A DNA stretch of 64,000 bases from an uncultured Chthonomonas sp. GTDB taxonomy: Bacteria; Armatimonadota; Chthonomonadetes; Chthonomonadales; CAJBBX01. The translations under genes were made by a program, and so were the position numbers. A model generated the notes under the pieces. It was not told the origin of the DNA. It did not search any database and worked only from the letters and a program-made list of their open reading frames with translations. The DNA is taken from NCBI GenBank assembly GCA_903951425.1, contig CAJBBX010000130.1:1-64000 (forward strand), written 5' to 3'. Shown here in pieces: positions 1-64,000 of this stretch (position 1 is the stretch's first letter; each line of letters opens with the position of its first letter).

Positions 1-1551
1 AGGCTGCGGCTACGTGTACGAGCAGGGGCCGGGGCGCGGACACTCCAATACCGGCGACGGCGGCACCCATGGCGGCACTGGCGCGCGCAACGGGGAGTGG
101 TGGGCTTACGGCTCCATCACGGCTCCCACCGATCAGGGTAGCGGCGGCGGATCCAACAATGGCGGCCAGTTCAAGGGTAGGGCCGGTGGCGGCATCCTGG
201 CCATCACGGTACTGGGCGCCACGACGGTGAATGGGGTCATCGCAAGCGACGGCGCCCGCGCATGGATGGCCGGCGGCGGCGCGGGCGGCTCCGTCAGATT
301 GGTGACCGGATCGCTGACCGGCTCCGGGGCCATCCGGGCCGACGGCGGCGGAGCCGGCACACAGGACGGCTGGCCCGCCAGCGGCGGAGGTGGTGGCCGG
401 GTGGCTGTGACCTGGGACGCCACTACCTTCACCGGCTCACTCTCGGCCAGGGGCGGGCAAGGCGTGGCCTCCATGGGCGGCCCCGGCACCGTCTATACCA
501 GAGACACCGCTACGCCTCGGGAGACCGTGACATTTGACAACGGTGGCGTGGCAGGGGCCACCCTCCATCAGGCCCTGTCTATTGCCGCCGCCGATTGGTT
601 TGTCTCATCCGGCACGGTGGTGTTCCGCTGTGTGGATGAGCCCTTGGCGACCCGCGACCTGACGGTCCGCGCCGGGGGCGCCGTAACCTGCCCCGGCAAC
701 GACGGCGTTGGTCTGCGAATCAACGTCAGCCGGAACCTGACGGTCGACCTCGGCGGGTCCATCGATGTGACAGGCTGCGGCTACGTGTACGAGCAGGGGC
801 CGGGGCGCGGACACTCCAATACCGGCGACGGCGGCACCTATGGCGGCATGGGCGCGCGCAACGGCTGGTGGTGGGCCTACGGCTCCATCACGGCTCCCAC
901 CGATCAGGGTAGCGGAGGCGGCTCCAACAATGGCGGCCAGTTCAAGGGTAGTGCCGGTGGCGGCATCCTGGACATCACGGTACTGGGCGCCACGACGGTC
1001 AACGGGGTCGTCGCAAGTGATGGCGCAGGCGCCTGGAAGGCCGGCGGCGGCGCGGGCGGCTCCGTCAGATTGGCGACCGGCTCGCTTGCGGGCTCCGGCG
1101 CGATCCGGGCCGACGGCGGCGGAGCCGGCACGCAGGACGGCTGGTCCGCCAGCGGCGGAGGTGGTGGCCGTGTGGCTGTGACCTGCGATACCACGACCTT
1201 CGCAGGCTCACTCTCGGCCAGGGGCGGGCAAGGGGTCACCAACAGCGGGGCCTCGATAGGCGGCCCCGGCACCGTCTACGCCAGAGACACCACTACACCC
1301 CGCGAGACCGTGACATTCGACAACGCCGGCCTGTCTGGCTACACATATCATCAGGCCTTCTCGATGCCCGCAGCCGATCTGATGATGGCGTCAGGCGAGG
1401 TCTACTTCGGCTGCACGGCAGGGCCTCTGGAGGTTCGTGATCTGACTGTGCAGGCCGGCACGATCACCTGCCCCGAGAACGATGGGGCTGGCCTCCGACT
1501 CAACGTGAACCGGAACCTCACCGTGGCGTCCGGCGGCAGCATCAGCGTCTC
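1..1551 (+). repeat. Direct tandem repeat, period about 771 bp (two near-identical copies plus a diverged third)
   Basis: The first bases of the window recur at 772 (aggctgcggctacgtgtacg). Long stretches of 1-771 and 772-1551 match nearly base for base, with small indels in the second copy around 1240-1255. A third, more diverged unit follows from about 1552 to 2060. The period is a multiple of three, so the repeat keeps the frame. Confidence 0.85.
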
Positions 1552-3277
1552 CGGCCGCGGGTCCCCGAACTGCAGCGGCCCGGGCGGCGGTCACTATAAC
1601 ACCGGCGACGGCGGAAGCTATGGGGGACAGGGAGGAAAGAACTGGCTGGCGCCCTACGGCTCGGTCCAGTACCCGGATAGCTACGGTAGCGGCGGCGGGA
1701 ACTCCAACGGCAACCAGTATACCGGCGGCCCGGGTGGGGGCCTCCTGAGGCTAACCGTCAACGCCGACCTCGTCGTTGACGGCTCCATCTCGGCCGATGG
1801 ATATGGCGCATGGCAGGGCGGCGGCGGCTCCGGCGGCGCCTTGCGAATCGCGTGCGGAACGATATCCGGCACAGGTGTCATCAGCGCCATCGGCGGCTCG
1901 CCGAGCAGCGCCGACTTCAACGTGGGCGGCGGCGGCGGCGGACGCATCGCCATTCGACGAACGGCGGGAGGGACGTTCGGCAGCGGCCTGGTCACCGTGG
2001 CAGGCGGCTCCGGCGCCCACGGCGGCCCTGCAGGCGGCGCCGGCACCATCTACTGGGGAGATACCTACTCCCAGGCCGACCTGCTCCTGGTCCAGTCCGA
2101 CGCCACGTTCGTCTGGAACGCCGACGGAACGGGCACGGCGTCAGTGACCCTCGGCAACGCGGGCCTGGCAGCGGTGACAGATACCAGGGTAGGCGCCTAC
2201 TCCGGCGTGCCCGGTGCGGTCGGTACCGTGGCGCTGGGTTCTACCACTGTGCCCTCGCTGCAGCCCAACGAGTCGGTTCGGGTCTCAGTGCCGGTCATGG
2301 CCGGTGTCAAGGTCACCAGCCTCTATCTGGTGGCCGACCCCGACAACACCATTGCCGAGGGCTCCGAGACCAACAACACGGTGATCCTCACCGTGGGGCG
2401 CACCGAGACGTCGGTATACGTGCCGGACCGGTCGGGCATCATCACGACCACGGTGGCGCTCAAGGGCTACCTCAAGCGGCTCACGGACAACGCATGGCTC
2501 TCCGGCAAGACGCTCACGTTCAAGGTTGCCGGGACAGCCGTGGGGACAGCCGTTACCGACGCCGGCGGCCAGGCGGTACTCATGTGGACCATCGACGCCG
2601 GAGCCGCATCGCGTGCGCTCCGGTCTGAGTTCGCGGGCGACACGACGTACAACCCGTCGGCGGGCAACGCAACGCTGACCGCGCAGACCGTGGCGACCAA
2701 GGTCTACGTGGTCGATCGGACCGCGAAGATCAAGTCCTACGTCGTCCTCAAGGCCTACCTCTACCTGCTGAACAACACCATCGTCGCCGCCAAGCCCATG
2801 ACCATGAAGCTGGACGGCACGGAGCTGGGCGCCTCGGACACCAACCCATCCGGCTACATCCAGTTCGGCTACACGGTGCCGGAAGGCGCGGGCGCGGGCG
2901 TTCGCACGATCCGCGCCGAGTTCGCCGGCGACGCGGGATACAACGCATCGGCCAACAACGGCAAGCTCACCGTGACGAAGGCCAACCTCTACCTCTGGCC
3001 CTATGTCCGGTCCAGTAAACGGGGCGCCAACCTTCCGCTGAAGGCCTATGTACGCAGCCTGCCGGATTACGTGATCCAGCCCGGCAAGGTCATCGCCTTC
3101 AGCGTCAACGGCACCGCGGTCGAAACCGGCGTCGTGGCGGCTGACGGCTGGGCCACCGTCACCTGGGCGATCCCGGCTGGCGAGGCCACAGGATCACACA
3201 CGGCCACGGCGGCCTTCGCGGGAGATGACTGGTACCTGCCCGCATCGGCCAACGCCACGTTCAACGTGGTGCCGTAG
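2..3277 (+). CDS. Glycine-rich repeat surface protein with CARDB and Ig-like modules (5' partial)
   Basis: The frame is open at the left edge and begins inside a repeat, so the N-terminus lies outside the window. About 690 residues form three successive glycine-rich units of roughly 257-260 residues, each carrying runs such as SGGGGGRVAV, ITVLGATTVNGV and RNLTV..GGSI. This looks like a repetitive beta-solenoid. Residues about 690-800 resemble a CARDB adhesion domain (EGSETNNTVILTV). Three Ig-like repeats follow, each ending in an FAGD..Y motif, and the protein finishes with ATFNVVP. There is no sortase motif or PEP-CTERM tail. Role inferred: a secreted or surface structural or adhesive protein. 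The C-terminal module recurs in the opposed gene at 7130-10246 and begins again at the right window edge. No enzymatic residues are evident. The reading frame is certain; the function is not. Confidence 0.85.
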   Translation, partial: GCGYVYEQGPGRGHSNTGDGGTHGGTGARNGEWWAYGSITAPTDQGSGGGSNNGGQFKGRAGGGILAITVLGATTVNGVIASDGARAWMAGGGAGGSVRLVTGSLTGSGAIRADGGGAGTQDGWPASGGGGGRVAVTWDATTFTGSLSARGGQGVASMGGPGTVYTRDTATPRETVTFDNGGVAGATLHQALSIAAADWFVSSGTVVFRCVDEPLATRDLTVRAGGAVTCPGNDGVGLRINVSRNLTVDLGGSIDVTGCGYVYEQGPGRGHSNTGDGGTYGGMGARNGWWWAYGSITAPTDQGSGGGSNNGGQFKGSAGGGILDITVLGATTVNGVVASDGAGAWKAGGGAGGSVRLATGSLAGSGAIRADGGGAGTQDGWSASGGGGGRVAVTCDTTTFAGSLSARGGQGVTNSGASIGGPGTVYARDTTTPRETVTFDNAGLSGYTYHQAFSMPAADLMMASGEVYFGCTAGPLEVRDLTVQAGTITCPENDGAGLRLNVNRNLTVASGGSISVSGRGSPNCSGPGGGHYNTGDGGSYGGQGGKNWLAPYGSVQYPDSYGSGGGNSNGNQYTGGPGGGLLRLTVNADLVVDGSISADGYGAWQGGGGSGGALRIACGTISGTGVISAIGGSPSSADFNVGGGGGGRIAIRRTAGGTFGSGLVTVAGGSGAHGGPAGGAGTIYWGDTYSQADLLLVQSDATFVWNADGTGTASVTLGNAGLAAVTDTRVGAYSGVPGAVGTVALGSTTVPSLQPNESVRVSVPVMAGVKVTSLYLVADPDNTIAEGSETNNTVILTVGRTETSVYVPDRSGIITTTVALKGYLKRLTDNAWLSGKTLTFKVAGTAVGTAVTDAGGQAVLMWTIDAGAASRALRSEFAGDTTYNPSAGNATLTAQTVATKVYVVDRTAKIKSYVVLKAYLYLLNNTIVAAKPMTMKLDGTELGASDTNPSGYIQFGYTVPEGAGAGVRTIRAEFAGDAGYNASANNGKLTVTKANLYLWPYVRSSKRGANLPLKAYVRSLPDYVIQPGKVIAFSVNGTAVETGVVAADGWATVTWAIPAGEATGSHTATAAFAGDDWYLPASANATFNVVP

Positions 3278-3288
3278 AACAAGCCGCG

Positions 3289-3323
3289 TCGGCCCTCTGC
3301 CGGCACACTCGGCAGAGGGCCGA
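3289..3323. terminator. Perfect 14-bp inverted repeat downstream of the glycine-rich gene
   Basis: tcggccctctgccg pairs perfectly with cggcagagggccga across a 7-base loop, starting 12 bp after the stop codon at 3277. No T-run follows. It is a strong hairpin terminator or mRNA 3'-end stabiliser rather than a canonical intrinsic terminator. Confidence 0.6.
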
Positions 3324-3516
3324 TGCGTTCAACACTGGACTTCAGATGCGCCGGTGGACCTTGACAGAGGCCGGCTGGACCGGGCCTGGCGGGCGCTTCG
3401 TCATGTTGGAGAAGCGCCGGTAATCCATCGGGGTGCCAGTGTTCACAGGACGAGGGCCCCTCAATCTCTGTCGCGACGGCCGGCGCCTTGCCCTGGTCGA
3501 TAGGAGCGCTTACCCC

Positions 3517-5160
3517 TTGGGTACCCGATGGCTTGTGCTTCGCGCGGTCCTGACGCTGGCATCGCCGCTCCTTGCGGGACCTGCGACCGGCCAGCCGCCT
3601 CCTGCCGGCTTCCATGCGTACCTGATGGACGACGCCTTCGCCAGCATCCACGCGTCGCCACGGACCGTCGCCGTGCGCTTGCAGGTGACCGCGCTTGCAG
3701 GTCGCCCTCTGTCGGTCACCGTGCCATGGGTCTTGCGCAGGCTACCTGACGGCAAGGCAGTCGGACAGGGACGCGTGCGACTTCGGGCGCCTGCTCGCGG
3801 CGAGGCTGTGGCCCGACTTCCCTTCCCGAGGCGCGCGGGGTACGGGCTGTTCGAGTACGTCGTGCGCGCCACAGCAGACGGGCCGACGACGAACCTCGAG
3901 CACCGCGTAACGGTCATGCGGGCCCCTCCTCCGGATCGCGATATGGAGAGCCTTGGGCTCAACATCCACGTGGCCAGCGACAATACGGCGCGCCTGCTGC
4001 GCCGGATGGGCATCCGCTGGGCGCGCGTGGATTGGAACTGGGGAGACCGCGAACCCTCGCGCGGCAACATCGCCTGGGACTTCCTCGGCGGCATGGTCGA
4101 CGTCGCGGAGAGACACGGCCTCAAGCTCTTTCCCGTTCTCACCTACGTGCCGGCGTGGGCCAGACAGCCGGACGGCGTCTTCCTTCCCGAGGACCATGCG
4201 AGCTACGTCGGCCGCGTCCTGTCACGCTACCGGGGAAGGATCCAGGCTTTCGACGTGTGGAATGAGCCGGAGGGCGACAGCCCCATGAGTGCCACAAAGA
4301 ACCCGGCCCTGTGGGTGGCGGACCTCAAGGCCGTGCGCCAGGCCGCACTCACGGCCGACCCAAACTGCAAGATGGTCGGCATCGCCCTGTCGGGGAACCC
4401 GGGGGACCCGGGAAGCTGGAACCTGCCGCTCCTCGAGCCGCCCCACTCCATCGGCCAGTACCTGGATGCCTATGACTGGCACAGCTACCCCGCGCCGCGC
4501 AACCGAAGACCGGAGGGCACGGAGCGAGCCAGTAGCGTGGACGGCCTGAAGGAGTGGGCGCCCCGCGTGCGCGCGCTTGTGGCAGGACGGGGAGTCTGGA
4601 TCACCGAGCACGGCTACACCACATGCGACCCCCACGATCCGCGCGTCGTGGAACTGGCCAGATCGTGGCCGGCCGGCGCGCCGTTCGATGTCACCGAGAA
4701 GCAGCAGGGCGACTACCTGGTGCGCCAGACGCTGCTCGAGCTGGCTCACGGCATCGACCGAGTCTTCCTCTACCAGCTTGGGCCAGATGGCCCCGGCGGC
4801 TCCACTGAGGACCAGTTCGGCATCACCCGCGCGCGGCCCGGCGCGAGCGCCGGGCCGGACCTATCGGCCAAGGTCGCATACCCGCGACTCGCCGCGATGG
4901 TCCAGGAGATCGCGGGGACGCACGCCGTGCGGGTGGAAATCCCCTCGCCCACCGTTCGCGTGGTCCGGTTCCGCCGCGGCGGCACCGACGTGGTGGCCGT
5001 CTGGACTGTGGAGGGGGCGGCCGATCTGCGGTTCCGGATGACGAGCGGCTACCTCAGCGATCCGTTCGGCAACCGGGCGGCTCGGCAGGGAAGGTTCGCT
5101 GTCCGCGCCACCGAGTCGCCGGTCTACCTCGTGGGATCGAGTGTCTCGCTGACGGACTAA
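3517..5160 (+). CDS. Secreted clan GH-A (GH39/GH5-like) glycoside hydrolase
   Basis: The protein is about 547 aa. I prefer the TTG at 3517: an AGGAG element lies at 3503-3507 and the start gives a clean signal peptide (LGTRWLVLRAVLTLASPLLAG). The longer GTG start at 3433 has no such support. An N-terminal beta-sandwich of about 110 residues precedes a TIM barrel. FDVWNEPEG carries the likely acid/base Glu (about residue 250) and VWITEHGYTT the likely nucleophile Glu (about residue 364), the two-glutamate arrangement of clan GH-A retaining enzymes. MGIRWARVDWNWGDREPSRG is typical of GH39 or GH5-like barrels. A short C-terminal beta-domain follows. Substrate unknown; exported glycan hydrolysis is inferred. 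It lies 155 bp before the acetaldehyde dehydrogenase. Confidence 0.8.
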   Translation: MGTRWLVLRAVLTLASPLLAGPATGQPPPAGFHAYLMDDAFASIHASPRTVAVRLQVTALAGRPLSVTVPWVLRRLPDGKAVGQGRVRLRAPARGEAVARLPFPRRAGYGLFEYVVRATADGPTTNLEHRVTVMRAPPPDRDMESLGLNIHVASDNTARLLRRMGIRWARVDWNWGDREPSRGNIAWDFLGGMVDVAERHGLKLFPVLTYVPAWARQPDGVFLPEDHASYVGRVLSRYRGRIQAFDVWNEPEGDSPMSATKNPALWVADLKAVRQAALTADPNCKMVGIALSGNPGDPGSWNLPLLEPPHSIGQYLDAYDWHSYPAPRNRRPEGTERASSVDGLKEWAPRVRALVAGRGVWITEHGYTTCDPHDPRVVELARSWPAGAPFDVTEKQQGDYLVRQTLLELAHGIDRVFLYQLGPDGPGGSTEDQFGITRARPGASAGPDLSAKVAYPRLAAMVQEIAGTHAVRVEIPSPTVRVVRFRRGGTDVVAVWTVEGAADLRFRMTSGYLSDPFGNRAARQGRFAVRATESPVYLVGSSVSLTD

Positions 5161-5315
5161 CGGGGAAGCGTCGGGCCGGCGCGGCGAACGGCTCGCCGGG
5201 GATGCCGTACACATCGGCCGTCGGCTATCATTGCTACGGCAATCTGACGACGGCGTGCGGATCGTCTCCGCCGCGCCGAATCCACCACCCGTTAACAGGA
5301 GCGCAGCGCTACCCC

Positions 5316-6749
5316 ATGGATCCCGCAGTACAAGCACGGGCCGACGGCATCATGTCGGCCGCCACGATGGCCGCGGCCGTCTTCTCGCAGTACGACCAGC
5401 AGCAGGTCGACCGAATCGTCGAGGCCGTCTTCCGAGCCGCGTTCGCGAACCGCGTCAAGCTGGCCCGGATGGCCCACGAGGAGACCGGGCTAGGAGTCTG
5501 GCAAGATAAGGTGATCAAGAACGTGATCGCCTCCCAACTGGTCTACGAGAGCATTCGCGGCGTGCCGACCGTCGGGGTCATCTCACACGACGAGGCGTCC
5601 GGCATTTCGGAGATCGCCGAGCCGCTGGGGCCGGTCTTCGCCGTCACGCCGATCACGAACCCTACCTCGACGGCCATCTTCAAGATCCTCATCGCCTTGA
5701 AGACCCGCAACCCGATCATTATCAGTCCGCACCGTCGAAGCCAGAGGTCGGTGGCCGAGACGGCGCGGATCTGCACCGAGGCGGCGCTGGCGGCCGATGC
5801 CCCTGAGGACTGCATCCAGATGGCAACGGACGGGTCGCGTGAGCTCACCCAGTGCCTCATGTCCCACCATGGCATGGCCCTGATCCTCGCGACTGGGGGC
5901 ACCGGCCTGGTCACCGCCGCCTACAGCTCCGGTACGCCGGCCATCGGGGTGGGGCCGGGAAACGTACCTGTCCTCATCGACCCGAGCGCCAACCTGGCCT
6001 ACGCCGTCTCCTCGATCCTCGCGTCCAAGACCTTCGACAACGGCACCGTCTGCGCCAGCGAGCAGGCCATCGTTGTGGAGCAGTCCATCGCCGGGGCCGT
6101 GCGGGCGGAGATGCAGCGTCAGGGCTTCTTCTTCCTCGACTGCGACCAGAAAGCGAAGGTCGAGGGGGTGGCCATCGACCCCAAGTCGGGCGCCATGTCG
6201 CCGGAGATTGTAGGCCAGTCGGTAGAGAGCGTCTGCCGATTGGCGGGCATCACGGTTCCGCAGGGCACACGCGTCCTGGTGGCCGACCTCGCCGCAGTGG
6301 GGCCCGAGGAGCCGCTCTCCGGCGAAGTGCTGGCGCCGATCATCGCCTTCTACGTGGGCGCCGACGCCAACACGACGGCCAAGCTCTGCGTGGACCTGAA
6401 CTATCGCGGAGGCATGGGGCACACCGCCTCGATCTACGCCAACGACGAGCAGCGCATCGCCGAGTTCTCGGGCCTGATGAACGCGGGCCGCGTGGTGGTC
6501 AACACGCCTTCGACGCAGGGCGCGGTGGGCTCGCTGCTCAACACACTGGCGCCCTCCTTCACGCTGGGCTGCGGCAGCGGAGGCAAGAACATCACTACGG
6601 AGAACGTGACGGCCCGCCACCTGCTAAACATTAAGCGCGTCTGCCGCAAGCGCCCCAACGAGAAATGGCACAGCTTCGACACGAGCCGGTATCTGGATCC
6701 CGCCGAGACCGTCGACGGCCTTCTGGCCGACTACCACAGCGACCACTGA
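5316..6749 (+). CDS. CoA-acylating acetaldehyde dehydrogenase (AdhE N-terminal-domain type)
   Basis: The protein is 477 aa from ATG 5316, preceded by AGGAG at 5297-5301. The longer upstream frame from 5202 has no coding character. It follows the aldehyde-dehydrogenase half of AdhE closely: IAEPLGPVFAVTPITNPTST, LKTRNPIIISPH, GVGPGNVPVLID, and the catalytic-Cys motif FDNGTVCASEQ with Cys246, the same number as in E. coli AdhE. The iron alcohol-dehydrogenase half is absent, so this is a stand-alone enzyme converting acetaldehyde or a short aldehyde + CoA + NAD+ to acyl-CoA + NADH. No microcompartment shell genes are seen nearby and no encapsulation peptide is obvious. EutE is functionally similar but less alike in sequence. 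The STAS gene follows after 14 bp, suggesting co-transcription. Confidence 0.9.
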   Translation: MDPAVQARADGIMSAATMAAAVFSQYDQQQVDRIVEAVFRAAFANRVKLARMAHEETGLGVWQDKVIKNVIASQLVYESIRGVPTVGVISHDEASGISEIAEPLGPVFAVTPITNPTSTAIFKILIALKTRNPIIISPHRRSQRSVAETARICTEAALAADAPEDCIQMATDGSRELTQCLMSHHGMALILATGGTGLVTAAYSSGTPAIGVGPGNVPVLIDPSANLAYAVSSILASKTFDNGTVCASEQAIVVEQSIAGAVRAEMQRQGFFFLDCDQKAKVEGVAIDPKSGAMSPEIVGQSVESVCRLAGITVPQGTRVLVADLAAVGPEEPLSGEVLAPIIAFYVGADANTTAKLCVDLNYRGGMGHTASIYANDEQRIAEFSGLMNAGRVVVNTPSTQGAVGSLLNTLAPSFTLGCGSGGKNITTENVTARHLLNIKRVCRKRPNEKWHSFDTSRYLDPAETVDGLLADYHSDH

Positions 6750-6763
6750 GGAGGGGCGCCCAC

Positions 6764-7069
6764 ATGCTTGAACTCACCTACCGCGCCGAGCAGACGCTCC
6801 TGACATGCACGTTCGCCGGCCGGATGGACGGCTCCAACAGCCCGGAGGCCGACGCACTGGTCAAGGCCAAGCTGGCTGAGATCGGTGACGGCGCTACTGT
6901 GGTCTTCGACCTCGGCGGCGTCGGCTACGTCTCGTCGGCCTTCCTGCGAGTGATCATCGGCGCGGCCAAGGCCGTAGACGAGGCGAAGTTCAGCGTGGTG
7001 AACTGCCAACCGTTTATCAAGCGCCTCTTCGTCGACGCCGGGCTAGATCGGCTCTTCAGCGTCAGCTAG
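6764..7069 (+). CDS. STAS-domain protein (anti-sigma-factor antagonist-like)
   Basis: The protein is 101 aa from ATG 6764 with GAGGAGGGG just upstream, 14 bp after the aldehyde dehydrogenase stop. It is a single STAS domain: ATVVFDLGGVGYVSSAFLRV corresponds to the strand and helix start that carries the phosphorylated Ser in SpoIIAA and RsbV proteins (here Ser57 or Ser58). PFIKRLFVDAGLDRLFSV is the usual C-terminal helix and strand. Expected role: binding an anti-sigma or switch kinase in a partner-switching pathway. No kinase or phosphatase partner is seen nearby. Its placement behind a metabolic enzyme is unusual. Confidence 0.85.
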   Translation: MLELTYRAEQTLLTCTFAGRMDGSNSPEADALVKAKLAEIGDGATVVFDLGGVGYVSSAFLRVIIGAAKAVDEAKFSVVNCQPFIKRLFVDAGLDRLFSVS

Positions 7070-7087
7070 CCGGCTGGCCGGCATCAG

Positions 7088-7113
7088 GGGGCTGTCCGCC
7101 AACCGGCAGCCCC
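7088..7113. terminator. Hairpin between convergent STAS and SBBP genes
   Basis: ggggctg (7088-7094) pairs with cagcccc (7107-7113) across a 12-base loop containing further complementarity (tccg/ccgg). It lies in the 60-bp gap between converging genes. No strong T-run on either side, so it may be a weak bidirectional terminator. Confidence 0.4.
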
Positions 7114-7129
7114 TCGATTTCGGGTGCGT

Positions 7130-7990
7130 CTACGGCACCACGTTGAACGTGGCGCTCGCCGTTGCAGGCGCATACCAGGCGTCGCCGGCGAACTCGGCCG
7201 TACCCGTGTGGGCGCCGGTCGGTTCGCCAGCCGGGATGCTCCACGCGACCGTCGCCCAACCGTCGGCCGCCGCAGTCGCCGAGCCGATCAGGAAGCCATT
7301 CACCTTGAAGGTGATGACCTTTCCGGGCTGGATCACGTAGTCCGGCAGGCTACGGACATAGGCCTTGAGGGGATGGCTGATTCCCCGCTTGCCTGACCGG
7401 ACGTAAGGCCAGATGTAGAGGTCGCCGGCTGTCACCGTCAGCTTTCCGGTGTTCGCCGACGCAAAGTAGCCAGCGTCGCCAGCGAACTCGCCGCTGATGG
7501 TGCGGGAGCCGACGCCTCCGGCCTCGGCGACCGTGTAGCCGAACTGGGCGCAGCCCGAGGTGTTCGTGTTGCCTACTCCGATCACGGTGCCGTCCAGCCT
7601 GACGCTCACGCGCTTCCCGGCAGGCGCCAGGGTGTTGTTCATCAGGAAGAGGTAAGCCTTCAGGACCACATAGGATTTGACCTTGGCGGAACGGTCCACC
7701 ACATAGACCTTGGTACCGGCCATCTGGGCGGTGAGGGTGGCGGCGCCCGAGGAGGCGTCGTAGGAAGCGTCACCCGCGAAGCTCACCTGTATGCTGCGGG
7801 TGGTAGGTCCGCTTTCGATCGCCCAGTCCAGGGCAGCCATGCCGTTGACATCGGTGGTGGCAGCGCCAACCGACACGCCATCGACAGCGAACGCCAATGA
7901 GCGGCCGCTGATCCATCCATTGTCTGTGAGGCGCCACAGGAAGCCCTTGAGCGTGATGGTGTCGGTGATGATGCCGGTGCGGACCGGGGT
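7130..7990 (-). repeat. Inverted copy of the C-terminal Ig-module coding sequence (partner at about 2405-3277)
   Basis: Both genes end with the same 20 bases, ttcaacgtggtgccgtag being the last 18. Upstream they share blocks encoding KVYVVDR.AK.KSYVVLKAYL and VRSLPDYVIQPGKVI. The copies are in opposite orientation about 4 kb apart, so they form a long imperfect inverted repeat. Confidence 0.7.
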
Positions 7991-10246
7991 CATGGCGCCG
8001 GACTTGCCGAGATTTACGAAGCCGGCGCACCATCCATCCACGACTGCAAATGCAGTTCTGATGGGATGCAGCAGAGGGAAGATGGGTGAGTTGGTTTCGC
8101 CAATTGCGACGACGCTGTGTAGTCCCGTTGAGGCCCCGGCCCGACAGATGTCGTTGCCCGGTCCGCCAAGAAAACTGGCATAAACGAGCGTTTGGAGGGT
8201 ATTGTCCAGGACAACCACAAATGCATCCCGATCTCCGCCGAAAAGGGGTTGAGCCGCGTCCGACGTCACGGGAAAGTCCGTGCCGAAGGTCGTACCTACG
8301 ATGCACGGCCTGCCGCCCAGTAGGACGATGGACGTGCCTTCGTCCGTCCATTTGCCTCCGATGCATGTTGAGCGCAGCAAGGAGGCACCGGTAGGGCTCA
8401 TGACTGCCACGAACGCCTCAAACCCCTCGATCAGATTGTCATATGCCCCCGGCGTGATTGGGAAACCGATCCTCGCATTGCCCGTAACGTATGCCTGGCC
8501 TGCCGGGTCGACGGCGATATCAAGACCGAGGCCGGGGCCCAGGTAGGTGCTGTACTCCAACGAGGCTCCATCTGCACTTAGTTTGGCTACGTAGCAATCC
8601 GACTCGCTGTTCAGTGTGGTATCAAACGCGACAGCAGTCGTCGGGAAGTAGGTGGACGCCGTACTACCGGTAACATAGGCACATCCATCTCGGACCACGA
8701 TCGACCACACAGCATCCTGCCCCTCGCCGCCCAGATAGGTGCTGTAGACAAAGCGCGACCCGTCCGGGGATATCTTGGTGACGAAGCCATCGTACACGCC
8801 ACCGAGGGTAGTCTGGAACGCACCCGGTGTGATAGTACATCCGTACGTACCCCCCGTCCCTACTGCGTACGCCGCACCTGCCGGATCCACGGCCAGGCCC
8901 TTCACGTTGTCGCCGCCGTGGTAGGTGCCGTACACCAGCGAAGACCCGTCTGACGAAAGCTTGGCCACGAATGCGTTGCTCCAACCAGGATACGGATCGG
9001 TGAACTGAGCGCTGCCGGGGGTCACCGGGAAGCCATACTCAACCCTGCCGCCAACATAGGCACAACCGGCCGAGTCCGTAGCGACCGCGTGTACCTGGAC
9101 CCCAGTGCCCGATACGTATGTGCTGTACTGCATCGTCCGCCCCTCGGAGCTCAGACGGGTCACGAAGCCGTCAGACCGTCCGCCGCCGCTGTACGTAGTT
9201 GACCAGGAACCGGGTGTGACCGGGAAGTCGGCGCTTATCGTGTATCCAGCGACATAGATTCGGCCCACCCCATCGGACGCCACCGCCCTGGCACGATCGT
9301 CAGAGCTGCCGCCTACATAGGTGGAGAAGCTCAGTGACGGGTCGATGACCAGCCGTCTGGAGGTGTCGTACCGGGCGACGGTGAGGGCGACTGCCCGCGT
9401 CGGCGGCGTTGCGTGCGAACGCGACGAGGTGAGGGGACGGGATGGCGACAGGTGGTAGGCGCAGGCGACCTCGACGCGCTTGGCGCCAACATACTGGTAG
9501 GCGTAGGGCCGCTTCCAGCGGATACCGCCCACGGGCGTGTCGGCGACGAGGTCGCCGTTCGGTGCCACGGCCAGGCTTGTCGCGCCCTCGAAGGCCAGCT
9601 TCAGACGGCGAGGGTCTCCGCCGGGCTTGACGACGAAGTCGTACTCCAGCCCGCCCTCGCCGCCGTAGTAGACCAGATCGGTCCTGGGGTAGATGCCGGC
9701 GTAGCGGACCTTGCGGTACGTGGCGATGTTGGTGCGCCACTTCTTTGGGTCCTCGCCCTGGATGTAGTTCGTAATGCCGGGGAGCCTCTCGATGCCGGAC
9801 ACCTGAGCGCTGGGGTCTGCGCCCACCAGCTTCATGCGGAGAACGGAACGGCAAGTGGGAGGCCGAGACTCGGCAGCAGAAAGCGGGCTGGAGTACGGCG
9901 CCGATGAGGCCCGATCGCCCATGTCACCGGTAGCCTGGCATTTCCCTGTCCGCTCCCGGATCTCCCCTTGCCCCTTCTGCCTTGCCTCTCGTCCTCGCAG
10001 CACCATCACTGCCTCGCGGCCGGTCAGGAAAAGGGTGTAGCCGGCTCCCCGAGCGAGGAACTGCACACGGGCGTCGGCCTGGCCCTTGTTCGCCTCGAAC
10101 TGCAGTGGCATCAGGGCCGTCCGAACGCCGTAAGCGGCAGGCGGAGCGGCCCGCACGAACGTGGGCAGATAGAGAGCCACCAGTGTGGCCGCCAGCCGTG
10201 CGGCAGACTTACCCTTGCGTGCGTGCCGGAGCAATCGATGCACCAT
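7130..10246 (-). CDS. Exported SBBP-repeat propeller protein with DUF7948 and C-terminal Ig-like modules
   Basis: The protein is 1038 aa from ATG 10246, with GGGAGG upstream. The N-terminus has a basic region and hydrophobic stretch (RLAATLVALYLPTFVRA) consistent with a signal peptide. Residues about 45-310 match the DUF7948 type (FEANKGQADARVQFLARG; GIYPRTDLVYYGGEGGLEYD). Residues about 315-740 are SBBP beta-propeller repeats with recurrent YSTYLGG.G.D and FPVTPGS/A motifs. The last roughly 290 residues are three Ig-like modules nearly matching those at the end of the gene at 2-3277, closing with PATASATFNVVP. No catalytic motif. A cell-surface binding or adhesive role is inferred. Transcribed toward the STAS gene. 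Confidence 0.88.
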   Translation of the reverse strand: MVHRLLRHARKGKSAARLAATLVALYLPTFVRAAPPAAYGVRTALMPLQFEANKGQADARVQFLARGAGYTLFLTGREAVMVLRGREARQKGQGEIRERTGKCQATGDMGDRASSAPYSSPLSAAESRPPTCRSVLRMKLVGADPSAQVSGIERLPGITNYIQGEDPKKWRTNIATYRKVRYAGIYPRTDLVYYGGEGGLEYDFVVKPGGDPRRLKLAFEGATSLAVAPNGDLVADTPVGGIRWKRPYAYQYVGAKRVEVACAYHLSPSRPLTSSRSHATPPTRAVALTVARYDTSRRLVIDPSLSFSTYVGGSSDDRARAVASDGVGRIYVAGYTISADFPVTPGSWSTTYSGGGRSDGFVTRLSSEGRTMQYSTYVSGTGVQVHAVATDSAGCAYVGGRVEYGFPVTPGSAQFTDPYPGWSNAFVAKLSSDGSSLVYGTYHGGDNVKGLAVDPAGAAYAVGTGGTYGCTITPGAFQTTLGGVYDGFVTKISPDGSRFVYSTYLGGEGQDAVWSIVVRDGCAYVTGSTASTYFPTTAVAFDTTLNSESDCYVAKLSADGASLEYSTYLGPGLGLDIAVDPAGQAYVTGNARIGFPITPGAYDNLIEGFEAFVAVMSPTGASLLRSTCIGGKWTDEGTSIVLLGGRPCIVGTTFGTDFPVTSDAAQPLFGGDRDAFVVVLDNTLQTLVYASFLGGPGNDICRAGASTGLHSVVAIGETNSPIFPLLHPIRTAFAVVDGWCAGFVNLGKSGAMTPVRTGIITDTITLKGFLWRLTDNGWISGRSLAFAVDGVSVGAATTDVNGMAALDWAIESGPTTRSIQVSFAGDASYDASSGAATLTAQMAGTKVYVVDRSAKVKSYVVLKAYLFLMNNTLAPAGKRVSVRLDGTVIGVGNTNTSGCAQFGYTVAEAGGVGSRTISGEFAGDAGYFASANTGKLTVTAGDLYIWPYVRSGKRGISHPLKAYVRSLPDYVIQPGKVITFKVNGFLIGSATAAADGWATVAWSIPAGEPTGAHTGTAEFAGDAWYAPATASATFNVVP

Positions 10247-10774
10247 AGCGCGTGCCTCCCCTGTCTGTGGAGCCCGCGCATACTACTGCGCAGCGCACCA
10301 TACGAAGACGATCTGGCGAGTGCTGTCAGCTTACCGCGCAGACGGCATCCGGCACCCTCACGCGGGCGCGTCAGGGCATGCCGATTGCGCGCTACCCGGA
10401 CCTAAGCCTCCAGAGGGTGGCGCCACATGCGGCGACGCTGCACCTGCCGGCCGGGACTGCTAGGCTCAGGCGTCGAATCGCTGGGCACAGACGTCCTAGT
10501 CTCGCAGTCTGACCGACCGCCGTTCGGCCTGGCACCAACGGGGCGAATTGACCGGGCAAGCCGGCCCGGGTGCATCGACCTGACGCCTACACTGCCGGCA
10601 CCTTGGGGGTGAGGACCGGCCGCGTCGTTCAGAATGTCACGCGGATGCGGCCATACAGGAAGCACTCCACGCCTTGCGGCGTTGCGAATGGGTAGGGGCC
10701 GGCGTTTCCGCCGCACCAATACCCGGCGGCCGGCGCCGGAAGCACACGCCGGAGGGGCCGGCCAGGCCTGAGGC
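10247..10774. other. Gene-poor intergenic stretch upstream of the SBBP gene
   Basis: No open frame here has coding character, a ribosome binding site and a plausible start. The segment must contain the SBBP promoter (minus strand), but I see no confident -35/-10 pair. A short minus-strand tail ending at 10629 (...PQGVECFLYGRIRVTF, stop) has an outer-membrane-barrel-like C-terminus and could be the end of a decayed gene; support is weak. Confidence 0.4.
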
Positions 10775-10814
10775 AAAAAAATGGCCCTGGCGGGCGGCAC
10801 ACCGCACCAGGGCC
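10775..10814 (-). terminator. Intrinsic terminator reading on the minus strand, with no matching gene
   Basis: ggccctgg (10783-10790) pairs with ccagggcc (10807-10814), and seven A's at 10775-10781 become a seven-T run on the minus strand. This is a textbook rho-independent terminator for leftward transcription. No convincing minus-strand gene lies to its right, where the next gene, at 11048, is on the plus strand. Confidence 0.75.
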
Positions 10815-10830
10815 GGGCTTGAGAGAGCCA

Positions 10831-10867
10831 GTTGGCGTTAACCGGGGGATTTGGGCCCCCGGCCAAC
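10831..10867. repeat. Strong hairpin (inverted repeat) in the 11-kb intergenic gap
   Basis: gttgg/ccaac flanks a 7-bp core ccggggg/cccccgg around the loop atttggg, with a one-sided bulge (cgttaa). It lies 16 bp to the right of the orphan terminator and about 180 bp before the next plus-strand gene. It could be part of a structured leftward RNA or a leader structure. Confidence 0.5.
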
Positions 10868-11047
10868 ACCTCACATGTTCACGAGTATGATATCCCAACG
10901 GAGCGACTCGATGCAAGCTCCTTGGAGCTGTTGTTTCGCGGGCATCGGCGCCTTGGAGCCTGACCGCCGCAGGCCTGCGGCGCGGCGGCGGGTACGCTTG
11001 TTGCGACGGCGACGGCTCCGACAAGCCGACGCCTGAGGAGGCGGTCT

Positions 11048-14000
11048 ATGGGTCTCGACCAGCGTCGGTTCGTCGGCAGTTCCGCCCTTGCAGCCCTGGT
11101 ATTGCTCGCCGGTAGCTCGGCTACGTGCGGCGCTGCGCCTGTCACATCGGGGCGCGTGGGACCTCGGGCATTCCTCGACAACGGGCTGGTGCGCGCCGTC
11201 TTCGACCTGGGCAACGGCACGTATGACCTGCTGGATGCCTCGGGCACGACGGCCGTCCGCCGGGCTGCCTGCACCGCCAATGCGTGGAGCAGCGCCGCCG
11301 CGGGCCTCCATCGGTCGGCCGCGTGGTTCTCGGTTCACGATGCCTTGGGCGCGGGACGCGCTATGCGCATCACTTGCGCCGGCGCCGGGCAACCCACCAT
11401 AACGCTGGACTTCGCGCTCTACCCGGGGAGCGACCGCGTGGCACTGGCGGCCGCAGTTCGCAATACGGGCAAGAAGGAGCTACGCCTCACGAGCCTCTCG
11501 CCCCTCGGCGGCGCCCGGCTCTTCCCCGCCGACACGCCCACCAATGTCCGCACGCTGGACGGTGCGGGCGGCGCAGGCGACACCCGCGTCATGCAAGGGG
11601 CGGCGCGCCGGTCGCCGAACAACCTGCTGCTCACCTACCGATCCCGCGGCAAGCGGCGCTCCGTCGTCCTGGGCGGCCTCTCGTACCGCGACTTCTGCAA
11701 GACGGCGCAGGTGGGTCTCGAGCGGACGACCACCTCCGGTCGCCTGGGAGCCATCGGCAAGGCTCTGCCCGGCGCAACGCCGGTCGCCTACCTCGACTGC
11801 GGAGGCGATTGTGCGATCAGTCGCGAGGGGGTGCGCCTGAAACCGGTGCAGGGCTCCTCATTCACCTGGGCCGACGCGTCTGCCGACGAGCCCTGGTTCG
11901 GCTCTGTCCTCTTCCATGATCGCGAGGTCGTCCTTGAAGCGTCGGGCCTCCGGCCGGGCAAGGAGACCATCCTCGGGCTCACATGGTGGGACTTCGATGG
12001 CAATGGCCGCCGCCAGGAGGTGAGCGTAGTGGGATCCGACGGCGTCCGCAGGACGCTCATCCCCGAGACGCCGCTGCCCAGTGGGCGCACCGGCCGGCGC
12101 GCCGAGGTCCGAGCCGTCCGCCTCCCCGCCGAGGCGCTGGCAGGCGGGTCATGCCGGATCCTCATCCGCAACGTGGCATCCGTGCCCAACGCCGCCATCG
12201 GCGAGGCGTGGCTATGGGAGGCCCCGTCGGGCTACGCCGTGCCCGCACGGCTGGCCGCTGGAGCGGCTACGTCCGCGCCGACCGCGCCGACGGGCAGGGG
12301 CATCGCGGCAGACCTCTACGCGCAGGACCCGGTGGGCAGGCGGATTCGGCCCGGCGAGACCTATGCGCCGAAGCTCGACCGGTTCTATGTGGGCTTCGGC
12401 ACGCCGAACCCGTTCGTTGCACTGGAGCGCTACGGTCGGGCGGTGAGGTCGGCACAAGGTGCGCGCCCGAACCCCTACACCTTCCCCACCGTCTGCGCAT
12501 GGTACGTGGGGCTCTTCGACTACCCGCAGGCCCAGAACCAGCCGCTCGCCAGCAAGTACAGCGTGGCCTCCGCTCCCGGCCTCGTGGAGGAGGCCGAGAT
12601 CATACGGCGCTCGGGCTTCCTGCGCTACGCGCCGGCGGCGGTTAGGCTCGTGCCCGACACCTACGCCGCGGACAACGAGCAGGGCTGGTGGGACGACGAG
12701 CATTGGCTCCGCTTCGGCCACTACTCCGGCGACTTCCGAACCAGCGCCGCCTACGCGGCGGGCGTCCGCAAGGCGGGGTGCCTGCCCTTCACCTACTTCC
12801 AGCTGGGCCTGGACAGCGCCGACTTCCGCGCTTCACACCCGGACTGGATGCTCGGAGGCGACCCAAGGCGCACGCTGGACTACACCAATCCGGCCGCCCA
12901 GAGCCACATGCGCCGGGTCTACGCCAATCTCCGCGCAGCGGGCGTGGCGGGCATGATGTTCGACTACCCCGATAGCGAGTGGTCCGGCCATCTCGCGCCC
13001 GGCGGCTTCAACGATTCAACAGCAACGGCCGCACAGGCCTACCGCGCCATCTTCGCGCTGGCCAAGGAGGGGCTTGGCCCCAACTCATGGATCCACGAGC
13101 GGGTTCTGGGCGACCCCCTCTCCGACCTGACGACGGGCGTCATCGACTCGCAGCGCGTCTGGGGCGACACTTACGACATCACGGCCCAGATGGTCTCGCG
13201 CGGCGGCCTGCGCTGGTACAAGAACCGCGTGCTCACTGCCTACGATATGGACGCCAAGAACCTGTTGAAGGGCTGGCGCGCCCTGGGTCCGACCGTCTCG
13301 GAGCGCGATGGGCGACGGATGCTGATCACCATGGCCGCTACGGCCGCATCGCGCCTGCTGCTGGCCACCTCCTTCCGCGATATGCCGACGGAGGCACTGC
13401 ACGACATCGAGCGGACCTTCCCGTACCACCGGCAACCCGTGAGCGCCCGGCCCGTCGATATGCTGACCTCGCCGGGCTGGCCACGCATCTATGACCTGGG
13501 CACCGGTCCCGGCCGCCGCGTCGTCACGCTTTACAACAATCGCGAGCCGGCTCGGGCCGACACGCTGACGCTTAGGTTGGCTGGCGACCCGGCGGAGGGC
13601 GCGCTTGGCGTGCCGGGCAAGGCTATGGTGCATGTGTATGACTTCTGGAACGAGCGTTATCTGGGCCTCATGCCCGCATCGAAGCCGCTGACGCAGGCGC
13701 TGCGGCCCGGCGAGGCGCGAGTGCTGGCCATCACGGAGGACGTCGGGCGGCCGCGCATTATCGGCACCAACCGACACATCCTGCAAGGCTTTGTCGATCT
13801 GGCCGGCGAGCCCGTCTGGAACGCCCGCGGCCGCATGCTCTCAGGCGCGGCGCTGACGGTCGCCGGCGAGACCTTCCGCATCCTTATCGCCCGCTCGGGA
13901 CACCCCGCGCTGGGCGCCGCCTGCTCTGCGGGAGGCTGCCGCTTGGTGTCGGTTCCCGGCGCCCAGGGCCTGGCGGCCCTGGAGATCGATGCGCCGGCGG

Positions 14001-14059
14001 GAGGCACCGTGCGATGGAGCGTCCGGTTCGGGCCTGTGACCGCCTCGCCTCGCCGCTGA
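11048..14059 (+). CDS. Exported alpha-galactosidase-like (GH36/GH27/GH31 fold) protein
   Basis: The protein is 1003 aa from ATG 11048 with GAGGAGG at 11036-11042. The N-terminus (DQRRFVGSSALAALVLLAG) resembles a Tat signal. An N-terminal beta-supersandwich of about 380 residues precedes a TIM barrel. The barrel has ADNEQGWWDDEHWLRFGHY, LPFTYFQLGLDSADFRASHP and GVAGMMFDYPDSEW, where the Asp at a strand end resembles the nucleophile position of clan GH-D. A C-terminal all-beta domain follows (VYDFWNERYLGLM). Similarity is at fold level, so substrate and even catalytic competence are uncertain. It converges on the glycyl radical enzyme with a 9-bp gap. Role inferred: glycan hydrolysis in the periplasm or outside the cell. 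Confidence 0.7.
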   Translation: MGLDQRRFVGSSALAALVLLAGSSATCGAAPVTSGRVGPRAFLDNGLVRAVFDLGNGTYDLLDASGTTAVRRAACTANAWSSAAAGLHRSAAWFSVHDALGAGRAMRITCAGAGQPTITLDFALYPGSDRVALAAAVRNTGKKELRLTSLSPLGGARLFPADTPTNVRTLDGAGGAGDTRVMQGAARRSPNNLLLTYRSRGKRRSVVLGGLSYRDFCKTAQVGLERTTTSGRLGAIGKALPGATPVAYLDCGGDCAISREGVRLKPVQGSSFTWADASADEPWFGSVLFHDREVVLEASGLRPGKETILGLTWWDFDGNGRRQEVSVVGSDGVRRTLIPETPLPSGRTGRRAEVRAVRLPAEALAGGSCRILIRNVASVPNAAIGEAWLWEAPSGYAVPARLAAGAATSAPTAPTGRGIAADLYAQDPVGRRIRPGETYAPKLDRFYVGFGTPNPFVALERYGRAVRSAQGARPNPYTFPTVCAWYVGLFDYPQAQNQPLASKYSVASAPGLVEEAEIIRRSGFLRYAPAAVRLVPDTYAADNEQGWWDDEHWLRFGHYSGDFRTSAAYAAGVRKAGCLPFTYFQLGLDSADFRASHPDWMLGGDPRRTLDYTNPAAQSHMRRVYANLRAAGVAGMMFDYPDSEWSGHLAPGGFNDSTATAAQAYRAIFALAKEGLGPNSWIHERVLGDPLSDLTTGVIDSQRVWGDTYDITAQMVSRGGLRWYKNRVLTAYDMDAKNLLKGWRALGPTVSERDGRRMLITMAATAASRLLLATSFRDMPTEALHDIERTFPYHRQPVSARPVDMLTSPGWPRIYDLGTGPGRRVVTLYNNREPARADTLTLRLAGDPAEGALGVPGKAMVHVYDFWNERYLGLMPASKPLTQALRPGEARVLAITEDVGRPRIIGTNRHILQGFVDLAGEPVWNARGRMLSGAALTVAGETFRILIARSGHPALGAACSAGGCRLVSVPGAQGLAALEIDAPAGGTVRWSVRFGPVTASPRR

Positions 14060-14068
14060 GGCCCGGTG

Positions 14069-16273
14069 TCAGCCGGTCTCGTGCTCCGTCCGCTGCAGCA
14101 GCGTGCGCCGGAGTTCGTCGTCGAGGCGGCTCCAGTACTCCGAGTAGCCGCCCATGCGGACCACGAGGTCTCCGTACCGCTCGGGATGCTCGCAGGCGTC
14201 GCGCAGGAGGGCCTGGTCGACCACGTTGATCTGCAACTGCAGGCCGCCCTGGGCGAAGTAGCCCTCCACCAGCCCGCGCACCTGCCGGCGCCCCTCGGGC
14301 GTGCGGAAGCAGTCGGCCGCCAGCCGCAGGTTCACCACCAGCGTGCCCGGCGCCGCGCCCTGGTCCAGCGCGGCGGCTGAGGAGAGCGCGGCAGTGGGAC
14401 CCCGGCGATCGCGCCCCTGCACCGGACCGGCAGAGTCGGCCACGGGATCGCCCGCCAGGCGTCCGTCAGGCGTGGCTCCCACGGGCTTGCCGAACCATCC
14501 GTAGGTGACGAACATGAGCGTGCCGCAGAGGAACCGCCCTCCGCGCCACGGGGCGTAGCACTGGAACTCCCGGTAGATCAGGCCCGAGAGCCGCGCCGCC
14601 AGCGCGTTGACCTCCGGGTCGTCGTTGCCGAACTTCGGCGCACGGGCCAGGCGCGCGCGCAGGTCGCCGCGCCCTTCGAAGTCCGTGGCCAGCGCCTCAA
14701 GCAGCTCGGCCGCGCCCACGCTCCGCTCTTCGAAGACGGTCCGGCGCACGGAGGAGAGCGAGTCGATGGCGTTGCTGAGCCCCACCACGTTGATGACGCT
14801 CCAGTTCCAGCGAGCGCCGCCGTCGTAGTAGCCGCGGAGGCGGTCCAGGCAATCGTCGATGAAGAGCGTGCGAAGGAGCTGAGGGTGGTACTCGGCACGC
14901 ACGGCATGGTTCCGGTTCACGGCGTCGGTGATGGATCGGATCGCCTGCCTAGCATCCTCCTCGAAGCCGGTGAGCAGCGCCTCGAAGTCGGGGCAGCCCT
15001 CCAGCCGCGCACGGAGGCTCCCCTCCAGCGTCTTCAGCACGTTGATGTCGGCGTCCAGCGAGCCCACGCAGGAGCGGCCGTGGATCATCGTCTCGGTGCA
15101 GCCGCCGAAAGCGAGGTCGCGCAGGTCGTCTTCGGGCAGGTTCAGATGCGCCGAGCGGAGGGCGGCAAGGTAGTTCTCCTCGCCGTAGAGGGCCGGCAGG
15201 CCGCCGCCCGAGACGATGAGGTCCAGCGCGGCCTCCCAGGTCTCGTCAGGTGAGTCGCGGCGCAGGCGCAGCGCCAGGTTGGGCCGGCGCGATCCCCGGG
15301 CGGCCTCCAGGCAAATGCGGGTGAAGTCGGACGAGGCCTCACGCCCGTCGCGCGTGGAGCCGCCCAGAGCCACGTTCCAACCGTTCGTGTTGTCCACCAG
15401 CCGCCAGAGGTCCGCCACCATGCTCCGGGCCTCGTCGCGCGTGATGCGGCCCAGCGCCTGGTCGCACTCATAGAAGGGGCGCATGAACTGGTCGAAGCGA
15501 CCCAGGTCATCGCACCCGTCCACCGCGAAGAGGAACGCCGTCACGGCCAGCGCGTCGGCGAAGCCCTCCGGCGGGCCTTCGCCTACGGAGCGCAGGGCCG
15601 TTGCCAGCCGCTCGCGCCGAAGCCGGGCGGCCTCGTCGGGCGCGGCATGGGCCTCCACCTGCTCGGCGCAACGAACGCCCAGTTGGGCAACGGCCTCCAG
15701 CACGATCGAGAGCGCCTGCCGCAGCGTCTCGGCGCCCGGGCTGCCGCCCGGAGCCGCGTCCAGCCGGACGCGATAGCCGGCCAGCCCCTCGGCCAGGAGG
15801 CGGTCGTAGTGCAGGATGCTGTGTGTCCATCCGCCGCCCCGGGGGTAGGTTCGGCAGAACGCGGCCAGCTTGGCGTAGGCCGACCGAGCCGCCTCGTCGG
15901 CCGCAGACGCCGACCGGCGCAGGGCCTCGGCCTCGCCGGCCGGCGCGCTGATGTCGAGTGCCACGTAGAACGCACTTAAGTCCAAGGCAGGGGAGGGTCC
16001 CTCGCTCGATGCCGGGCTGTTCCAGAAGCCGCGCGACATTGGGTAGATCGCGCCGCCGCCATGCGCGGGCAGGGGCACGTTCAGCAGGTGCGCCTCGATT
16101 GCCCGGGCGTGCCGGACCGCCGCAGGCAACCCCTCGCCCGACATGAACATAGCCGCGAACCAGTCGCCACAAGCCTCCAGCGCCCCTCGCTCGCAAGGCG
16201 TAAGCAACCACTCCGGTTCACAAGGCGCAAGCGTGCGCGACCAGTCCGTACATCCCGTCAGACGATCGATCAT
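14069..16273 (-). CDS. Glycyl radical enzyme (pyruvate formate-lyase-like), substrate unknown
   Basis: The protein is 734 aa from ATG 16273, preceded on the minus strand by gcaggag. The 19-codon upstream extension has no ribosome site. Diagnostic features: FGGCTETM places the thiyl Cys (Cys392) with Glu394 two residues on, a CxE arrangement like the glycyl-radical dehydratases and lyases. VVRMGGYSEYW gives the glycyl-radical Gly709, 25 residues from the C-terminus. The C-terminal helix DDELRRTLLQRTEHE is also typical. Such enzymes need anaerobic activation by a radical-SAM activase, and none is encoded in this window. Length and sequence do not let me assign it to PFL, glycerol or propanediol dehydratase, choline lyase or HPAD. 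It lies divergently from the GH67/GH20-like gene. Family assignment is confident; reaction unknown. Confidence 0.85.
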   Translation of the reverse strand: MIDRLTGCTDWSRTLAPCEPEWLLTPCERGALEACGDWFAAMFMSGEGLPAAVRHARAIEAHLLNVPLPAHGGGAIYPMSRGFWNSPASSEGPSPALDLSAFYVALDISAPAGEAEALRRSASAADEAARSAYAKLAAFCRTYPRGGGWTHSILHYDRLLAEGLAGYRVRLDAAPGGSPGAETLRQALSIVLEAVAQLGVRCAEQVEAHAAPDEAARLRRERLATALRSVGEGPPEGFADALAVTAFLFAVDGCDDLGRFDQFMRPFYECDQALGRITRDEARSMVADLWRLVDNTNGWNVALGGSTRDGREASSDFTRICLEAARGSRRPNLALRLRRDSPDETWEAALDLIVSGGGLPALYGEENYLAALRSAHLNLPEDDLRDLAFGGCTETMIHGRSCVGSLDADINVLKTLEGSLRARLEGCPDFEALLTGFEEDARQAIRSITDAVNRNHAVRAEYHPQLLRTLFIDDCLDRLRGYYDGGARWNWSVINVVGLSNAIDSLSSVRRTVFEERSVGAAELLEALATDFEGRGDLRARLARAPKFGNDDPEVNALAARLSGLIYREFQCYAPWRGGRFLCGTLMFVTYGWFGKPVGATPDGRLAGDPVADSAGPVQGRDRRGPTAALSSAAALDQGAAPGTLVVNLRLAADCFRTPEGRRQVRGLVEGYFAQGGLQLQINVVDQALLRDACEHPERYGDLVVRMGGYSEYWSRLDDELRRTLLQRTEHETG

Positions 16274-16501
16274 GGCGTGGTGGCTCCTGCAAGGCACGAT
16301 ACCCCACGACACGGTGTGCGGCTCATGCATGGACGCTGGCCCCTACTGACCACACTGACCCTGATGTCCATGGCCGTCGCCGCCGCCGCCGCCTGCCCCG
16401 GCAGGAACTCCCGCCGCCCGCGTGCAATAGAGGCTTGCAGTCGTTGCCCAGCCATTCGCCATCGTTGCCGGCGGTGTGTCCAGCCGGCAGAGGAGACCAC
16501 T

Positions 16502-19500
16502 ATGACCCCATCGGCACCTGCGGCAGCGCCTCCGGCCATATCGGCTTCCCATCGGGTGGCCGCAGTTCGGCTATTCAACCCGACACAGTGGTCCGGCGCC
16601 ACGGTGGTGGAGATGCCCGTCGGCAACCTGGGCGCTGGAACGGTCATCGACTGGCGGGGCGTGCGGCTCCGCATGGGCGGCAAGGAGATCGCCTTCGCGA
16701 TCCGCGAGGGGCGTCCGCACTGGCGCGCATCGCTTACCACGCCCACGCAGCCCCGCACCGAAGACCTGCTGGTCTTTTCTTGCACCGTGCCGCCCGGCAA
16801 GCAGGCGCTGGTGGAGGTCGTGGCCGGCGTGCAGGCCTCCTCGCGGGCGCTCCGCCGCCGCGAAGGCCGCCTCGAGGTCTCCTACCCCGGCTTCACGGCC
16901 TCGGTCGATGCCGCGACCGGGATGCTGCGGAGCGTGCGCGTGGCGGGCGTGCAGGCGCTGGCGCGGCCCATGTCGGCCCGGGCGTGGCTGGCCACGCCGG
17001 GACCGGTGCGTCCCGGCGACTTCGGCGCGGGCCCCGAGCCTAAGGCCTACCCGGTCACCCGGACCACGCCGTTGCCGGAGCTGAAAGCGCGGCTGACGGG
17101 CGCGTTCTCCACAGGCGCCATGACCGAGGTCCACTTCCTCCTGACCACCGAGGGCCTGGCTCTGGGCCTGACCTACCGGTTTCACGCCGCCGGTCTAGTG
17201 GAGGTTCTGGCGGACGAGCGGCCGTGGAAGGGTCCGTCGCCATGGACCAGCCGGGCCGTGAACTACCGGCTCGACCTGGCGGGCGATTCGGAGCGGGCGC
17301 CGATGCAGGAGAACCGCGCGCCGCTGTACGGCTACCGCGACTTCGCGGCCGCGGTGCGCTACCCGGCGTCGGTCCATACTCTGCCCGGCGCCTCGGTGGT
17401 GGCGCTGGGCGAGGACTTCGTTAACGGCCGACGCTGGAGCCGTTCGCTCTACCTTTGCCCCGGCGCGTCGAAGGCCGAGATCGGCCCGCTGCTCGACATG
17501 GCCACCGAGGGGCTGGTGGTGACGCCCGAGCCCGTTGAGGCGGCCCTGCATGGCCTCGGACGCATCTTTGCGCCGCCGGGGTGCGAGGCCGCCGCAGACG
17601 TGCTGCGCAAGGCGTTGGCCGCGGCCGGCATGCGTGAATCGACGAACGGTCAGCCGGAACCGGCGATCCACCTCACGCTCGCCGAGGGGTCTGCGGGCAA
17701 CGGTATCAGCGGCGACGGCTTCGTCGTTCAGGAAGCGGACTATGGCGGCTTGAGCATCACGGCGGCGACGCGGTTCGGCCTGCTGCAGGCCGCTTACCGC
17801 GTGGGCAAGGCGCTCCGTGCAACGCCGACCGGCGTGGCGGTTCCGCTGATCGCCTCCAACCCCACAGTCGACCTCCGCGCCGGAGGCTTCGGCGGCGGCG
17901 GGTTTGAGGTCGACTTCCCATACGGTGATGACGCCGAGTGGGAGCGCGTGCTGGGGGAGCTGGCCGCGTCCGGGATGAATGTGATGGGTGACCTGGGCAT
18001 GTGGGGCAACTGGAAGATGCCGGTCTCCTACCGCGAGATGCCCGAGCTCCGCTCCTCGGCGCCTGACGCATACGACGAGGTGAGTGGCGCCAAGTTCTCC
18101 GAGTTCGACCAACACCGCGAGCGTGGGCAGAAGCTGCTGAAGTATCTACACGACCGGGGCGTCCGTGTCTGGATATGGCTGCCCATCGGTGCGGTTCCCA
18201 CCACCTACGCGGCGGCGCACCCGGAGGCCATGTCCCCCACCAACGCCAAGACGCCCTGCTTCACGCATCCGCTCTACCAGCGGTACCTGGAGGCATTCCT
18301 CAAGGAGCTACTGGAGACCTACCGGTTGGACGGCGTGGTGATGATCCGCGACGACAACGGCGGCACTTGCGAGTGCGACCGATGCAAGGCGTACCTGAAG
18401 ACCTCGCGCACCCAGAGCCCGCCCTGGGAGCAGTACCTGATCCTCTACGACCGCCTGCGCCGCGACGGCTTCAAGGGCGAGGTGGCGGTCTACCCCTACA
18501 ACGACCACTACGACCCGCACCTGGAGCCGCTGCTGCCGACCGATCTGCTGATCGTAGGGCACGGCGCGGGGTTGGGCGTCCTGTCGCGCAGCTATGAGCA
18601 GTGCGCACCCATGGGCGACACGTGGATCGACAACCCGCTGGCGAGCTTCCGCCTGGCCGGTCTGGCGCGCATGCGCAAGCTCCTGGCCGACCGCCCCTCC
18701 TTCTGGATCGGCGGCGCCTACCAAGCGTCGGAGCTACCGTGGCTCTCCGTGGGGCGCTTCGGCTGGGACGCGTCGTGCAGCGTGAACACTATCCGATGGG
18801 AGGAGGGCACGGCCCGGTTCGGGCCTCGGGCAGCTATGGCGTTCGTCCGCTGCCACGCGGCCTACGACCGGCTGGCGGAGTTCTTCGCCCTGCCCATGCT
18901 GCCCCTTAACTGGATCAAGCTCACACCCGAACAGCAGCGCAGCACGGCCAACGAGTGCCGCGAGTGGGGTCGCCGCTTCCGGGCAGGGATGGACGCGCTG
19001 GAGAAGGCGGCCGGTACGCGAGCCGACCCGGCCTGGTTGGCCCACATGCGGATGGTGGGTGCGTTCTACACGACCAACGGTGTGCGGCTGGAGCGCCTGA
19101 CCCGCATTCAGAACCTCGCCAAGGCCCACCGTGAGCGCATCTTGGCCGGACAGCCCATGCCCGCCGCGGCACGCAAGGCGTTGCTGGACCAGTACGCGGC
19201 GATGTGGCGCGACGCCGCCGAAGTGGCGGCGATGGGTCCGGCCACGATGAGCGTCATGGTCGGCCACACCGTCGCGTACAGCCAGCTCGAGCCTGGACGG
19301 GAGTGGGGCCTGCAGCCGTGGGGCTACTACCTGGACTGGGCGCTGGAGCACAAGCAGTTCACGGGCTCGGTCGCGGCGCCCCCCGTGCAGGTCACGGCGG
19401 GGCGGTCCTTCACGCTACGGTTCGAGATCTGCAACAAGGGCATCATGCCATGGTCGGAGCAGGCCAGGCACCGCATCGACCTGGGCGGCGACGCCGCGAA

Positions 19501-19690
19501 GCTGGGAATGCCGGCCAACGTGCAGTTACTGGGCGAGCCCGTGGCGCCCGGCGACACGCGGACCATCGAGGTGAAGGGCGTCGCACCGGCCGGATCCGGG
19601 CAGGCCGAGGTCACCGTGGGCTTCTTCCCCACCTTCGCGACGACCGACCCCACCATGCGTGGGACCGTGCGGGTGACCTGGGGACCGTAG
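16502..19690 (+). CDS. GH67/GH20-like TIM-barrel glycoside hydrolase
   Basis: The protein is about 1062 aa from ATG 16502, which has a strong AGAGGAG at 16489-16495. A frame-compatible ATG at 16327 would add a possible signal peptide (MHGRWPLLTTLTLMSMAVAA). That start lacks a ribosome site, and the residues that follow are Arg/Cys-rich and look non-coding. An N-terminal beta-domain is followed by a GH20b/GH67N-like domain (GLLQAAYRVGKAL). The barrel has RVWIWLPIGAVPTTYAAAHP and VVMIRDDNGGTCECDRCKAY, where paired acidic residues and a CxC..C cluster recall GH67 and GH20 active-site loops. The C-terminal Ig-like region includes QVTAGRSFTLRFEICNKG. Substrate unknown; uronide or hexosaminide cleavage is possible. 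It starts 44 bp before GH106 and is likely co-transcribed with it. Confidence 0.72.
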   Translation: MTPSAPAAAPPAISASHRVAAVRLFNPTQWSGATVVEMPVGNLGAGTVIDWRGVRLRMGGKEIAFAIREGRPHWRASLTTPTQPRTEDLLVFSCTVPPGKQALVEVVAGVQASSRALRRREGRLEVSYPGFTASVDAATGMLRSVRVAGVQALARPMSARAWLATPGPVRPGDFGAGPEPKAYPVTRTTPLPELKARLTGAFSTGAMTEVHFLLTTEGLALGLTYRFHAAGLVEVLADERPWKGPSPWTSRAVNYRLDLAGDSERAPMQENRAPLYGYRDFAAAVRYPASVHTLPGASVVALGEDFVNGRRWSRSLYLCPGASKAEIGPLLDMATEGLVVTPEPVEAALHGLGRIFAPPGCEAAADVLRKALAAAGMRESTNGQPEPAIHLTLAEGSAGNGISGDGFVVQEADYGGLSITAATRFGLLQAAYRVGKALRATPTGVAVPLIASNPTVDLRAGGFGGGGFEVDFPYGDDAEWERVLGELAASGMNVMGDLGMWGNWKMPVSYREMPELRSSAPDAYDEVSGAKFSEFDQHRERGQKLLKYLHDRGVRVWIWLPIGAVPTTYAAAHPEAMSPTNAKTPCFTHPLYQRYLEAFLKELLETYRLDGVVMIRDDNGGTCECDRCKAYLKTSRTQSPPWEQYLILYDRLRRDGFKGEVAVYPYNDHYDPHLEPLLPTDLLIVGHGAGLGVLSRSYEQCAPMGDTWIDNPLASFRLAGLARMRKLLADRPSFWIGGAYQASELPWLSVGRFGWDASCSVNTIRWEEGTARFGPRAAMAFVRCHAAYDRLAEFFALPMLPLNWIKLTPEQQRSTANECREWGRRFRAGMDALEKAAGTRADPAWLAHMRMVGAFYTTNGVRLERLTRIQNLAKAHRERILAGQPMPAAARKALLDQYAAMWRDAAEVAAMGPATMSVMVGHTVAYSQLEPGREWGLQPWGYYLDWALEHKQFTGSVAAPPVQVTAGRSFTLRFEICNKGIMPWSEQARHRIDLGGDAAKLGMPANVQLLGEPVAPGDTRTIEVKGVAPAGSGQAEVTVGFFPTFATTDPTMRGTVRVTWGP

Positions 19691-19734
19691 AGCCGACACG
19701 GCCTGTTTCTGTTGTGAGAGTGAGGAGCGCACCC

Positions 19735-22700
19735 ATGGAGTTCGCAGCGAGCATCCTTGCAGCCGTGGCGCTGCTGGCCGGCGCAGGCGTGGCCGCCTCG
19801 GCGGGGCCGAAGGCGGGGCCGGGCATCCCGACGGCGGAGAGCCGCACGGCGGGCTTCGATGTGCTGCCGGGCTTCCGCACGCCGCCGCCGGGCTACGGCG
19901 AGGTCCCCTTCTGGTGGTGGACCGGCGACCAGCTGGACAGGGGCCGTCTGATCTGGCAGCTCGACGAGCTTAAGCGCAAGGGCATTTCCGGCGTACAGGT
20001 CAACTACTCGCACGACGATACCGCGGGCTGGCCGACGTCGGCGGTGCAGCCGCCCATCTTCAGCAAGGAGTGGTTTGACACGTGGAGCTGGATGGTCGGC
20101 GAGTGCCGCAAGCGCGGGATGAGCGTCGGCATCAGCGGCTACACGCTGGACTGGCCAGGCCACGAGAGCAACCTCTTCGGCAAAACCCTCTACGGCGACC
20201 GCGAGACGCAGGGGCAGGAACTGGCCGTGACGCAGCAGGTCACGTGCAAGGCCAGACAAGCGGTCGCCGTAGACGTGCCGGCCGATGCCGTGGCGGTGCG
20301 CGCCTACCGGCTGGAGGGCGGAGTGCCCGCGCCAGGCAGCGCCGACCTAAGCGGTCTCGTGAAGGCCGGGAAGCTCACCTGGACGCCGCCGGACGGCTCC
20401 TGGCAGGTCTGGGTCGTGGCGGCCCGGCGCAAGCCGCTAACGCTGAACCCCCTGCACCCGCTCTCCGGAAGGCGCGTCATCGAGCGTCTCTTCCAGCCGT
20501 GCGAGACCCACACACCGGGCGGCACGTCGGCCGGACTGAACTACTTCTTTCAGGATGAGCTGCAGTTCGGCGTGGGGCGCAACCAGTGGGTGGAGGACTT
20601 CGCGCAGGAGTTTCGGAAGCGCAAGGGGTACGACCTGATGGAGGCCCTGCCTGCGCTCTTCGGCGAAATAGGCAAGGCGACGCCCAAGGTCCGTATGGAT
20701 CACATGGATGTGCGCGTGGCCCTGGCGGAGGAGCGCTACTTCAGGCCGATCTTCGAGTGGCACCAGCAGCGGGGCATGATCTACGCCTGCGACCCCGGCG
20801 GCCGCGGCCGTGACCCCGGCGAGTTTGGCGACTACTTCCGCGCCATCCGATGGTACACGGCGCCGGGCCACGACACGCCTGGAGGCAACGCGGACCTGAT
20901 CAAGGGCAAGGTCTCCAGCTCCATCGCCCACCTCTACCAGCGCCCCCGAGTCTGGCTGGAGGGCTACCACAGCCTGGGTTGGGGCGCCACGCCCGAGCGG
21001 CTCCTCCGCGCCACGCGGGAGAACTACCTCTATGGCTGCAGCCTGCTGAACCTCCACGGGCTCTACTACACCACCCACGGCGGATTCTGGGAGTGGGCGC
21101 CCCCCTGCTACCACTTCCGCATGCCCTACTGGGACCATTTCGGAACGTTCCTGAAGCACTTCGAGCGCCTCTCCTACCTGCTTTCGCAGGGCGTGCATCG
21201 GTGCGACGTGGCGGTCATGTATCCCGTGGCCCCGTATGACGCGGACCTCAGCCCCGGCGAGGCTACCAGCATGGCGTTCGGCGCGGGCGAGCGGCTCTTC
21301 GCCGACGGGTACGACTTCGACTTCATGGACCACCAGTCGCTGGAGCGCGCCACCGTCCGCGACGGCCGGCTCCACGTTGCGGGCGAGGCGTACCGGGCGC
21401 TCGTGCTGCCGGCCATGCGGGCCGTGCGGTGGAGTACGCTCCAGAAGGCGCTGGCCTTCCGGCGGGCGGGCGGCATCGTGGTGGCGCTGGGCGCGCTACC
21501 CCTGGCCAGCGACCGGGCGGGCCGCGAGGACCCGGTGCTGGATGCGGCAGTCCAGGCGATCTTCGGCTCCGAGGCCGGCGCCCAAGCCCGAGCGCTTTCG
21601 GTCGACGCGCTGATGGCACTCCTGAAGCAACGCCTGCCCCGGCAGGTGGAGACCGCGCCGCAGTGCCGTAGCCTCCACCGCAGGATCGGCCCGCGCGATG
21701 TCTACATGGTCATGGACGCCGCTACCGGAGCCGAGGTCCTCTTCCGAGGCGCGCGTGGCAAGCCTGAGGTCTGGGACCCGTGGACCGGCTCGTCGGCGGT
21801 CGCCGAGGTCGTCTCCGAGGGCGCCGACGGGGTGCTGGTTCGGATGCCCATGACCGGCGAGGACACGCACATCATCGTCTTCAGCCCGGCGCCGAAGGGT
21901 GAACCGCACATCGCCGCGCGGAAGGCCCCGGCTACGGCTGCGGCTGAGATCGTCAAGCTGGACGGCGACTGGGAGTTCGAGATGAAGCCGACCTGCGACA
22001 ACCGCTGGGGCGACTTCCGACTGCCGGCCTCCGCCGGGATGATCGGACCGGAGGCGCGCACCTTCCGCACCGCGCAGGAGGTCTCGCCGAACGCGGGTTG
22101 GCAGGACGCCGACCTCGATGACACCGGCTGGGCGAAGGTCACGCACGGCTTCGGGCAGCAGATGTGGAAGCTGGGCCCCCTGCCGGATGACGCGGAGGCA
22201 GCGGCCCTCGACGCGGCGCTGGCGTCGTTGCGCGTCGTCGACCCGGAGGCCGAGGTCACGGTGGCCGGCAAGCGCTACCGGTGGCAGCCCTATGCCTTCT
22301 CGTGGCGCTGGGGCGTGGAGGGCGACCCGGGGCACCAGGGATGGCACGGCCTGAAGGAGAACGTGACCGACGACTTCATCTGCCTCGGATCGCCTACGGG
22401 CGGGATGAACGAGACGCTCTACACCCGGGAGCGCGATGGCGGAAGGTACTACCTCTGGACCTCGGCCGCCACTGGACGCGATATGCAGGCGACGGTCCGA
22501 TCCGGAGGCCTCAAGCCCGGGGCCCTCTACCTCAACGGCGCTCGCGTGGTGGGCGGCGAGCCGCAGGTGGCGCTGAAGGCGGGCTCGAACCCGCTGCTGC
22601 TACGGTACGACGGCCCCGGCCGGGGCCACTTCGTGCTGGAGCAGTCCGGCGCACCGGTTCCATCGCAGCGAACGCCGCTGGCCATGGGCTGGTACGACGC

Positions 22701-23358
22701 TTCGGGGCGCGTGCCCTTCGATGCGTGGCCCGGCGATGCGGCCCCGGCGGCCTGGTACCGGTTCACGGCGCCGCCCGGGCTCCGCTCGTTCGCGCTGACC
22801 ACGCGGGGCAGCCTCCGTGCGTGGGCCGACGGCGCCGAGTGCCGTGTCACGCCGGTCGGTCCGGGCCGGAGCCGCGTGGACCTCGCTGCGCCCGCCATTG
22901 GCCAGGCCGTAGTGGCCCTGAGGATCGAGCAGGAGCGCGGATGCTACGGCGGCGCGGCGATCCCGGAGCCGGTGGCGCTCGACTGCGGTCCCGGCCGCAT
23001 GCGGCTCGGCGACTGGTCGCAGGCCGGGGCGTTGGAGAGCTACTCCGGCGGGGCGTGGTACCGCAAGGCGTTCACGCTGACGCAGGCCCAGGCCGCCGGA
23101 ACCGTGCGCCTAGACCTGGGCGACGTCGCCGCCACCGCCGAGGTTCGCATCAACGGCAGGGTCGCCGGGGTCCGCGTGGCGCCGCCGTGGCGCTTCGACC
23201 TCACGGGGAAGGTCCAGGCAGGCGAGAACCGCATCGAGGTGTTGGTCTACAACACCCTGGCGAACCACTACCTGACCATCCCCACGCGCTACCGGGGATC
23301 GCCGCGCTCCGGGCTCATCGGACCGGTCACGCTGGAGGTGAGGGATGCGGAGAGGTGA
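19735..23358 (+). CDS. GH106-type alpha-L-rhamnosidase
   Basis: The protein is 1207 aa from ATG 19735 with GAGGAG at 19722-19727 and a signal peptide (ILAAVALLAGAGVAASA). The longer frame upstream only overlaps the previous gene. The opening GYGEVPFWWWTGDQLDRG and ISGVQVNYSHDD is characteristic of GH106 rhamnosidases, with a TIM barrel over roughly residues 40-650 (LNLHGLYYTTHGGFWEWAPP). The C-terminal galactose-binding-like domain has AWYRKAFTLT, VRLDLGDVAATAEVRINGR and VLVYNTLANHYLTIPTRYRG. Predicted reaction: release of terminal alpha-L-rhamnose from glycans such as rhamnogalacturonan or algal polysaccharide, outside the cytoplasm. With GH78 at 34.3-37.2 kb, the window encodes two unrelated rhamnosidase families. 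Confidence 0.85.
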   Translation: MEFAASILAAVALLAGAGVAASAGPKAGPGIPTAESRTAGFDVLPGFRTPPPGYGEVPFWWWTGDQLDRGRLIWQLDELKRKGISGVQVNYSHDDTAGWPTSAVQPPIFSKEWFDTWSWMVGECRKRGMSVGISGYTLDWPGHESNLFGKTLYGDRETQGQELAVTQQVTCKARQAVAVDVPADAVAVRAYRLEGGVPAPGSADLSGLVKAGKLTWTPPDGSWQVWVVAARRKPLTLNPLHPLSGRRVIERLFQPCETHTPGGTSAGLNYFFQDELQFGVGRNQWVEDFAQEFRKRKGYDLMEALPALFGEIGKATPKVRMDHMDVRVALAEERYFRPIFEWHQQRGMIYACDPGGRGRDPGEFGDYFRAIRWYTAPGHDTPGGNADLIKGKVSSSIAHLYQRPRVWLEGYHSLGWGATPERLLRATRENYLYGCSLLNLHGLYYTTHGGFWEWAPPCYHFRMPYWDHFGTFLKHFERLSYLLSQGVHRCDVAVMYPVAPYDADLSPGEATSMAFGAGERLFADGYDFDFMDHQSLERATVRDGRLHVAGEAYRALVLPAMRAVRWSTLQKALAFRRAGGIVVALGALPLASDRAGREDPVLDAAVQAIFGSEAGAQARALSVDALMALLKQRLPRQVETAPQCRSLHRRIGPRDVYMVMDAATGAEVLFRGARGKPEVWDPWTGSSAVAEVVSEGADGVLVRMPMTGEDTHIIVFSPAPKGEPHIAARKAPATAAAEIVKLDGDWEFEMKPTCDNRWGDFRLPASAGMIGPEARTFRTAQEVSPNAGWQDADLDDTGWAKVTHGFGQQMWKLGPLPDDAEAAALDAALASLRVVDPEAEVTVAGKRYRWQPYAFSWRWGVEGDPGHQGWHGLKENVTDDFICLGSPTGGMNETLYTRERDGGRYYLWTSAATGRDMQATVRSGGLKPGALYLNGARVVGGEPQVALKAGSNPLLLRYDGPGRGHFVLEQSGAPVPSQRTPLAMGWYDASGRVPFDAWPGDAAPAAWYRFTAPPGLRSFALTTRGSLRAWADGAECRVTPVGPGRSRVDLAAPAIGQAVVALRIEQERGCYGGAAIPEPVALDCGPGRMRLGDWSQAGALESYSGGAWYRKAFTLTQAQAAGTVRLDLGDVAATAEVRINGRVAGVRVAPPWRFDLTGKVQAGENRIEVLVYNTLANHYLTIPTRYRGSPRSGLIGPVTLEVRDAER

Positions 23359-23383
23359 GGGTAAGTGGCGGGCGAGCACCGAC

Positions 23384-23881
23384 CTACGACCGCGGTCCTT
23401 GTACGCTCTGGCCGGTTCCGCGGAGCGCCTGCACGTCAGCCCGGTCCTTGGGGCGGCCGCTGGCCTGCTTGTTGCGGATGAGGTGGTCGCGGCTGAGAAC
23501 GGGCACGGTCAGGTCGCCGATCACAACCTCCATGCGACAGGGCCACGCCTCGTCGAACGTCAGGCCGTCGATCTGCGTCAGGATGTCGATGCGGCATGGC
23601 GCCACCCCGAGTTGCACCACGGACCCGGGCGCTGCAAAGTCTGAAACAGAGATGCCATCCATCGGCGCACCAAAGGCCGCCAACGCGGTGACGACCCGAG
23701 GGGCGTTGTCGGCGGACGCCCGCACCCACACGTCGATATCGCCCGTGGCTCGCGGTAGTCCATGCGCTGCCAGGGCGAAGGCCCCGACAACCAGGTACTC
23801 AACCCGCTGGGCGGATAACTCGCACAATATGTCGCGATAGCCCCGGTTCAGCAATGGGTTCTCCCATGAACGCCCAGGCAT
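23384..23881 (-). CDS. MNT-type nucleotidyltransferase (possible antitoxin or conflict-system enzyme)
   Basis: The protein is 165 aa from ATG 23881. VEYLVVGAFALAAHG followed by TGDIDVWV is the nucleotide-binding loop and metal-binding D-x-D of small Pol-beta-like nucleotidyltransferases. A third acidic region occurs in RIDILTQIDGLTFDEAW. LSRDHLIRNKQASGRPKDRAD is the conserved C-terminal element of this group. Members include the AbiEii-like and DUF6036-like proteins and MntA, which transfer nucleotides to proteins or tRNA, often in toxin-antitoxin pairs. Its start lies 83 bp inside the preceding 77-aa gene, so the two are translationally coupled. No HEPN toxin is adjacent. The enzyme fold is confident; the target is unknown. 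Confidence 0.8.
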   Translation of the reverse strand: MPGRSWENPLLNRGYRDILCELSAQRVEYLVVGAFALAAHGLPRATGDIDVWVRASADNAPRVVTALAAFGAPMDGISVSDFAAPGSVVQLGVAPCRIDILTQIDGLTFDEAWPCRMEVVIGDLTVPVLSRDHLIRNKQASGRPKDRADVQALRGTGQSVQGPRS

Positions 23882-24032
23882 CCTGCGCCAGTTGCCACAT
23901 CATCTCCACTCGCTCGGCTGCCGTCGTGCCGGCCAGGTCGGTGTCGGCGTCGGGTTCACCAAGGCGCGAGACGCGAACGCGCATCCTGCCACGCGCCGCA
24001 CGGACCGCCGCGTCGTCGTCAACCTCAGGCAC
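23799..24032 (-). CDS. 77-aa conserved small protein coupled to the nucleotidyltransferase
   Basis: It starts at GTG 24032, justified by GGAGGAGG about six bases upstream on the minus strand; the ATG nearby is in another frame. The protein is basic and amphipathic: RMRVRVSRLGEPDADTDLAG, then AERVEMMWQLAQDAWAFMGE and SRHIVRVIR. The MW.L..DAWAF.GEP pattern resembles, from memory, small proteins encoded just upstream of nucleotidyltransferases in other bacteria. It is a candidate substrate, regulator or toxin partner of the enzyme. The 83-bp overlap and shared promoter indicate a coupled unit. Function not known. Confidence 0.7.
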   Translation of the reverse strand: MPEVDDDAAVRAARGRMRVRVSRLGEPDADTDLAGTTAAERVEMMWQLAQDAWAFMGEPIAEPGLSRHIVRVIRPAG

Positions 24033-24088
24033 ATCGCCCTCCTCCGGGGCCCCTCAGATACCTCGTCCGATAGCTACTCCCTATCCAC

Positions 24089-24094
24089 ATTATA
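24089..24094 (-). promoter_or_regulatory. Likely -10 element (TATAAT) for the nucleotidyltransferase pair
   Basis: A perfect TATAAT on the minus strand lies 57 bp upstream of the GTG at 24032, in an unusually AT-rich patch. The -35 region has no good TTGACA match, so the promoter call rests on the -10 and the context. Confidence 0.45.
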
Positions 24095-24159
24095 CGCACC
24101 GGGCATTCGTGCTCTAGAGGGCGCTGAGTCGGACCGACGCCAAGATCGGCCTCGACGCC

Positions 24160-27100
24160 CTACCTGAGCCACGCACCAGACAGAGCGAACGGCGCCCAGT
24201 AGTAGGGATGGGCGTACTTCGGGTTGCGGCGGACAGCCATCTGGGCCTGCCGCAGGGCTTCCGCCATGCTGGCGCGCTTGGCACCGGTCGCGAAGAGCCT
24301 GCGGTACAGGTCGACCATGAGGGTGCGCGTGCTTTCGTCGTAGACCTGCCATTGGGAGGCGATCGACGCCGTCGCGCCGCCCACGAAGAGCGCCCATGTG
24401 AGCCCCAGCACGCCCTCGCCGCTGAACTGACGCCCCAACGCCGTCTCACACGCCGACAGCACCACCAGATCGGCGTTCAGGTTCATGTCGGCCATGTCGC
24501 GCGCCCGCAGGAGCCCATCGTCATCGCCTGACTTGCTCAGAACGACGGCGGACTGCATGGGCGAGATCTCATTCAGAATGCCGTGGGTCGCGAAGTGGAT
24601 GTAGCGGGCATGGTGCGCCGCGGCCTCGACGCTGGGCCGGGTGGCAGAGAGCCCGGTCAGGATGCGCGCCTTCCCCTTGGCCAGGGCGGCAATGCGGCGC
24701 ACCTCGTCGGCGGTGGCGGGCAGCGGCGTGAAGCCCCTGGCAAACCTGGGCGATCCCACTGCGAGCAGGCCCTTGCCGGCGGTCTTCCGGCTACCGGCCA
24801 CGCGGACCATACGGACCAGCGCGGTAACCGATGGCGCGTAGCTGATCGAGTAGCGCGCCGCCAGCGGCTGGTTCCTGGCGTCCAGGAGCGCGGCAAAGGG
24901 CATGGGCGGCGCGCTGGAGTCCGGCACGATGACGAGGTGCGACTTACCGGCAAGGAGGCGTGCGGCCGGCGCTACCAGCCGACCGAAGAGCGATCGCGCG
25001 CTTCTGGTGTAGTTGCCCGTCGGCACGGCCACGTTGCGCCACAGGGCCTCGGCGTCTGCGCGGATGTCGTCCACGCTGACGGAGGTCCTGACCAGGGTCA
25101 GTCGAGCGCCGTCGCCTCTGGGCCTGTCCACTACGAAGAGGAAGCACTCGTCTCGGAGGAAGGTGTAACTGAGTACCGCGGTCCCCGGCGCAGGCGCGAG
25201 GATCGCTGCATTGATCTCGCTCAGGGCGACCGGCCGGAACTCCGCCCTCCGGGTCTCCAGGTCGGGGCGCTGCAGGTAGAGCGCAAGGCGGAACTCATCG
25301 GCCTCTCTGCGCACCTTCTCGATCTGCAACTGCAGCCCGTCGATCTCATCGGTGCTTACGGCGCCTTCCATCTGCTTGGCCAGTTGCTGCAACCGATCTT
25401 CAAGCGCCCTTTCGCGCTGCCTCTCCCCGGTGGTCATCTTCTTGCGCAGATTGACCTTCCCGCCCTGGAGCAGGTCGCCAAGGCTTCTGGCCTTCGCCCG
25501 TTCCGAGGCGGCGAAGGCCTCGCGGACGTTGCCGGTCTCCACGAGGCTCTGGATCAGGCTTCGGTAGGTGGGCACGTGCTGCCGGAGCAGACTGGACTTG
25601 AGCGACTGCTCTCTGGTCTCAAGCCGTCTGCGCTCGACGAAGGTGATCGCCTTGGCATAGGCCGCACAGGCAGTGGGCCAGTCCTTTCGCGCAGCGGCAA
25701 GGTCACCATAGCAGCCCCAGACCTGCTGCTGGATCAGGAGGGAAGCCGTTGCCTCGGACAGAACCCGGGCCTGGTCGAGCCTCTGTCGCGCTTCATCCGC
25801 CCGGCCCAACCGCGTGAGAGCGAAGCCGGCCGCCATCAGGACAGACGCTTCCTGTACTCTGTTGCCCATGGCCCGCGCCGCCTCGAGCCCCGGCCCCAGA
25901 TACTCCAGGGCCTCGACGTACCTCTTCTCCTGCAGCAGAATCTGCTGCAGGAGCCCATGCGTCTGTGCCTGGAACCGCCTTTCGTCGATCTCGTCGGCCA
26001 GCTTGGCGGACAGCACGCCGCTGTCAAGGGCGCGGCCGATATCGCCGAGCTTGGCCTGAATGCCGGCCAGATTGTGGAGCGCCATCATCTGGCCGTACTT
26101 GTCGTCGACGGTCTCGAACGCCCTGCGCGCCTCGATGTACTGATCTCGGGCCTCATGAGGACGTCCGACCGATTCGAGCGTGTAACCGAGGCTGACCAGT
26201 GCGTACCCAACGGACCCTGCCTCGTTCGCGTCGCGCAGGACCCCAAGCGCCTTGTAGAGGAGGGCCAGGGCCTCGCCGTGCCGTTCCAGGTCGCCCAGGA
26301 TCCCCGCCTCGTTGGCCATGAGGGTGGCTTCCTTGGAGCGCTCCTTACGCCGGGCGCGGATGGCCCTGGCTTCGCGGTTCAGCGTCAGGGCTTCGCCCGG
26401 CTTGCCCATGTGCTTCAGGGCTCCGCTGATATCCTGCAGCGCGTTGGCCTCGGCGTCCTCGTCATGGTTCGCGCGAGCGGTCTCCAGCCCCGACCGGTAG
26501 AACTTGAGCGCCTTCTCCATCAGCCCGAGCTGGCTGTAGATGGCGGCAGCGTACGTCTGCGTCTTGGCCTCGCCCTCCGCGTCCTTTGCCTTGCTGAAGT
26601 GCTTCCGTGCCATCTCGTAGTCGGCGAGGGCCGGGTTCCACTCCGTCTTTCGCTTCCACAGGGTGCCGCGGTTCAGATAGCAGTAGCCGATCTCATAGTC
26701 GCTCTGCAGGCTCTCGGCCACCGCGAAGGCCGCATCGGAGCTTCGCAGGGCCTCGTCGTGCTTGCTTTTTCGGCTTAGTTCCGTCGCGTCTCGCCGGAGC
26801 TGGAGCGCCAGCGCGGCGTCGATCAGCTCCAGATTGCCGGCGATGATCTCGCGCCACGCATCTGCGCCAGCGGCCGTGACCAGGGCCTGCTTCACGTACT
26901 CGTTGGCGTCCCGTGTGCCCTGTATGAGCCAACCCTCCGGCTCCCTGTCCACGCGGAAGTCCAGGGCCAGCGAGTGTTTGCCCTTGGCGTCGCTCCAGCC
27001 TACGATGAGGCGCACGACCGCCATCTCGTTGTCACCGATGCGGTAGAGGACCCGTACCGCGGCGTCCGACGCCATGCCCAGGGCGATGGCTTCAGCGGTC

Positions 27101-27345
27101 AGGGCCTGCAGCTTGGGAAGGAGCGCGGGCCTGGCTGTGCAGACCTTCAGGGCTGAAGCGATCTCTCTGCCGAGAACGGCCCGGATGTAGGCGTCTACCG
27201 CGGCCCGCGGCGCGTCCTCGGTGGCCGCCTGGCCCGTAGCGGGGCCGCAGCACACCATGAGGATCAGGGGAAGGAGCGCTCGGAAGAGCATCGCGTTTGG
27301 GCCGGCGCGGCGGACCGCCGGCATCTGCGGGCGGTCCGCCGTCAT
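24160..27345 (-). CDS. Exported TPR-CHAT (caspase-like) protease
   Basis: The protein is about 1061 aa from ATG 27345, nine bases after the stop codon of the subtilase. A second ATG at 27291 begins directly at the signal peptide (MLFRALLPLILMVCCGPATG), and either start exports the protein. Residues about 190-580 are tetratricopeptide repeats (YEIGYCYLNRGTLWKR; YALVSLGYTLESVGRPHEA). A coiled-coil linker lies around 620-680. The last roughly 350 residues are a CHAT domain with catalytic His921 in YIHFATHGIL and Cys966 in VVLSACETALG, then the usual GGATASIASQWQV. CHAT domains are caspase-fold cysteine peptidases. Gene order indicates co-expression with the subtilase. Inference: an extracytoplasmic proteolytic pair. 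Substrate unknown. Confidence 0.88.
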   Translation of the reverse strand: MTADRPQMPAVRRAGPNAMLFRALLPLILMVCCGPATGQAATEDAPRAAVDAYIRAVLGREIASALKVCTARPALLPKLQALTAEAIALGMASDAAVRVLYRIGDNEMAVVRLIVGWSDAKGKHSLALDFRVDREPEGWLIQGTRDANEYVKQALVTAAGADAWREIIAGNLELIDAALALQLRRDATELSRKSKHDEALRSSDAAFAVAESLQSDYEIGYCYLNRGTLWKRKTEWNPALADYEMARKHFSKAKDAEGEAKTQTYAAAIYSQLGLMEKALKFYRSGLETARANHDEDAEANALQDISGALKHMGKPGEALTLNREARAIRARRKERSKEATLMANEAGILGDLERHGEALALLYKALGVLRDANEAGSVGYALVSLGYTLESVGRPHEARDQYIEARRAFETVDDKYGQMMALHNLAGIQAKLGDIGRALDSGVLSAKLADEIDERRFQAQTHGLLQQILLQEKRYVEALEYLGPGLEAARAMGNRVQEASVLMAAGFALTRLGRADEARQRLDQARVLSEATASLLIQQQVWGCYGDLAAARKDWPTACAAYAKAITFVERRRLETREQSLKSSLLRQHVPTYRSLIQSLVETGNVREAFAASERAKARSLGDLLQGGKVNLRKKMTTGERQRERALEDRLQQLAKQMEGAVSTDEIDGLQLQIEKVRREADEFRLALYLQRPDLETRRAEFRPVALSEINAAILAPAPGTAVLSYTFLRDECFLFVVDRPRGDGARLTLVRTSVSVDDIRADAEALWRNVAVPTGNYTRSARSLFGRLVAPAARLLAGKSHLVIVPDSSAPPMPFAALLDARNQPLAARYSISYAPSVTALVRMVRVAGSRKTAGKGLLAVGSPRFARGFTPLPATADEVRRIAALAKGKARILTGLSATRPSVEAAAHHARYIHFATHGILNEISPMQSAVVLSKSGDDDGLLRARDMADMNLNADLVVLSACETALGRQFSGEGVLGLTWALFVGGATASIASQWQVYDESTRTLMVDLYRRLFATGAKRASMAEALRQAQMAVRRNPKYAHPYYWAPFALSGAWLR

Positions 27346-27353
27346 GGTCCGGC

Positions 27354-29246
27354 CTACTGGAGCGCGCCTATGATGGTGCGCACGGCCGCAAGGTCCAGCT
27401 TGCCGTAACCCCACTTCGGGTTGGGGAGCGCGCCGGTGAAGCTGTCCGATGAGGCGGAGGTATGGATGAGCCGCTTCACTTCGCCGAACGTGAGCCCGGG
27501 CTTCTTCTGGAACACGAGGGCTATGATGCCGGACACGTAGGGTGTGGCGGCGCTGGTCCCGTTGAAGAGCTGGTACTTGTTGCTCGTGTCGCGCGTGCCC
27601 TTGGTGGCGTTGAGCGGTACGGGCGCGGAGTAGAACTGGCCCGGGGCGACAATGTCCGGTTTCACCACCGAGGAGTCCCGGCTCGGGCCTACGCTCGAGT
27701 AGGAGGAGAGGCTGCCGATCGCCATCGCCACGCCTCCGGGGCTGACTGTGACCTGGTTGCCGTCCTTCTCGAAGCGGTCATTCCAGTCGTAGCTGCCCAC
27801 CGTGATTGCGGCGGCGGCGGTTCCAGGCCGGCCCACCAGCTTGGAGTACGCGGCGCATGTCTTGTCGAACTCGCCGCCGTCGATGTATGCGTCGCACTTC
27901 ACGGCGCTGCCTGACGCCGTGAAGATGACCATTCCTCCGTCGCCCTTCCCCATGCCGGCGACCGGAACAAGCGCCTGCTTGGTTGCGCTATCGACCTTGG
28001 CGCTGAGCTTCGGCAGCGTGGTTCCGGCGGCCGCACGGAAGCGGACGTCGGACAGGTCGTCTGTGTCGAAGATGAGCGACAGCGACGCGCCTTCGCCGGC
28101 CTTCCACTTCAGCTCGGACGGCTTGGCGGCTGTGCCGAGTGTGAGGTCGGCATGGATCGCGTCGGAGCCCTCGTTTCCGGCGGCAACGCAGATCGCGCGC
28201 CCCGCCAGGCCGGCCGGGAACCGGGCGTTGAGCTGCTGCTCCTCAATGCTCCGCCCGTCGTGCCTCCCGTTCTGCCCACCGAAGCTGCAGGAGACGACGA
28301 GCGGCTGCGATCCGGCGACCTTGTCCAGCCAGGCGCAGGCCGCGTTCAGTACCCAGGAGTTCTCCAGTCCGCCGGCTGGGGTACCACCGATGCGCACCCC
28401 GATGATGTCGGCATCGGGGGCAACGCCGATGTGCCGCCTGTCGGCGCCGCCGCTACCGGCAGCGATCCCCGCGCAGGAGGTCCCGTGTCCGTTCAGGTCG
28501 CGGTCGCCGATGGCGGAGCTAGCCGCCTGCAGGTCGGCAGTCAACTGGTCTCGCGTGAAGAGCGTGCCGACTGAGGCTCCGTTCGGGTACCGGATCGGTG
28601 CGGCGGAGCCGCCCTTACCGGCGTCGAAGTCCGGGCTGGTCGTGTCCCACAGATAGAGCAGGCGCGAGACCGGCTTGCCATTCTCGATCCGGATGAAGTC
28701 CTGGTGGCGGAAGTCCACTCCGGAGTCCACCACTGCCACGATCACGCCCTTACCGGTCAAGCCGCTGATTCCGCCCCGTACGATCTTGTCAGGTTCGCCT
28801 CGAACGGCCGCCTTCCCGGCTACCGGAGGAGGAGACGCTCCCACGCGGCCGGCCACCTCGAAGCGTACGAGGCCAGCCGACTTCTCGATGGCGGCGCCGA
28901 CGGTCGCGATCTTGCTGAGAGGCAGGAAGACGTCGGCGAAACGGTCCACCTGCGTGAAGGCCGGCGCTTCGGCCACGGCATAGGCAAGGCAGTTCGCCGG
29001 TGTGTCGAACTCCAGGTTCAGGACCAGGAACGTCTCGCCGCCCTGGGCAGGAGCGGACGGGGCGTCTCCAGCCGCCTTAACGCCGGGACGGGCGACCCGG
29101 GACGCTGCCACGCGCAACCAGTCAAGCCGGCCGACCGAGGTCGCACTGACTACGGGACCGAGCCGGGCACGGGCAGCGGGTTTGCGCTGCTGGGCGAAGG
29201 CGGGTAACACGACTGCGCTCAGGCAGAGCGCCACCAGGGCACGCAT
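27354..29246 (-). CDS. Secreted subtilisin-like serine protease (peptidase family S8)
   Basis: The protein is 630 aa from ATG 29246, chosen because it opens with a signal peptide (MRALVALCLSAVVLPAFA); the upstream extension reads as non-coding. The S8 triad is complete: Asp174 in VIVAVVDSGVDF, His254 in LNGHGTSCAGIAAG and Ser565 in FNGTSAATPYVSG. The long insertion between His and Ser contains a beta-rich region (FRAAAGTTLPKLSAKVDSAT). A prodomain-like segment precedes the catalytic domain. The stop is nine bases from the downstream CHAT gene's ATG, giving a two-gene operon. Possible roles are extracellular protein degradation or zymogen processing of the CHAT protease. The family is certain. 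Confidence 0.92.
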   Translation of the reverse strand: MRALVALCLSAVVLPAFAQQRKPAARARLGPVVSATSVGRLDWLRVAASRVARPGVKAAGDAPSAPAQGGETFLVLNLEFDTPANCLAYAVAEAPAFTQVDRFADVFLPLSKIATVGAAIEKSAGLVRFEVAGRVGASPPPVAGKAAVRGEPDKIVRGGISGLTGKGVIVAVVDSGVDFRHQDFIRIENGKPVSRLLYLWDTTSPDFDAGKGGSAAPIRYPNGASVGTLFTRDQLTADLQAASSAIGDRDLNGHGTSCAGIAAGSGGADRRHIGVAPDADIIGVRIGGTPAGGLENSWVLNAACAWLDKVAGSQPLVVSCSFGGQNGRHDGRSIEEQQLNARFPAGLAGRAICVAAGNEGSDAIHADLTLGTAAKPSELKWKAGEGASLSLIFDTDDLSDVRFRAAAGTTLPKLSAKVDSATKQALVPVAGMGKGDGGMVIFTASGSAVKCDAYIDGGEFDKTCAAYSKLVGRPGTAAAAITVGSYDWNDRFEKDGNQVTVSPGGVAMAIGSLSSYSSVGPSRDSSVVKPDIVAPGQFYSAPVPLNATKGTRDTSNKYQLFNGTSAATPYVSGIIALVFQKKPGLTFGEVKRLIHTSASSDSFTGALPNPKWGYGKLDLAAVRTIIGALQ

Positions 29247-29490
29247 GATGGGGCGATCCAAGGTTGGGTTCCTTATGGCAAGCCGACCAGGGCGAACGGC
29301 CGCCCGGTCAAAGGGGGTTGACGTGATGCACGCCGGGCCCCGGGGCTCCTGCTTGAGCGCCGCCGCAAGGGCAGCGGGACGAAGCGCCGGACCGGTCGTG
29401 CAATGGTCCGTACGCACGGCGCGGGAGGCTAGTTTCCGTCGGCGGAGTACGATCCTGAGCTACGGCTCGCCCTGCGGAGGGGTCCGCCGC

Positions 29491-31911
29491 CTACCCCTCC
29501 ACGCGGAAGAGCGCGATGCGGTCGGCTCGCAGCTCTACGGCGCCGTGGGTCCAGATGCGCGTCTCGAGGAGGTCCGGTGAGCCCTGCCAGGTGAACTCGA
29601 GCAGGCGCCAGGCCCAGCCGCCCTCGGAGGGGAGGTCTGAGAGGCGGACCTGCACCGAGGCCCTCAGGCCTCCCTTGGCGCCGTAGCCGCCGGCTGCCGC
29701 GTCGAGAGTCGCCACGGCGGCGGCGGGCTCCACGCCGCGGGCGCGCTCCGCTAGCTGCATCCGGAAGGCGGCCACGTAGCGTCCCGCAGGCAGGTCGCTG
29801 TAGGGGCCGCAGACCAGGCACTGGTACTTGCCGTCGCGCTTGGGCGAGAGCCAGGCCGTCCCGCGGAGGGCTCCGGCCGACGGCACAGCGACCCCGCACG
29901 GGTGGACCATCAGGTCGCTGCCCCAGACGCGCACGCAGGTGGCCTGCCGGTAGGCTTCGCCGCCGGGCACGCCGATACCGTCGACCTCTAGCCGCTCCTC
30001 CTGGCCTGCCGCGGCAACCGTGACGGCCGTGACTGACGCCGGCGCGGTGCCTGCAGGCCGCGTCGCGACGGTCACCTCGCGCCGCTCGCGAGGCTTCAAG
30101 GAGACGCGCACGCGCTCGCGGCCTTCGAGCGTCACGGTGGCCTCGGTGGGGCGCGAGCGGCCGTTGGTCAGCGTCAGCGTCAGGCGCGTCTCGGCGCCCT
30201 CCAGACCCGCCCACGCGGGGCGCTCGTTCATGCTCTCGCCGCCCACCACGACCCGACGCGATGACCAGGATCGCAGTTCAGCCATGGCCTGGTCCAGCCT
30301 GCAGGGCCGGAAGCGCTCGGGGTCAAGCGCGGCGGCCACCTCGGCGTAGAGCGACGCGTGGCGGCTGTAACTGTGGAGGTCGCCCAGCACGAGGATGACA
30401 AAAGGCGGGCGCACGCGCGAGGCGATCCGCTCGATCCTCGCCATGAGCCGCTCGATGGCAGCGGCGCGCTGGACCGGGTCGGAGAAGGCGGCGGGCCAGG
30501 AGGCGCCATTCAGGCCCTCCGTCTGCCAGTAGCCCAGTTCGTGATGCACAACCGGGGCGCCATCGGGCAGCAGCCGCAGCCGGGCCGGGCTGGTGAAGGT
30601 CGTCACGCCCAGCGGACGGGCGGCGCGGCTGTAGGCGGCCTGCACGGCCGGGACGCCGCCGCCCCAGAGGTCCAGGCACTCCACCCCGGCCTCGCGGGCC
30701 GCGGCTCCGGTGTGTCGGCCGAAGGAGGCCGGGTCCGGCATCACATCGGGGTAGCAGTAGCCCGCGCCGGACGGGCCGGCGAAGAAGCCGTCGTTGGGCG
30801 TGGCGGTGGCATAGTAGTAGTCCAGCATGGCCGGGAAGAGGCGTGCCATGAGCGGATTGATGCCCCAGTTGACCGCCGTCTTGCCCCGCGCCGCGTCGAA
30901 CCAGCTTCCGTAGAAGAAGGGCAGAGGCCCCTTCATCGTGTCGCCCTCGCTGGTCATGAAGCAGACCGAGACGCGCCGAGTCTCCGGCTCCACGCTCGCC
31001 GGCGAGAACGTGACGCGCTGCCGCAGGGCGCCGCCGCGCACCGGGACGCGGCTGTGGAAGCTCCAGTTGTGGAACGCATGGAACGAGTAGTGCCCGTGGC
31101 GGCTGAGGAGCAGGCACCAGTAGTCCTCCGGGTCGCCGTAGCCGCAGATCTGGGCGGGCGGCTTGAGGGCCGCCAGGATGCGCTCGTAGAGGGCTGCGTG
31201 CTCGGCGTCGCCGCCCACCTCGCCGCCGTAGCTCACCATCTTCTTGGCCTGCGAGCCCAGGTTGAAGACGAAGCCGCGATGCATCACCTGCCAGTCGAAG
31301 CCCGACATGGGGCCGCAGACGCCGGTGAGGATGCCGTCCGCCCGCCCGCCGTCCACCGAGTGCGCCAGGCGGCGGCTGCAGCGGGGCATGAGCTCGGCAA
31401 GCGCCCAGGCGCAGGCCTCGGCGCTCTTGGCGAAGCGGCCCCGCAGGTCCAGCCGCACGGCCCCGCAGCCGGGCAGGCGCTGCAGCACGTCGGCGCAGAC
31501 CGGCAGCGCGCCCAGGACGCCGGCGGCGGTGATGGCCGCGTAGCGCGAGCCGTCGACGGCGGCATCGTAGATGACCACGCCCCGGAAATCCCGGCGGAAG
31601 CGCGTGACTAACTCCTGTAGCGAAGCCACGGGCTCCGTGCGAAGGCCCGCCCGCTCGGCATAGATCTCCAGCCACTTCTGGTCAGCGGGCTCGCCGTGGT
31701 TCAGGTAGACCCGCGGCCCGCGCCGGTTGGCCAGCCCCTGCACCGCCTCGGCGGTACAGAGCTCCTCCCACGCCATCCCGCGCACGTCCAGCACGGCGGC
31801 AGGCGGCGGGCCGGCTTCGGCCTCGGTAGCGGCAGGGAGCGCGGCCAGCGCGGCGGCTCCAACGATGAAGCTGCGCCGATCGGTCCTGGGCGATTGGCTG
31901 GGCAAGGGCAT
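29491..31911 (-). CDS. Tat-exported GxGYxYP-family protein (putative glycoside hydrolase)
   Basis: The protein is 806 aa from ATG 31911. TDRRSFIVGAAALAALPA is a clear twin-arginine signal peptide. The family signature appears as PSGAGYCYPDVMPDP. The N-terminal part (AVLDVRGMAWEELCTAEAVQ; RGPRVYLNHGEP) matches the GxGYxYP N-terminal domain type. The C-terminal third is beta-rich (RPTEATVTLEGRERVRVSL; YVAAFRMQLAERARG), likely carbohydrate-binding. The family is regarded as putative glycoside hydrolases with no firmly assigned substrate. It is divergent from the GH31 gene across about 113 bp, which probably holds both promoters. Confidence 0.8.
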   Translation of the reverse strand: MPLPSQSPRTDRRSFIVGAAALAALPAATEAEAGPPPAAVLDVRGMAWEELCTAEAVQGLANRRGPRVYLNHGEPADQKWLEIYAERAGLRTEPVASLQELVTRFRRDFRGVVIYDAAVDGSRYAAITAAGVLGALPVCADVLQRLPGCGAVRLDLRGRFAKSAEACAWALAELMPRCSRRLAHSVDGGRADGILTGVCGPMSGFDWQVMHRGFVFNLGSQAKKMVSYGGEVGGDAEHAALYERILAALKPPAQICGYGDPEDYWCLLLSRHGHYSFHAFHNWSFHSRVPVRGGALRQRVTFSPASVEPETRRVSVCFMTSEGDTMKGPLPFFYGSWFDAARGKTAVNWGINPLMARLFPAMLDYYYATATPNDGFFAGPSGAGYCYPDVMPDPASFGRHTGAAAREAGVECLDLWGGGVPAVQAAYSRAARPLGVTTFTSPARLRLLPDGAPVVHHELGYWQTEGLNGASWPAAFSDPVQRAAAIERLMARIERIASRVRPPFVILVLGDLHSYSRHASLYAEVAAALDPERFRPCRLDQAMAELRSWSSRRVVVGGESMNERPAWAGLEGAETRLTLTLTNGRSRPTEATVTLEGRERVRVSLKPRERREVTVATRPAGTAPASVTAVTVAAAGQEERLEVDGIGVPGGEAYRQATCVRVWGSDLMVHPCGVAVPSAGALRGTAWLSPKRDGKYQCLVCGPYSDLPAGRYVAAFRMQLAERARGVEPAAAVATLDAAAGGYGAKGGLRASVQVRLSDLPSEGGWAWRLLEFTWQGSPDLLETRIWTHGAVELRADRIALFRVEG

Positions 31912-32024
31912 CTCCGGTAAGCGTCGATAGTCCCAGTTTCGCCACGCGGTGCGCCGGCTCCTGCGCGGCTCCGCTGGGTATGCTTCAGCGTGTGCGCCGC
32001 CGCGGCGCCCCGGAGGAGCCTCGT

Positions 32025-34211
32025 ATGCCGCAGTTCGCTGTGATTGGCCTCGTTCTCGTGCTTTCATCCGCCGTGGTCCCGGCCATGGCAAGGCCCTCTT
32101 CGCCTGCTCCAGGAGGCAGCACTATGCCCACCGTCACCCGTATCGCGCCCGGCATCTGGCGTTATCGCTTCGGCACGCCGGAGGCCCATACCCCCATCCG
32201 GTACCGCTCCGGCAAGGTGCTGTCCGAAGCCCTGGTGCGCATGCCTGGGATCGCCAAGCCGCCCATCGCCTCGCGGGAGGTCGCCTTCGAGCGTACGGCC
32301 CGGGGTTGCTCGATCCTGCTGCCCATGGTCGAAGGCGAGGGCGTCTACGGCATGGGCCTGAACACGCGCGTTTTCGAGAAGACGGGCCGCCGCCAAATCC
32401 TGATCCCGTCCGACGCACCGGAGGAGGCTGCGGGCCCGTCTCACGCGCCGGTGCCCTTCTACGTCTCCACCGCGGGCTACGGCGTCTATGTCGACACGGC
32501 GCGGTTCGCAGCCTTCCACGCGGGCAACGTCGCGCCCGTGGAGGATCGACCCGGTGCGGCGGGCGCCATGGCCGGCAGCACGGAGGAGCTCTACAAGGCA
32601 CGCAAGCCATCCGTGCGACGCATGATGGTGGACGTGCCGGTGGCCCAGGGCGTCGACGTGTACCTGTTCGCCGGACCCACCATGCTCGATGCGGTTCGCC
32701 GCTACGTCCTCTTCTCGGGCGGAGGCGCTGTGCCGCCGATGTGGGGGATGGGCGTGGTCTACCGAGGCAAGAGCGACTTCACGGCTGCCGCGTGCCTGCG
32801 CCTGGCCCGCTCCTTCCGCGAGCAGGCGATCCCATGCGACATCTTCGGCCTCGAACCCGGCTGGCAGACCAGGGCCTACTCCAGTTCGTTCGTCTGGGAC
32901 AAGGCGCGCTTTCCGGACCCGGACGACTACATCAGGCAGATGCGCGACCTGGGCTACCACCTGAGCGTCTGGGAGCACGCCTTCACACATCCGGAGTCGC
33001 CCATCCACGACGCCCTAAAGCCCTACTCCGGCAGCTACCGCGTCTGGGGAGGCCTGGTGCCGGACTTCGCCACGCCGGAGGCCCGTCGCATCTACCTGAA
33101 GCACCATCGTGAAACGCTCTTCGACAAAGGCGTCGACGCCGTGAAGCTGGACGAGTGCGACTACCAGCCCTTCGGCCCGGAACCATGGTCCTTCCCCTGC
33201 GCGGCCCGGTTCCCGTCCGGCATGGACGGCGAACAGATGCACTCGCTCTTCGGCATCCTCTACCAGCAGGCCATGCAGGAGCCGCTGGCCGAGGCCAACC
33301 GGCGCACATGGGGCCTCGTGCGGAACTCCGGAGCCCTGGCCGCGGCCCTGCCCTACGTCATCTACAGCGACAGCTATGACCATCGCTGCTACGTGCGCGG
33401 GTTGGCGACCCAGGGCTTCAGCGGCCTGCTCTGGGTTCCCGAGGTGCGCGACAGCGGCTCGTTGGAGGAGCTATACCGGCGCGTGCAGACCGTCGTGCTC
33501 TCGCCGTTGGCGCAGATCGACCCCTGGTACATGAAGCTTCCGCCCTGGCAGCAGATCAACGCAGACAAGAGCAACCTGGGCGAGGTGATGCCCGAAGCGC
33601 CCGAGGCCACGGCCATTGTCCGCCGCCTGCTGGAGCTCCGCATGAGCCTGGCCCCTTACCTCTACGCCGCGTTCAACGAGTACCGCCGCACCGGCACGCC
33701 GCCCCTCCGGGCGCTGGTGATGGAGTGGCCCGACGACCCGGCGCTCAGGGGCATCGACGACGAGTTCCTGCTCGGCCCCGACCTGCTCGCCGCGCCCATG
33801 TTCGCAGGCCAGGGCAGCCGCCAGGTCGTCCTGCCCCGTGGCCGCTGGTACGACTTCTGGACCCATGAGCCGCTCGAGGGCGGCCGCACCATCGAGGCCT
33901 CCAAGCCCATGGACCAGATGCCGCTCTACGTCCGCGATAACTGCATCGTGCCGCTGGCAAAACCCGTGCAGCACATCGCGGCCGATACCTGCTTCGAGTT
34001 GGAGGCGCGGGTCTATGGCCCCAACCCGGCGCACTGTGCGCTCTACGAGGACGACGGCATTTCCAACGACTACCTGCGGGGCAAGCAGTCCATCGTCACC
34101 CTGACGCACGGTCCGAAGGGCGGAGCCGAGCAACGCACAGGCGGCTACACGGGACCGAACCGCTACCGGGTCACATCCTGGACGACGATCGGGGGCGGCG
34201 CGGCGAAGTAG
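32025..34211 (+). CDS. GH31 family glycosidase (alpha-glucosidase/alpha-xylosidase type)
   Basis: The protein is 728 aa from ATG 32025, with CGGAGGAG at 32011-32018 and a signal peptide (FAVIGLVLVLSSAVVPAMA). An internal ATG at 32124 also has a strong ribosome site (AGGAGG at 32110-32115) and would give an unexported form. AVKLDECDY holds the expected nucleophile Asp376. YVIYSDSYDHR carries the acid/base candidates Asp449 and Asp452. The GF.G..W.PE.RD block corresponds to the usual GH31 subsite region. A proximal beta-domain follows the barrel (LLAAPMFAGQGSRQVVLPRG). Predicted hydrolysis of alpha-linked glucose, xylose or galactose. It converges on the GH78 gene. Confidence 0.88.
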   Translation: MPQFAVIGLVLVLSSAVVPAMARPSSPAPGGSTMPTVTRIAPGIWRYRFGTPEAHTPIRYRSGKVLSEALVRMPGIAKPPIASREVAFERTARGCSILLPMVEGEGVYGMGLNTRVFEKTGRRQILIPSDAPEEAAGPSHAPVPFYVSTAGYGVYVDTARFAAFHAGNVAPVEDRPGAAGAMAGSTEELYKARKPSVRRMMVDVPVAQGVDVYLFAGPTMLDAVRRYVLFSGGGAVPPMWGMGVVYRGKSDFTAAACLRLARSFREQAIPCDIFGLEPGWQTRAYSSSFVWDKARFPDPDDYIRQMRDLGYHLSVWEHAFTHPESPIHDALKPYSGSYRVWGGLVPDFATPEARRIYLKHHRETLFDKGVDAVKLDECDYQPFGPEPWSFPCAARFPSGMDGEQMHSLFGILYQQAMQEPLAEANRRTWGLVRNSGALAAALPYVIYSDSYDHRCYVRGLATQGFSGLLWVPEVRDSGSLEELYRRVQTVVLSPLAQIDPWYMKLPPWQQINADKSNLGEVMPEAPEATAIVRRLLELRMSLAPYLYAAFNEYRRTGTPPLRALVMEWPDDPALRGIDDEFLLGPDLLAAPMFAGQGSRQVVLPRGRWYDFWTHEPLEGGRTIEASKPMDQMPLYVRDNCIVPLAKPVQHIAADTCFELEARVYGPNPAHCALYEDDGISNDYLRGKQSIVTLTHGPKGGAEQRTGGYTGPNRYRVTSWTTIGGGAAK

Positions 34212-34238
34212 GGGAAGTGCGCTACCTGATGCGCAAGA

Positions 34239-34272
34239 CCCTCCCCCGGCGGCATGGCGCGTCGGGGGAGGG
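34239..34272. terminator. Hairpin between convergent GH31 and GH78 genes
   Basis: ccctcccccg (34239-34248) pairs with cgggggaggg (34263-34272) across a 14-base loop, midway between the two stop codons. There is no T-run. Likely a bidirectional terminator or 3'-end structure. Confidence 0.55.
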
Positions 34273-34291
34273 CGATGTGCAGCCGGGCGAG

Positions 34292-37243
34292 TTATTTCCC
34301 GTAGGTGCAGGTGAAGCGGTACGTGCCGGAGCCGACCGATACGGCCACGCGGCCCGCCTGCCGCCCGATGAGCTTCAGGCCCGCCGCCTGGAGCGGCCTG
34401 CCTCCCTCGCGTACCGACGCGGTGTCCACCGTGGGCAGCAGCACTGTCGCGCTGGTATTGGGCGGTAGCGTGACGCTGAGGCTCAGCTTGTCGCCGCTGA
34501 GGCGCCAACTCGACTTCACGGGCCCGCGCGGCGAGTTGTACGACGCGGCCACCGAGCCGATTGCCCGGCTGGGATGCGGCCGGATCAGCAGCTTGCCGAA
34601 GCCGGGCTCCACGCCCTCGATGCCCGCCGCATAGCTGAACATCCAGCGTCCGCAGGAGCCGTAGGCGTAGTGGTTGAAGGAGTTCATGCCGGGGTTTTGG
34701 AAGCCCTTGTCGTGCCTCCAGCCGTCCCAGCGCTCCCAGATGGTCGTGGCGCCCTGCGTCACCGGGTAGAGGAACGAGGGGTAACTGGTGGTGAGGAAGA
34801 GCTTCCACGCCAGATCCTCGTGACCCGTCTCGGTGAGGATCGGCAGCACGATGTTGACGCCCAAGAACCCCACGGAGAAGTGGTTGTCACGCTTGGCGAT
34901 GAGGTCAACCAGCCGATCGGCGGCCGCCTTGCGCTTCTCACTGGGCAGCAGGTCGAAGGCCAGCGCCTGCAGGTAGCCGGACTGGTTGTCGCCGTGGATG
35001 CGCCCCTCGGGGTTGACGAAGGCGGCGTTATAGGCGGCCTTGATCTGCGCGAAGAGGCTGCGGTACTCGGCCGCCTCGGATCTCTTGCCGATGGCGTCGG
35101 CCATCTCGGCCATCAGCGAGGTGACGTAGGCGAAGTAGCCCGTGGAGATCACCTCCTTGGGCATCTCGTCCTGCACATTCAGCCAGTCGCCGTAGCCCTC
35201 GGCCGGGCGAACCAGCTCCTTGCTGCGGGTCCACAGGTACTCGATCCAACGCTTCATGCCGGGCCAGTGGTCCTTGATGACCTGCGTGTCGCCGTAGGTG
35301 CGCCAGAGGGTCCATGGGCAGATGATGCCCGCGTCGCCCCACGCCGGCGAGACGCCCCAGCCCTTGGGCGAGACGTCGGGGTAGGCGCCCTCGGCGCTCT
35401 GGCTGTCGTTGAACGTGTTGAGCCAGGCCGTGAAGAACGGCGCCGCGTCCATGTTGTACAGGCCGGTGCCGATGAAGGCCTGGGCGTCTCCGCTCCAGCC
35501 CATGCGCTCGTCGCGCTGCGGACAGTCCGTGGGGACCTCCAGGTAATTGCCCATCTGGCCCCAGACGATGTTCTTGTAAAGGCGGTTCACCAGCGCGTTG
35601 GGCGTGCTGAAGGAGCCTACCATGGGCGCGTCGGAGTTCAGCACGATCCCCGTGATGGCGTCCAGTGCCGGCTTACCAGGGTAGCCGGTGACCTCGACGT
35701 ACTGGAAGCCGTGGAACGTAAAGCGGGGCTCCCAGACCTCGGTCCCGCCGCCCTTCAATGTGTAGGTGTCGGTACACTTGGCGCCGCGCAGGTTGGTCGT
35801 GTAGATCGTCCCGTCGGGGTTCAGCATCTCGGCGAACCGGAGCGTCACCTTGGTCCCGGCCGGGCCCTTCACCTTGAGGCGGACCCAACCCACCATGTTC
35901 TGGGCCAGGTTGTAGATGAAGACGCCCGGCTTCTGCTCCTTAATGGTGACGGGCTTCAGCGTGGCCACCTGCCGCACGGGCGAGCCGGGGTGGGCCTGCA
36001 GCGTGGCGGCGGAGACGTCGGACGTAAGTGTCTCGGCGCCCCACTCGGCCTTGATGATGGCGCTCGCCTCGATGGGGCTTAGGTTCAGTTGCTGCCCCTC
36101 GGCCAGCGTGACGGTGCGGGTGCGCGTCCCCCGGCGGGTGGTCACCTTAAGCTGCTTCACCACGCCGTAGATCGGGTCGCCCAGGGCGTCGGTGCCTGCC
36201 ACCATGCTCAGCGCGCCGTTCTGCACACGCTCGCGCAGCTTCTCGGTCACATCCTCCCAACGGCCGCTGGGCGCCTGTGCTCCGCCGACCACCGGGACCC
36301 ACTTGGAGGCGTCATAGCCGACAGTCGCCCAGCCGGGCGTCTCCATGCGGGCGTCATAGTCCTCGCCGTTGTAGATGTCGGCCATGCGGACGGGGCCGTC
36401 CTGACTGGTCCGCCAGCTGTTGTCAGTGCCCACCATGCCGGTCGTGCCGTCGGCATACTCCATGCGGAGCTGGGCCAGCAGGCGGAGCCGCCCTCGGCCA
36501 CCGTGGTGCAGGCCGTACCAGCCGTCGCCCACCATGGCCCCCAGGCAGTTGGGCTTGCCAGGGCGGAGCATAGCGGTCACATCATAGGCCTGGTAGTAGA
36601 CGCGCTTCTGGAACTCGGTCCAGCCTGGCCGCAGCTGCTCGTCGCCCACGCGCTTGCCATTGAGCATCAGTTCGTAGACGCCCGCCGCCGTGACGTAGAC
36701 CACGGCGCGCTTAACGCGCCCGGGCGGCGTGAACTCCTTGCGGAAGAGCGGCGCCGGCATGTAGGTCGGGTTATCGACGCGCTTGCGGTCGACGTCGCAG
36801 CCGATCCACTGGGACTTCCAGTCCGAGCGCTTCAGGATGCCCATGGACCAGCGGGCGGGGGCGCTCCAGACACCGGGCGCCCCGGAGCCGTCCCAGACCT
36901 GCACCTTCCACCAGCACGAGGCGTAGGAGGCCAGGGGCTTGCCCGCGTAGGCGACCTGAATGCTGCTGGACGAGTCGACCTTGCCGGTGTCCCAAAGGTC
37001 GCCCTGTCCGGCCGCCAGCCGCGCCGGAGCGGAGGCGACGATCAGGCGATAGGCCGATTGCGACTGGCCGCGGAGCGCCGGCGCATCGGTGGCGACCTGC
37101 CAACTGAGCCGCGGCGCGGGCCGGTCGATGGCGATCGGGTCGGCCAGGTACTCGCAGCGTAAGGTGGCGGGCCGAATGCCTGCCGTAGCCGAAGCCGCGG
37201 CAGCCAGGGCCGCCAACGGCGCGGCGAAGCGTAGGATCTGCAT
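34292..37243 (-). CDS. GH78 alpha-L-rhamnosidase
   Basis: The protein is 983 aa from ATG 37243, with GGAGG eight bases upstream and a signal peptide (MQILRFAAPLAALAAAASATA). The domain order is classic for GH78: an N-terminal fibronectin-like domain (APRLSWQV), a carbohydrate-binding beta-domain (KRAVVYVTAAGVYELMLNGK), a further beta-domain ending at FHGFQYVEVTGYPG, then the (alpha/alpha)6 barrel and a C-terminal beta-sandwich. VPTDCPQRDERMGW contains the catalytic-acid region (Asp578, Glu579). Predicted to release alpha-L-rhamnose from plant, microbial or flavonoid glycosides outside the cytoplasm. Divergent from hsdM across about 295 bp. Confidence 0.93.
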   Translation of the reverse strand: MQILRFAAPLAALAAAASATAGIRPATLRCEYLADPIAIDRPAPRLSWQVATDAPALRGQSQSAYRLIVASAPARLAAGQGDLWDTGKVDSSSSIQVAYAGKPLASYASCWWKVQVWDGSGAPGVWSAPARWSMGILKRSDWKSQWIGCDVDRKRVDNPTYMPAPLFRKEFTPPGRVKRAVVYVTAAGVYELMLNGKRVGDEQLRPGWTEFQKRVYYQAYDVTAMLRPGKPNCLGAMVGDGWYGLHHGGRGRLRLLAQLRMEYADGTTGMVGTDNSWRTSQDGPVRMADIYNGEDYDARMETPGWATVGYDASKWVPVVGGAQAPSGRWEDVTEKLRERVQNGALSMVAGTDALGDPIYGVVKQLKVTTRRGTRTRTVTLAEGQQLNLSPIEASAIIKAEWGAETLTSDVSAATLQAHPGSPVRQVATLKPVTIKEQKPGVFIYNLAQNMVGWVRLKVKGPAGTKVTLRFAEMLNPDGTIYTTNLRGAKCTDTYTLKGGGTEVWEPRFTFHGFQYVEVTGYPGKPALDAITGIVLNSDAPMVGSFSTPNALVNRLYKNIVWGQMGNYLEVPTDCPQRDERMGWSGDAQAFIGTGLYNMDAAPFFTAWLNTFNDSQSAEGAYPDVSPKGWGVSPAWGDAGIICPWTLWRTYGDTQVIKDHWPGMKRWIEYLWTRSKELVRPAEGYGDWLNVQDEMPKEVISTGYFAYVTSLMAEMADAIGKRSEAAEYRSLFAQIKAAYNAAFVNPEGRIHGDNQSGYLQALAFDLLPSEKRKAAADRLVDLIAKRDNHFSVGFLGVNIVLPILTETGHEDLAWKLFLTTSYPSFLYPVTQGATTIWERWDGWRHDKGFQNPGMNSFNHYAYGSCGRWMFSYAAGIEGVEPGFGKLLIRPHPSRAIGSVAASYNSPRGPVKSSWRLSGDKLSLSVTLPPNTSATVLLPTVDTASVREGGRPLQAAGLKLIGRQAGRVAVSVGSGTYRFTCTYGK

Positions 37244-37538
37244 GGGGTGAGCCTCCGGGGGCCGGACGGGCCGGCGCAAGTTGCTGCCCCTAGATTCACC
37301 CGAGGCAAGCCCGATACCTGCCCGAACCGGGAGGAGCAGGAGGAAAGGGCGTGGTGACGCGCAGGGCCCGTGCGCTGACCGGAGGGCCCCGCCTACCGCC
37401 GGTCGGCGCATGGCTCAGGGAAACCGTGGCGCCTGCGGCGGGCAATGTAGGAGAAGTATCAGACCGCGGCGAATTGTGCCATAGTCCGGTACCAGACGGT
37501 GAATCTACTGCGCGACATGACGAGGAGTCCCTGTACCG

Positions 37539-39159
37539 ATGGCACGCACAAAGGGTAAGAGCGCCGACACCTCCGCGAACCTTGGGTTCGAAGCCAAGCT
37601 CTGGGCCGCCGCCGACGCGCTGCGGAACAACATGGATGCCGCCGAGTACAAGCATGTGGTGCTCGGCCTGATCTTCCTGAAGTACATCTCGGACGCCTTC
37701 GAGGCGATGCGCGAGGAGCTGCTGGCCCAGCACGAGCAGGGCGCCGACCCCGAGGACCCCGACGAGTACCGGGCCTCCGGCATCTTCTGGGTGCCGCAGG
37801 AGGCGCGGTGGGCGCACCTAAAGGCGTCGGCCCCGCAGCCCACCATCGGCACCGTGGTGGACGACGCCATGGAGGCCATCGAGCGCGACAATCCCACGCT
37901 CAAGGGCGTGCTGCCCAAGGACTTCGCCCGGCCGAACCTCGACAAGCAGCGGCTGGGCCAGATCATAAACCTGGTCAGCGACATCGCCCTGGGCAGCGCC
38001 GGCGATCGGGCCAAGGACACGCTGGGTCGCGTCTACGAGTACTTCCTGGCCCGCTTCGCCAGCGCCGAGGGCAAGAGCGGCGGCCAGTTCTACACACCCA
38101 CCCACGTGGTCCGCGTGCTGGTCGAGATGCTGGCGCCCTACAAGGGTCGGGTCTACGACCCCTGCTGCGGCTCCGGCGGCATGTTCGTGCAGAGCGAGAA
38201 GTTCATCGAAGCCCACAGCGGCAAGGTGGGCGATATCTCCATCTACGGCCAGGAGTCCAACTACACCACGTGGCGGCTGGCCAAGATGAACCTCTCCATC
38301 CGGGGAATCGACGCCCAGATCGGCCACGGCGACACCTTCCACAACGACCGCCACCCGGACCTGAAGGCCGACTACGTACTGGCCAACCCGCCCTTCAACG
38401 ACAGCGACTGGCGCGGCGAACTGCTGAAGGACGACAAGCGCTGGGTCTACGGCGTGCCCCCGGCAGGCAACGCCAACTACGCCTGGGTGCAGCACTTCGT
38501 CCACCACCTGTCGCCCAACGGCACGGCCGGCTTCGTCCTGGCCAACGGCTCCATGTCGACCAACCAGTCCGGCGAGGGCGAGATCCGCAAGGCCATGGTA
38601 GAGGCCGACCTGGTGGACTGCATGGTGGCCCTACCCGGCCAACTCTTCTACTCCACACAGATACCGGTCTGTCTGTGGTTTGTGACTCGCAGCAAGCGGG
38701 CGCGCCGAATCGATGTGCCGGGCGACGAACTCCCGGACTTCGACCGGGACAGAAGCGGCGAGACGCTCTTCATCGACGCGCGCAAGCTGGGCACACTAGT
38801 TGATCGAGTCCATCGCGAGCTTACGGAGGACGACATCTGCCGCATCGCGGCGACCTACCACCTGTGGAAGAGCGACCTGGGAGCCTTGCTTACCGAGGCG
38901 GACAAGCGCGGCATTGTGCTTGACCTCGCTCCCCCATACGCCGACGTGCCGGGCTTCTGCAAGAGCGCCACGCTGGACGAGATCCGAGCACACGGCCATG
39001 TCCTCACGCCCGGACGCTACGTGGGCGCGGAGGAGCAGGAGGACGACGGCGAGCCCTTCGAGGAGAAGATGCGGCGGCTAACGGCCACGCTGCGCGAGCA
39101 GATGGCAGAGGGGCGGAGGCTGGATGAGGCGATTGAGGAGAACCTGAAGGGGCTTGGGT

Positions 39160-39170
<11 letters not shown>
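37539..39170 (+). CDS. hsdM: Type I restriction-modification DNA methyltransferase subunit (HsdM)
   Basis: The protein is 543 aa from ATG 37539, with GAGGAG at 37520-37525. The N-terminal HsdM helical domain ([32 protein letters not shown]) precedes an N6-adenine methylase core. The SAM-binding loop [13 protein letters not shown] begins near residue 205 and catalytic NPPF starts at Asn283. [19 protein letters not shown] is the conserved pre-motif helix. Expected to form M2S methylase and R2M2S restriction complexes in the cytoplasm. It overlaps hsdS by 11 bp. Its partner hsdR lies more than 7 kb downstream, behind six inserted genes. Confidence 0.96.
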
Positions 39171-40379
<1,209 letters not shown>

Positions 40380-40380
<1 letters not shown>

Positions 40381-41540
40381 TGGCTGACCTCGATACCCTC
40401 GCCCCGAACTACCGGCGAGCTCAGCAGCGTTGGCCTGACGCACCTCTGCTGGCCAGGAGTTATGAGGCACTGGTGTCGTGCTTTGCCGGCAACGGGCACG
40501 GCATGGTGGAGCTTGTCAAATCGTTCATCGAATGCGTTTGCCTCACGGTCATGGGTGAACTCCGCGAACCGATGCCTGCCTCGACTCCCACCACAACGGG
40601 GTTGCTGGTGGCTGCACTACGCCCGCTTGGGATGCGGAACACCAAAGGGGCCAGCAAGCTGGACGGTGTCCTTCACGGGTTCAACAAGCTCGCCGATGCG
40701 CTATCGGAGATGCGTAACGACAACGGGCCCGTTGCTCACGGCAAGGACGCCTTCCTCGACGCTGTCAGTGCAGATCATGCCCGTGCGTACCTACACACAG
40801 GCGATGCGATCGTGGGCGTCTTGCTCAATGCGTTTGAGGGCAAACTGCCCGACATGATAGCGACCCGCGAACCGTATGAGCACTTCCCGCACCTCAACGA
40901 GAGAATCGACCGTGCTGTCACGGTTGAGGCCCGTATCGACGCCGATGCTGAGCGTCCCATGGTTGTGTTTTCGGTTGGCGCCGGGGGCCGTGGTGACGCG
41001 ATCGAGCTCCGAGTCGAGCCGAGCCGCCTCCTCTACGGGATTGACAGGGAAGCATACGTCGAGGTGCTTAGGGCGGCCGATCCGGCGCTCGCTGCCTTAG
41101 ACGAGGCTGACGCAGAAGCGCCCGAGACAGCGTCGCCCACGGCGGTGGGTGCAACCAGTGGCGCCTGGATCACGGCAGGCCCTGTGCCCGAGGTGGTATC
41201 TACATACGACGGACCGCTCGCTGGTCTGCGTCCAGGCTTGGAAGCATTCCTGATTACGGAACACCTGGACTGGGCGGTCGCGATCGGGGACGGGAGGCAG
41301 CTCGTTGACTCGCTGCTGGCAACCGTCGAGATGAACAGCGGGCTCGACTGGAAAGAACGTGAGCCGCTACAGGCACGACTGAAGGTGTCCTGCAAGCGGG
41401 TCTTCGTGCGGTTTGGCCTCGGCCCAAACGAGGCCGATGCTGTAACCCGGCGCTTGGTCGTATGGCTGCGCGTGCAGCTTCCAGGTGGCGAGGTACCAGT
41501 TCGCGCATCGACCGGTTGGCGAGCAGCGAATGGACAGTGA
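40380..41540 (+). CDS. Abi_C-like abortive-infection-family protein in the type I locus
   Basis: The protein is 386 aa. The ATG at 40380 shares its first base with the hsdS stop (TGATG), so translation is probably coupled; a GTG one codon earlier is also possible. The N-terminal half contains LSEMRNDNGPVAHGKDAFLD, the LRN..G..AHG signature of the Abi C-terminal domain (PF14355 type), preceded by helices (FIECVCLTVMGEL; GFNKLADAL). The C-terminal roughly 200 residues are not recognised. Proteins with this motif often accompany type I systems and may act as abortive-infection effectors or anti-restriction safeguards. Role inferred from context. Confidence 0.72.
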
Positions 41541-41683
41541 ACAGCTCACGGTTACGCGTTGTTTCTGCATGCGCGGCCGCCGCCGGTTGCGGGAACCAAC
41601 AGGGCGGTGCTGGCCCATGATCACAGTCGCGGTGCGCCGTCGCAGCGTGGCCTGCCGTCGGTAAGAACGAGGTGATCCGCGTT

Positions 41684-42508
41684 ATGAAATTTGCGTTTCT
41701 TGACGAGAGCGGCAAGGCCGACTCCCCGGTGTCTGTTGTCACTGGCATCATGGTTGATGAGCACCGTGTGCATTCGGCCCGCCGCGAGTGGTTGTCAATG
41801 CTTAGCACGCTAACGGGGCTGGCTGGCCAGCCAATCGCAGAATTCCACATGCGTGATGCATACTCAGGTCGCGAGGAGTGGAGGCACTGTGGGATCGCGC
41901 ACAGAGCAAGAGCCATTAACGACATCCTCGACTGGCTGTCCAGCAAGGGGCACCCCATACTCTTTAGTGCCACTCTGAAGAGCGCGTTCGATATGAAGGC
42001 AAGCGGCGGATGCCACATGGCGACTGCCCTTGGGAGCCGATGGGTCGCTGAAGCCTTCCATGTCGCGCTGGCCATTAACAAGAGCAACCGGTCGATGAAG
42101 CGCAACAAGGGTAAGACGGTGATGGTGTTTGACGAAGGTTCAGGATACGAGAGGCGACTCTCCGAGCTCCTAGTAGCGCCGCCGGGCTGGTCCGACGCGT
42201 ACTACTGCCGCGACGGGAAGGAGCCTGCGCTGGAGCAGATCGTAGACACGTCCTTCTTCGCAGACTCCTGCCACGCTCCCCTGATCCAGCTTGCCGACAC
42301 TGTTGCGTTCATCCTCCGTCGGCTGGCTGAGATCTGTGACGCAGGGAGTCCGGAGCGGTTCAAGGGCGAACGCCAGAATCTGAACGGCTGGGTCACGAAG
42401 CTCGAGCCCTCACTGCACCCGTCGCAGCATCGGTACAAGAAGACCGGCAGATGCGCCTGCGCCGACTTCTACTGGGATGTAGCACCACCGTCTCTGCGCA
42501 CACGATGA
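41684..42508 (+). CDS. DUF3800 domain protein
   Basis: The protein is 274 aa from ATG 41684. A GTG four codons earlier is possible, and GAGGTG upstream serves the ATG. It opens with MKFAFLDESG, the FxDESG signature of DUF3800. Conserved later acidic residues include VMVFDEGSGYE and HAPLIQLADTVAF. DUF3800 proteins have an RNase H-like fold with an apparent acidic active site and occur often in mobile and defence loci; activity is not established. The coding sequence is visibly less GC-rich than the flanking glycosidase genes. Confidence 0.82.
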   Translation: MKFAFLDESGKADSPVSVVTGIMVDEHRVHSARREWLSMLSTLTGLAGQPIAEFHMRDAYSGREEWRHCGIAHRARAINDILDWLSSKGHPILFSATLKSAFDMKASGGCHMATALGSRWVAEAFHVALAINKSNRSMKRNKGKTVMVFDEGSGYERRLSELLVAPPGWSDAYYCRDGKEPALEQIVDTSFFADSCHAPLIQLADTVAFILRRLAEICDAGSPERFKGERQNLNGWVTKLEPSLHPSQHRYKKTGRCACADFYWDVAPPSLRTR

Positions 42509-42722
42509 GACGCGGCCGTGTACCTGATTCCCGCCTTGCTCGCCCTTCGCTAGATCACGCCGGGCCGCATGGGCATGGTGTGCGGGGCCATTGTGCCGCC
42601 GCCGGCCGCCCCGCAGGCGGTACCGACGTGGGCAACCCCTACGATGCAGCGGCTAATGCGCTTCGCGCCGCACCTCCTCCATCCGGCAGTTGTGCGGCCG
42701 ATGCCAGAGTCCGGTGCTTACG

Positions 42723-44177
42723 ATGAAACTGCTTATAGACACCAACATCCTGATCCCGCTTGAGCCCACCTCTGGCGCTGGTGTCACTGACATGTCGCCG
42801 CTCGCTGCTAACTTGGCTCGGCTCGCGAACGCAGGGCGATGTGAACTCTGGTTGCATCCTGCGCAGCAGGTCGACCTAGCTCAGGACAAGGACCCATCGC
42901 GGAGACGGGTCAGGGAGATGCTGGCGACCAAGTACCCAACATTGGACCTAAGCCTAGGCCCAATGCCGCAAAACCGCACCAACGACTGGGTCGATGGGCA
43001 CCTGGTCCAGGCGCTAGAGTGCCAAGCAGTAGATGGCCTCGTTACTGCGGACCAACGCCTCACTCGCAAGGCTACGCGTACGGTAGGGTCCGAGCGCGTG
43101 TTCTCCGTGGCCGACGCCATCGCGTACATCGAGAGCCAGCTCGACGTCATTGGCAGCACGCCGCCGGCTGTTCAAGCATGCCGGGCCTACGAACTCGATA
43201 TGACAGACCCTTTCTGGGAGTCGTTTCGTGCGGACTATGAGAACTTCGACGAGTGGATGCAGAAATGCTGCCGAGAGCATCGGCAGTGCTGGGTGGTCCG
43301 CGCCGACGACAGTGCCCACCTCGCTGCCGTTGCCATCGTCAAGCATGAGACCGCAGAGCCGCGCGGATCGAAGACGTTGAAGCTCTGCAGCTTCAAGGTG
43401 GCGGAGACGTTCAGCGGACGGCGGCTTGGGGAACTGCTACTGAAGGCGGTGTTCGCTTTCGCCTCCAGCAACCGATTTGATTCGCTTTTCGTTACAGCAT
43501 GGCCGAAGCACCAGCAGCTGATCAGCGTGATGCTGGACTTTGGATTTGCGGAAGACGCGGAGCAGCGCCCGACTGGCGAACGCCAACTCACGAAGCAGCT
43601 CCTATGGGGCATCGCCGACGCGCGTCAGCAGAGCGCACTGGATTACCACGTTAGGTACGGGCCGTACTGCCTCGACGTCTTGGGCGCACGGGTCTACCTC
43701 GTACCGATCCAGCCGCGATACCACGCCATGCTGTTCCCCGAGTTGCAGTCGCAGGGTTCGCTATTTCCTGGACGGGAGGGCTACGCAAATGCAATTCGCA
43801 AAGCCTACCTGTGCCAGACGCCGACGCGATCGATAGAACCGGGCTCTGCGTTGCTCTTCTACCGAAGCGGTGATGAGCGCTCGATCAGTTGCGTTGGCAT
43901 TGCCGAACGGTCCATGCGATCGAGTGACGCGGCCGCTCTCGCCCGCTTTGTCATGCCGCGGACAGTCTACACTGAGGCCGACATCGGATCCATGGCGGAG
44001 GGGCAACGAGAGGTGGTGGCAGTGATGTTTCGCCAGTGCCTACTTCCTATGCGGCAACCGATCACAATTCATGATCTCAGGCACGCCGGTATCCTGGCGA
44101 GGGCTCCCCAGTCCATCATGCGCATAAAGGAGGAGCACAAGCCATGGCTGATCCAGCGGCTCTCAGCGCCGCTCTAG
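42723..44177 (+). CDS. PIN nuclease - GNAT acetyltransferase - EVE/ASCH-like fusion protein
   Basis: The protein is 484 aa from ATG 42723. Residues 1-140 form a PIN domain: KLLIDTNILIPLEP has the first Asp, DWVDGHLVQAL and LVTADQRLTRKA the later acidic residues, so the nuclease site looks intact. Residues about 150-300 form a GNAT fold, with the acetyl-CoA loop in ETFSGRRLGELLLKAVFAFA and MLDFGFAEDA at the end. Residues about 310-484 look PUA/EVE-like (VYLVPIQPRYHAMLFPE; RSIEPGSALLFYRSGD; CVGIAERSMRSSD). PIN and GNAT domains are both common toxin enzymes. EVE/ASCH/YTH folds read modified bases. The gene overlaps the ASCH gene by 34 bp. The third domain is my least certain assignment. Confidence 0.75.
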   Translation: MKLLIDTNILIPLEPTSGAGVTDMSPLAANLARLANAGRCELWLHPAQQVDLAQDKDPSRRRVREMLATKYPTLDLSLGPMPQNRTNDWVDGHLVQALECQAVDGLVTADQRLTRKATRTVGSERVFSVADAIAYIESQLDVIGSTPPAVQACRAYELDMTDPFWESFRADYENFDEWMQKCCREHRQCWVVRADDSAHLAAVAIVKHETAEPRGSKTLKLCSFKVAETFSGRRLGELLLKAVFAFASSNRFDSLFVTAWPKHQQLISVMLDFGFAEDAEQRPTGERQLTKQLLWGIADARQQSALDYHVRYGPYCLDVLGARVYLVPIQPRYHAMLFPELQSQGSLFPGREGYANAIRKAYLCQTPTRSIEPGSALLFYRSGDERSISCVGIAERSMRSSDAAALARFVMPRTVYTEADIGSMAEGQREVVAVMFRQCLLPMRQPITIHDLRHAGILARAPQSIMRIKEEHKPWLIQRLSAPL

Positions 44178-44962
44178 TGTCAATCCACCCGCGCTACGTT
44201 GACGAGATACTGCATGGGCAGAAGCGGTTTGAGTTCCGGCGACGGCCGTTTGCTCGTGATGTCTCGGTGCTGCTGATATACGCTACGAGGCCCGTGGGCC
44301 TGGTGATGGGCCATGCGACAGTAAGGCGCGTCATCGTCGACTGTGTCGACGCGCTGTGGGAAGAGTGCAGCATGCGCGGCGGCATTGCACGCGAGGAGTA
44401 CGACCGGTACTTCGCTGGCGCCAACCAAGGAGTGGCCGTGGAGTTGGACACCGTTTGTGCGTGGGAGGCTGGGTTACCCATTGGGAGCGTGGTCCCGGAC
44501 ATGAAGCCCCCCCAGAGCTTTGCCTACGTTCCAACGGCTGCCGCTGACGCAGTGTGTGCGCGCCAGACAAAACTGGTCAGAGGGGGGAGCTTACCAATGC
44601 CGAACCTGATGCCGTCGGAGATTGTAAACGACGTACGGGCCGTGCTCGAGGCAGTGGCCGCCGGTACCGACAGCCCGCCATACCTGACTGCGTACCAGAT
44701 ACTCGGAAGCCTGCCGAGCGCCATTCGCGAGCGATTGGTATCGGAGCGCAGACTGGGTGGGGCCGGCGCGGGCGTGCGGTACTCGGCTGCCAGAGTAGTG
44801 GCAGATGCAGCCGGCATGCTGGCCGATGTGGAGGGCCGGTATATCGACGCCCGAGGACTGACTGTGAGTGTCGCCGGGGAGGTAGTGAGCCCAGGGCATG
44901 AGGTAGCCGGCATCTATCGGCTGGTACATCGAGTTGGGCTGCCAGCCAGTACCCAGGAGTAG
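44144..44962 (+). CDS. ASCH (PUA-like) domain protein with an extra C-terminal domain
   Basis: The protein is 272 aa from ATG 44144, preceded by AAGGAGGAG at 44127-44135 inside the end of the PIN-GNAT gene; the 34-bp overlap indicates coupled translation. Residues 1-110 are an ASCH domain: ALVSIHPRYVDEILHGQKRF followed by EFRRRPF is the typical ligand-pocket motif. Residues about 160-272 (YLTAYQILGSLPSAIRERLV; VRYSAARVVADAAGML) form a second unit I do not recognise. ASCH domains bind modified nucleotides or RNA, and some hydrolyse N4-acetylcytidine. It may act as immunity protein, sensor or base-eraser for the neighbouring fusion; this is inference. Confidence 0.75.
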   Translation: MADPAALSAALVSIHPRYVDEILHGQKRFEFRRRPFARDVSVLLIYATRPVGLVMGHATVRRVIVDCVDALWEECSMRGGIAREEYDRYFAGANQGVAVELDTVCAWEAGLPIGSVVPDMKPPQSFAYVPTAAADAVCARQTKLVRGGSLPMPNLMPSEIVNDVRAVLEAVAAGTDSPPYLTAYQILGSLPSAIRERLVSERRLGGAGAGVRYSAARVVADAAGMLADVEGRYIDARGLTVSVAGEVVSPGHEVAGIYRLVHRVGLPASTQE

Positions 44963-45228
44963 TTCGATGACCGACATCTGGTGCGTTCGGGCTGCCGGCT
45001 CGAGGTGCACACAGCAGTTTCCTGCCGGCGTTCCAGGAGCGCCTCGGGTTGAAGCCTGGGCTGGTGAGGGCGTAGTACCGGAGATGAGCGGAACCAATCG
45101 ACGGCGCTCGCCACATGGCGCCTCCTTGCGGCGGTGACCGGGACCAATGGCGCGCGCAACTGTGGTATGAAGCTATGGACTCGCGTGCGGCATCAGGCAC
45201 GCCGAGTGTTCGCAGCGGAGGGTGCTCG
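44963..45228. other. Intergenic gap in the defence island
   Basis: These 266 bp between the ASCH and DUF6978-like genes contain only short frames without ribosome sites. I see no clear promoter. It may carry the promoter of the DUF6978-DUF1828-hsdR unit, or be the scar of an insertion or loss. Confidence 0.35.
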
Positions 45229-45717
45229 ATGGTAAGGCTGACTGACGCCGAGATAGCCGCGCTCATCAGCGAGCCGAAGGATGGCGCGGACAAGCTCCGC
45301 GGTAAGTTGCAGCTAACAGGCAAGGGGGCGCACAAGGAGGCGCAGATCGCGGTAACCGGCGCTGATGGGCACGAGTTCCGCGTGATCGTCCGCCAGAGCG
45401 CCCTGAACGTGCTCGACTTCAGCGTCATCCTGGGGTTCTGCCCGGGCGAGACGACCGGGCTGTTCCGTCTTCGGCGCTACAACGGCAAGCACGGGGAACA
45501 CACAAACAGCATCGAGAGGCAGCGGTTCTATGCGTTCCACATCCACAAGGCAACCGAACGCTATCAGGATCGCGGACAGCGGGAGGACGCATTTGCGGAG
45601 CCGAGCGACCGGTACAGTGACGTTCGTTCAGCCACCGAGTGTCTGATCCAAGACTGCGGATTCGCGTCCAGCGCTCCACTTCAGCTGTCGCTGTTCACCG
45701 AGGAGACCATGCCATGA
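45229..45717 (+). CDS. DUF6978-like protein
   Basis: The protein is 162 aa from ATG 45229, with GCGGAGGG at 45214-45221; earlier in-frame codons lack coding character. The recognisable core is [44 protein letters not shown] and [15 protein letters not shown], conserved in DUF6978-type proteins as I recall them. No enzymatic motif is certain, although the H..H-containing [10 protein letters not shown] is suggestive. It overlaps the DUF1828 gene by an ATGA stop-start junction. The pair may form a toxin-antitoxin or defence module; function unknown. Confidence 0.7.
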
Positions 45718-46490
45718 CTGCTTCGCTAGCCGAATCGGAGTTCCAGTCAGCGGTGTGCCGAGAGGTCAGACTGGTGCGCGAGGGCCAGGGCCGATACCGC
45801 GTTCTTACGCCGTTCCGCCTCGATGACGGCGATCACCTGTCGATCGTGGTGCGCGAGGAGGGCGGCGGTTGGGTGCTGTCGGACGAAGGCCACACGCTCA
45901 TGCACCTGACGTACGATATGGACTACCGGGATCTTCAGAAGGGCACGCGCCAGAAGGTGCTCTCCAACGCCCTCGAGGCGTTCTCTGTGACGGACCGCCA
46001 GGGCGAACTGGTACTGCCGATCGAGGGCGAGCGATATGGGGATGCCCTTTACAGCTTTGTGCAGGCTCTGCTCCGGATCACGGATGTCTCGTATCTCTCG
46101 CGAGAGCGGGCACGCTCCACCTTCCTGGAGGACTTCCGCGCCCTGATGGCTGAGGTCGTGCCGGAGGACCGGCTCAGGTTCGATTGGCACGACCCGCTGC
46201 ACGACCGTGACGGCAAGTACAGTGTCGACTGCCGCGTGAATGGCCTCGCACGACCCCTATTCCTCTATGCCATCAACGGTGACGATAGAGTCAGGGATGC
46301 GACGATCGCTCTGCTTCAGTTTGAGAAGTGGAGCGTTCCAAACCGCGCGGTCGGCGTGTTCGAGGACCAGGAATCGATCGGTCGCAAGCCGTTGGCCCGG
46401 TTCACAGACGTCTGCGAGCGGCAGTTCTCAAGCCTCGGGTCCGCGCGCGAGCGTATCCCAGCGTACCTGCGCGACATGAGCGTCACTTGA
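45714..46490 (+). CDS. DUF1828/DUF1829 domain protein
   Basis: The protein is 258 aa from ATG 45714, overlapping the preceding stop (ATGA). The N-terminal domain ([37 protein letters not shown]) is DUF1828, which has a GIY- or beta-rich appearance without an assigned activity. The C-terminal half ([40 protein letters not shown]) is DUF1829-like and resembles a PD-(D/E)XK-fold core, with weak active-site evidence. Its TGA overlaps the TTG start of hsdR, so it is locked into one transcript with the restriction subunit. A modulator or companion of the type I system is inferred. Confidence 0.78.
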
Positions 46491-49400
46491 GCCAGTTCTC
46501 CGAATCGGTCGTCGAAGACGCCGCCCTCGGCTGGCTCAAGGGCCTGGGCTACTCAGTGCTCCATGGGCCTGAGATTGCCTACGGGCAGCCGGAGGGCGAG
46601 CGGAATGACCCTGACTACCGTGATGTGGTGCTTGATGATCGGCTGCGGGAGGCGCTTGCCCGGCTGAACCCGGAGCTGCCCGCCGATACGCTGGAAGATG
46701 CCTATCGCAAGCTGACGCGAGCGCACGCTCCCTCGCTGGTGGAGCGGAACCGCATCGTGCACCGGATGCTGGTGGACGGCGTGCCGGTGGAGTACCGGCG
46801 CAAGGATGGCTCCATCGCCGGCGGGCAGGCTCAGGTGATCGACTTCGGTAAGCCCGCCGCCAACGACTGGGCGGCCGTCAACCAGTTCACCGTGTCGGAG
46901 GGACAGCACACGCGGCGGCCGGATGTGGTGCTGTTCGTCAACGGGCTGCCGTTGGCCGTCGTGGAGCTGAAGAACCCGGCCGACGCGAACGCCACGGTCT
47001 GGTCCGCCTTCCACCAGCTCCAGACCTACCAAGCGCAGATTCCCGCGCTGTTCGCGACCAACGCTGCCCTGGTGGTCTCCGACGGCACCTCCGCCCGCAT
47101 CGGATCGCTGGGAGCCGGCAAGGAGTGGTTCAAGCCCTGGCGCACCATCGGCGGGACCGGCGACCCGCCCTCCGGCATGCCAGAGCTGCAGGTGCTGCTG
47201 GAAGGGGTGTTCGAGCAACGGCGGTTCCTGGACCTGCTGCGCTACTTCACCGTATTCGAGGACTCCGGTGGTGGCAAGCTCACCAAGAAGATGGCCGGCT
47301 ACCATCAGTTCCATGCTGTGAACGTGGCGGTGGAAGAGACGATCCGTGCGGCTGCGACTCCCTCGGCGCAGCACATCGGGGAGGAGCGCGGCACCTACTC
47401 GGCTGGGGCGCAGCCCGGCGGCGACCCCGGCGACCGGCGCGTGGGCGTGGTCTGGCACACCCAGGGCTCCGGCAAGAGCCTGACCATGGCCTTCTACGCC
47501 GGACGCGTGATCCTCCACCCCGGGATGGCGAACCCCACCATCGTGGTGATCACAGACCGGAACGACCTGGACGACCAGCTCTTCGGCACCTTCGCCCGCT
47601 GCAGCGACCTGCTGCGGCAGCCGCCGGCGCAGGCCGAGGACCGGGCCGATCTGCGCGCCAAGCTGGCCGTGGCAGCCGGCGGCGTGGTCTTCACCACTAT
47701 CCAGAAGTTCTTCCCCGAGGCGCAGGGCGACCGGCATCCGGTGCTCTCGGATCGGCGGAACATCGTGGTCATCGCGGACGAGGCGCACCGAAGCCAGTAC
47801 GACTTCATCGACGGTTTCGCTCGCCACATGCGCGACGCACTGCCGCACGCCTCGTTCGTCGGCTTCACCGGCACGCCGATCGAGAAGACCGACGCCAACA
47901 CGCGAGCCGTGTTTGGCGACTACATCAGCGTCTACGACATCCAACGCGCCGTGGTGGACGGCGCCACGGTGCCGATCTACTACGAGAGCCGGCTTGCCAA
48001 GCTGGACCTGAAGGAGTCCGAGCGCCCGAAGATCGATCCCAAGTTCGAAGAGGCCACCGAGGGCGAAGAGGTCCTACGCAAGGAGAGGCTCAAGACGAAA
48101 TGGGCGCAGATGGAGGCGGTTGTGGGCTCTGACAACCGGATCCGGCGCATCGCCCAGGACTTGGTGGAGCACTACGAGAGCCGTCTGGCCGCGATGGATG
48201 GCAAGGCCATGGTGGTCGTGATGAGCCGCCGAATTGCAGTGGAGTTGTATGACGAGATAGCGGCGCTGCGCCCTGCCTGGGCGGCGGCGGACGACGACCA
48301 AGGAGCCCTGAAGGTCGTGATGACCGGTTCGCCGTCCGACCCGCTGACTTGGCAGGACCACATCCGCAACAAGCCCCGCCGGGAGGCGCTGGCCGCGCGC
48401 TTCCGCGATTCGGCCGACCCGTTCCGGCTGGTGATCGTCCGCGACATGTGGCTCACGGGGTTCGATGCGCCGAGCCTGCACACGATGTACGTGGACAAGC
48501 CCATGCGCGGTCACGGGCTCATGCAGGCCATAGCGCGCGTCAACCGGGTCTTCCGCGACAAGCCCGGCGGGCTGGTGGTGGACTATTTGGGCCTGGCCGA
48601 CGAACTGAAACAGGCGCTGGCGATCTACACCGAGGCAGGAGGGACTGGCGACACGGCTGTCGATCAGGCCGAGGCGGTGGCGCTGATGCAGGAGAAGTAC
48701 GAGGTCTGCTGTGGGCTCTTCCACGGCTTCGACTGGGGACCGTGGATCACTGGGAGTGCCGCCGCACGGCTGTCGCTGCTGCCGGCGGCACAGGAGCACA
48801 TCCTGGCCCAAGAGCAGGGCAAGCCCCGGCTACTGCGCGCCGTCACGGAGCTCTCGCAGGCCTTCGCACTGGCCGTACCTCACGCCGAGACGTTCCGCAT
48901 CCGCGATGATGTGGGCTTCTTCCAGGCCGTTCGGGCGGTTCTGGCCAAGGGAAGCCCGACAGACCAGCGGACCGACGAGGAGCTGAACCTCGCCATCCGG
49001 CAGATCGTCTCCCGGGCCGTCGTGTCCGACGAAGTGGTCGATATCTTCGCGGCGGCCGGGCTGAAGAAGCCGGACATATCGATACTCTCGGATGAGTTCC
49101 TGGCCGAGGTGCGCGGCATGCCCCGGCGCAACCTGGCTGTAGAGTTGCTTCAGAAGCTCCTGAAGGGCGAGATCAAACTGCGGGGCCTGCGCAACGTGGT
49201 CCAGGGGCGCTCGTTCGCCAAGCTCCTTGAGCAGGCCATCCGCAAGTACCAGAACCGGGCCATCGAGACGGCACAGGTCATCGAGGAGCTGATCCAGCTA
49301 GCCAAGGACCTGCGCGCCGCGGGCGCCAGAGGAGAGCAACTCGGACTGTCGGAAGACGAACTGGCCTTCTACGACGCTCTGGAGACCAACGACAGTGCGG

Positions 49401-49633
49401 TGGCCGTGCTGGGCGACGACACGCTGAAGACCATCGCCCGGGAGCTCGTCGCGACCGTCAAGGGCAACGTGACCATCGACTGGACGGTACGCGAGAACGT
49501 CCGGGCACAGCTTCGCGTTTACGTGAAGCGCGTCCTGAGGAAGCACGGCTACCCGCCGGACAAGCAGGAGAAGGCCACCCAGACAGTGCTGGAGCAGGCC
49601 GAGGCGCTCTCCGAGGCGTGGGCGGTGGTATGA
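46487..49633 (+). CDS. hsdR: Type I restriction endonuclease/translocase subunit (HsdR)
   Basis: The protein is 1048 aa if translation starts at TTG 46487 ([20 protein letters not shown]), whose bases overlap the previous TGA; longer in-frame starts lie inside the DUF1828 gene. The N-terminal PD-(D/E)XK nuclease is intact: Asp146 in [11 protein letters not shown] and Glu160-Leu-Lys162 in VVELKNPAD. The SF2 motor has Walker [13 protein letters not shown] (Lys330), DEAH box starting at Asp431, TGTPIEK and the later [15 protein letters not shown]. The C-terminal helical region binds HsdM. Predicted ATP-driven translocation and distant cleavage of unmethylated DNA. The enzyme appears complete, so the system may be active despite the separation from hsdMS. 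Confidence 0.95.
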
Positions 49634-49749
49634 GCAGCGGCGTTCCGGCGAGGTGTTGCACCGTGCCCGGGTAGACCAGGACGTCCAGCGACCGGCCCAC
49701 ACAGGCGCACGGAGCGGAGTAGCTGTTGCCATCGTGGACGGTATGGCAG

Positions 49750-50139
49750 TCACGGTGGACCTTGGAGCGCCGGCTCTCCAGAAGGTCGCAGGGGTCGACG
49801 GGCAGTGCACGATGGCCCGTGTGGCGCCACCTCGGCTCCTTCCGCGTTCAACGCGGCCACCAACGCCCGGACGCTCTCCCAGAGATTGACGCGCTCAGCC
49901 AGGACGATTGTATGTCTGACAGCCGACGGCACCGTCAGCGCGAGTACCACCCACTCGATGACGGCTGCTTCTGTGCGCGCGCCCGGCTCCGGCAACGGAA
50001 GGTCGAGCTTGGCCTGCAGTTCAGGCGCGTCGGTGGCGAGCACCTGCTTCATGGGTGCCGCAGCCGCGATGGCGCCGGCGCCCCTCAGCGTGATGCGAGA
50101 CTGCGTGTCTGCCGACGTATGGTCATCTCTTATTGACAC
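49750..50139 (-). CDS. Possible small hypothetical protein or decayed gene
   Basis: A 129-aa minus-strand frame starts at GTG 50139. The section KQVLATDAPELQAKLDLPLP followed by RTEAAVIEWVVLAL and VNLWESVRALVAALNAEGAE looks protein-like and helical. The last roughly 30 residues look like read-through into non-coding sequence, and protein-like fragments continue in another frame to about 49640 (SLDVLVYPGTVQHLAGTP). This suggests a broken gene next to the restriction island. There is no family match I can name and no clear ribosome site. It is the only candidate in the roughly 700-bp gap after hsdR. Confidence 0.3.
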   Translation of the reverse strand: MSIRDDHTSADTQSRITLRGAGAIAAAAPMKQVLATDAPELQAKLDLPLPEPGARTEAAVIEWVVLALTVPSAVRHTIVLAERVNLWESVRALVAALNAEGAEVAPHGPSCTARRPLRPSGEPALQGPP

Positions 50140-50334
50140 TGCGCCATGGTCGAACTAGCTTGATGATCGTTGGCTCAATGCCTTGGCAGGAGCGGCGCCA
50201 ACTCCTCCGAGCTTCGCCGCCGCGCGACGGTGCTGGAGTACAATGCGTGCAGCCCAGCGAAGCGCGTTGGCGTCGGCGTCGGCGAGGGTACTCATACCCA
50301 ACCCTGCATTAACCGACGCCGGGTGGAGGCCGAA

Positions 50335-51375
50335 ATGGGTACAAGACGTAGCCCGTGGACCACGGTCCCGATGGCTGTAGCCGCTCTGGTCGCAGCGGCT
50401 CTACTTGGACAAGCCCGATGCGCGACCGCGACCGGAGCGCAGGCGGGCCGGAAGCAGCCCGGCAAGAGCCCGGTCAAGGTGTTCATCCTGGCGGGCCAGT
50501 CGAACATGGAGGGACAGGCCGTCGCCGACCTCGACGGCAAGGACTACAACGGCGGCAGGGGCACACTGGCATACCTGCTGCGCGACCCGGCCAGGTCCGC
50601 CGTGTTCCGGCACTTGCAGGATGACGCCGCGCAGTGGACCGTGCGGCAGGACGTCTGGGTGCGGTACAAGCCCGAGGAGGGGCCGGTCAAGGCGGGGCCG
50701 CTGACGCTCGGCTTCACCGTGTACGGCGGCAAGCACCACTTCGGTCCCGAGCTGCAGTTCGGCCATGTGATGGGCGACCTCCTGGGCAACCAGGTGCTGC
50801 TGATCAAGACCGCGTGGGGCGGCAAGAGCCTCTACCAAGACTACCGGCCGCCCAGCTCAGGCGGCGCGGTCGGCCCCTACTACACCAAGATGATCGCGGA
50901 GGTGCGCGAGGCCCTGACCAACCTGAAGGGCGACTTCCCCGGCTATGACGGCCGCAGCTACCAGTTAGCCGGCCTTGTCTGGTACCAGGGCTGGAACGAC
51001 GGGTGCGACCCGAGGCACGCGGTTCCCGAGTACGAGTTGAACCTCGTGAACCTCATCAAGGACGTCCGCAAAGAGCTGAAGGCCCCGAAGCTACCCGTGG
51101 TCATCGGCGAACTGACCGGGCCGTGGGTCACAGCGCCGGGTGAGTGGGCGGACCTCCGGCGAGCGCAGGCGAGCGCGGCCACGCGACCGGAGTTCCGAGG
51201 CAACGTGCTGTTCGTCCCGACCCACGACTTCGTCCGGAAGCCAGAGGACTCCCCGTGTCCCGGCCACGGCCACCACGAGTTCGCCAACGCGGAGACCTAC
51301 TTCCTGGTGGGCAACGCGCTGGCCGAAGGGATGAAGCGGCTCATCACCAAGGGGACGTCGGGCAGCCTGCACTGA
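50335..51375 (+). CDS. Secreted sialate O-acetylesterase-type (SASA) carbohydrate esterase
   Basis: The protein is 346 aa from ATG 50335, with GTGGAGG at 50322-50328; the upstream extension reads as non-coding. Signal peptide: VPMAVAALVAAALLGQARC. The SGNH-hydrolase landmarks are FILAGQSNMEGQ with nucleophile Ser56, TAWGGKSLYQDYRP and LVWYQGWNDG. The C-terminal HHEFANAETY carries the probable catalytic His. This matches the SASA/CE6-like esterases that remove O-acetyl groups from sialic acid, xylan or pectic sugars. With two rhamnosidase families in the window, deacetylation of rhamnogalacturonan-type glycan is plausible. The GHL15-like gene starts 83 bp downstream. Confidence 0.85.
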   Translation: MGTRRSPWTTVPMAVAALVAAALLGQARCATATGAQAGRKQPGKSPVKVFILAGQSNMEGQAVADLDGKDYNGGRGTLAYLLRDPARSAVFRHLQDDAAQWTVRQDVWVRYKPEEGPVKAGPLTLGFTVYGGKHHFGPELQFGHVMGDLLGNQVLLIKTAWGGKSLYQDYRPPSSGGAVGPYYTKMIAEVREALTNLKGDFPGYDGRSYQLAGLVWYQGWNDGCDPRHAVPEYELNLVNLIKDVRKELKAPKLPVVIGELTGPWVTAPGEWADLRRAQASAATRPEFRGNVLFVPTHDFVRKPEDSPCPGHGHHEFANAETYFLVGNALAEGMKRLITKGTSGSLH

Positions 51376-51458
51376 ATGGAGGCCCGACCCGACCCGGCCT
51401 CTGTGTGCCCGGGTTCGGTCTGGGCGGAATGGCCGCATCGGCCGAGGAGGTACCACTC

Positions 51459-53411
51459 ATGGTCGTGATGTCCGCCGCTCTACTGGCTGCACTCGTATCG
51501 GCCGCTCTTACGCTGCCTTCAGTCAGGGCGCCATCAACGAAGGACCGTGGTGCGCCCTACCCCCGCATTGCCAACTGCTACTTCGCACAGTTGGCGCCCA
51601 CCAGTTCGGATGCGGACCTGGAGGAGATCGCCCGGTATAGCCTCCTGATCGGCGGCGTCTGGGCCGATTGGAGCAGTCCGGCTTCCGTCCAGGCCCTCCA
51701 GAAGCAGATGGCCGCCGTCCGGCGCATTAACCCACGGATCATCATCCTCGACTTCTCATGCTCTGCCCCCTACGCCTATCCTTCTGAAGCCGACTTCCCG
51801 GCCGATGGTTGGCTGCTGCAGGTAGATGGCAAGCGGATTGACGGCTGGCCGGGCACCCTGATGGTGGACCTGACCAAGCCTGCGGTCGTGGAGTTCATGG
51901 TCGGCCGTGCCGTCCGAAGCGTGAAGGAGCGGGGCTTCGACGGAACGTTCATCGACTGTATGGCCGGCAGCTTCGACGCGTGGGCCTGCAACATCGCCAC
52001 CGGCGCCCCCTATACCGTCGACACAAATCGCGACGGCAAGCCTGACGACCCAAAGGAGCTGGACCGGCTCTGGACCGCCGCGAAGTCGGAGATTGGCACG
52101 AAGGTCCGTGCCGGACTGGGATCCAAGGCATACTTCATGACCAATCAGGCAGGCGATTGGGGCCTGAGCAGCATGAACGGGATCCTGCTGGAGGACTACC
52201 TGGACTATGTGCTAACGGGCGGACTGGCCTGGGACCGGGTGCTTGCCGACTACATCCGCTGGTCTACTCGCTCGGCCAAGCCTACGCTTACCACCATTGT
52301 GAGCAGTTCAGGCATCGAGCCGCCGTTCGATGCCTGGACGAGCTTGCCCGAGCCTGACCGGACCGCATTGCTCGAGAAGGGGCGCTCCCTGACCGGTCGC
52401 ATGCGGTTTGGCCTTGCCAGCACGCTCATGGGTGACGGCTACTACGCCTACGACCTGCACACGCGGTGGCGCGGCCAGCGCTGGTGGTACCCGGAGTACG
52501 ACACGAAGCTCGGGTACCCGAAGGGCGCGGCAGCACGCCGGAAGGACGGAACATGGCAGCGGACCTTCGATGGAGGCGTCGTGGTCGTGAACCCGACCGA
52601 GCTTGATGCCGTCGTCTGCTTCGCCGGGCCCATGCGCGAAGCCGGTAGTGGGAAGTGTGCCAAGAAGCACGTCGTGCCCGGCATGAACGGGGGCATCTTC
52701 GTACCGGCCACGGCCGAAGACACCCCATCGGTTTCGCCCTCAGAGCCGCCATTCACGCTTGCGGGACAGGAGCCCATCGTTCTGCGGCCCTCCAAGGCGC
52801 TCGTGCGGCTACCCGGAGCGGCGGCCATAGTGGACGAGCATGGACGCGTGACCCAGATCATGGGTGCATCCCGGGCCTTGGCGTCCGGTATCGCCGCCTT
52901 CGTAGTATCGTCGCCATGGAAGGACTACGCCTACACCGGCAGTTCGCGGGCCCTGGAGCCCGATGGCGCCCTGCGCTTCGTCTGCGAGCGGACCGAAAGC
53001 GATCGCCGAATCCGGCAGGAGCAGACAATCCGAGTGGACGGAGAAGCGCTGGCCATCGAGTACCGGTGGACGGCGCTCACTGACGCGCGATTTGTTATGT
53101 TCCGACACCAACTGGATCTGCCTGCAGGCGTCTACGGCGGCGGCAAGGCCCGATCCGGCGGCCGGCAAGCGGCACTGCCTGCGGCCAAGGCCGCCGATCC
53201 GACGCTGCTGGACTCAGGCGATACCGTTCACGCCGCACCGAGGTCGGGTTCGGGCCTCTTTGTCACCTACAGCTCGAGACCGCAGGTCATCGACGAGCGG
53301 CACTACGGCGTCGATGCCTTCCGGGTCGGCGTGCACCCCGCGCCCACAGTGGTCCGAGCCGGCGACACCTGGTCGCTGACCGTGCGGATTGCTGTGGCGC
53401 CGCGCGGCTGA
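51459..53411 (+). CDS. Exported putative glycosyl hydrolase (GHL15-like)
   Basis: The protein is 650 aa from ATG 51459, with GAGGAGG at 51444-51450 and a signal peptide (VVMSAALLAALVSAALTLPS). The TIM-barrel part has PYPRIANCYFAQLAPTSSDA, WPGTLMVDLTKPAVVEFMVG, GFDGTFIDCMAGSFDAW and GILLEDYLDYVL, matching the hypothetical glycosyl hydrolase 15 type (PF14885). Acidic residues Asp and Glu at strand ends (FIDC, LLED) are catalytic candidates. GDGYYAYDLHTRWRGQRWWY and a C-terminal beta-sandwich of about 180 residues follow. No substrate is established for the family. Convergent with the six-hairpin glycosidase; only 11 bp separates the stops. Confidence 0.75.
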   Translation: MVVMSAALLAALVSAALTLPSVRAPSTKDRGAPYPRIANCYFAQLAPTSSDADLEEIARYSLLIGGVWADWSSPASVQALQKQMAAVRRINPRIIILDFSCSAPYAYPSEADFPADGWLLQVDGKRIDGWPGTLMVDLTKPAVVEFMVGRAVRSVKERGFDGTFIDCMAGSFDAWACNIATGAPYTVDTNRDGKPDDPKELDRLWTAAKSEIGTKVRAGLGSKAYFMTNQAGDWGLSSMNGILLEDYLDYVLTGGLAWDRVLADYIRWSTRSAKPTLTTIVSSSGIEPPFDAWTSLPEPDRTALLEKGRSLTGRMRFGLASTLMGDGYYAYDLHTRWRGQRWWYPEYDTKLGYPKGAAARRKDGTWQRTFDGGVVVVNPTELDAVVCFAGPMREAGSGKCAKKHVVPGMNGGIFVPATAEDTPSVSPSEPPFTLAGQEPIVLRPSKALVRLPGAAAIVDEHGRVTQIMGASRALASGIAAFVVSSPWKDYAYTGSSRALEPDGALRFVCERTESDRRIRQEQTIRVDGEALAIEYRWTALTDARFVMFRHQLDLPAGVYGGGKARSGGRQAALPAAKAADPTLLDSGDTVHAAPRSGSGLFVTYSSRPQVIDERHYGVDAFRVGVHPAPTVVRAGDTWSLTVRIAVAPRG

Positions 53412-53422
53412 CCCTGCACCGC

Positions 53423-56400
53423 CTACCGCGCCGGATGCGCTCGGAACCGGACCCCCGTCACCTCGGGCGTGCGGGAACCGTCCCCGGCGGCGGTCAGCGC
53501 AAGCCTGATGCGCATGAACCGCCACGCGCCGGCGTTCGCGCGATAGGATATCCTGCCGGGCTTAATCGCCACGGGCACTCGCTTGGCGACGGTCTTGAAG
53601 CCGTCGGATGAGCACTCCACCACGGCGTTGACCTGACCGCCATTGAGGGCGCACACCATTTCCATGGAGTGCAGCGTGGCCGCCTGGCCCCAGTCGCAGA
53701 CGCTGCTGGTGTACTCACCCCGGGCGGCGAGCCGCGGGACCGGCACGGTCTCGGCGCTTGGCGCGGGATAGGAGAGCTCCGAGGGGCTGAGCGCTCCTGC
53801 GTGGACGCGCACGTCGGCGATGGAGCCGACGAACCGGAAGCCCTGACCCAGGCCGCCGATGTTCACCGGCGCTCCGCTGCTGCTGAGACCGATGGGCGAG
53901 ATGTCCATGGGGTTCGCCGGGGAGGGCAGGCAGTCGGGCGTGTCAAGCTTGCCGTCCAGGTAGAGCGCAAGCCTCTGCGTGCGGCGGTCGTAGACGGCGG
54001 CGGCGTGATGCCAGGCGCCGTCCGCGGCGGGCGCGCTCCCCAGCGCCTCGCGGTGCGCCACACCGTCCTGCATGATCCACGCGGCCAGCTTCCCCTCCTT
54101 CACGTAGAGGCAGTAGGCGTTCGGCCGGGAGATCAGGACCTGGCTCTCCTGAGTGAAGGCCTTGAGTCGGCACTGCAGCGTGAAGCTCTCCTTCGGGCCG
54201 AAGCTGAAGGCGCCTGGGTTCGGCGCGGAGAGGTGACTCTGGCCCTCGAATCGTGCGGACGCCGTGTCGGGAAGCGGGCCCGCCTGGCCGAACGCCACCG
54301 GTCCCTCGGCGCCCAGTGCGCCCTGCCCGTCCATCGACCAGCGCCCGACGAGGCCCCGCGCCGGGCGAAGGCGCTTAAGCGTCACCGCGGACCCGCCGTG
54401 CAGGTCGATGCCCGCGCCCACCTGCGGCGGCGTGGCGCCGTTGGCGAAGTGGCGCGACACCGTCATCTGCCACTCGGCTGCGGGCCCGGAGCGGACCTCC
54501 CAGGTCAAGGACTTGGTGGGCGTGAACGCGCGACCCAGCGGGGTCACGGTGACCTGCTCACCATCGATCACCACGCGGGTGCGCACTCCCTTATAGAGAA
54601 TCTCGGCGGAGGCCCGCTTCCAGCCCTTGGGCAGGTGCGGCCGCACTACGAGCCGGTCCCACGTGGGCTCGATGCCCAGGAAGCCGCGCACCAGCGCCGC
54701 GGGAACCACCACCATGTCCGAGAGGTAGGGCTCATCGGCCCCGGCGGCCACCTCGCCCTTGACGGTGACCCAGTTGTTGCCCGCGCCGCTATGCCGCCGG
54801 ATGCCCTGGCTGAAGCGCCGCATGCGCTCCCACGCGCCGTCGACGTCGCCGGCCTGGATGCGGGCCATGATCTCGTAGTAGGTGATGGCGAGGAACGAGC
54901 CGCAGTTCATGTAGATCGGGAAGGCGCGCTGCCAGGCGAGGCCGTTGAGGTGGTCGGGCACGGGCCAGTAGGCCGAGAGCGACGCCGAGCCTGTGTAGCC
55001 GTAGTCGCGCTCAAGTTCGGTGATACGACGGTCCAGCGTGGCCAGTAGCCTCCGTGCGCGATCCTGCGGGATCATGCCGAACGCCACGGCCGGGAACTGG
55101 CAGACGTCGGCCGCGTAGGTCACCTTCTCTCCGCTGTGCGCGATCCAGTCGGTGATGCGCGGGCCGCCGGGCGCCTCCTCGTTCCAGAGCGTGGCATTGA
55201 ACGCCGATCGGACCTCGTCGGCGACCTTCGTGTACATTCGGCTCTTGTCGGCGTGGCCGGCGGCCGCTTGCATCTCTGCCATTTGGCGGCACGCGCGGTA
55301 GAGCAGGGCGTTGTGGTTGGCGTTCACGCCGCTACTGGGCATGGCGTCGTAGTACCAGTGGGCCACGGGACCAAGGTCGGCCAGCCCCTGCGCGTTGCGG
55401 CGCGCCAGGAACCAGCCCACGCCACGCTCCAGGTCGGGCAGGATCTGCCTGATGAAGGCCAGGTCGCCGGTATGGAGCAGATACTCGCGAGCGCCGGTGA
55501 CGTTGTTGAGCCGCGCATCGGCGAAGCCGCCACCCCAGTCGTAGCCGAAGTTGCCGCGGCCGGTCGGGTCCAGAGTCCCCAATATGGCAGCCAGGTGGCC
55601 CCGGAAGGCGGATGCGACGTTGTAGGGCTCCTGCGCCGTCTTGCCTGCGGCCGGCACGCCCGCGGCCAGGGCTAGGCCCTGCATCCAGGTGGAGCCGTCG
55701 TAGTACCAGCCGTCGGTCTCGTTGCCGAAGTTAAAGTGCTTCTGGTCGTTCACCACGCCGCCGTTGAGCAGCGAGCCGTAGAAGCTCTGGAGTGCGCCCT
55801 GCACCTCCTTGTCCGGCACCTCGGCGGTCAGTTGGTAGCCCGTGGCGCGTTTGTCGACGCTCGCCACGGTCAGCGTCACGCGCTCGACCTCGCCTGCCCG
55901 GTAGTTCCGGGGCATCACCGGCGAGGAGACCGCGCCGAGCTCGGCTCGCCAGCCGAAGAAGCCCCGGCGATAGAGGTGCCCGCCCTTGGCCGACAGCCGG
56001 GGGTCGGCCTCAGCGTGCCAACTGGTCCAGAGCTTGGCCACCGCCCAGGCGTCGGGCCTGGCGACCACGGCGCAGTTGTCCAGCGACAGCTTGTAGTCGG
56101 CGGGCCAGGCCCGGTAGGTGGGGTCTAGCCAGGAGCGGAGTCCGTCCGGCTGCACCCAGAGCGTGTGCGTCACGGAGTTGGACAGCAACTCGGCGTCGGT
56201 GGCGCGCCGGAACGAGGAGAAGAGGCCCGGTGTACCGGCCAGCCGCGCCGCGAAGGGGACGAGCCAGCGCCGCTCCACGGTCCACGATAGGTCGCCGCCC
56301 GCAGTGGAGAGCACCCAGCGCTCGGTGGCCACGGGCTTCTCGCCCGGCCCGGCCGCCAGCTTCACGCCCTCCAGGACCAGCTTGCCCGGAGCGCCGGCTA

Positions 56401-56698
56401 CCACGCGGTCGGGCGCCAGGTGGCGGCTCTCGTAGCGCTTGCCGGCCGCATCCACCGCGTAGGTGTAGCCACCCTCGGCCCATCCCGCCACGCCGCGCGG
56501 CCAGGGGCTGCCGATGGGCGCGAGGATGGAGTGCGGCTCCAGCGCCCCGCCAGGCCGCCGGAGCGTCAGCGATCGGAGCGCCGGACGAGCGGTATCGACC
56601 TCGGCGCGGCCGAACCGCGCCTCAAGGACGGCGGGCCCGGCGGGGGACTGGACCGTCGCCTGTGCGGCGAGCAGCAGGACCGGTAGCGCGAAGTGCAT
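53423..56698 (-). CDS. Secreted six-hairpin glycosidase-like protein with C-terminal LamG domain
   Basis: The protein is 1091 aa from ATG 56698, with AAGGAG upstream and a signal peptide (MHFALPVLLLAAQATVQS). An N-terminal beta-supersandwich (about residues 20-330) precedes an (alpha/alpha)6 barrel (about 340-720) with NFGYDWGGGFADARLNN, WYYDAMPSSGVNANHNALLY and AAGADEPYLSDMVVVPAALV. A LamG/concanavalin-like domain follows from about 800 (GRWSMDGQGALG; DGAWHHAAAVYDRRTQRLAL), then a final beta-domain. The fold suggests GH63-, GH94- or GH78-like inverting hydrolases, but no family is certain. The last ten bases of its 5' leader plus the start codon (gctcaccccatg) match those of the GH78 gene, hinting at common duplication or regulation. 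Confidence 0.75.
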   Translation of the reverse strand: MHFALPVLLLAAQATVQSPAGPAVLEARFGRAEVDTARPALRSLTLRRPGGALEPHSILAPIGSPWPRGVAGWAEGGYTYAVDAAGKRYESRHLAPDRVVAGAPGKLVLEGVKLAAGPGEKPVATERWVLSTAGGDLSWTVERRWLVPFAARLAGTPGLFSSFRRATDAELLSNSVTHTLWVQPDGLRSWLDPTYRAWPADYKLSLDNCAVVARPDAWAVAKLWTSWHAEADPRLSAKGGHLYRRGFFGWRAELGAVSSPVMPRNYRAGEVERVTLTVASVDKRATGYQLTAEVPDKEVQGALQSFYGSLLNGGVVNDQKHFNFGNETDGWYYDGSTWMQGLALAAGVPAAGKTAQEPYNVASAFRGHLAAILGTLDPTGRGNFGYDWGGGFADARLNNVTGAREYLLHTGDLAFIRQILPDLERGVGWFLARRNAQGLADLGPVAHWYYDAMPSSGVNANHNALLYRACRQMAEMQAAAGHADKSRMYTKVADEVRSAFNATLWNEEAPGGPRITDWIAHSGEKVTYAADVCQFPAVAFGMIPQDRARRLLATLDRRITELERDYGYTGSASLSAYWPVPDHLNGLAWQRAFPIYMNCGSFLAITYYEIMARIQAGDVDGAWERMRRFSQGIRRHSGAGNNWVTVKGEVAAGADEPYLSDMVVVPAALVRGFLGIEPTWDRLVVRPHLPKGWKRASAEILYKGVRTRVVIDGEQVTVTPLGRAFTPTKSLTWEVRSGPAAEWQMTVSRHFANGATPPQVGAGIDLHGGSAVTLKRLRPARGLVGRWSMDGQGALGAEGPVAFGQAGPLPDTASARFEGQSHLSAPNPGAFSFGPKESFTLQCRLKAFTQESQVLISRPNAYCLYVKEGKLAAWIMQDGVAHREALGSAPAADGAWHHAAAVYDRRTQRLALYLDGKLDTPDCLPSPANPMDISPIGLSSSGAPVNIGGLGQGFRFVGSIADVRVHAGALSPSELSYPAPSAETVPVPRLAARGEYTSSVCDWGQAATLHSMEMVCALNGGQVNAVVECSSDGFKTVAKRVPVAIKPGRISYRANAGAWRFMRIRLALTAAGDGSRTPEVTGVRFRAHPAR

Positions 56699-56911
56699 GG
56701 GGTGAGCTCCTTGGCGGGGGTCGGGGGTTGCAAGTCTGGAGCCGAAAGTACAAAGTCGATGGACCGGTGCGACGGCGCGACGCATGGCATGCGCCCCGTT
56801 CAGGGCACTCTACCACGTGAGCCGGAGTTCCGTGCCATAACAAGCGCAACGGGCTGTGCGGACCGACGGATTGCGCGGCCCGGCATCGCCCGTTACGAAA
56901 GGCCTCCGACC

Positions 56912-57993
56912 GTGGACCTGACCGTAAACCCAGACGACGCAGTCTACCGCCGGCTGGCCGAGCATCTGGACCGGCTGCCCGGCGGCTTCGCGCCGACCAA
57001 GCGCGGATCCGAGATCACGCTACTGAAGCGGCTCTTCACCGCGGAGGAGGCCGACCTGGCGGTCCACCTGACGCTCGCTCGTGAGGACGCGGCCACGATC
57101 GCCGCTCGCGCAGGCATCGACGCGGACGGGGTCGATGCCCGGCTGCGCGAGATGGCTCGGAAGGGCCTCATCTTCTCGGTCTACTCGGAGGGCGGGCCCA
57201 CGCTCTTCCAGGCGGTTCCGTTCGTCGTCGGCATCTGGGAGTTCCAGGTCAACAACCTCAGCTCGGGCCTGATCCGCAACCTGGCGGTCTACTACGGCTC
57301 TTCGACCGACGGCCCGGAGGCGGCCTCGGGCGCGCAGATGCGGACGATCCCCATCAACCGCAGCATCGACCCCGACCGGCAGGCCATGCCCTACGAGCAG
57401 GCGCATGAGCTGGCGGCCGCGCATGCCCGGTTCGCCGTGGCGCCCTGCATCTGCCGCGCGGCCGCGGACGTGGTCGGCAAGGGATGCGCCGCGCCTCGGG
57501 AGGCCTGCCTGGTATTCGGCGATTGGGCCGACTACTACGTGCGCACCGGACGCGGCAGGGCGATCGATGCCTCCGAGGTGCACGCGATCATCGATGCCGC
57601 CGACGCGGCGAACCTGGTGCTGCAGCCCAGCAACTCCCAGAGGCCGCTTTCCTCTGTTGCTGTTGCGCCTGCTGCTGCGGCGTGCTGCGCTCCTTGCGGG
57701 GCAATCCGAGGCCGGCTGAGGCAGTGGCGAGCGCGTTCACCGCGGCATACAGCGGCGACGCCTGCACTGGATGCCTGGTATGCGTGGCGCGGTGCCCCAT
57801 GGGCGCGATGACCGCCGGCGACGGGATGGCTGAGTTCAATGCCGATCGCTGCATCGGTTGCGGCCTCTGCGTGACGACGTGCCCGACCGGCGCCATGCGG
57901 CTCGAACGCCGCCATGGCGAGGGGCCCGAGGTGCCCGCCACGATGGACGCGGCATGGCGAGCCGCCGGGCGCAGGGACCGGCAGGCGCCGTAG
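56912..57993 (+). pseudogene. Cysteine-rich 4Fe-4S ferredoxin-type protein, frameshifted at about 57640
   Basis: The first frame starts at GTG 56912 (MDLTVNPDDAVYRRLAEHLD), with AAAGG upstream, and contains a winged-helix-like N-terminus (AATIAARAGIDADGV) and the APCICRAAADVVGKGC segment. At NLVLQPSNSQ (57640) the frame loses sense. The continuation in frame +1 restores AAFLCCCCACCCGVLRSLRG and two 4Fe-4S motifs, CTGCLVCVARCPMG and CIGCGLCVTTCPTG, ending at TAG 57993. Reading cag-aag-gcc instead of cag-agg-cc would mend it, so one base appears missing. This may be a sequencing error, a true mutation or a recoding site. Intact relatives are about 360 aa and probably act in electron transfer. 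Confidence 0.8.
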
Positions 57994-58020
57994 CCGCCGG
58001 CACACCATCACACCGGCGGC
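57993..58020. terminator. Hairpin between convergent ferredoxin and bL25 genes
   Basis: gccgccgg (57993-58000) pairs with ccggcggc (58013-58020) across a 12-base loop. It sits in the 39-bp gap and overlaps the last base of the ferredoxin stop. No T-run. Confidence 0.5.
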
Positions 58021-58032
58021 ACGGAAGCAGGG

Positions 58033-58647
58033 CTACGCGGTCGGCTCAGCCTCGGCGGCGGCTTCGGCGGCCTCCTCGCGCTTGGACTTCGGAACGGCGG
58101 AAGCGACGACCTCATCGGGGCTGCCCAGCACGGTCACGTTGGCGGGCAGGACAAGGTCGCCGACGCGAATGCGGTCGAGCGGCGCCTCCAGGGCGGACAG
58201 GTCCACATCGATGTGCCCCGGCAGGTCGGCGGGCAGTGCCGCCACGCGCAGGTGGTTCCTCTCAGTGACGATGGCCGCGCCGAACACCTTGGCGGCAGTC
58301 GCCTCCCCCACGAAACGGAGCGGAACGTCCACGGTCGTGATCTCGGTCATTCGCAACTCGAGTAGCTCGACGTGGAGGAACGTGCCAGTGATGGGATGCC
58401 GGTCCACCTTGTGTACCAGGACCTGCATGGCCGCGTCTTCACCGATGCATAGCTGGACCCGAGTTGAGGTCCCGGCCTTCTGGTAGACCTTCTGGAACTC
58501 AGGGACGGCCACCGTGACGTGGACCGACTCGCTTCCGTGCCGGTAGACGGACGCGGGCACCAGGCCCGCCTTGCGCAACTGCTTGGCCGGCTTTCCGAGA
58601 ACGTTGCGGGGCTCTGCGCGCAACGTAAGGCTCCTGTCATCTTTCAT
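58033..58647 (-). CDS. rplY: 50S ribosomal protein bL25 (Ctc/TL5 form)
   Basis: The protein is 204 aa from ATG 58647, with a strong AAAGGAG upstream on the minus strand. The N-terminal 5S-rRNA-binding domain (LTLRAEPRNVLGKPAKQLRK followed by AGLVPASVYR) and the C-terminal TL5/Ctc beta-domain (VPLRFVGEATAAKVFGAAIV; LPGHIDVDLSALEAPLDRIR) are both present. This is the long general-stress form rather than the short gamma-proteobacterial L25. The acidic Ala/Glu-rich tail (EEAAEAAAEAE) is usual. The typical neighbours prs and pth are missing, so it stands alone among carbohydrate genes. Confidence 0.95.
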   Translation of the reverse strand: MKDDRSLTLRAEPRNVLGKPAKQLRKAGLVPASVYRHGSESVHVTVAVPEFQKVYQKAGTSTRVQLCIGEDAAMQVLVHKVDRHPITGTFLHVELLELRMTEITTVDVPLRFVGEATAAKVFGAAIVTERNHLRVAALPADLPGHIDVDLSALEAPLDRIRVGDLVLPANVTVLGSPDEVVASAVPKSKREEAAEAAAEAEPTA

Positions 58648-58998
58648 GAGACGTCAACTCCTTTCATGGAGGACGAACGTGGTGTCTCGGCCGCAGTGCG
58701 GCGCAGGGGACTCGGGGCAGGCGGCATGGGGGGCGCGCAAGCGCAAGAGGCAGGGCCGCCTGATTGGGCGCCCAGCGATCGAGGACCACCATCGGTATAC
58801 CGCGAATCGAGGCAGAGACGCCGGTTTTTTTCGTATCTGTGAGTACAAGCTGAGGTACGTTGGCGCAGTCCGGTGCGCCGCCCTGGTCACTCAGGCCTAC
58901 GTGCCCGAGTCTCCGGGGCTGTGCGCATTTGCGCTTGTGCGGCGGCTACACTGTGGGGAACGGCGGCATCGGCGCCGCCCGCCGGACCGGAGGTAACC
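58648..58998. other. Intergenic region between divergent bL25 and propeller-GH genes
   Basis: This 351-bp stretch must hold two outward promoters. A seven-T run at 58824-58830 stands out from the GC-rich background but has no strong stem before it. No tRNA, riboswitch-like element or convincing -35/-10 pair was found. Confidence 0.35.
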
Positions 58999-60411
58999 AT
59001 GAAGGGAGCGTGCGCGGCCAGCATCCTGGCCGCATGGGCGCTGGTCGGCGCGGGCCTGCCGGCGCGGGGCATGGAGGGTGAAGTGACCATTGGAGCCCGC
59101 TGGGAGCTGTTCGTCGACCGCTACCTGATCTCCGAGATGCAGGGCGCCCGCCTGAAGCTCCACGAGCCCCGGCGAGGCGAGGTGGTCCTCGTTACGGACA
59201 AGCCCTGGGAGGGGCCCGACAGCGCCTACTACACCGTCCTGCGCGACGGCGACTCGCTGCGGCTCTACTACCGCGGCCTCTGCCCGTCCGACGCCTCGGA
59301 GAAGCAGGTCTGCTGCGTGGCCGAGAGCAAGGACGGCATCGCCTTCACCCGCCCGGAGCTGGGCCTCTTCGACGTGGGCGGCACCAAAGCCAACAACGTG
59401 GTCTACCAGGGCGTGGAGGCGCACAACTTCGCGCCGTTCCTTGACACGAACCCCCGCTGCAAGCCCGAGGAGCGCTACAAGGCCGTGGCGGGCATCGACA
59501 GCCGCCTTTTCGCCTTCGTCTCGCCGGACGGCCTCCGCTGGAAGAAGCTGCAGCCGGAGCCGGTCATCACCCAGGGCGCGTTCGACTCGCTAAACATCGC
59601 GTTCTGGGATAGCCGCGTGGGGACCTACCGCTGCTACTCGCGCTACTGGCAGGCGGGCGGCTACAGCGGCGCACGGGCGATCCAGAGCTGTACCTCCAAG
59701 GACCTGGTCCACTGGGACAAGCCGGAGCCCAACCTCTACGATCAGGGCGCGCCTATGGAGCACTTCTACACCAACGCCACCTGGCCCTGCCCCGGCGCCG
59801 AGCAGATCCTCCTCTCCTTCCCCAAGCGCTTCATGCCCGACCGCCTGAAGCTGCCCGGCTACACCGAGCGCGGCGTGAGCGACGCCGTCTTCATGTCCAG
59901 CCGCGACGGCGTCCACTGGAGCCGCCCGTTCCTGGAGGCCTGGGTGCGGCCGGGCCAGGACCAGCACAACTGGACCCAGCGCAGCAACATGCCGGCCTGG
60001 GGCATCGTGCAGACGGCGCCGGACGAGTTCTCCATGTACATCAGCGAACACTACGGCTGGCCCGACAACCGGCTGCGGCGGTTGACGATCCCCCGCCACC
60101 GCTTCGCGTCGATTCACGGCGACGCCGTCGTGGGAACGGCTCTGACCCGCCCGCTACTGCTGGAGGGCGCCGACCTGGTGGTGAACTACGCCACCTCGGC
60201 GGCGGGCTCGATCCGCCTGCAGCTCGAGGATGCGGACGGCAAGCCCTACCCCGGCTTCGCGCTGGCCGATATGGAGCCGCTCTACGGCGACGAGATGGAC
60301 GCGCCGATCCGCTGGAAGGGCGGCAAGGCGGGCGCCCTGGCCGGCAAGCCGGTCCGGCTGCGCGTGGAGCTACAGGACGCCGACCTGTACGCCTTTCGCA
60401 TGGCGCCGTAG
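58999..60411 (+). CDS. Exported five-bladed beta-propeller glycoside hydrolase-like protein (GH32/GH43 superfamily)
   Basis: The protein is 470 aa from ATG 58999 with GGAGG at 58990-58994. Signal peptide: MKGACAASILAAWALVGAGL. It opens with the WELFVDRYLISEM block and then repeats blade motifs: YYTVLRDGDSLRLYYRG, CVAESKDGIAFTRPELGLFD, FAFVSPDGLRWKKLQPEP and VFMSSRDGVHWSRPFLEAW. These S.DG..W units are typical of arabinanase/levansucrase-superfamily proteins common in polysaccharide-degrading bacteria. The invertase WMNDPNG motif is not seen, so substrate and catalysis are unassigned. A C-terminal beta-sandwich follows (SIRLQLEDADGKPYPGF). Confidence 0.78.
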   Translation: MKGACAASILAAWALVGAGLPARGMEGEVTIGARWELFVDRYLISEMQGARLKLHEPRRGEVVLVTDKPWEGPDSAYYTVLRDGDSLRLYYRGLCPSDASEKQVCCVAESKDGIAFTRPELGLFDVGGTKANNVVYQGVEAHNFAPFLDTNPRCKPEERYKAVAGIDSRLFAFVSPDGLRWKKLQPEPVITQGAFDSLNIAFWDSRVGTYRCYSRYWQAGGYSGARAIQSCTSKDLVHWDKPEPNLYDQGAPMEHFYTNATWPCPGAEQILLSFPKRFMPDRLKLPGYTERGVSDAVFMSSRDGVHWSRPFLEAWVRPGQDQHNWTQRSNMPAWGIVQTAPDEFSMYISEHYGWPDNRLRRLTIPRHRFASIHGDAVVGTALTRPLLLEGADLVVNYATSAAGSIRLQLEDADGKPYPGFALADMEPLYGDEMDAPIRWKGGKAGALAGKPVRLRVELQDADLYAFRMAP

Positions 60412-60453
60412 CCGCGGGAGGCAGCGCCCTGGACCGTCGGTCGAGTGCCTGTC

Positions 60454-60477
60454 CGCCTGCCTGCCGGCAGACAGGCG
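60454..60477. repeat. 24-bp near-perfect palindrome
   Basis: cgcctg, c, ctgccggcag, a, caggcg: both arms pair fully except one C/A mismatch. It lies 43 bp after the propeller-GH stop. Candidate terminator hairpin or dimeric protein-binding site. Confidence 0.5.
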
Positions 60478-60507
60478 CATCGCGCCGCGCCACCGCGCCG
60501 TAGTCGG

Positions 60508-60533
60508 TGGCTCGGGCCCCCGTGCCCGAGCCA
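60508..60533. terminator. 10-bp stem hairpin in the same intergenic gap
   Basis: tggctcgggc (60508-60517) pairs perfectly with gcccgagcca (60524-60533) around the loop ccccgt. No T-run. It is the second strong structure within 80 bp, so this gap between the propeller GH and LamG genes is a likely transcription stop or a REP-like element. Confidence 0.5.
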
Positions 60534-60677
60534 TGCGCACCACCACCCGCCACAGACCGCGACCCCATACACAACATGACGCCACCCAAACTCAGTGCAC
60601 CCTGTCATATTCCATCCTCGCGGAACGGCGCCAGAGATTGCCGGTTTCGCTGTAACATTGCGCGCGACCGCTGCGTC

Positions 60678-60683
60678 TATAAT
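60678..60683 (+). promoter_or_regulatory. -10 box (TATAAT) placed for a leaderless transcript
   Basis: A perfect TATAAT ends six bases before the ATG at 60690, putting the expected transcription start at or next to the A of the start codon. The gene has no Shine-Dalgarno element. A -35 match is poor: TTGCGC at 60658-60663 has a 14-bp spacer. Confidence 0.55.
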
Positions 60684-60689
60684 CATTAG

Positions 60690-62588
60690 ATGGCGCAGGC
60701 GAGCCGGGCTGTCAATGGCGCGGCTCAGGCTCAGGTTCTGCACCGATCCGGAAATACCACGTTGACGGAACTACAGAGGCTACTGCAGAGCGTGATGGAC
60801 GCCGCCGACAGCTCAATGGGGAAGATCCCAGTAGCTCAGGGTTCCCCGGTGCTGGTCGGCGCGGCTTCCCAGATCCAGAATGCACAAGATCTGGCGCCGG
60901 AGATCGAACTGGACGCCGAGACAGGCTGGTTCGTGGAGGTTGACGCAAGCAACACCATCACCAAGGCCGGCTGGGACCCCCGGGAGGAGGTGTCCGACGT
61001 CATCATCTGGCGGGCCGACCAGGGGGTCACCGAGTCGGACAACGAGATCACGGAGTGGGACACTTGGTGGCCTGAGGGTGGGAGCGCACTCACCGCAGTA
61101 GCGACCACCGACAACCCGCCGTACACGTCACCGCCCACGTGGGAGGAGCACGTGTTTGGTCATGGGGCCCGGCGCCTGCCGGCCCTGTCAGGCCCGGAGT
61201 CGTTCTTCATGCGGAGTCGCGATCGCCTCTCGGATGAACTGCAGATGGGCGATGGGGCGACCCACACTCTTATCTTCTGGGTACGGTTTGATCCGACGAC
61301 TGTCTCATTGCCGATGGCCATCTGCAGCAACTGGGGCGGCGCGCTTTCAGTGCACAGCTACTGGCTCGGAGTAACCGCTGACGGCAAGCTCACCTACAAA
61401 GTCAGCGCCAATGGGTCCACCGTGGCAGCCACCGTATCGTCTACCAGCGCACTCAACCAGACCGGTTGGTACCGCGTGGCCGGGCGGTACAACGGCGCAA
61501 CCATCGCCGTTGGCCTCTCCTATCTCGACGATGACACTGACATGGACTGGGAGTACGAGACGTACACTGGCGATGTCTATGGAACGGAAGGGACAGGTGC
61601 CGGTCTCTATGTTGGTGGCGGTACCGATGGCGACCGCTTCGCCGGACACATCGTGGCGGGCTACTACTTCAGGTCGGGGCTCGATGACAGCGACGTTGAC
61701 CTGCTCGCTGGTGAGGGCGTCGAGGAGCCGATCCCATACCTCGACATCTTGACGAACCCTCTCTACGAAGGGCCCATCCGCGACGATCTGGTCAGTTGCT
61801 GGCCCCTGGACGAGCCGTCCGGCGGCTACGCCTACGACAAGTGCGGTGTCAACAACCTCCATTGGGGCTTCTGGTGGCAAGGCGCCGCTCCGGGGCCCGG
61901 AGCACCGGACTTCCCCGGTGTCAGGTTGCGCCGGACCGGCGGCCAGAGCCCCACGGATATGCAGTACTTCGTGTGTGACGACCTCGGCGCGGCACTCAGC
62001 GACTCGACCGACCCGCAGAGCCCCAACTACCCGCATCGCCGGATGACCCTGATTGCCGTGGTCCAGCCGGAGACGTACCTGCAGGCATTGGAGGGGTTGG
62101 TCGGGCTGGGGAATAGCTCCAGCTCCGGACCCTACCGAATGTGGGAGACCAACGCCGCCTACCACAGGGACAACAGCAATCCCTCGCACGACGCCAGCGC
62201 GTGGCTCTATGCCGACCCGACCCAAGCGCCGGAGGAGAGCACGCAGACCTCCTACGGCGGGCTCGACACGTCAGCCCACGTCCTGTGCACCACCTGGGGG
62301 CCCGCAGGGAACCTGCCGTATGCGCTCACACTCTACGTGGATGATCCGACCACTCCATTTGAGCCGCCGCATGACATGGCAGGCAAGACCGTCAACAATG
62401 TCTACGTAGAGGTCGACCCCATCACGTTCAACCGGTTCAGCTTTGGCGCAGTCAGGCGGGCGGACGGCAGCGTTCTATACCCGTTCGACGGATACATCGG
62501 CATCCTCATCGTGGTACCCAGAGAGGTCACCGACGAGGAGCGCGTCGCCCTGATGCAGTGGGCCAAGCACACCGCAAGGCTGGCATAG
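60690..62588 (+). CDS. LamG/concanavalin A-like lectin-domain protein without signal peptide
   Basis: The protein is 632 aa from ATG 60690, apparently from a leaderless mRNA. Residues about 1-110 are unrecognised and contain a low-complexity QAQVLHRSGNTTLTELQRLL stretch. Two concanavalin-like units follow: about 130-320 (ATHTLIFWVRFDPTTVSLPM; TGWYRVAGRYNGATIAVGLS) and about 390-632 (FNRFSFGAVRRADGSVLYPF; YIGILIVVPREVTDEERVAL). The second pattern is common in phage-tail and secreted LamG proteins. No signal peptide is visible, unlike nearby secreted proteins. Codon use is less GC-biased than the neighbouring glycosidases, and no other phage genes are seen. Could be a transferred structural or adhesion protein. 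Confidence 0.7.
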   Translation: MAQASRAVNGAAQAQVLHRSGNTTLTELQRLLQSVMDAADSSMGKIPVAQGSPVLVGAASQIQNAQDLAPEIELDAETGWFVEVDASNTITKAGWDPREEVSDVIIWRADQGVTESDNEITEWDTWWPEGGSALTAVATTDNPPYTSPPTWEEHVFGHGARRLPALSGPESFFMRSRDRLSDELQMGDGATHTLIFWVRFDPTTVSLPMAICSNWGGALSVHSYWLGVTADGKLTYKVSANGSTVAATVSSTSALNQTGWYRVAGRYNGATIAVGLSYLDDDTDMDWEYETYTGDVYGTEGTGAGLYVGGGTDGDRFAGHIVAGYYFRSGLDDSDVDLLAGEGVEEPIPYLDILTNPLYEGPIRDDLVSCWPLDEPSGGYAYDKCGVNNLHWGFWWQGAAPGPGAPDFPGVRLRRTGGQSPTDMQYFVCDDLGAALSDSTDPQSPNYPHRRMTLIAVVQPETYLQALEGLVGLGNSSSSGPYRMWETNAAYHRDNSNPSHDASAWLYADPTQAPEESTQTSYGGLDTSAHVLCTTWGPAGNLPYALTLYVDDPTTPFEPPHDMAGKTVNNVYVEVDPITFNRFSFGAVRRADGSVLYPFDGYIGILIVVPREVTDEERVALMQWAKHTARLA

Positions 62589-62600
62589 GGCGTTCACGTC

Positions 62601-62626
62601 AGCGCCCGCGCCCCCGCGCGGGCGCT
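62601..62626. terminator. Hairpin between LamG and WD40 genes
   Basis: agcgcccgcg (62601-62610) pairs with cgcgggcgct (62617-62626) over a 6-base loop, 12 bp after the LamG stop and 21 bp before the next ATG. No T-run. It could end transcription, or shape the 5' leader of the next gene. Confidence 0.45.
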
Positions 62627-62647
62627 TCACTACACGGGAGAAAGACA

Positions 62648-64000
62648 ATGGTCTCCAACACTCTCATGCGGCTCCTGCGCCCTCTGGTACTGGCCCTGGT
62701 CGTGGCGGTCGCATCGTCGGCCCTCGCTCAGAGCCGACCGGACATCGTCTGGAAGGTGGCTCTACCAGCACAGCCCACTGCTTACGCGGTGTCGCCTGAC
62801 GGCTCGCACCTCGCTTGCGGCTTCGACAGCAATGCCGTGTCCGTCCATCGAACCGTCGACGGCGGCGTCACGCACACCTTGACTGTGCCCGGGGCATCGA
62901 AGATCTGGGCATTGGCGTTTGTTGGCGGCGGGCAGTTCCTAGCGGTCAGTTGGCAGCGGACCTCAAGCAGTGGCCAGAATTTCGTTGGCTACTTCCGTGT
63001 TTCTGACGGACAGGTCGAGCAGACCTTCCATCAGTTGATTCCCAGTGGCAATGCGCTTGCCCTAGCCTCAAGCCCGGATGGCCGGCGCCTGGCATGGGGC
63101 TCGTCGCCGATCAGACTCGGTGGTGACGCCGGGTGGGACTACCGTTCGATCGGCGTCTACGACACAATGAACGAGGTGATGGATCGGTACTTCGAAGTCC
63201 AACATACTACGGTTTCGATGGCATATTCGAATTCCGGGCAGTTGTTGGCCTCCGGTCACTATAGTGCCATCAACATACTCCGCCTTGCTGACCGCACTGT
63301 GGTACCGATACCGAATGCCGCAGGCTATGATCAGACAAATACGGCTGTGTTGTTCTCTCCAGACGATAGTCTGCTGGCAACTGGTGCAGGCAACTACGCC
63401 AATGTAACGTTCGGAAAGCCCTATGTGCGATTGTGGGGCCTGCAGGACGGCGTCGTAGTCCGGACGTTGGCGGGCAGCACACTGGCGGCGAACAGCCTGG
63501 CGTTCATGGCGGATGGGACCGTGCTCATGGCGGGCGGCGGCAGCTTCACGACAGGTCGTCCAGACCGCACCACACCCACGGGCGGAGTCCTTTTCTGGAG
63601 GGTCTCTGACGGCGAGCTTCTGCGCGTTTGGGAGGACTTGGCCGATGTGAACCACTGCGTGCTCGACGCCAAGTTCTCGCCCGACCAGTCGATGATCAGC
63701 TACGTCACCCGAGGCGAGGCGCCCTCCCTTGTGCTGGCGCGCAACCCCTACGGCCCGACCGCGCCCACGTCCATCGACCTGCCCAACGTCAACGGCAGGA
63801 TCGGCGATAACGTCACGATTACGGCCAACCTCTGGAACTCAGGGCGGCCCGTGGCCGACCGAGCGCTCACGGTGAGCATTGATGGGGTGGCGCTGGGCTC
63901 CGCAACCACCGACGCCGCCGGCCACATCGCCCTGCCCTACGCCATTCCCGAGGGCACGGGCGCCGGAACGCGGGAGATTGCCGCCGAGTTCGCCGGTGAC
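62648..64000 (+). CDS. Exported WD40-like propeller protein with Ig-like module (3' partial)
   Basis: It opens at ATG 62648 with GGGAGA at 62636-62641 and runs in frame to the window end (451 residues seen). Signal peptide: LLRPLVLALVVAVASSALAQ. Residues about 35-380 form WD40-type blades (AYAVSPDGSHLACGFDSNAV; ALASSPDGRRLAWGSS; VLFSPDDSLLATGAGNY; DAKFSPDQSMISYVTRG). From about 385 an Ig-like module starts (VNGRIGDNVTITANLWNSGR) and leads into AIPEGTGAGTREIAAEFAGD, matching the C-terminal modules of the proteins at 2-3277 and 7130-10246. A surface or extracellular role is inferred. Confidence 0.85.
   Translation, partial: MVSNTLMRLLRPLVLALVVAVASSALAQSRPDIVWKVALPAQPTAYAVSPDGSHLACGFDSNAVSVHRTVDGGVTHTLTVPGASKIWALAFVGGGQFLAVSWQRTSSSGQNFVGYFRVSDGQVEQTFHQLIPSGNALALASSPDGRRLAWGSSPIRLGGDAGWDYRSIGVYDTMNEVMDRYFEVQHTTVSMAYSNSGQLLASGHYSAINILRLADRTVVPIPNAAGYDQTNTAVLFSPDDSLLATGAGNYANVTFGKPYVRLWGLQDGVVVRTLAGSTLAANSLAFMADGTVLMAGGGSFTTGRPDRTTPTGGVLFWRVSDGELLRVWEDLADVNHCVLDAKFSPDQSMISYVTRGEAPSLVLARNPYGPTAPTSIDLPNVNGRIGDNVTITANLWNSGRPVADRALTVSIDGVALGSATTDAAGHIALPYAIPEGTGAGTREIAAEFAGD

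Follow-up and report, generated by a model that had tools for sequence, protein, structure and literature searches.

A three-domain Ig-like tail on dozens of otherwise unrelated exported proteins of a freshwater Armatimonadota group may be an undescribed label for cell-surface placement

How large proteins are placed on the surface of diderm bacteria outside the well-studied phyla is mostly unexplained. The Solibacter C-terminal domain TIGR03437 is a lineage-specific domain at the C terminus of many exported proteins. PEP-CTERM and GlyGly-CTERM, according to the available portions of their descriptions, each came to light as a C-terminal homology recurring on unrelated exported proteins, from which phylogenetic profiling led on to the enzyme (PMC1569441, PMC3237569). 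The available text on PEP-CTERM/exosortase describes a homology present many times per genome on diverse exported proteins, near the last residue, and made up of a 24-residue PEP motif, helix and basic end (PMC1569441). For type IX secretion (T9SS), the accessible part of one account describes the C-terminal domain (CTD) of the Porphyromonas RgpB type as a terminal seven-strand Ig-like beta-sandwich, preceded by an Ig domain and carried by many unrelated bodies with signal peptides (PMC4804311), and the accessible part of another connects a T9SS tail with one xylanase and with Bacteroidota/Chlorobiota but makes no link to Armatimonadota (PMC8857248). The tail described here belongs to a kind already known, that of C-terminal homology modules carried by diverse exported proteins; no paper describing this particular A-B-C arrangement was found in the limited literature searched.

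The window, i.e. the whole stretch of DNA analysed, comprises bases 1-64000 of contig C130, which ends at 64206. It belongs to an Armatimonadota metagenome-assembled genome (MAG) of 6.08 Mb in 188 contigs (G000), which was compared with two congeneric genomes (G001 and G002). The features relevant to the tail are as follows.

2..3277, plus strand: P0002, Gly-rich/CARDB exported protein with tail (1091 aa; 5' end beyond the contig start)
2129..2380, plus strand: CARDB domain directly before the P0002 tail (Pfam PF07705, residues 710-793)
2417..2692, plus strand: P0002 tail domain A (A-model 142 bits, residues 806-897)
2693..2986, plus strand: P0002 tail domain B (B-model 164 bits, residues 898-995)
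2987..3274, plus strand: P0002 terminal domain C, flush with the stop codon (C-model 164 bits, residues 996-1091)
7130..10246, minus strand: P0003, DUF7948 and SBBP propeller exported protein with tail (1038 aa)
7133..7420, minus strand: P0003 terminal domain C, flush with the stop codon (C-model 170 bits; predicted-fold pLDDT 97.9)
7421..7717, minus strand: P0003 tail domain B (B-model 144 bits)
7718..7993, minus strand: P0003 tail domain A (A-model 134 bits)
9338..10099, minus strand: DUF7948 domain of P0003 (Pfam PF25778, E=2e-58)
10148..10246, minus strand: signal-peptide-like N terminus of P0003 (heuristic rule)
62558..64000, plus strand: WD40 protein with weakly related Ig domains, truncated by the window edge and then the contig edge
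63800..64000, plus strand: leading Ig-like (Big_3_5-type) domain of the WD40 protein, incomplete at the window end (PF16640 E=2.3e-4 at residues 415-481, under the curated cut-off)

P0002 and P0003 are 65% identical across 285 C-terminal residues (pairwise alignment, E=1e-113), and their bodies are unrelated, with CARDB and Gly-rich repeats in one and DUF7948 plus an SBBP propeller in the other (Pfam). The common tail consists of three Ig-like Big_3_5 domains in the fixed order A-B-C, with C flush with the stop codon, and both proteins score above the curated cut-off of this family (PF16640; P0002 37.0 and P0003 51.2 bits vs 35.5). The three-domain tails start at 2405 and 8000, positions that the original prediction had given as the limits of a module shared by three proteins. 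For P0002 and P0003 that sharing was borne out, including a common stretch (VRSLPDYVIQPGKVI) and the terminal ATFNVVP, which stands at the stop in both. The WD40 protein, which had been counted as ending in the same Ig series, could not be confirmed as a third carrier: the end of the contig truncates it, and those of its Ig domains that can be seen show only a weak relationship (64 bits with the B-model, 37 bits with the A-model; 29% identity over 82 residues). Neither the RSLPDY stretch nor the RSLPDYVIQPGK tail was seen in its visible part, which runs off the contig at 64206. The last 141 bases of C130 (64066-64206) recur without a mismatch at the start of contig C99 and at the end of contig C118, both of which run on into a second, diverged terminal-domain type (IYLWLLEPRSV...YARSLPYYNWKAG...). 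We infer from this identity that the WD40 protein probably ends in a related but diverged terminal Ig domain and not in the P0002/P0003 tail, the contigs being unjoined.

With domain C of P0002 alone as query, a search of the same genome yielded at least 150 matches, with a clear drop after the top 37 (identity at least 52%), and 37 strong copies of domain C (at least 100 bits) were present in the fetched reading frames. All but one of these are followed by 0-1 residues (36/37), the exception being C133:3214-6111 with 38 more. Complete A-B-C tails were found in 30 of the 37, and the others were cut by contig ends, frame-broken or degenerate; tail counts are lower bounds, since contig breaks within Ig tails are frequent in this assembly. 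The pattern is thus real and far larger than the original prediction could see: domain C is not internal as often as it is terminal, nor is the module confined to the genes first noticed, at least 30 proteins carrying a complete tail. As for C-terminal sorting signals in general, the module keeps to the very end of the diverse exported proteins that carry it.

When all Ig domains in these frames were assigned to their best model, C-best domains were terminal in 54 cases and internal in 5 (n=59), and A- or B-best domains terminal in 11 and internal in 209. This assignment leans on models built from the tails, and a tree of 277 Ig domains was therefore made without it. On that tree, which has few columns for its number of rows and from which domains shorter than 79 residues or running off contigs were dropped, the 65 terminal domains account for 9 label changes vs 58.7 when labels were shuffled (0/500 shuffles as low), and 64 of them, along with 12 other domains, are set apart by a branch that has 95% local support. 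Terminal Ig domains hence form a lineage of their own. Although the tail domains of P0002 and P0003 are members of Big_3_5, domain C makes up a distinct subfamily that hardly occurs outside the last position and has its own conserved motif.

The bodies that precede the 30 complete tails are varied, with 10 RCC1 and 5 DUF7948 proteins (SBBP repeats matched in 4 of the latter) and single WD40, BNR, subtilase, M36 fungalysin (with P-domains) and CARDB/Gly-rich bodies. Another 8 of the 30 had no non-Ig Pfam match at 1e-4, and the remaining two are cut by contig ends, one of them (C163) having been left out of the Pfam scan. Several bodies bear extra A-like Ig domains ahead of the tail. A crude signal-peptide rule was passed by 26 of the 28 tail frames whose N terminus could be read vs 79 of 236 other frames of at least 350 residues, not all of which are genes. 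In G006, from one further genus of the family, and in G009 and G011, from another, all six distinct RCC1 proteins with a readable end finish flush in an A-B-C-type tail of another dialect (PYIWVMPRSVPQGG..YAYFRRLADYQKQ..), and one G011 protein (L088) carries the genus-type tail. The arrangement therefore predates the genus, with versions that differ between genera. Matches in more distant genera are plain Ig arrays, often also flush at the stop.

Conservation between paralogues rises toward the end of the tail, with mean pairwise identities of 0.50, 0.62 and 0.69 and 16, 33 and 38 columns at 90% identity or more for domains A, B and C, respectively. The dN/dS ratios calculated from medians decrease in the same order (A about 0.47, B 0.42, C 0.28). 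Within domain C the run AYVRSLPDYVIQPGK is conserved best, and in the predicted model a large part of it falls outside strands; the loop RSLPDYVIQPGK is among the best-kept positions of the domain. Between genomes, reciprocal-best pairs are on average 88% identical in C, 90% in B and 80% in the body, and these means retain 4 non-orthologues among the 44 pairs (body identity 28-30% or plainly another gene; three of them by body identity, at 28, 29 and 30%). A tree of 72 tails from the three congeneric genomes, from which 7 of the 37 strong C copies were omitted (five cut at contig ends; C115:116796, with a frame break between C and its A domain; and C4:2562, where nothing but a DUF7948 fragment precedes C), groups tails by orthologue and not by genome. 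The copies had therefore already become separate genes when the species split, and selection has since kept them alike, a long-term constraint. Recent gene conversion was rejected as the overall cause of their likeness, given this clustering and a median dS over the whole tail that is higher between own-genome paralogues (0.85, with a median dN in C of 0.23) than between reciprocal-best pairs (0.37). A few local exchanges of domain C were detected, as in C39:21077 vs L119 (body 96, A 97, B 99 and C 76% identity).

Two loci are of separate interest here. Tandem RCC1 propeller genes with Ig tails at C39:14656-23547 (G000) show signs of C-domain exchange between neighbours, and the short frame at C4:2562-3434 (G000), in which the DUF7948 fragment leads directly into domain C, is probably a decayed tail protein.

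The P0003 tail was predicted to fold into three beta-sandwiches (mean pLDDT 97.2), with seven strands in domain C alone (pLDDT 97.9). Among the matches listed, the nearest solved folds were Ig domains of macroglobulin, invasin, titin and adhesin-extender type, i.e. generic Ig-like folds; the RgpB CTD was not among the fold matches listed, which excludes nothing, and no solved structure chain was related to the tail by sequence. That the module matches neither T9SS nor PEP-CTERM tails, as originally proposed, was upheld by profile searches of P0002 and P0003, with no T9SS tail profile in Pfam or NCBIfam up to E=1 and no PEP-CTERM match in Pfam; TIGR03437 likewise gave no match in NCBIfam. The likeness to PEP-CTERM lies in the many copies per genome and the position near the last residue of diverse exported proteins. 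The modules differ in kind, since the tail is a folded Ig unit of 290 residues that ends in a predicted beta strand, and not in the PEP motif, hydrophobic helix and basic end of the published description, as far as available (PMC1569441).

PEP-CTERM (PF07589) was detected at E<=0.01 in 199 of 237 genomes of the phylum that are at least 85% complete; one further genome (G003, 78%) lies outside this set and was scored separately. Within the family, it was found in 0/6 Ig-tail-rich genomes (3 genera) and in 6/6 Ig-poor ones (5 genera), with 7 to 15 matches at E<=0.01 in five of the latter and 21 at E<=1 in G003. Exosortase was absent from all three genomes of the genus, which has no PEP-CTERM match at E<=0.01 either, and present in 9/9 other genomes of the family, including the two other Ig-rich genera (48/61 overall). 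Across the phylum set, PEP-CTERM was lacking in 6 of 10 Ig-rich genomes (at least 20 matches) vs 32 of 227 others (Fisher 0.0015), and by genus in 3/5 vs 21/135 (Fisher 0.035), with Ig counts per genome being lower bounds (at most 21 candidates scored in each). Outside the family the exclusion is loose, as Ig-rich G017 has 11 PEP-CTERM matches and G023, G026 and G027 have 2, 1 and 3. The three Ig-rich genera may moreover represent one clade, and the family contrast may thus reflect a single evolutionary event. No tail swap, in which one body would end in PEP-CTERM in one genus and in the Ig tail in another, was found in the family, although such a swap would be the most stringent sign that the two tails are equivalent. 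DUF7948 proteins are absent from its six PEP-CTERM genomes, and the single RCC1 protein among these (G005) ends in neither tail, which suggests that the propeller proteins were gained or lost together.

The A-B-C tail bears the same signature as PEP-CTERM and GlyGly-CTERM, is easily counted, and occurs in a clade with sharp presence/absence contrasts, so that the same profiling can be applied to seek its partner. Searches for exosortase, SprA_N and secretin identified no cognate enzyme or translocon for the tail. Secretins are encoded in all three genomes of the genus, hence outer-membrane export machinery of some kind exists. In locus L194 (G000:C73:20000-39900, about 8715-13494, minus strand), three secretin genes lie in a row beside a TetR-type regulator, and the three-secretin run recurs in G001, G002, G009, G011 and G004. 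This locus is a lead toward possible export machinery and does not match the distribution of the tail, as G004 has no Ig tails.

Taken together, these observations are best accommodated, in our tentative judgement and at slightly less than an even chance, by a C-terminal module for surface placement, read by a shared putative partner through domain C. Tail proteins would leave the cytoplasm via Sec using their N-terminal signal peptide, and domain C, at the very C terminus, would be recognised beyond the inner membrane by a common partner, for which an outer-membrane translocon, a shuttle or a surface receptor are candidates. This partner would export the varied N-terminal bodies or hold them at the cell surface, with domains A and B possibly serving as spacer and presenting domains. 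Such a sorting or anchoring role fits the terminal position, the many kinds of exported body and the absence of PEP-CTERM; from these patterns we infer that a shared partner recognises the tail, where the proteins are located and which step the tail serves. Several results count against it, namely that no partner and no tail swap were found, that exosortase is retained in two Ig-rich genera, that plain Ig arrays elsewhere also end flush at their last Ig strand, that domain C is not more conserved than B between orthologues, and that the PEP-CTERM exclusion is loose outside the family and possibly a single event within it. These same terminal Ig arrays in other genera would be expected if the three domains were a passive stalk, a rigid spacer that lifts propellers and enzymes without binding anything specific, that spread by domain shuffling, and that is terminal because this is where a stalk ends. 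We regard this as a plausible reading, second to surface placement. All three domains are ordinary Big_3_5-type Ig folds, extra A-like domains precede the tail in several bodies, and adhesin-extender, titin, invasin and macroglobulin-type domains were closest in fold among the matches listed. A pure stalk would however need neither a fixed A-B-C order nor a distinct terminal lineage, nor would it place the strongest constraint among paralogues, along with a conserved loop, in the last domain.

The conserved and partly aromatic loop and edge strand of domain C (YIW, RSLPDY), common to enzymes and propellers, could instead indicate a domain that binds one common target, such as the cell's own polysaccharide, an S-layer or a foreign surface glycan, and immobilises proteins after release without routing them. 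We consider this distinctly unlikely: no carbohydrate-binding family matched above its cut-off (the CBM60 match, PF16841, was below its own), and the terminal position would be left unexplained. Even less probable, and to our mind a very long shot, is a divergent T9SS CTD whose secretion system was missed by the models. The published CTD, in the part of the source at hand (PMC4804311), and the predicted domain C are both terminal seven-strand Ig-like sandwiches, a likeness in kind, yet the tail unit differs in its three Ig domains of invariant order, the last of which averages about 69% identity, no T9SS tail model matched at E<=1, and SprA_N was found in 0/61 relatives, a result made uninformative by control genomes that gave no match either. 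Surface placement is thus ranked ahead of the passive stalk, followed by the ligand-binding tail and the hidden T9SS. A broader form of the surface-placement reading, which we think somewhat improbable, is that of an undescribed sorting system of Chthonomonas-like Armatimonadota, with a three-domain Ig-fold C-terminal signal, genus-specific dialects and a putative reader in the outer envelope, used where exosortase/PEP-CTERM was given up.

Some further features of the tail genes were recorded. The stop codon is TAG in 31/36 tail genes, to which no meaning was assigned since TAG is common in this genome (18/21 tail genes vs 51/108 other frames). The Gly-rich body of P0002 (window 2-2130) contains long internal repeats of several hundred residues each (GCGYVYEQGPGRGHSNTGDGG...). 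A GC-rich, terminator-like hairpin directly after the stop is common to the tail genes of C12:22098, C43, C81, C92 and C156.

Follow-up and report, generated by a model that had tools for sequence, protein, structure and literature searches.

Research on bacterial proteases of the caspase type has centred on their roles inside the cell, in defence or development, and the endopeptidases of the caspase clan (gingipain R, clostripain, separase and the metacaspases among them) often cut after arginine. On the side of the subtilases, the germination protease CspB cleaves and activates the zymogen pro-SleC, and in the Csp germination proteases the prodomain stays bound after autoprocessing. Csp proteases are zymogen activators and CspB has a jellyroll insert (PMC3567191). 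CHAT and subtilase genes have been described as neighbours in the ECF54 sigma group (PMC8999054), peptidases stand beside a STAND, MoxR-vWA, GTPase or NucA core in NTP-dependent conflict systems (PMC7159879), and the HetF protein of cyanobacteria begins with its CHAT region (residues 1-555) and also has a transmembrane segment and TPR (PMC8406250). A description of an exported subtilase paired with an exported caspase-fold protease was not found in the open-licence literature.

Such a pair, both members probably exported, is encoded on the minus strand of a 64,000-nucleotide stretch from an uncultured Chthonomonas sp. (the window, in what follows). A sequence-only reading of this stretch had located both open reading frames correctly, and its numbering of the catalytic residues (Asp174/His254/Ser565 in the subtilase, His921/Cys966 in the CHAT protein) is exact for the ATG starts. 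It had also put the genes nine bases apart: they are indeed adjacent, both on the minus strand with the subtilase first, though the spacer measures 8 nt (27346-27353), nine being the difference between the coordinates. The two genes and their N-terminal segments are as follows.

27354..29246, minus strand: Csp-like subtilase (S8) of 630 aa, probably exported, which opens the pair and runs from the ATG at 29246 to the end of the stop codon at 27354 (PF00082, E 3.8e-39; Csp proteases nearest by sequence and by fold, 4i0w)
24160..27345, minus strand: TPR-CHAT protease of 1061 aa, probably exported, which closes the pair and runs from the ATG at 27345 to the end of the stop codon at 24160 (PF12770, E 1.2e-68; five TPR_12 stretches)
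29190..29246, minus strand: signal-peptide-like N-terminus of the subtilase, MRALVALCLSAVVLPAFAQ (hydropathy; signal-like starts in all six orthologues)
27226..27345, minus strand: N-terminus of the CHAT protein with a signal-peptide-like segment, MLFRALLPLILMVCCGPATGQA (hydropathy; signal-like starts in the G007 and G009 orthologues)

Family membership is clear for both proteins: PF00082 (Peptidase S8) reaches 135 bits on the subtilase against a cut-off of 21.8, with D174, H254 and S565 in place, and PF12770 reaches 232 bits on the CHAT protein against a cut-off of 24, with His921 and Cys966. As far as the sequence tells, the active sites of both proteases are complete.

Both proteins are probably exported, judging from their N-termini. 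Indeed, the most hydrophobic segment of each by hydropathy is its signal-like N-terminal stretch, which bears out the signal peptides that had been proposed for the two products. In the CHAT protein, the segment MLFRALLPLILMVCCGPATGQA follows an 18-residue basic extension if translation starts at ATG 27345; since residue 19 is where the hydrophobic stretch sets in, either this codon or the alternative ATG 27291 may be the real start. The export calls were made with a hydropathy-based signal-peptide heuristic, under which 45 of 84 complete Armatimonadota CHAT proteins were called exported (shuffled mean 12; protein interior, 2/84). These counts are rough, since the CHAT protein at locus L108 has a clear signal that the heuristic fails to call and that was recognised by eye. 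Furthermore, N-termini of the export type are also found on cyanobacterial and proteobacterial CHAT proteins, including plasmid-encoded examples. The notion that exported CHAT is rare is rejected by these passes and by the plasmid examples in other phyla, and with it goes the earlier suggestion that an extracytoplasmic CHAT protease would be unusual. The real find is the conserved pairing, rather than exported CHAT itself.

The subtilase has its closest named relatives in MAGs of the Chthonomonadales, which places the window in a genome of that order (Armatimonadota), and the nearest solved structures by sequence are the clostridial Csp proteases, at about 23 percent identity. Its model (mean pLDDT 58, of moderate confidence) opens with a small prodomain-like fold, followed by a linker of low confidence (123-161) and by the catalytic domain, with a beta-rich stretch at 363-472, and its top PDB match in Foldseek is CspB (4i0w, E 5e-25). 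The protein thus has, in a model of moderate confidence, a Csp-like fold with an insert between the oxyanion Asn and the catalytic Ser; the NCBIfam Csp models match it far below their cut-offs. The elements of the subtilase that matter for the argument are these.

28725..28727, minus strand: catalytic Asp174 (residue check and alignment)
28485..28487, minus strand: catalytic His254 (residue check and alignment)
27552..27554, minus strand: catalytic Ser565 (residue check and alignment)
28764..28838, minus strand: residues 137-161, the flexible linker that joins the prodomain to the catalytic domain and holds Arg157-Gly158 (alignment of six, linker comparison, low pLDDT at 123-161)
27831..28160, minus strand: about residues 363-472 of the catalytic domain, a predicted beta-rich insert where Csp proteases have their jellyroll (strands of the model from E363-369 to E469-472; Csp comparison)

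In the CHAT protein, a model built on a three-sequence alignment predicts the TPR superhelix well and the CHAT domain with poor reliability. Ahead of the superhelix it places a small domain for which no Pfam match was found.

26908..27225, minus strand: predicted small domain of an alpha-helix followed by four strands, about residues 41-146 (model)
25666..26817, minus strand: TPR superhelix, about residues 177-560 (TPR_12 matches and model)
24172..25005, minus strand: CHAT caspase-fold domain, with His921 at 24583-24585 and Cys966 at 24448-24450

Relatives do pair the genes, a point on which the sequence-only reading had staked its case. The clade to which the subtilase belongs was found in six Armatimonadota genomes (a sample from one phylum, five of the six being draft assemblies), and an exported caspase-fold gene lies directly downstream in 6/6. 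Within the same class, a full orthologue of the subtilase is present in three genomes (the window, G007 and G009), with a CHAT gene directly downstream in each. The CHAT gene of G007 is cut off where its contig stops; its missing C-terminus is probably the matching fragment, with His and Cys, that lies at the end of a different contig. A profile search of the phylum, with a profile built from only these three subtilases, led to G051, G052 and G070. In G051 and G052, which belong to another family, a CHAT gene follows the subtilase with a 4-nt overlap, while in G070 the subtilase overlaps by 35 nt an exported-looking Peptidase_C14 caspase gene (PF00656, E 2.5e-23) with intact His and Cys motifs. 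The six junctions are, then, spacers of 8, 8 and 7 nt, 4-nt overlaps and one 35-nt overlap. The Asp/His/Asn/Ser set is kept in all six paired subtilases, and the His/Cys pair of the caspase-fold partner is present in five genomes and, for G007, on the contig-end fragment. More distant Csp-like subtilases, in G057, G222 and other phyla, have no caspase-fold neighbour. As for pairing beyond Armatimonadota, the one scan of genome contigs returned, outside Chthonomonadales, only distant subtilases, none of them with a CHAT neighbour. The distant subtilase of G195 adjoins a metallo-beta-lactamase-like gene.

The partners are of three kinds: CHAT type A (the window, G007, G009), CHAT type B (G051, G052) and the Peptidase_C14 caspase of G070. 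In three trees the six paired subtilases come out as a single clade (support 98/96, 99/99 and 100/99). In turn, forcing CHAT types A and B into one clade makes the likelihood worse by 143 lnL units (AU p 1.2e-54), and the test rejects one common origin for the two types. The identity of the neighbour has changed at least twice on the subtilase lineage, with the order and the direct adjacency of an exported caspase-fold gene unchanged. That the partner was replaced while the arrangement stayed argues for functional coupling, and it is the strongest evidence that we have; in a comparison of genomes, a replacement of this kind speaks strongly for a functional link. From these gene trees and neighbourhoods, a functional link between the subtilase and its caspase-fold neighbour appears likely.

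The same data bear on the idea that the two genes are chance neighbours kept by descent, whose adjacency arose once or twice and is functionally meaningless. Shared adjacency within each family could be simple inheritance. Nevertheless, the window genome (6.08 Mb) has five S8, three CHAT and no C14 genes, and by our own arithmetic CHAT and S8 genes at that density would be chance neighbours in about 0.3 percent of genomes; with at least two partner changes on one subtilase lineage, and with junctions that are either 7-8 nt spacers or overlaps, we consider this idea improbable. No subtilase stands beside either of the other two CHAT genes of the window genome, whose loci were inspected.

A different possibility is that the two exported proteases work independently and in parallel, for example in the turnover of envelope proteins that are misfolded or foreign, and share a transcript only because the cell needs both at once. 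The completeness of both active sites would fit such a division of labour, as would the variation in flanking genes, and exported CHAT proteins without a subtilase stand in many relatives, which indicates that CHAT needs no subtilase. Yet the caspase-fold gene always follows one subtilase clade despite the change of family, something that co-expression alone predicts less well than a specific relation would, and parallel action keeps in our view a minor, though real, share of the probability. That the pair is a functionally coupled, exported two-protease module, leaving aside the direction in which it acts, we hold to be evenly poised between true and false. Any action of the two proteases on one another is something that we infer, adjacency alone being no proof of physical interaction.

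The linker of the subtilase offers a place where such an action might occur. Arg-Gly (157-158 in window numbering) is invariant in 6/6 paired subtilases, whose linker also has a PP motif, and the site is missing, by alignment and linker comparison, from those solo subtilase relatives that allowed comparison. Arg157-Gly158 is a candidate activation site, suggested by the sequence, for an Arg-preferring caspase-fold partner; an Arg-Gly in so flexible a stretch might just as well be where the subtilase processes itself. The reading that we prefer, as a minority bet somewhat short of an even chance, is that the caspase-fold protease acts on the subtilase. The two genes would form one operon, with both exported proteases made from the same transcript, and the Csp-like subtilase would leave the cell as a proenzyme composed of signal peptide, prodomain and a catalytic domain with its beta-rich insert. 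The TPR-CHAT protease would use its TPR and N-terminal domains to sense a signal at the cell envelope and would then cut at the Arg-Gly of the exposed linker that separates prodomain from catalytic domain, thereby releasing the subtilase, which would carry out bulk proteolysis. The reverse direction, in which the subtilase would activate its caspase-fold partner by analogy with CspB and pro-SleC, seems to us rather unlikely, and the rest of the probability falls to parallel action or to no relation at all.

Since the caspase clan often cuts after Arg, one caspase family could stand in for another as the activator. The preferred direction can thus be extended, tentatively and as a rather doubtful proposal, to an extracytoplasmic caspase-subtilase cascade, in which the invariant Arg-Gly of the zymogen would be cut by whichever exported partner, be it a C14 caspase or a CHAT protease from either of two distant lineages, had been recruited alongside.

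The surroundings of the pair add little that is constant. In the window its neighbours are GH106, GxGYxYP, GH31 and nucleotidyltransferase genes, and the flanking genes vary among the carrier genomes, for which reason we drop the surface-protein substrates once proposed, namely the repeat and Ig proteins of the window: the proposal finds no support. No RNA elements were found around the pair, and PADLOC-DB gave no single defence system matching both genes, only generic TPR and subtilase models and weak IetS fragments. A patchy distribution (the pair is present in 3/12 family members), a varying context, as for mobile fitness genes, and the export of both proteases would suit a toxin aimed at neighbouring cells together with its activating or processing protease. 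However, neither in the window nor in G009 does an immunity-like or dedicated secretion-system gene adjoin the pair, and the orthologues can be aligned over nearly their whole length with no sign of swapped modules; we regard a toxin as very improbable.

If the coupling is real, caspase-type proteolytic switching would extend to the bacterial cell envelope, and the cascade, if it exists, would be a bacterial parallel to eukaryotic protease cascades, though one outside the cytoplasm. The pairing poses, in any case, a defined question: does an exported relative of caspases switch on an exported subtilase, or is it the reverse?

Among the described systems, the ECF54 operons share with the window the union of CHAT and S8 genes in one operon and the phylum in which they occur. 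Indeed, when some 80 additional CHAT loci, drawn from the best-scoring of the phylum, were checked for S8 genes, 11 had a CHAT gene and, directly after it, a gene for a small exported S8 that belongs to another clade, an arrangement that resembles the ECF54 group. An anti-sigma-like gene usually stands upstream in those inspected, and an ECF sigma gene does so in L166, L176 and L184. One could take the window pair as a variant of this regulatory operon, in which the subtilase and the CHAT protease would control an ECF sigma factor by proteolysis, the CHAT-subtilase association being already described there (PMC8999054). But the gene order is reversed, no sigma or anti-sigma gene adjoins the pair in the window, the heuristic finds a signal peptide on 0/11 of the CHAT proteins at those loci, and their subtilases, like their CHATs, belong to other clades than those of the window-type pair. 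On these grounds we reject the window pair as an ECF54-type operon, and its being a variant of one is highly unlikely. The general statement from which the sequence-only reading had started, that CHAT and S8 genes adjoin in intracellular systems, holds for the ECF54 operons (PMC8999054), with the opposite order and with a CHAT that has no signal peptide.

The TPR-CHAT protein Csx29 of the type III-E Craspase has the same succession of TPR and C-terminal CHAT domain with His and Cys; the window protein differs from it in being probably exported and in having no Cas7-11, other Cas gene or CRISPR neighbourhood beside it in the window. Likewise, neither the window nor G009 has a STAND, MoxR-vWA, GTPase or NucA core beside the pair, and for want of such neighbours a CHAT of a type III-E CRISPR or NTPase conflict system is ruled out. 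The exported CHAT proteins of Caballeronia (encoded beside two-partner-secretion genes) and of cyanobacterial plasmids share the signal-like start and the CHAT domain, and no subtilase neighbour was detected for them. HetF combines CHAT and TPR in one protein associated with the membrane or envelope, whereas in the window protein the TPR comes first and there is an N-terminal export signal.

Closest on the subtilase side are the Csp germination proteases, of which CspB has the same prodomain, catalytic domain and beta-rich insert at the jellyroll position. In their germination context SleC or csp genes adjoin and there is no export signal; the window subtilase, in contrast, has no SleC-like neighbour, stands among glycoside hydrolase genes and the CHAT gene, and is set apart by its predicted signal peptide, its Arg-Gly linker and its caspase-fold partner.

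Downstream of the CHAT gene in the window, a short open reading frame precedes a nucleotidyltransferase-like gene, with which it possibly forms a two-gene unit:

23384-24034, minus strand: nucleotidyltransferase-like gene (DUF6036, slightly below the cut-off)

Other pairs of a subtilase and a caspase-fold protease have flanks of their own. Both second-family genomes, where the CHAT partner is of another type, encode a membrane protein convergently to the pair (L108:11510-13066 and L109:2-958); that of L108 carries a HEIGH motif, and the L109 stretch covers the C-terminal portion of a protein resembling it. In G070 (L111:4102-13411), the subtilase-C14 caspase pair lies between two genes on its own strand: the upstream one encodes a cyclase-NACHT/NB-ARC-TPR protein, the downstream one an exported-looking WD40 protein.

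Exported-looking CHAT genes also adjoin genes for exported-looking C14 caspases, on the same strand in L156:4990-11235 and on opposite strands in L191:7361-12255 and L134:4372-10444, these three neighbourhoods being without a subtilase. On a Leptolyngbya plasmid (AP017311; L216:6725-11517), a CHAT protein with a signal-like start is followed, with a 4-nt overlap, by a caspase protein whose N-terminus is twin-arginine-like. An exported-looking CHAT gene of a Caballeronia plasmid (L215:5858-15020) adjoins a two-partner secretion gene of the ShlB/FhaC type and also a filamentous haemagglutinin; type VI secretion genes lie alongside.

The window's own genome encodes a CHAT paralogue belonging to the ECF54-type clade (L060:7431-11640, C59); an ECF sigma gene and a small gene lie upstream of it, and no subtilase follows downstream. 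Eleven ECF54-like operons were found in Armatimonadota (L153, L159, L164, L166, L168, L171, L174, L176, L178, L184 and L187); most of those inspected have an anti-sigma-like gene upstream, and an ECF sigma gene is present in L166, L176 and L184. In all 11, a CHAT gene without signal peptide precedes a small exported S8 gene, the reverse of the order in the window pair.
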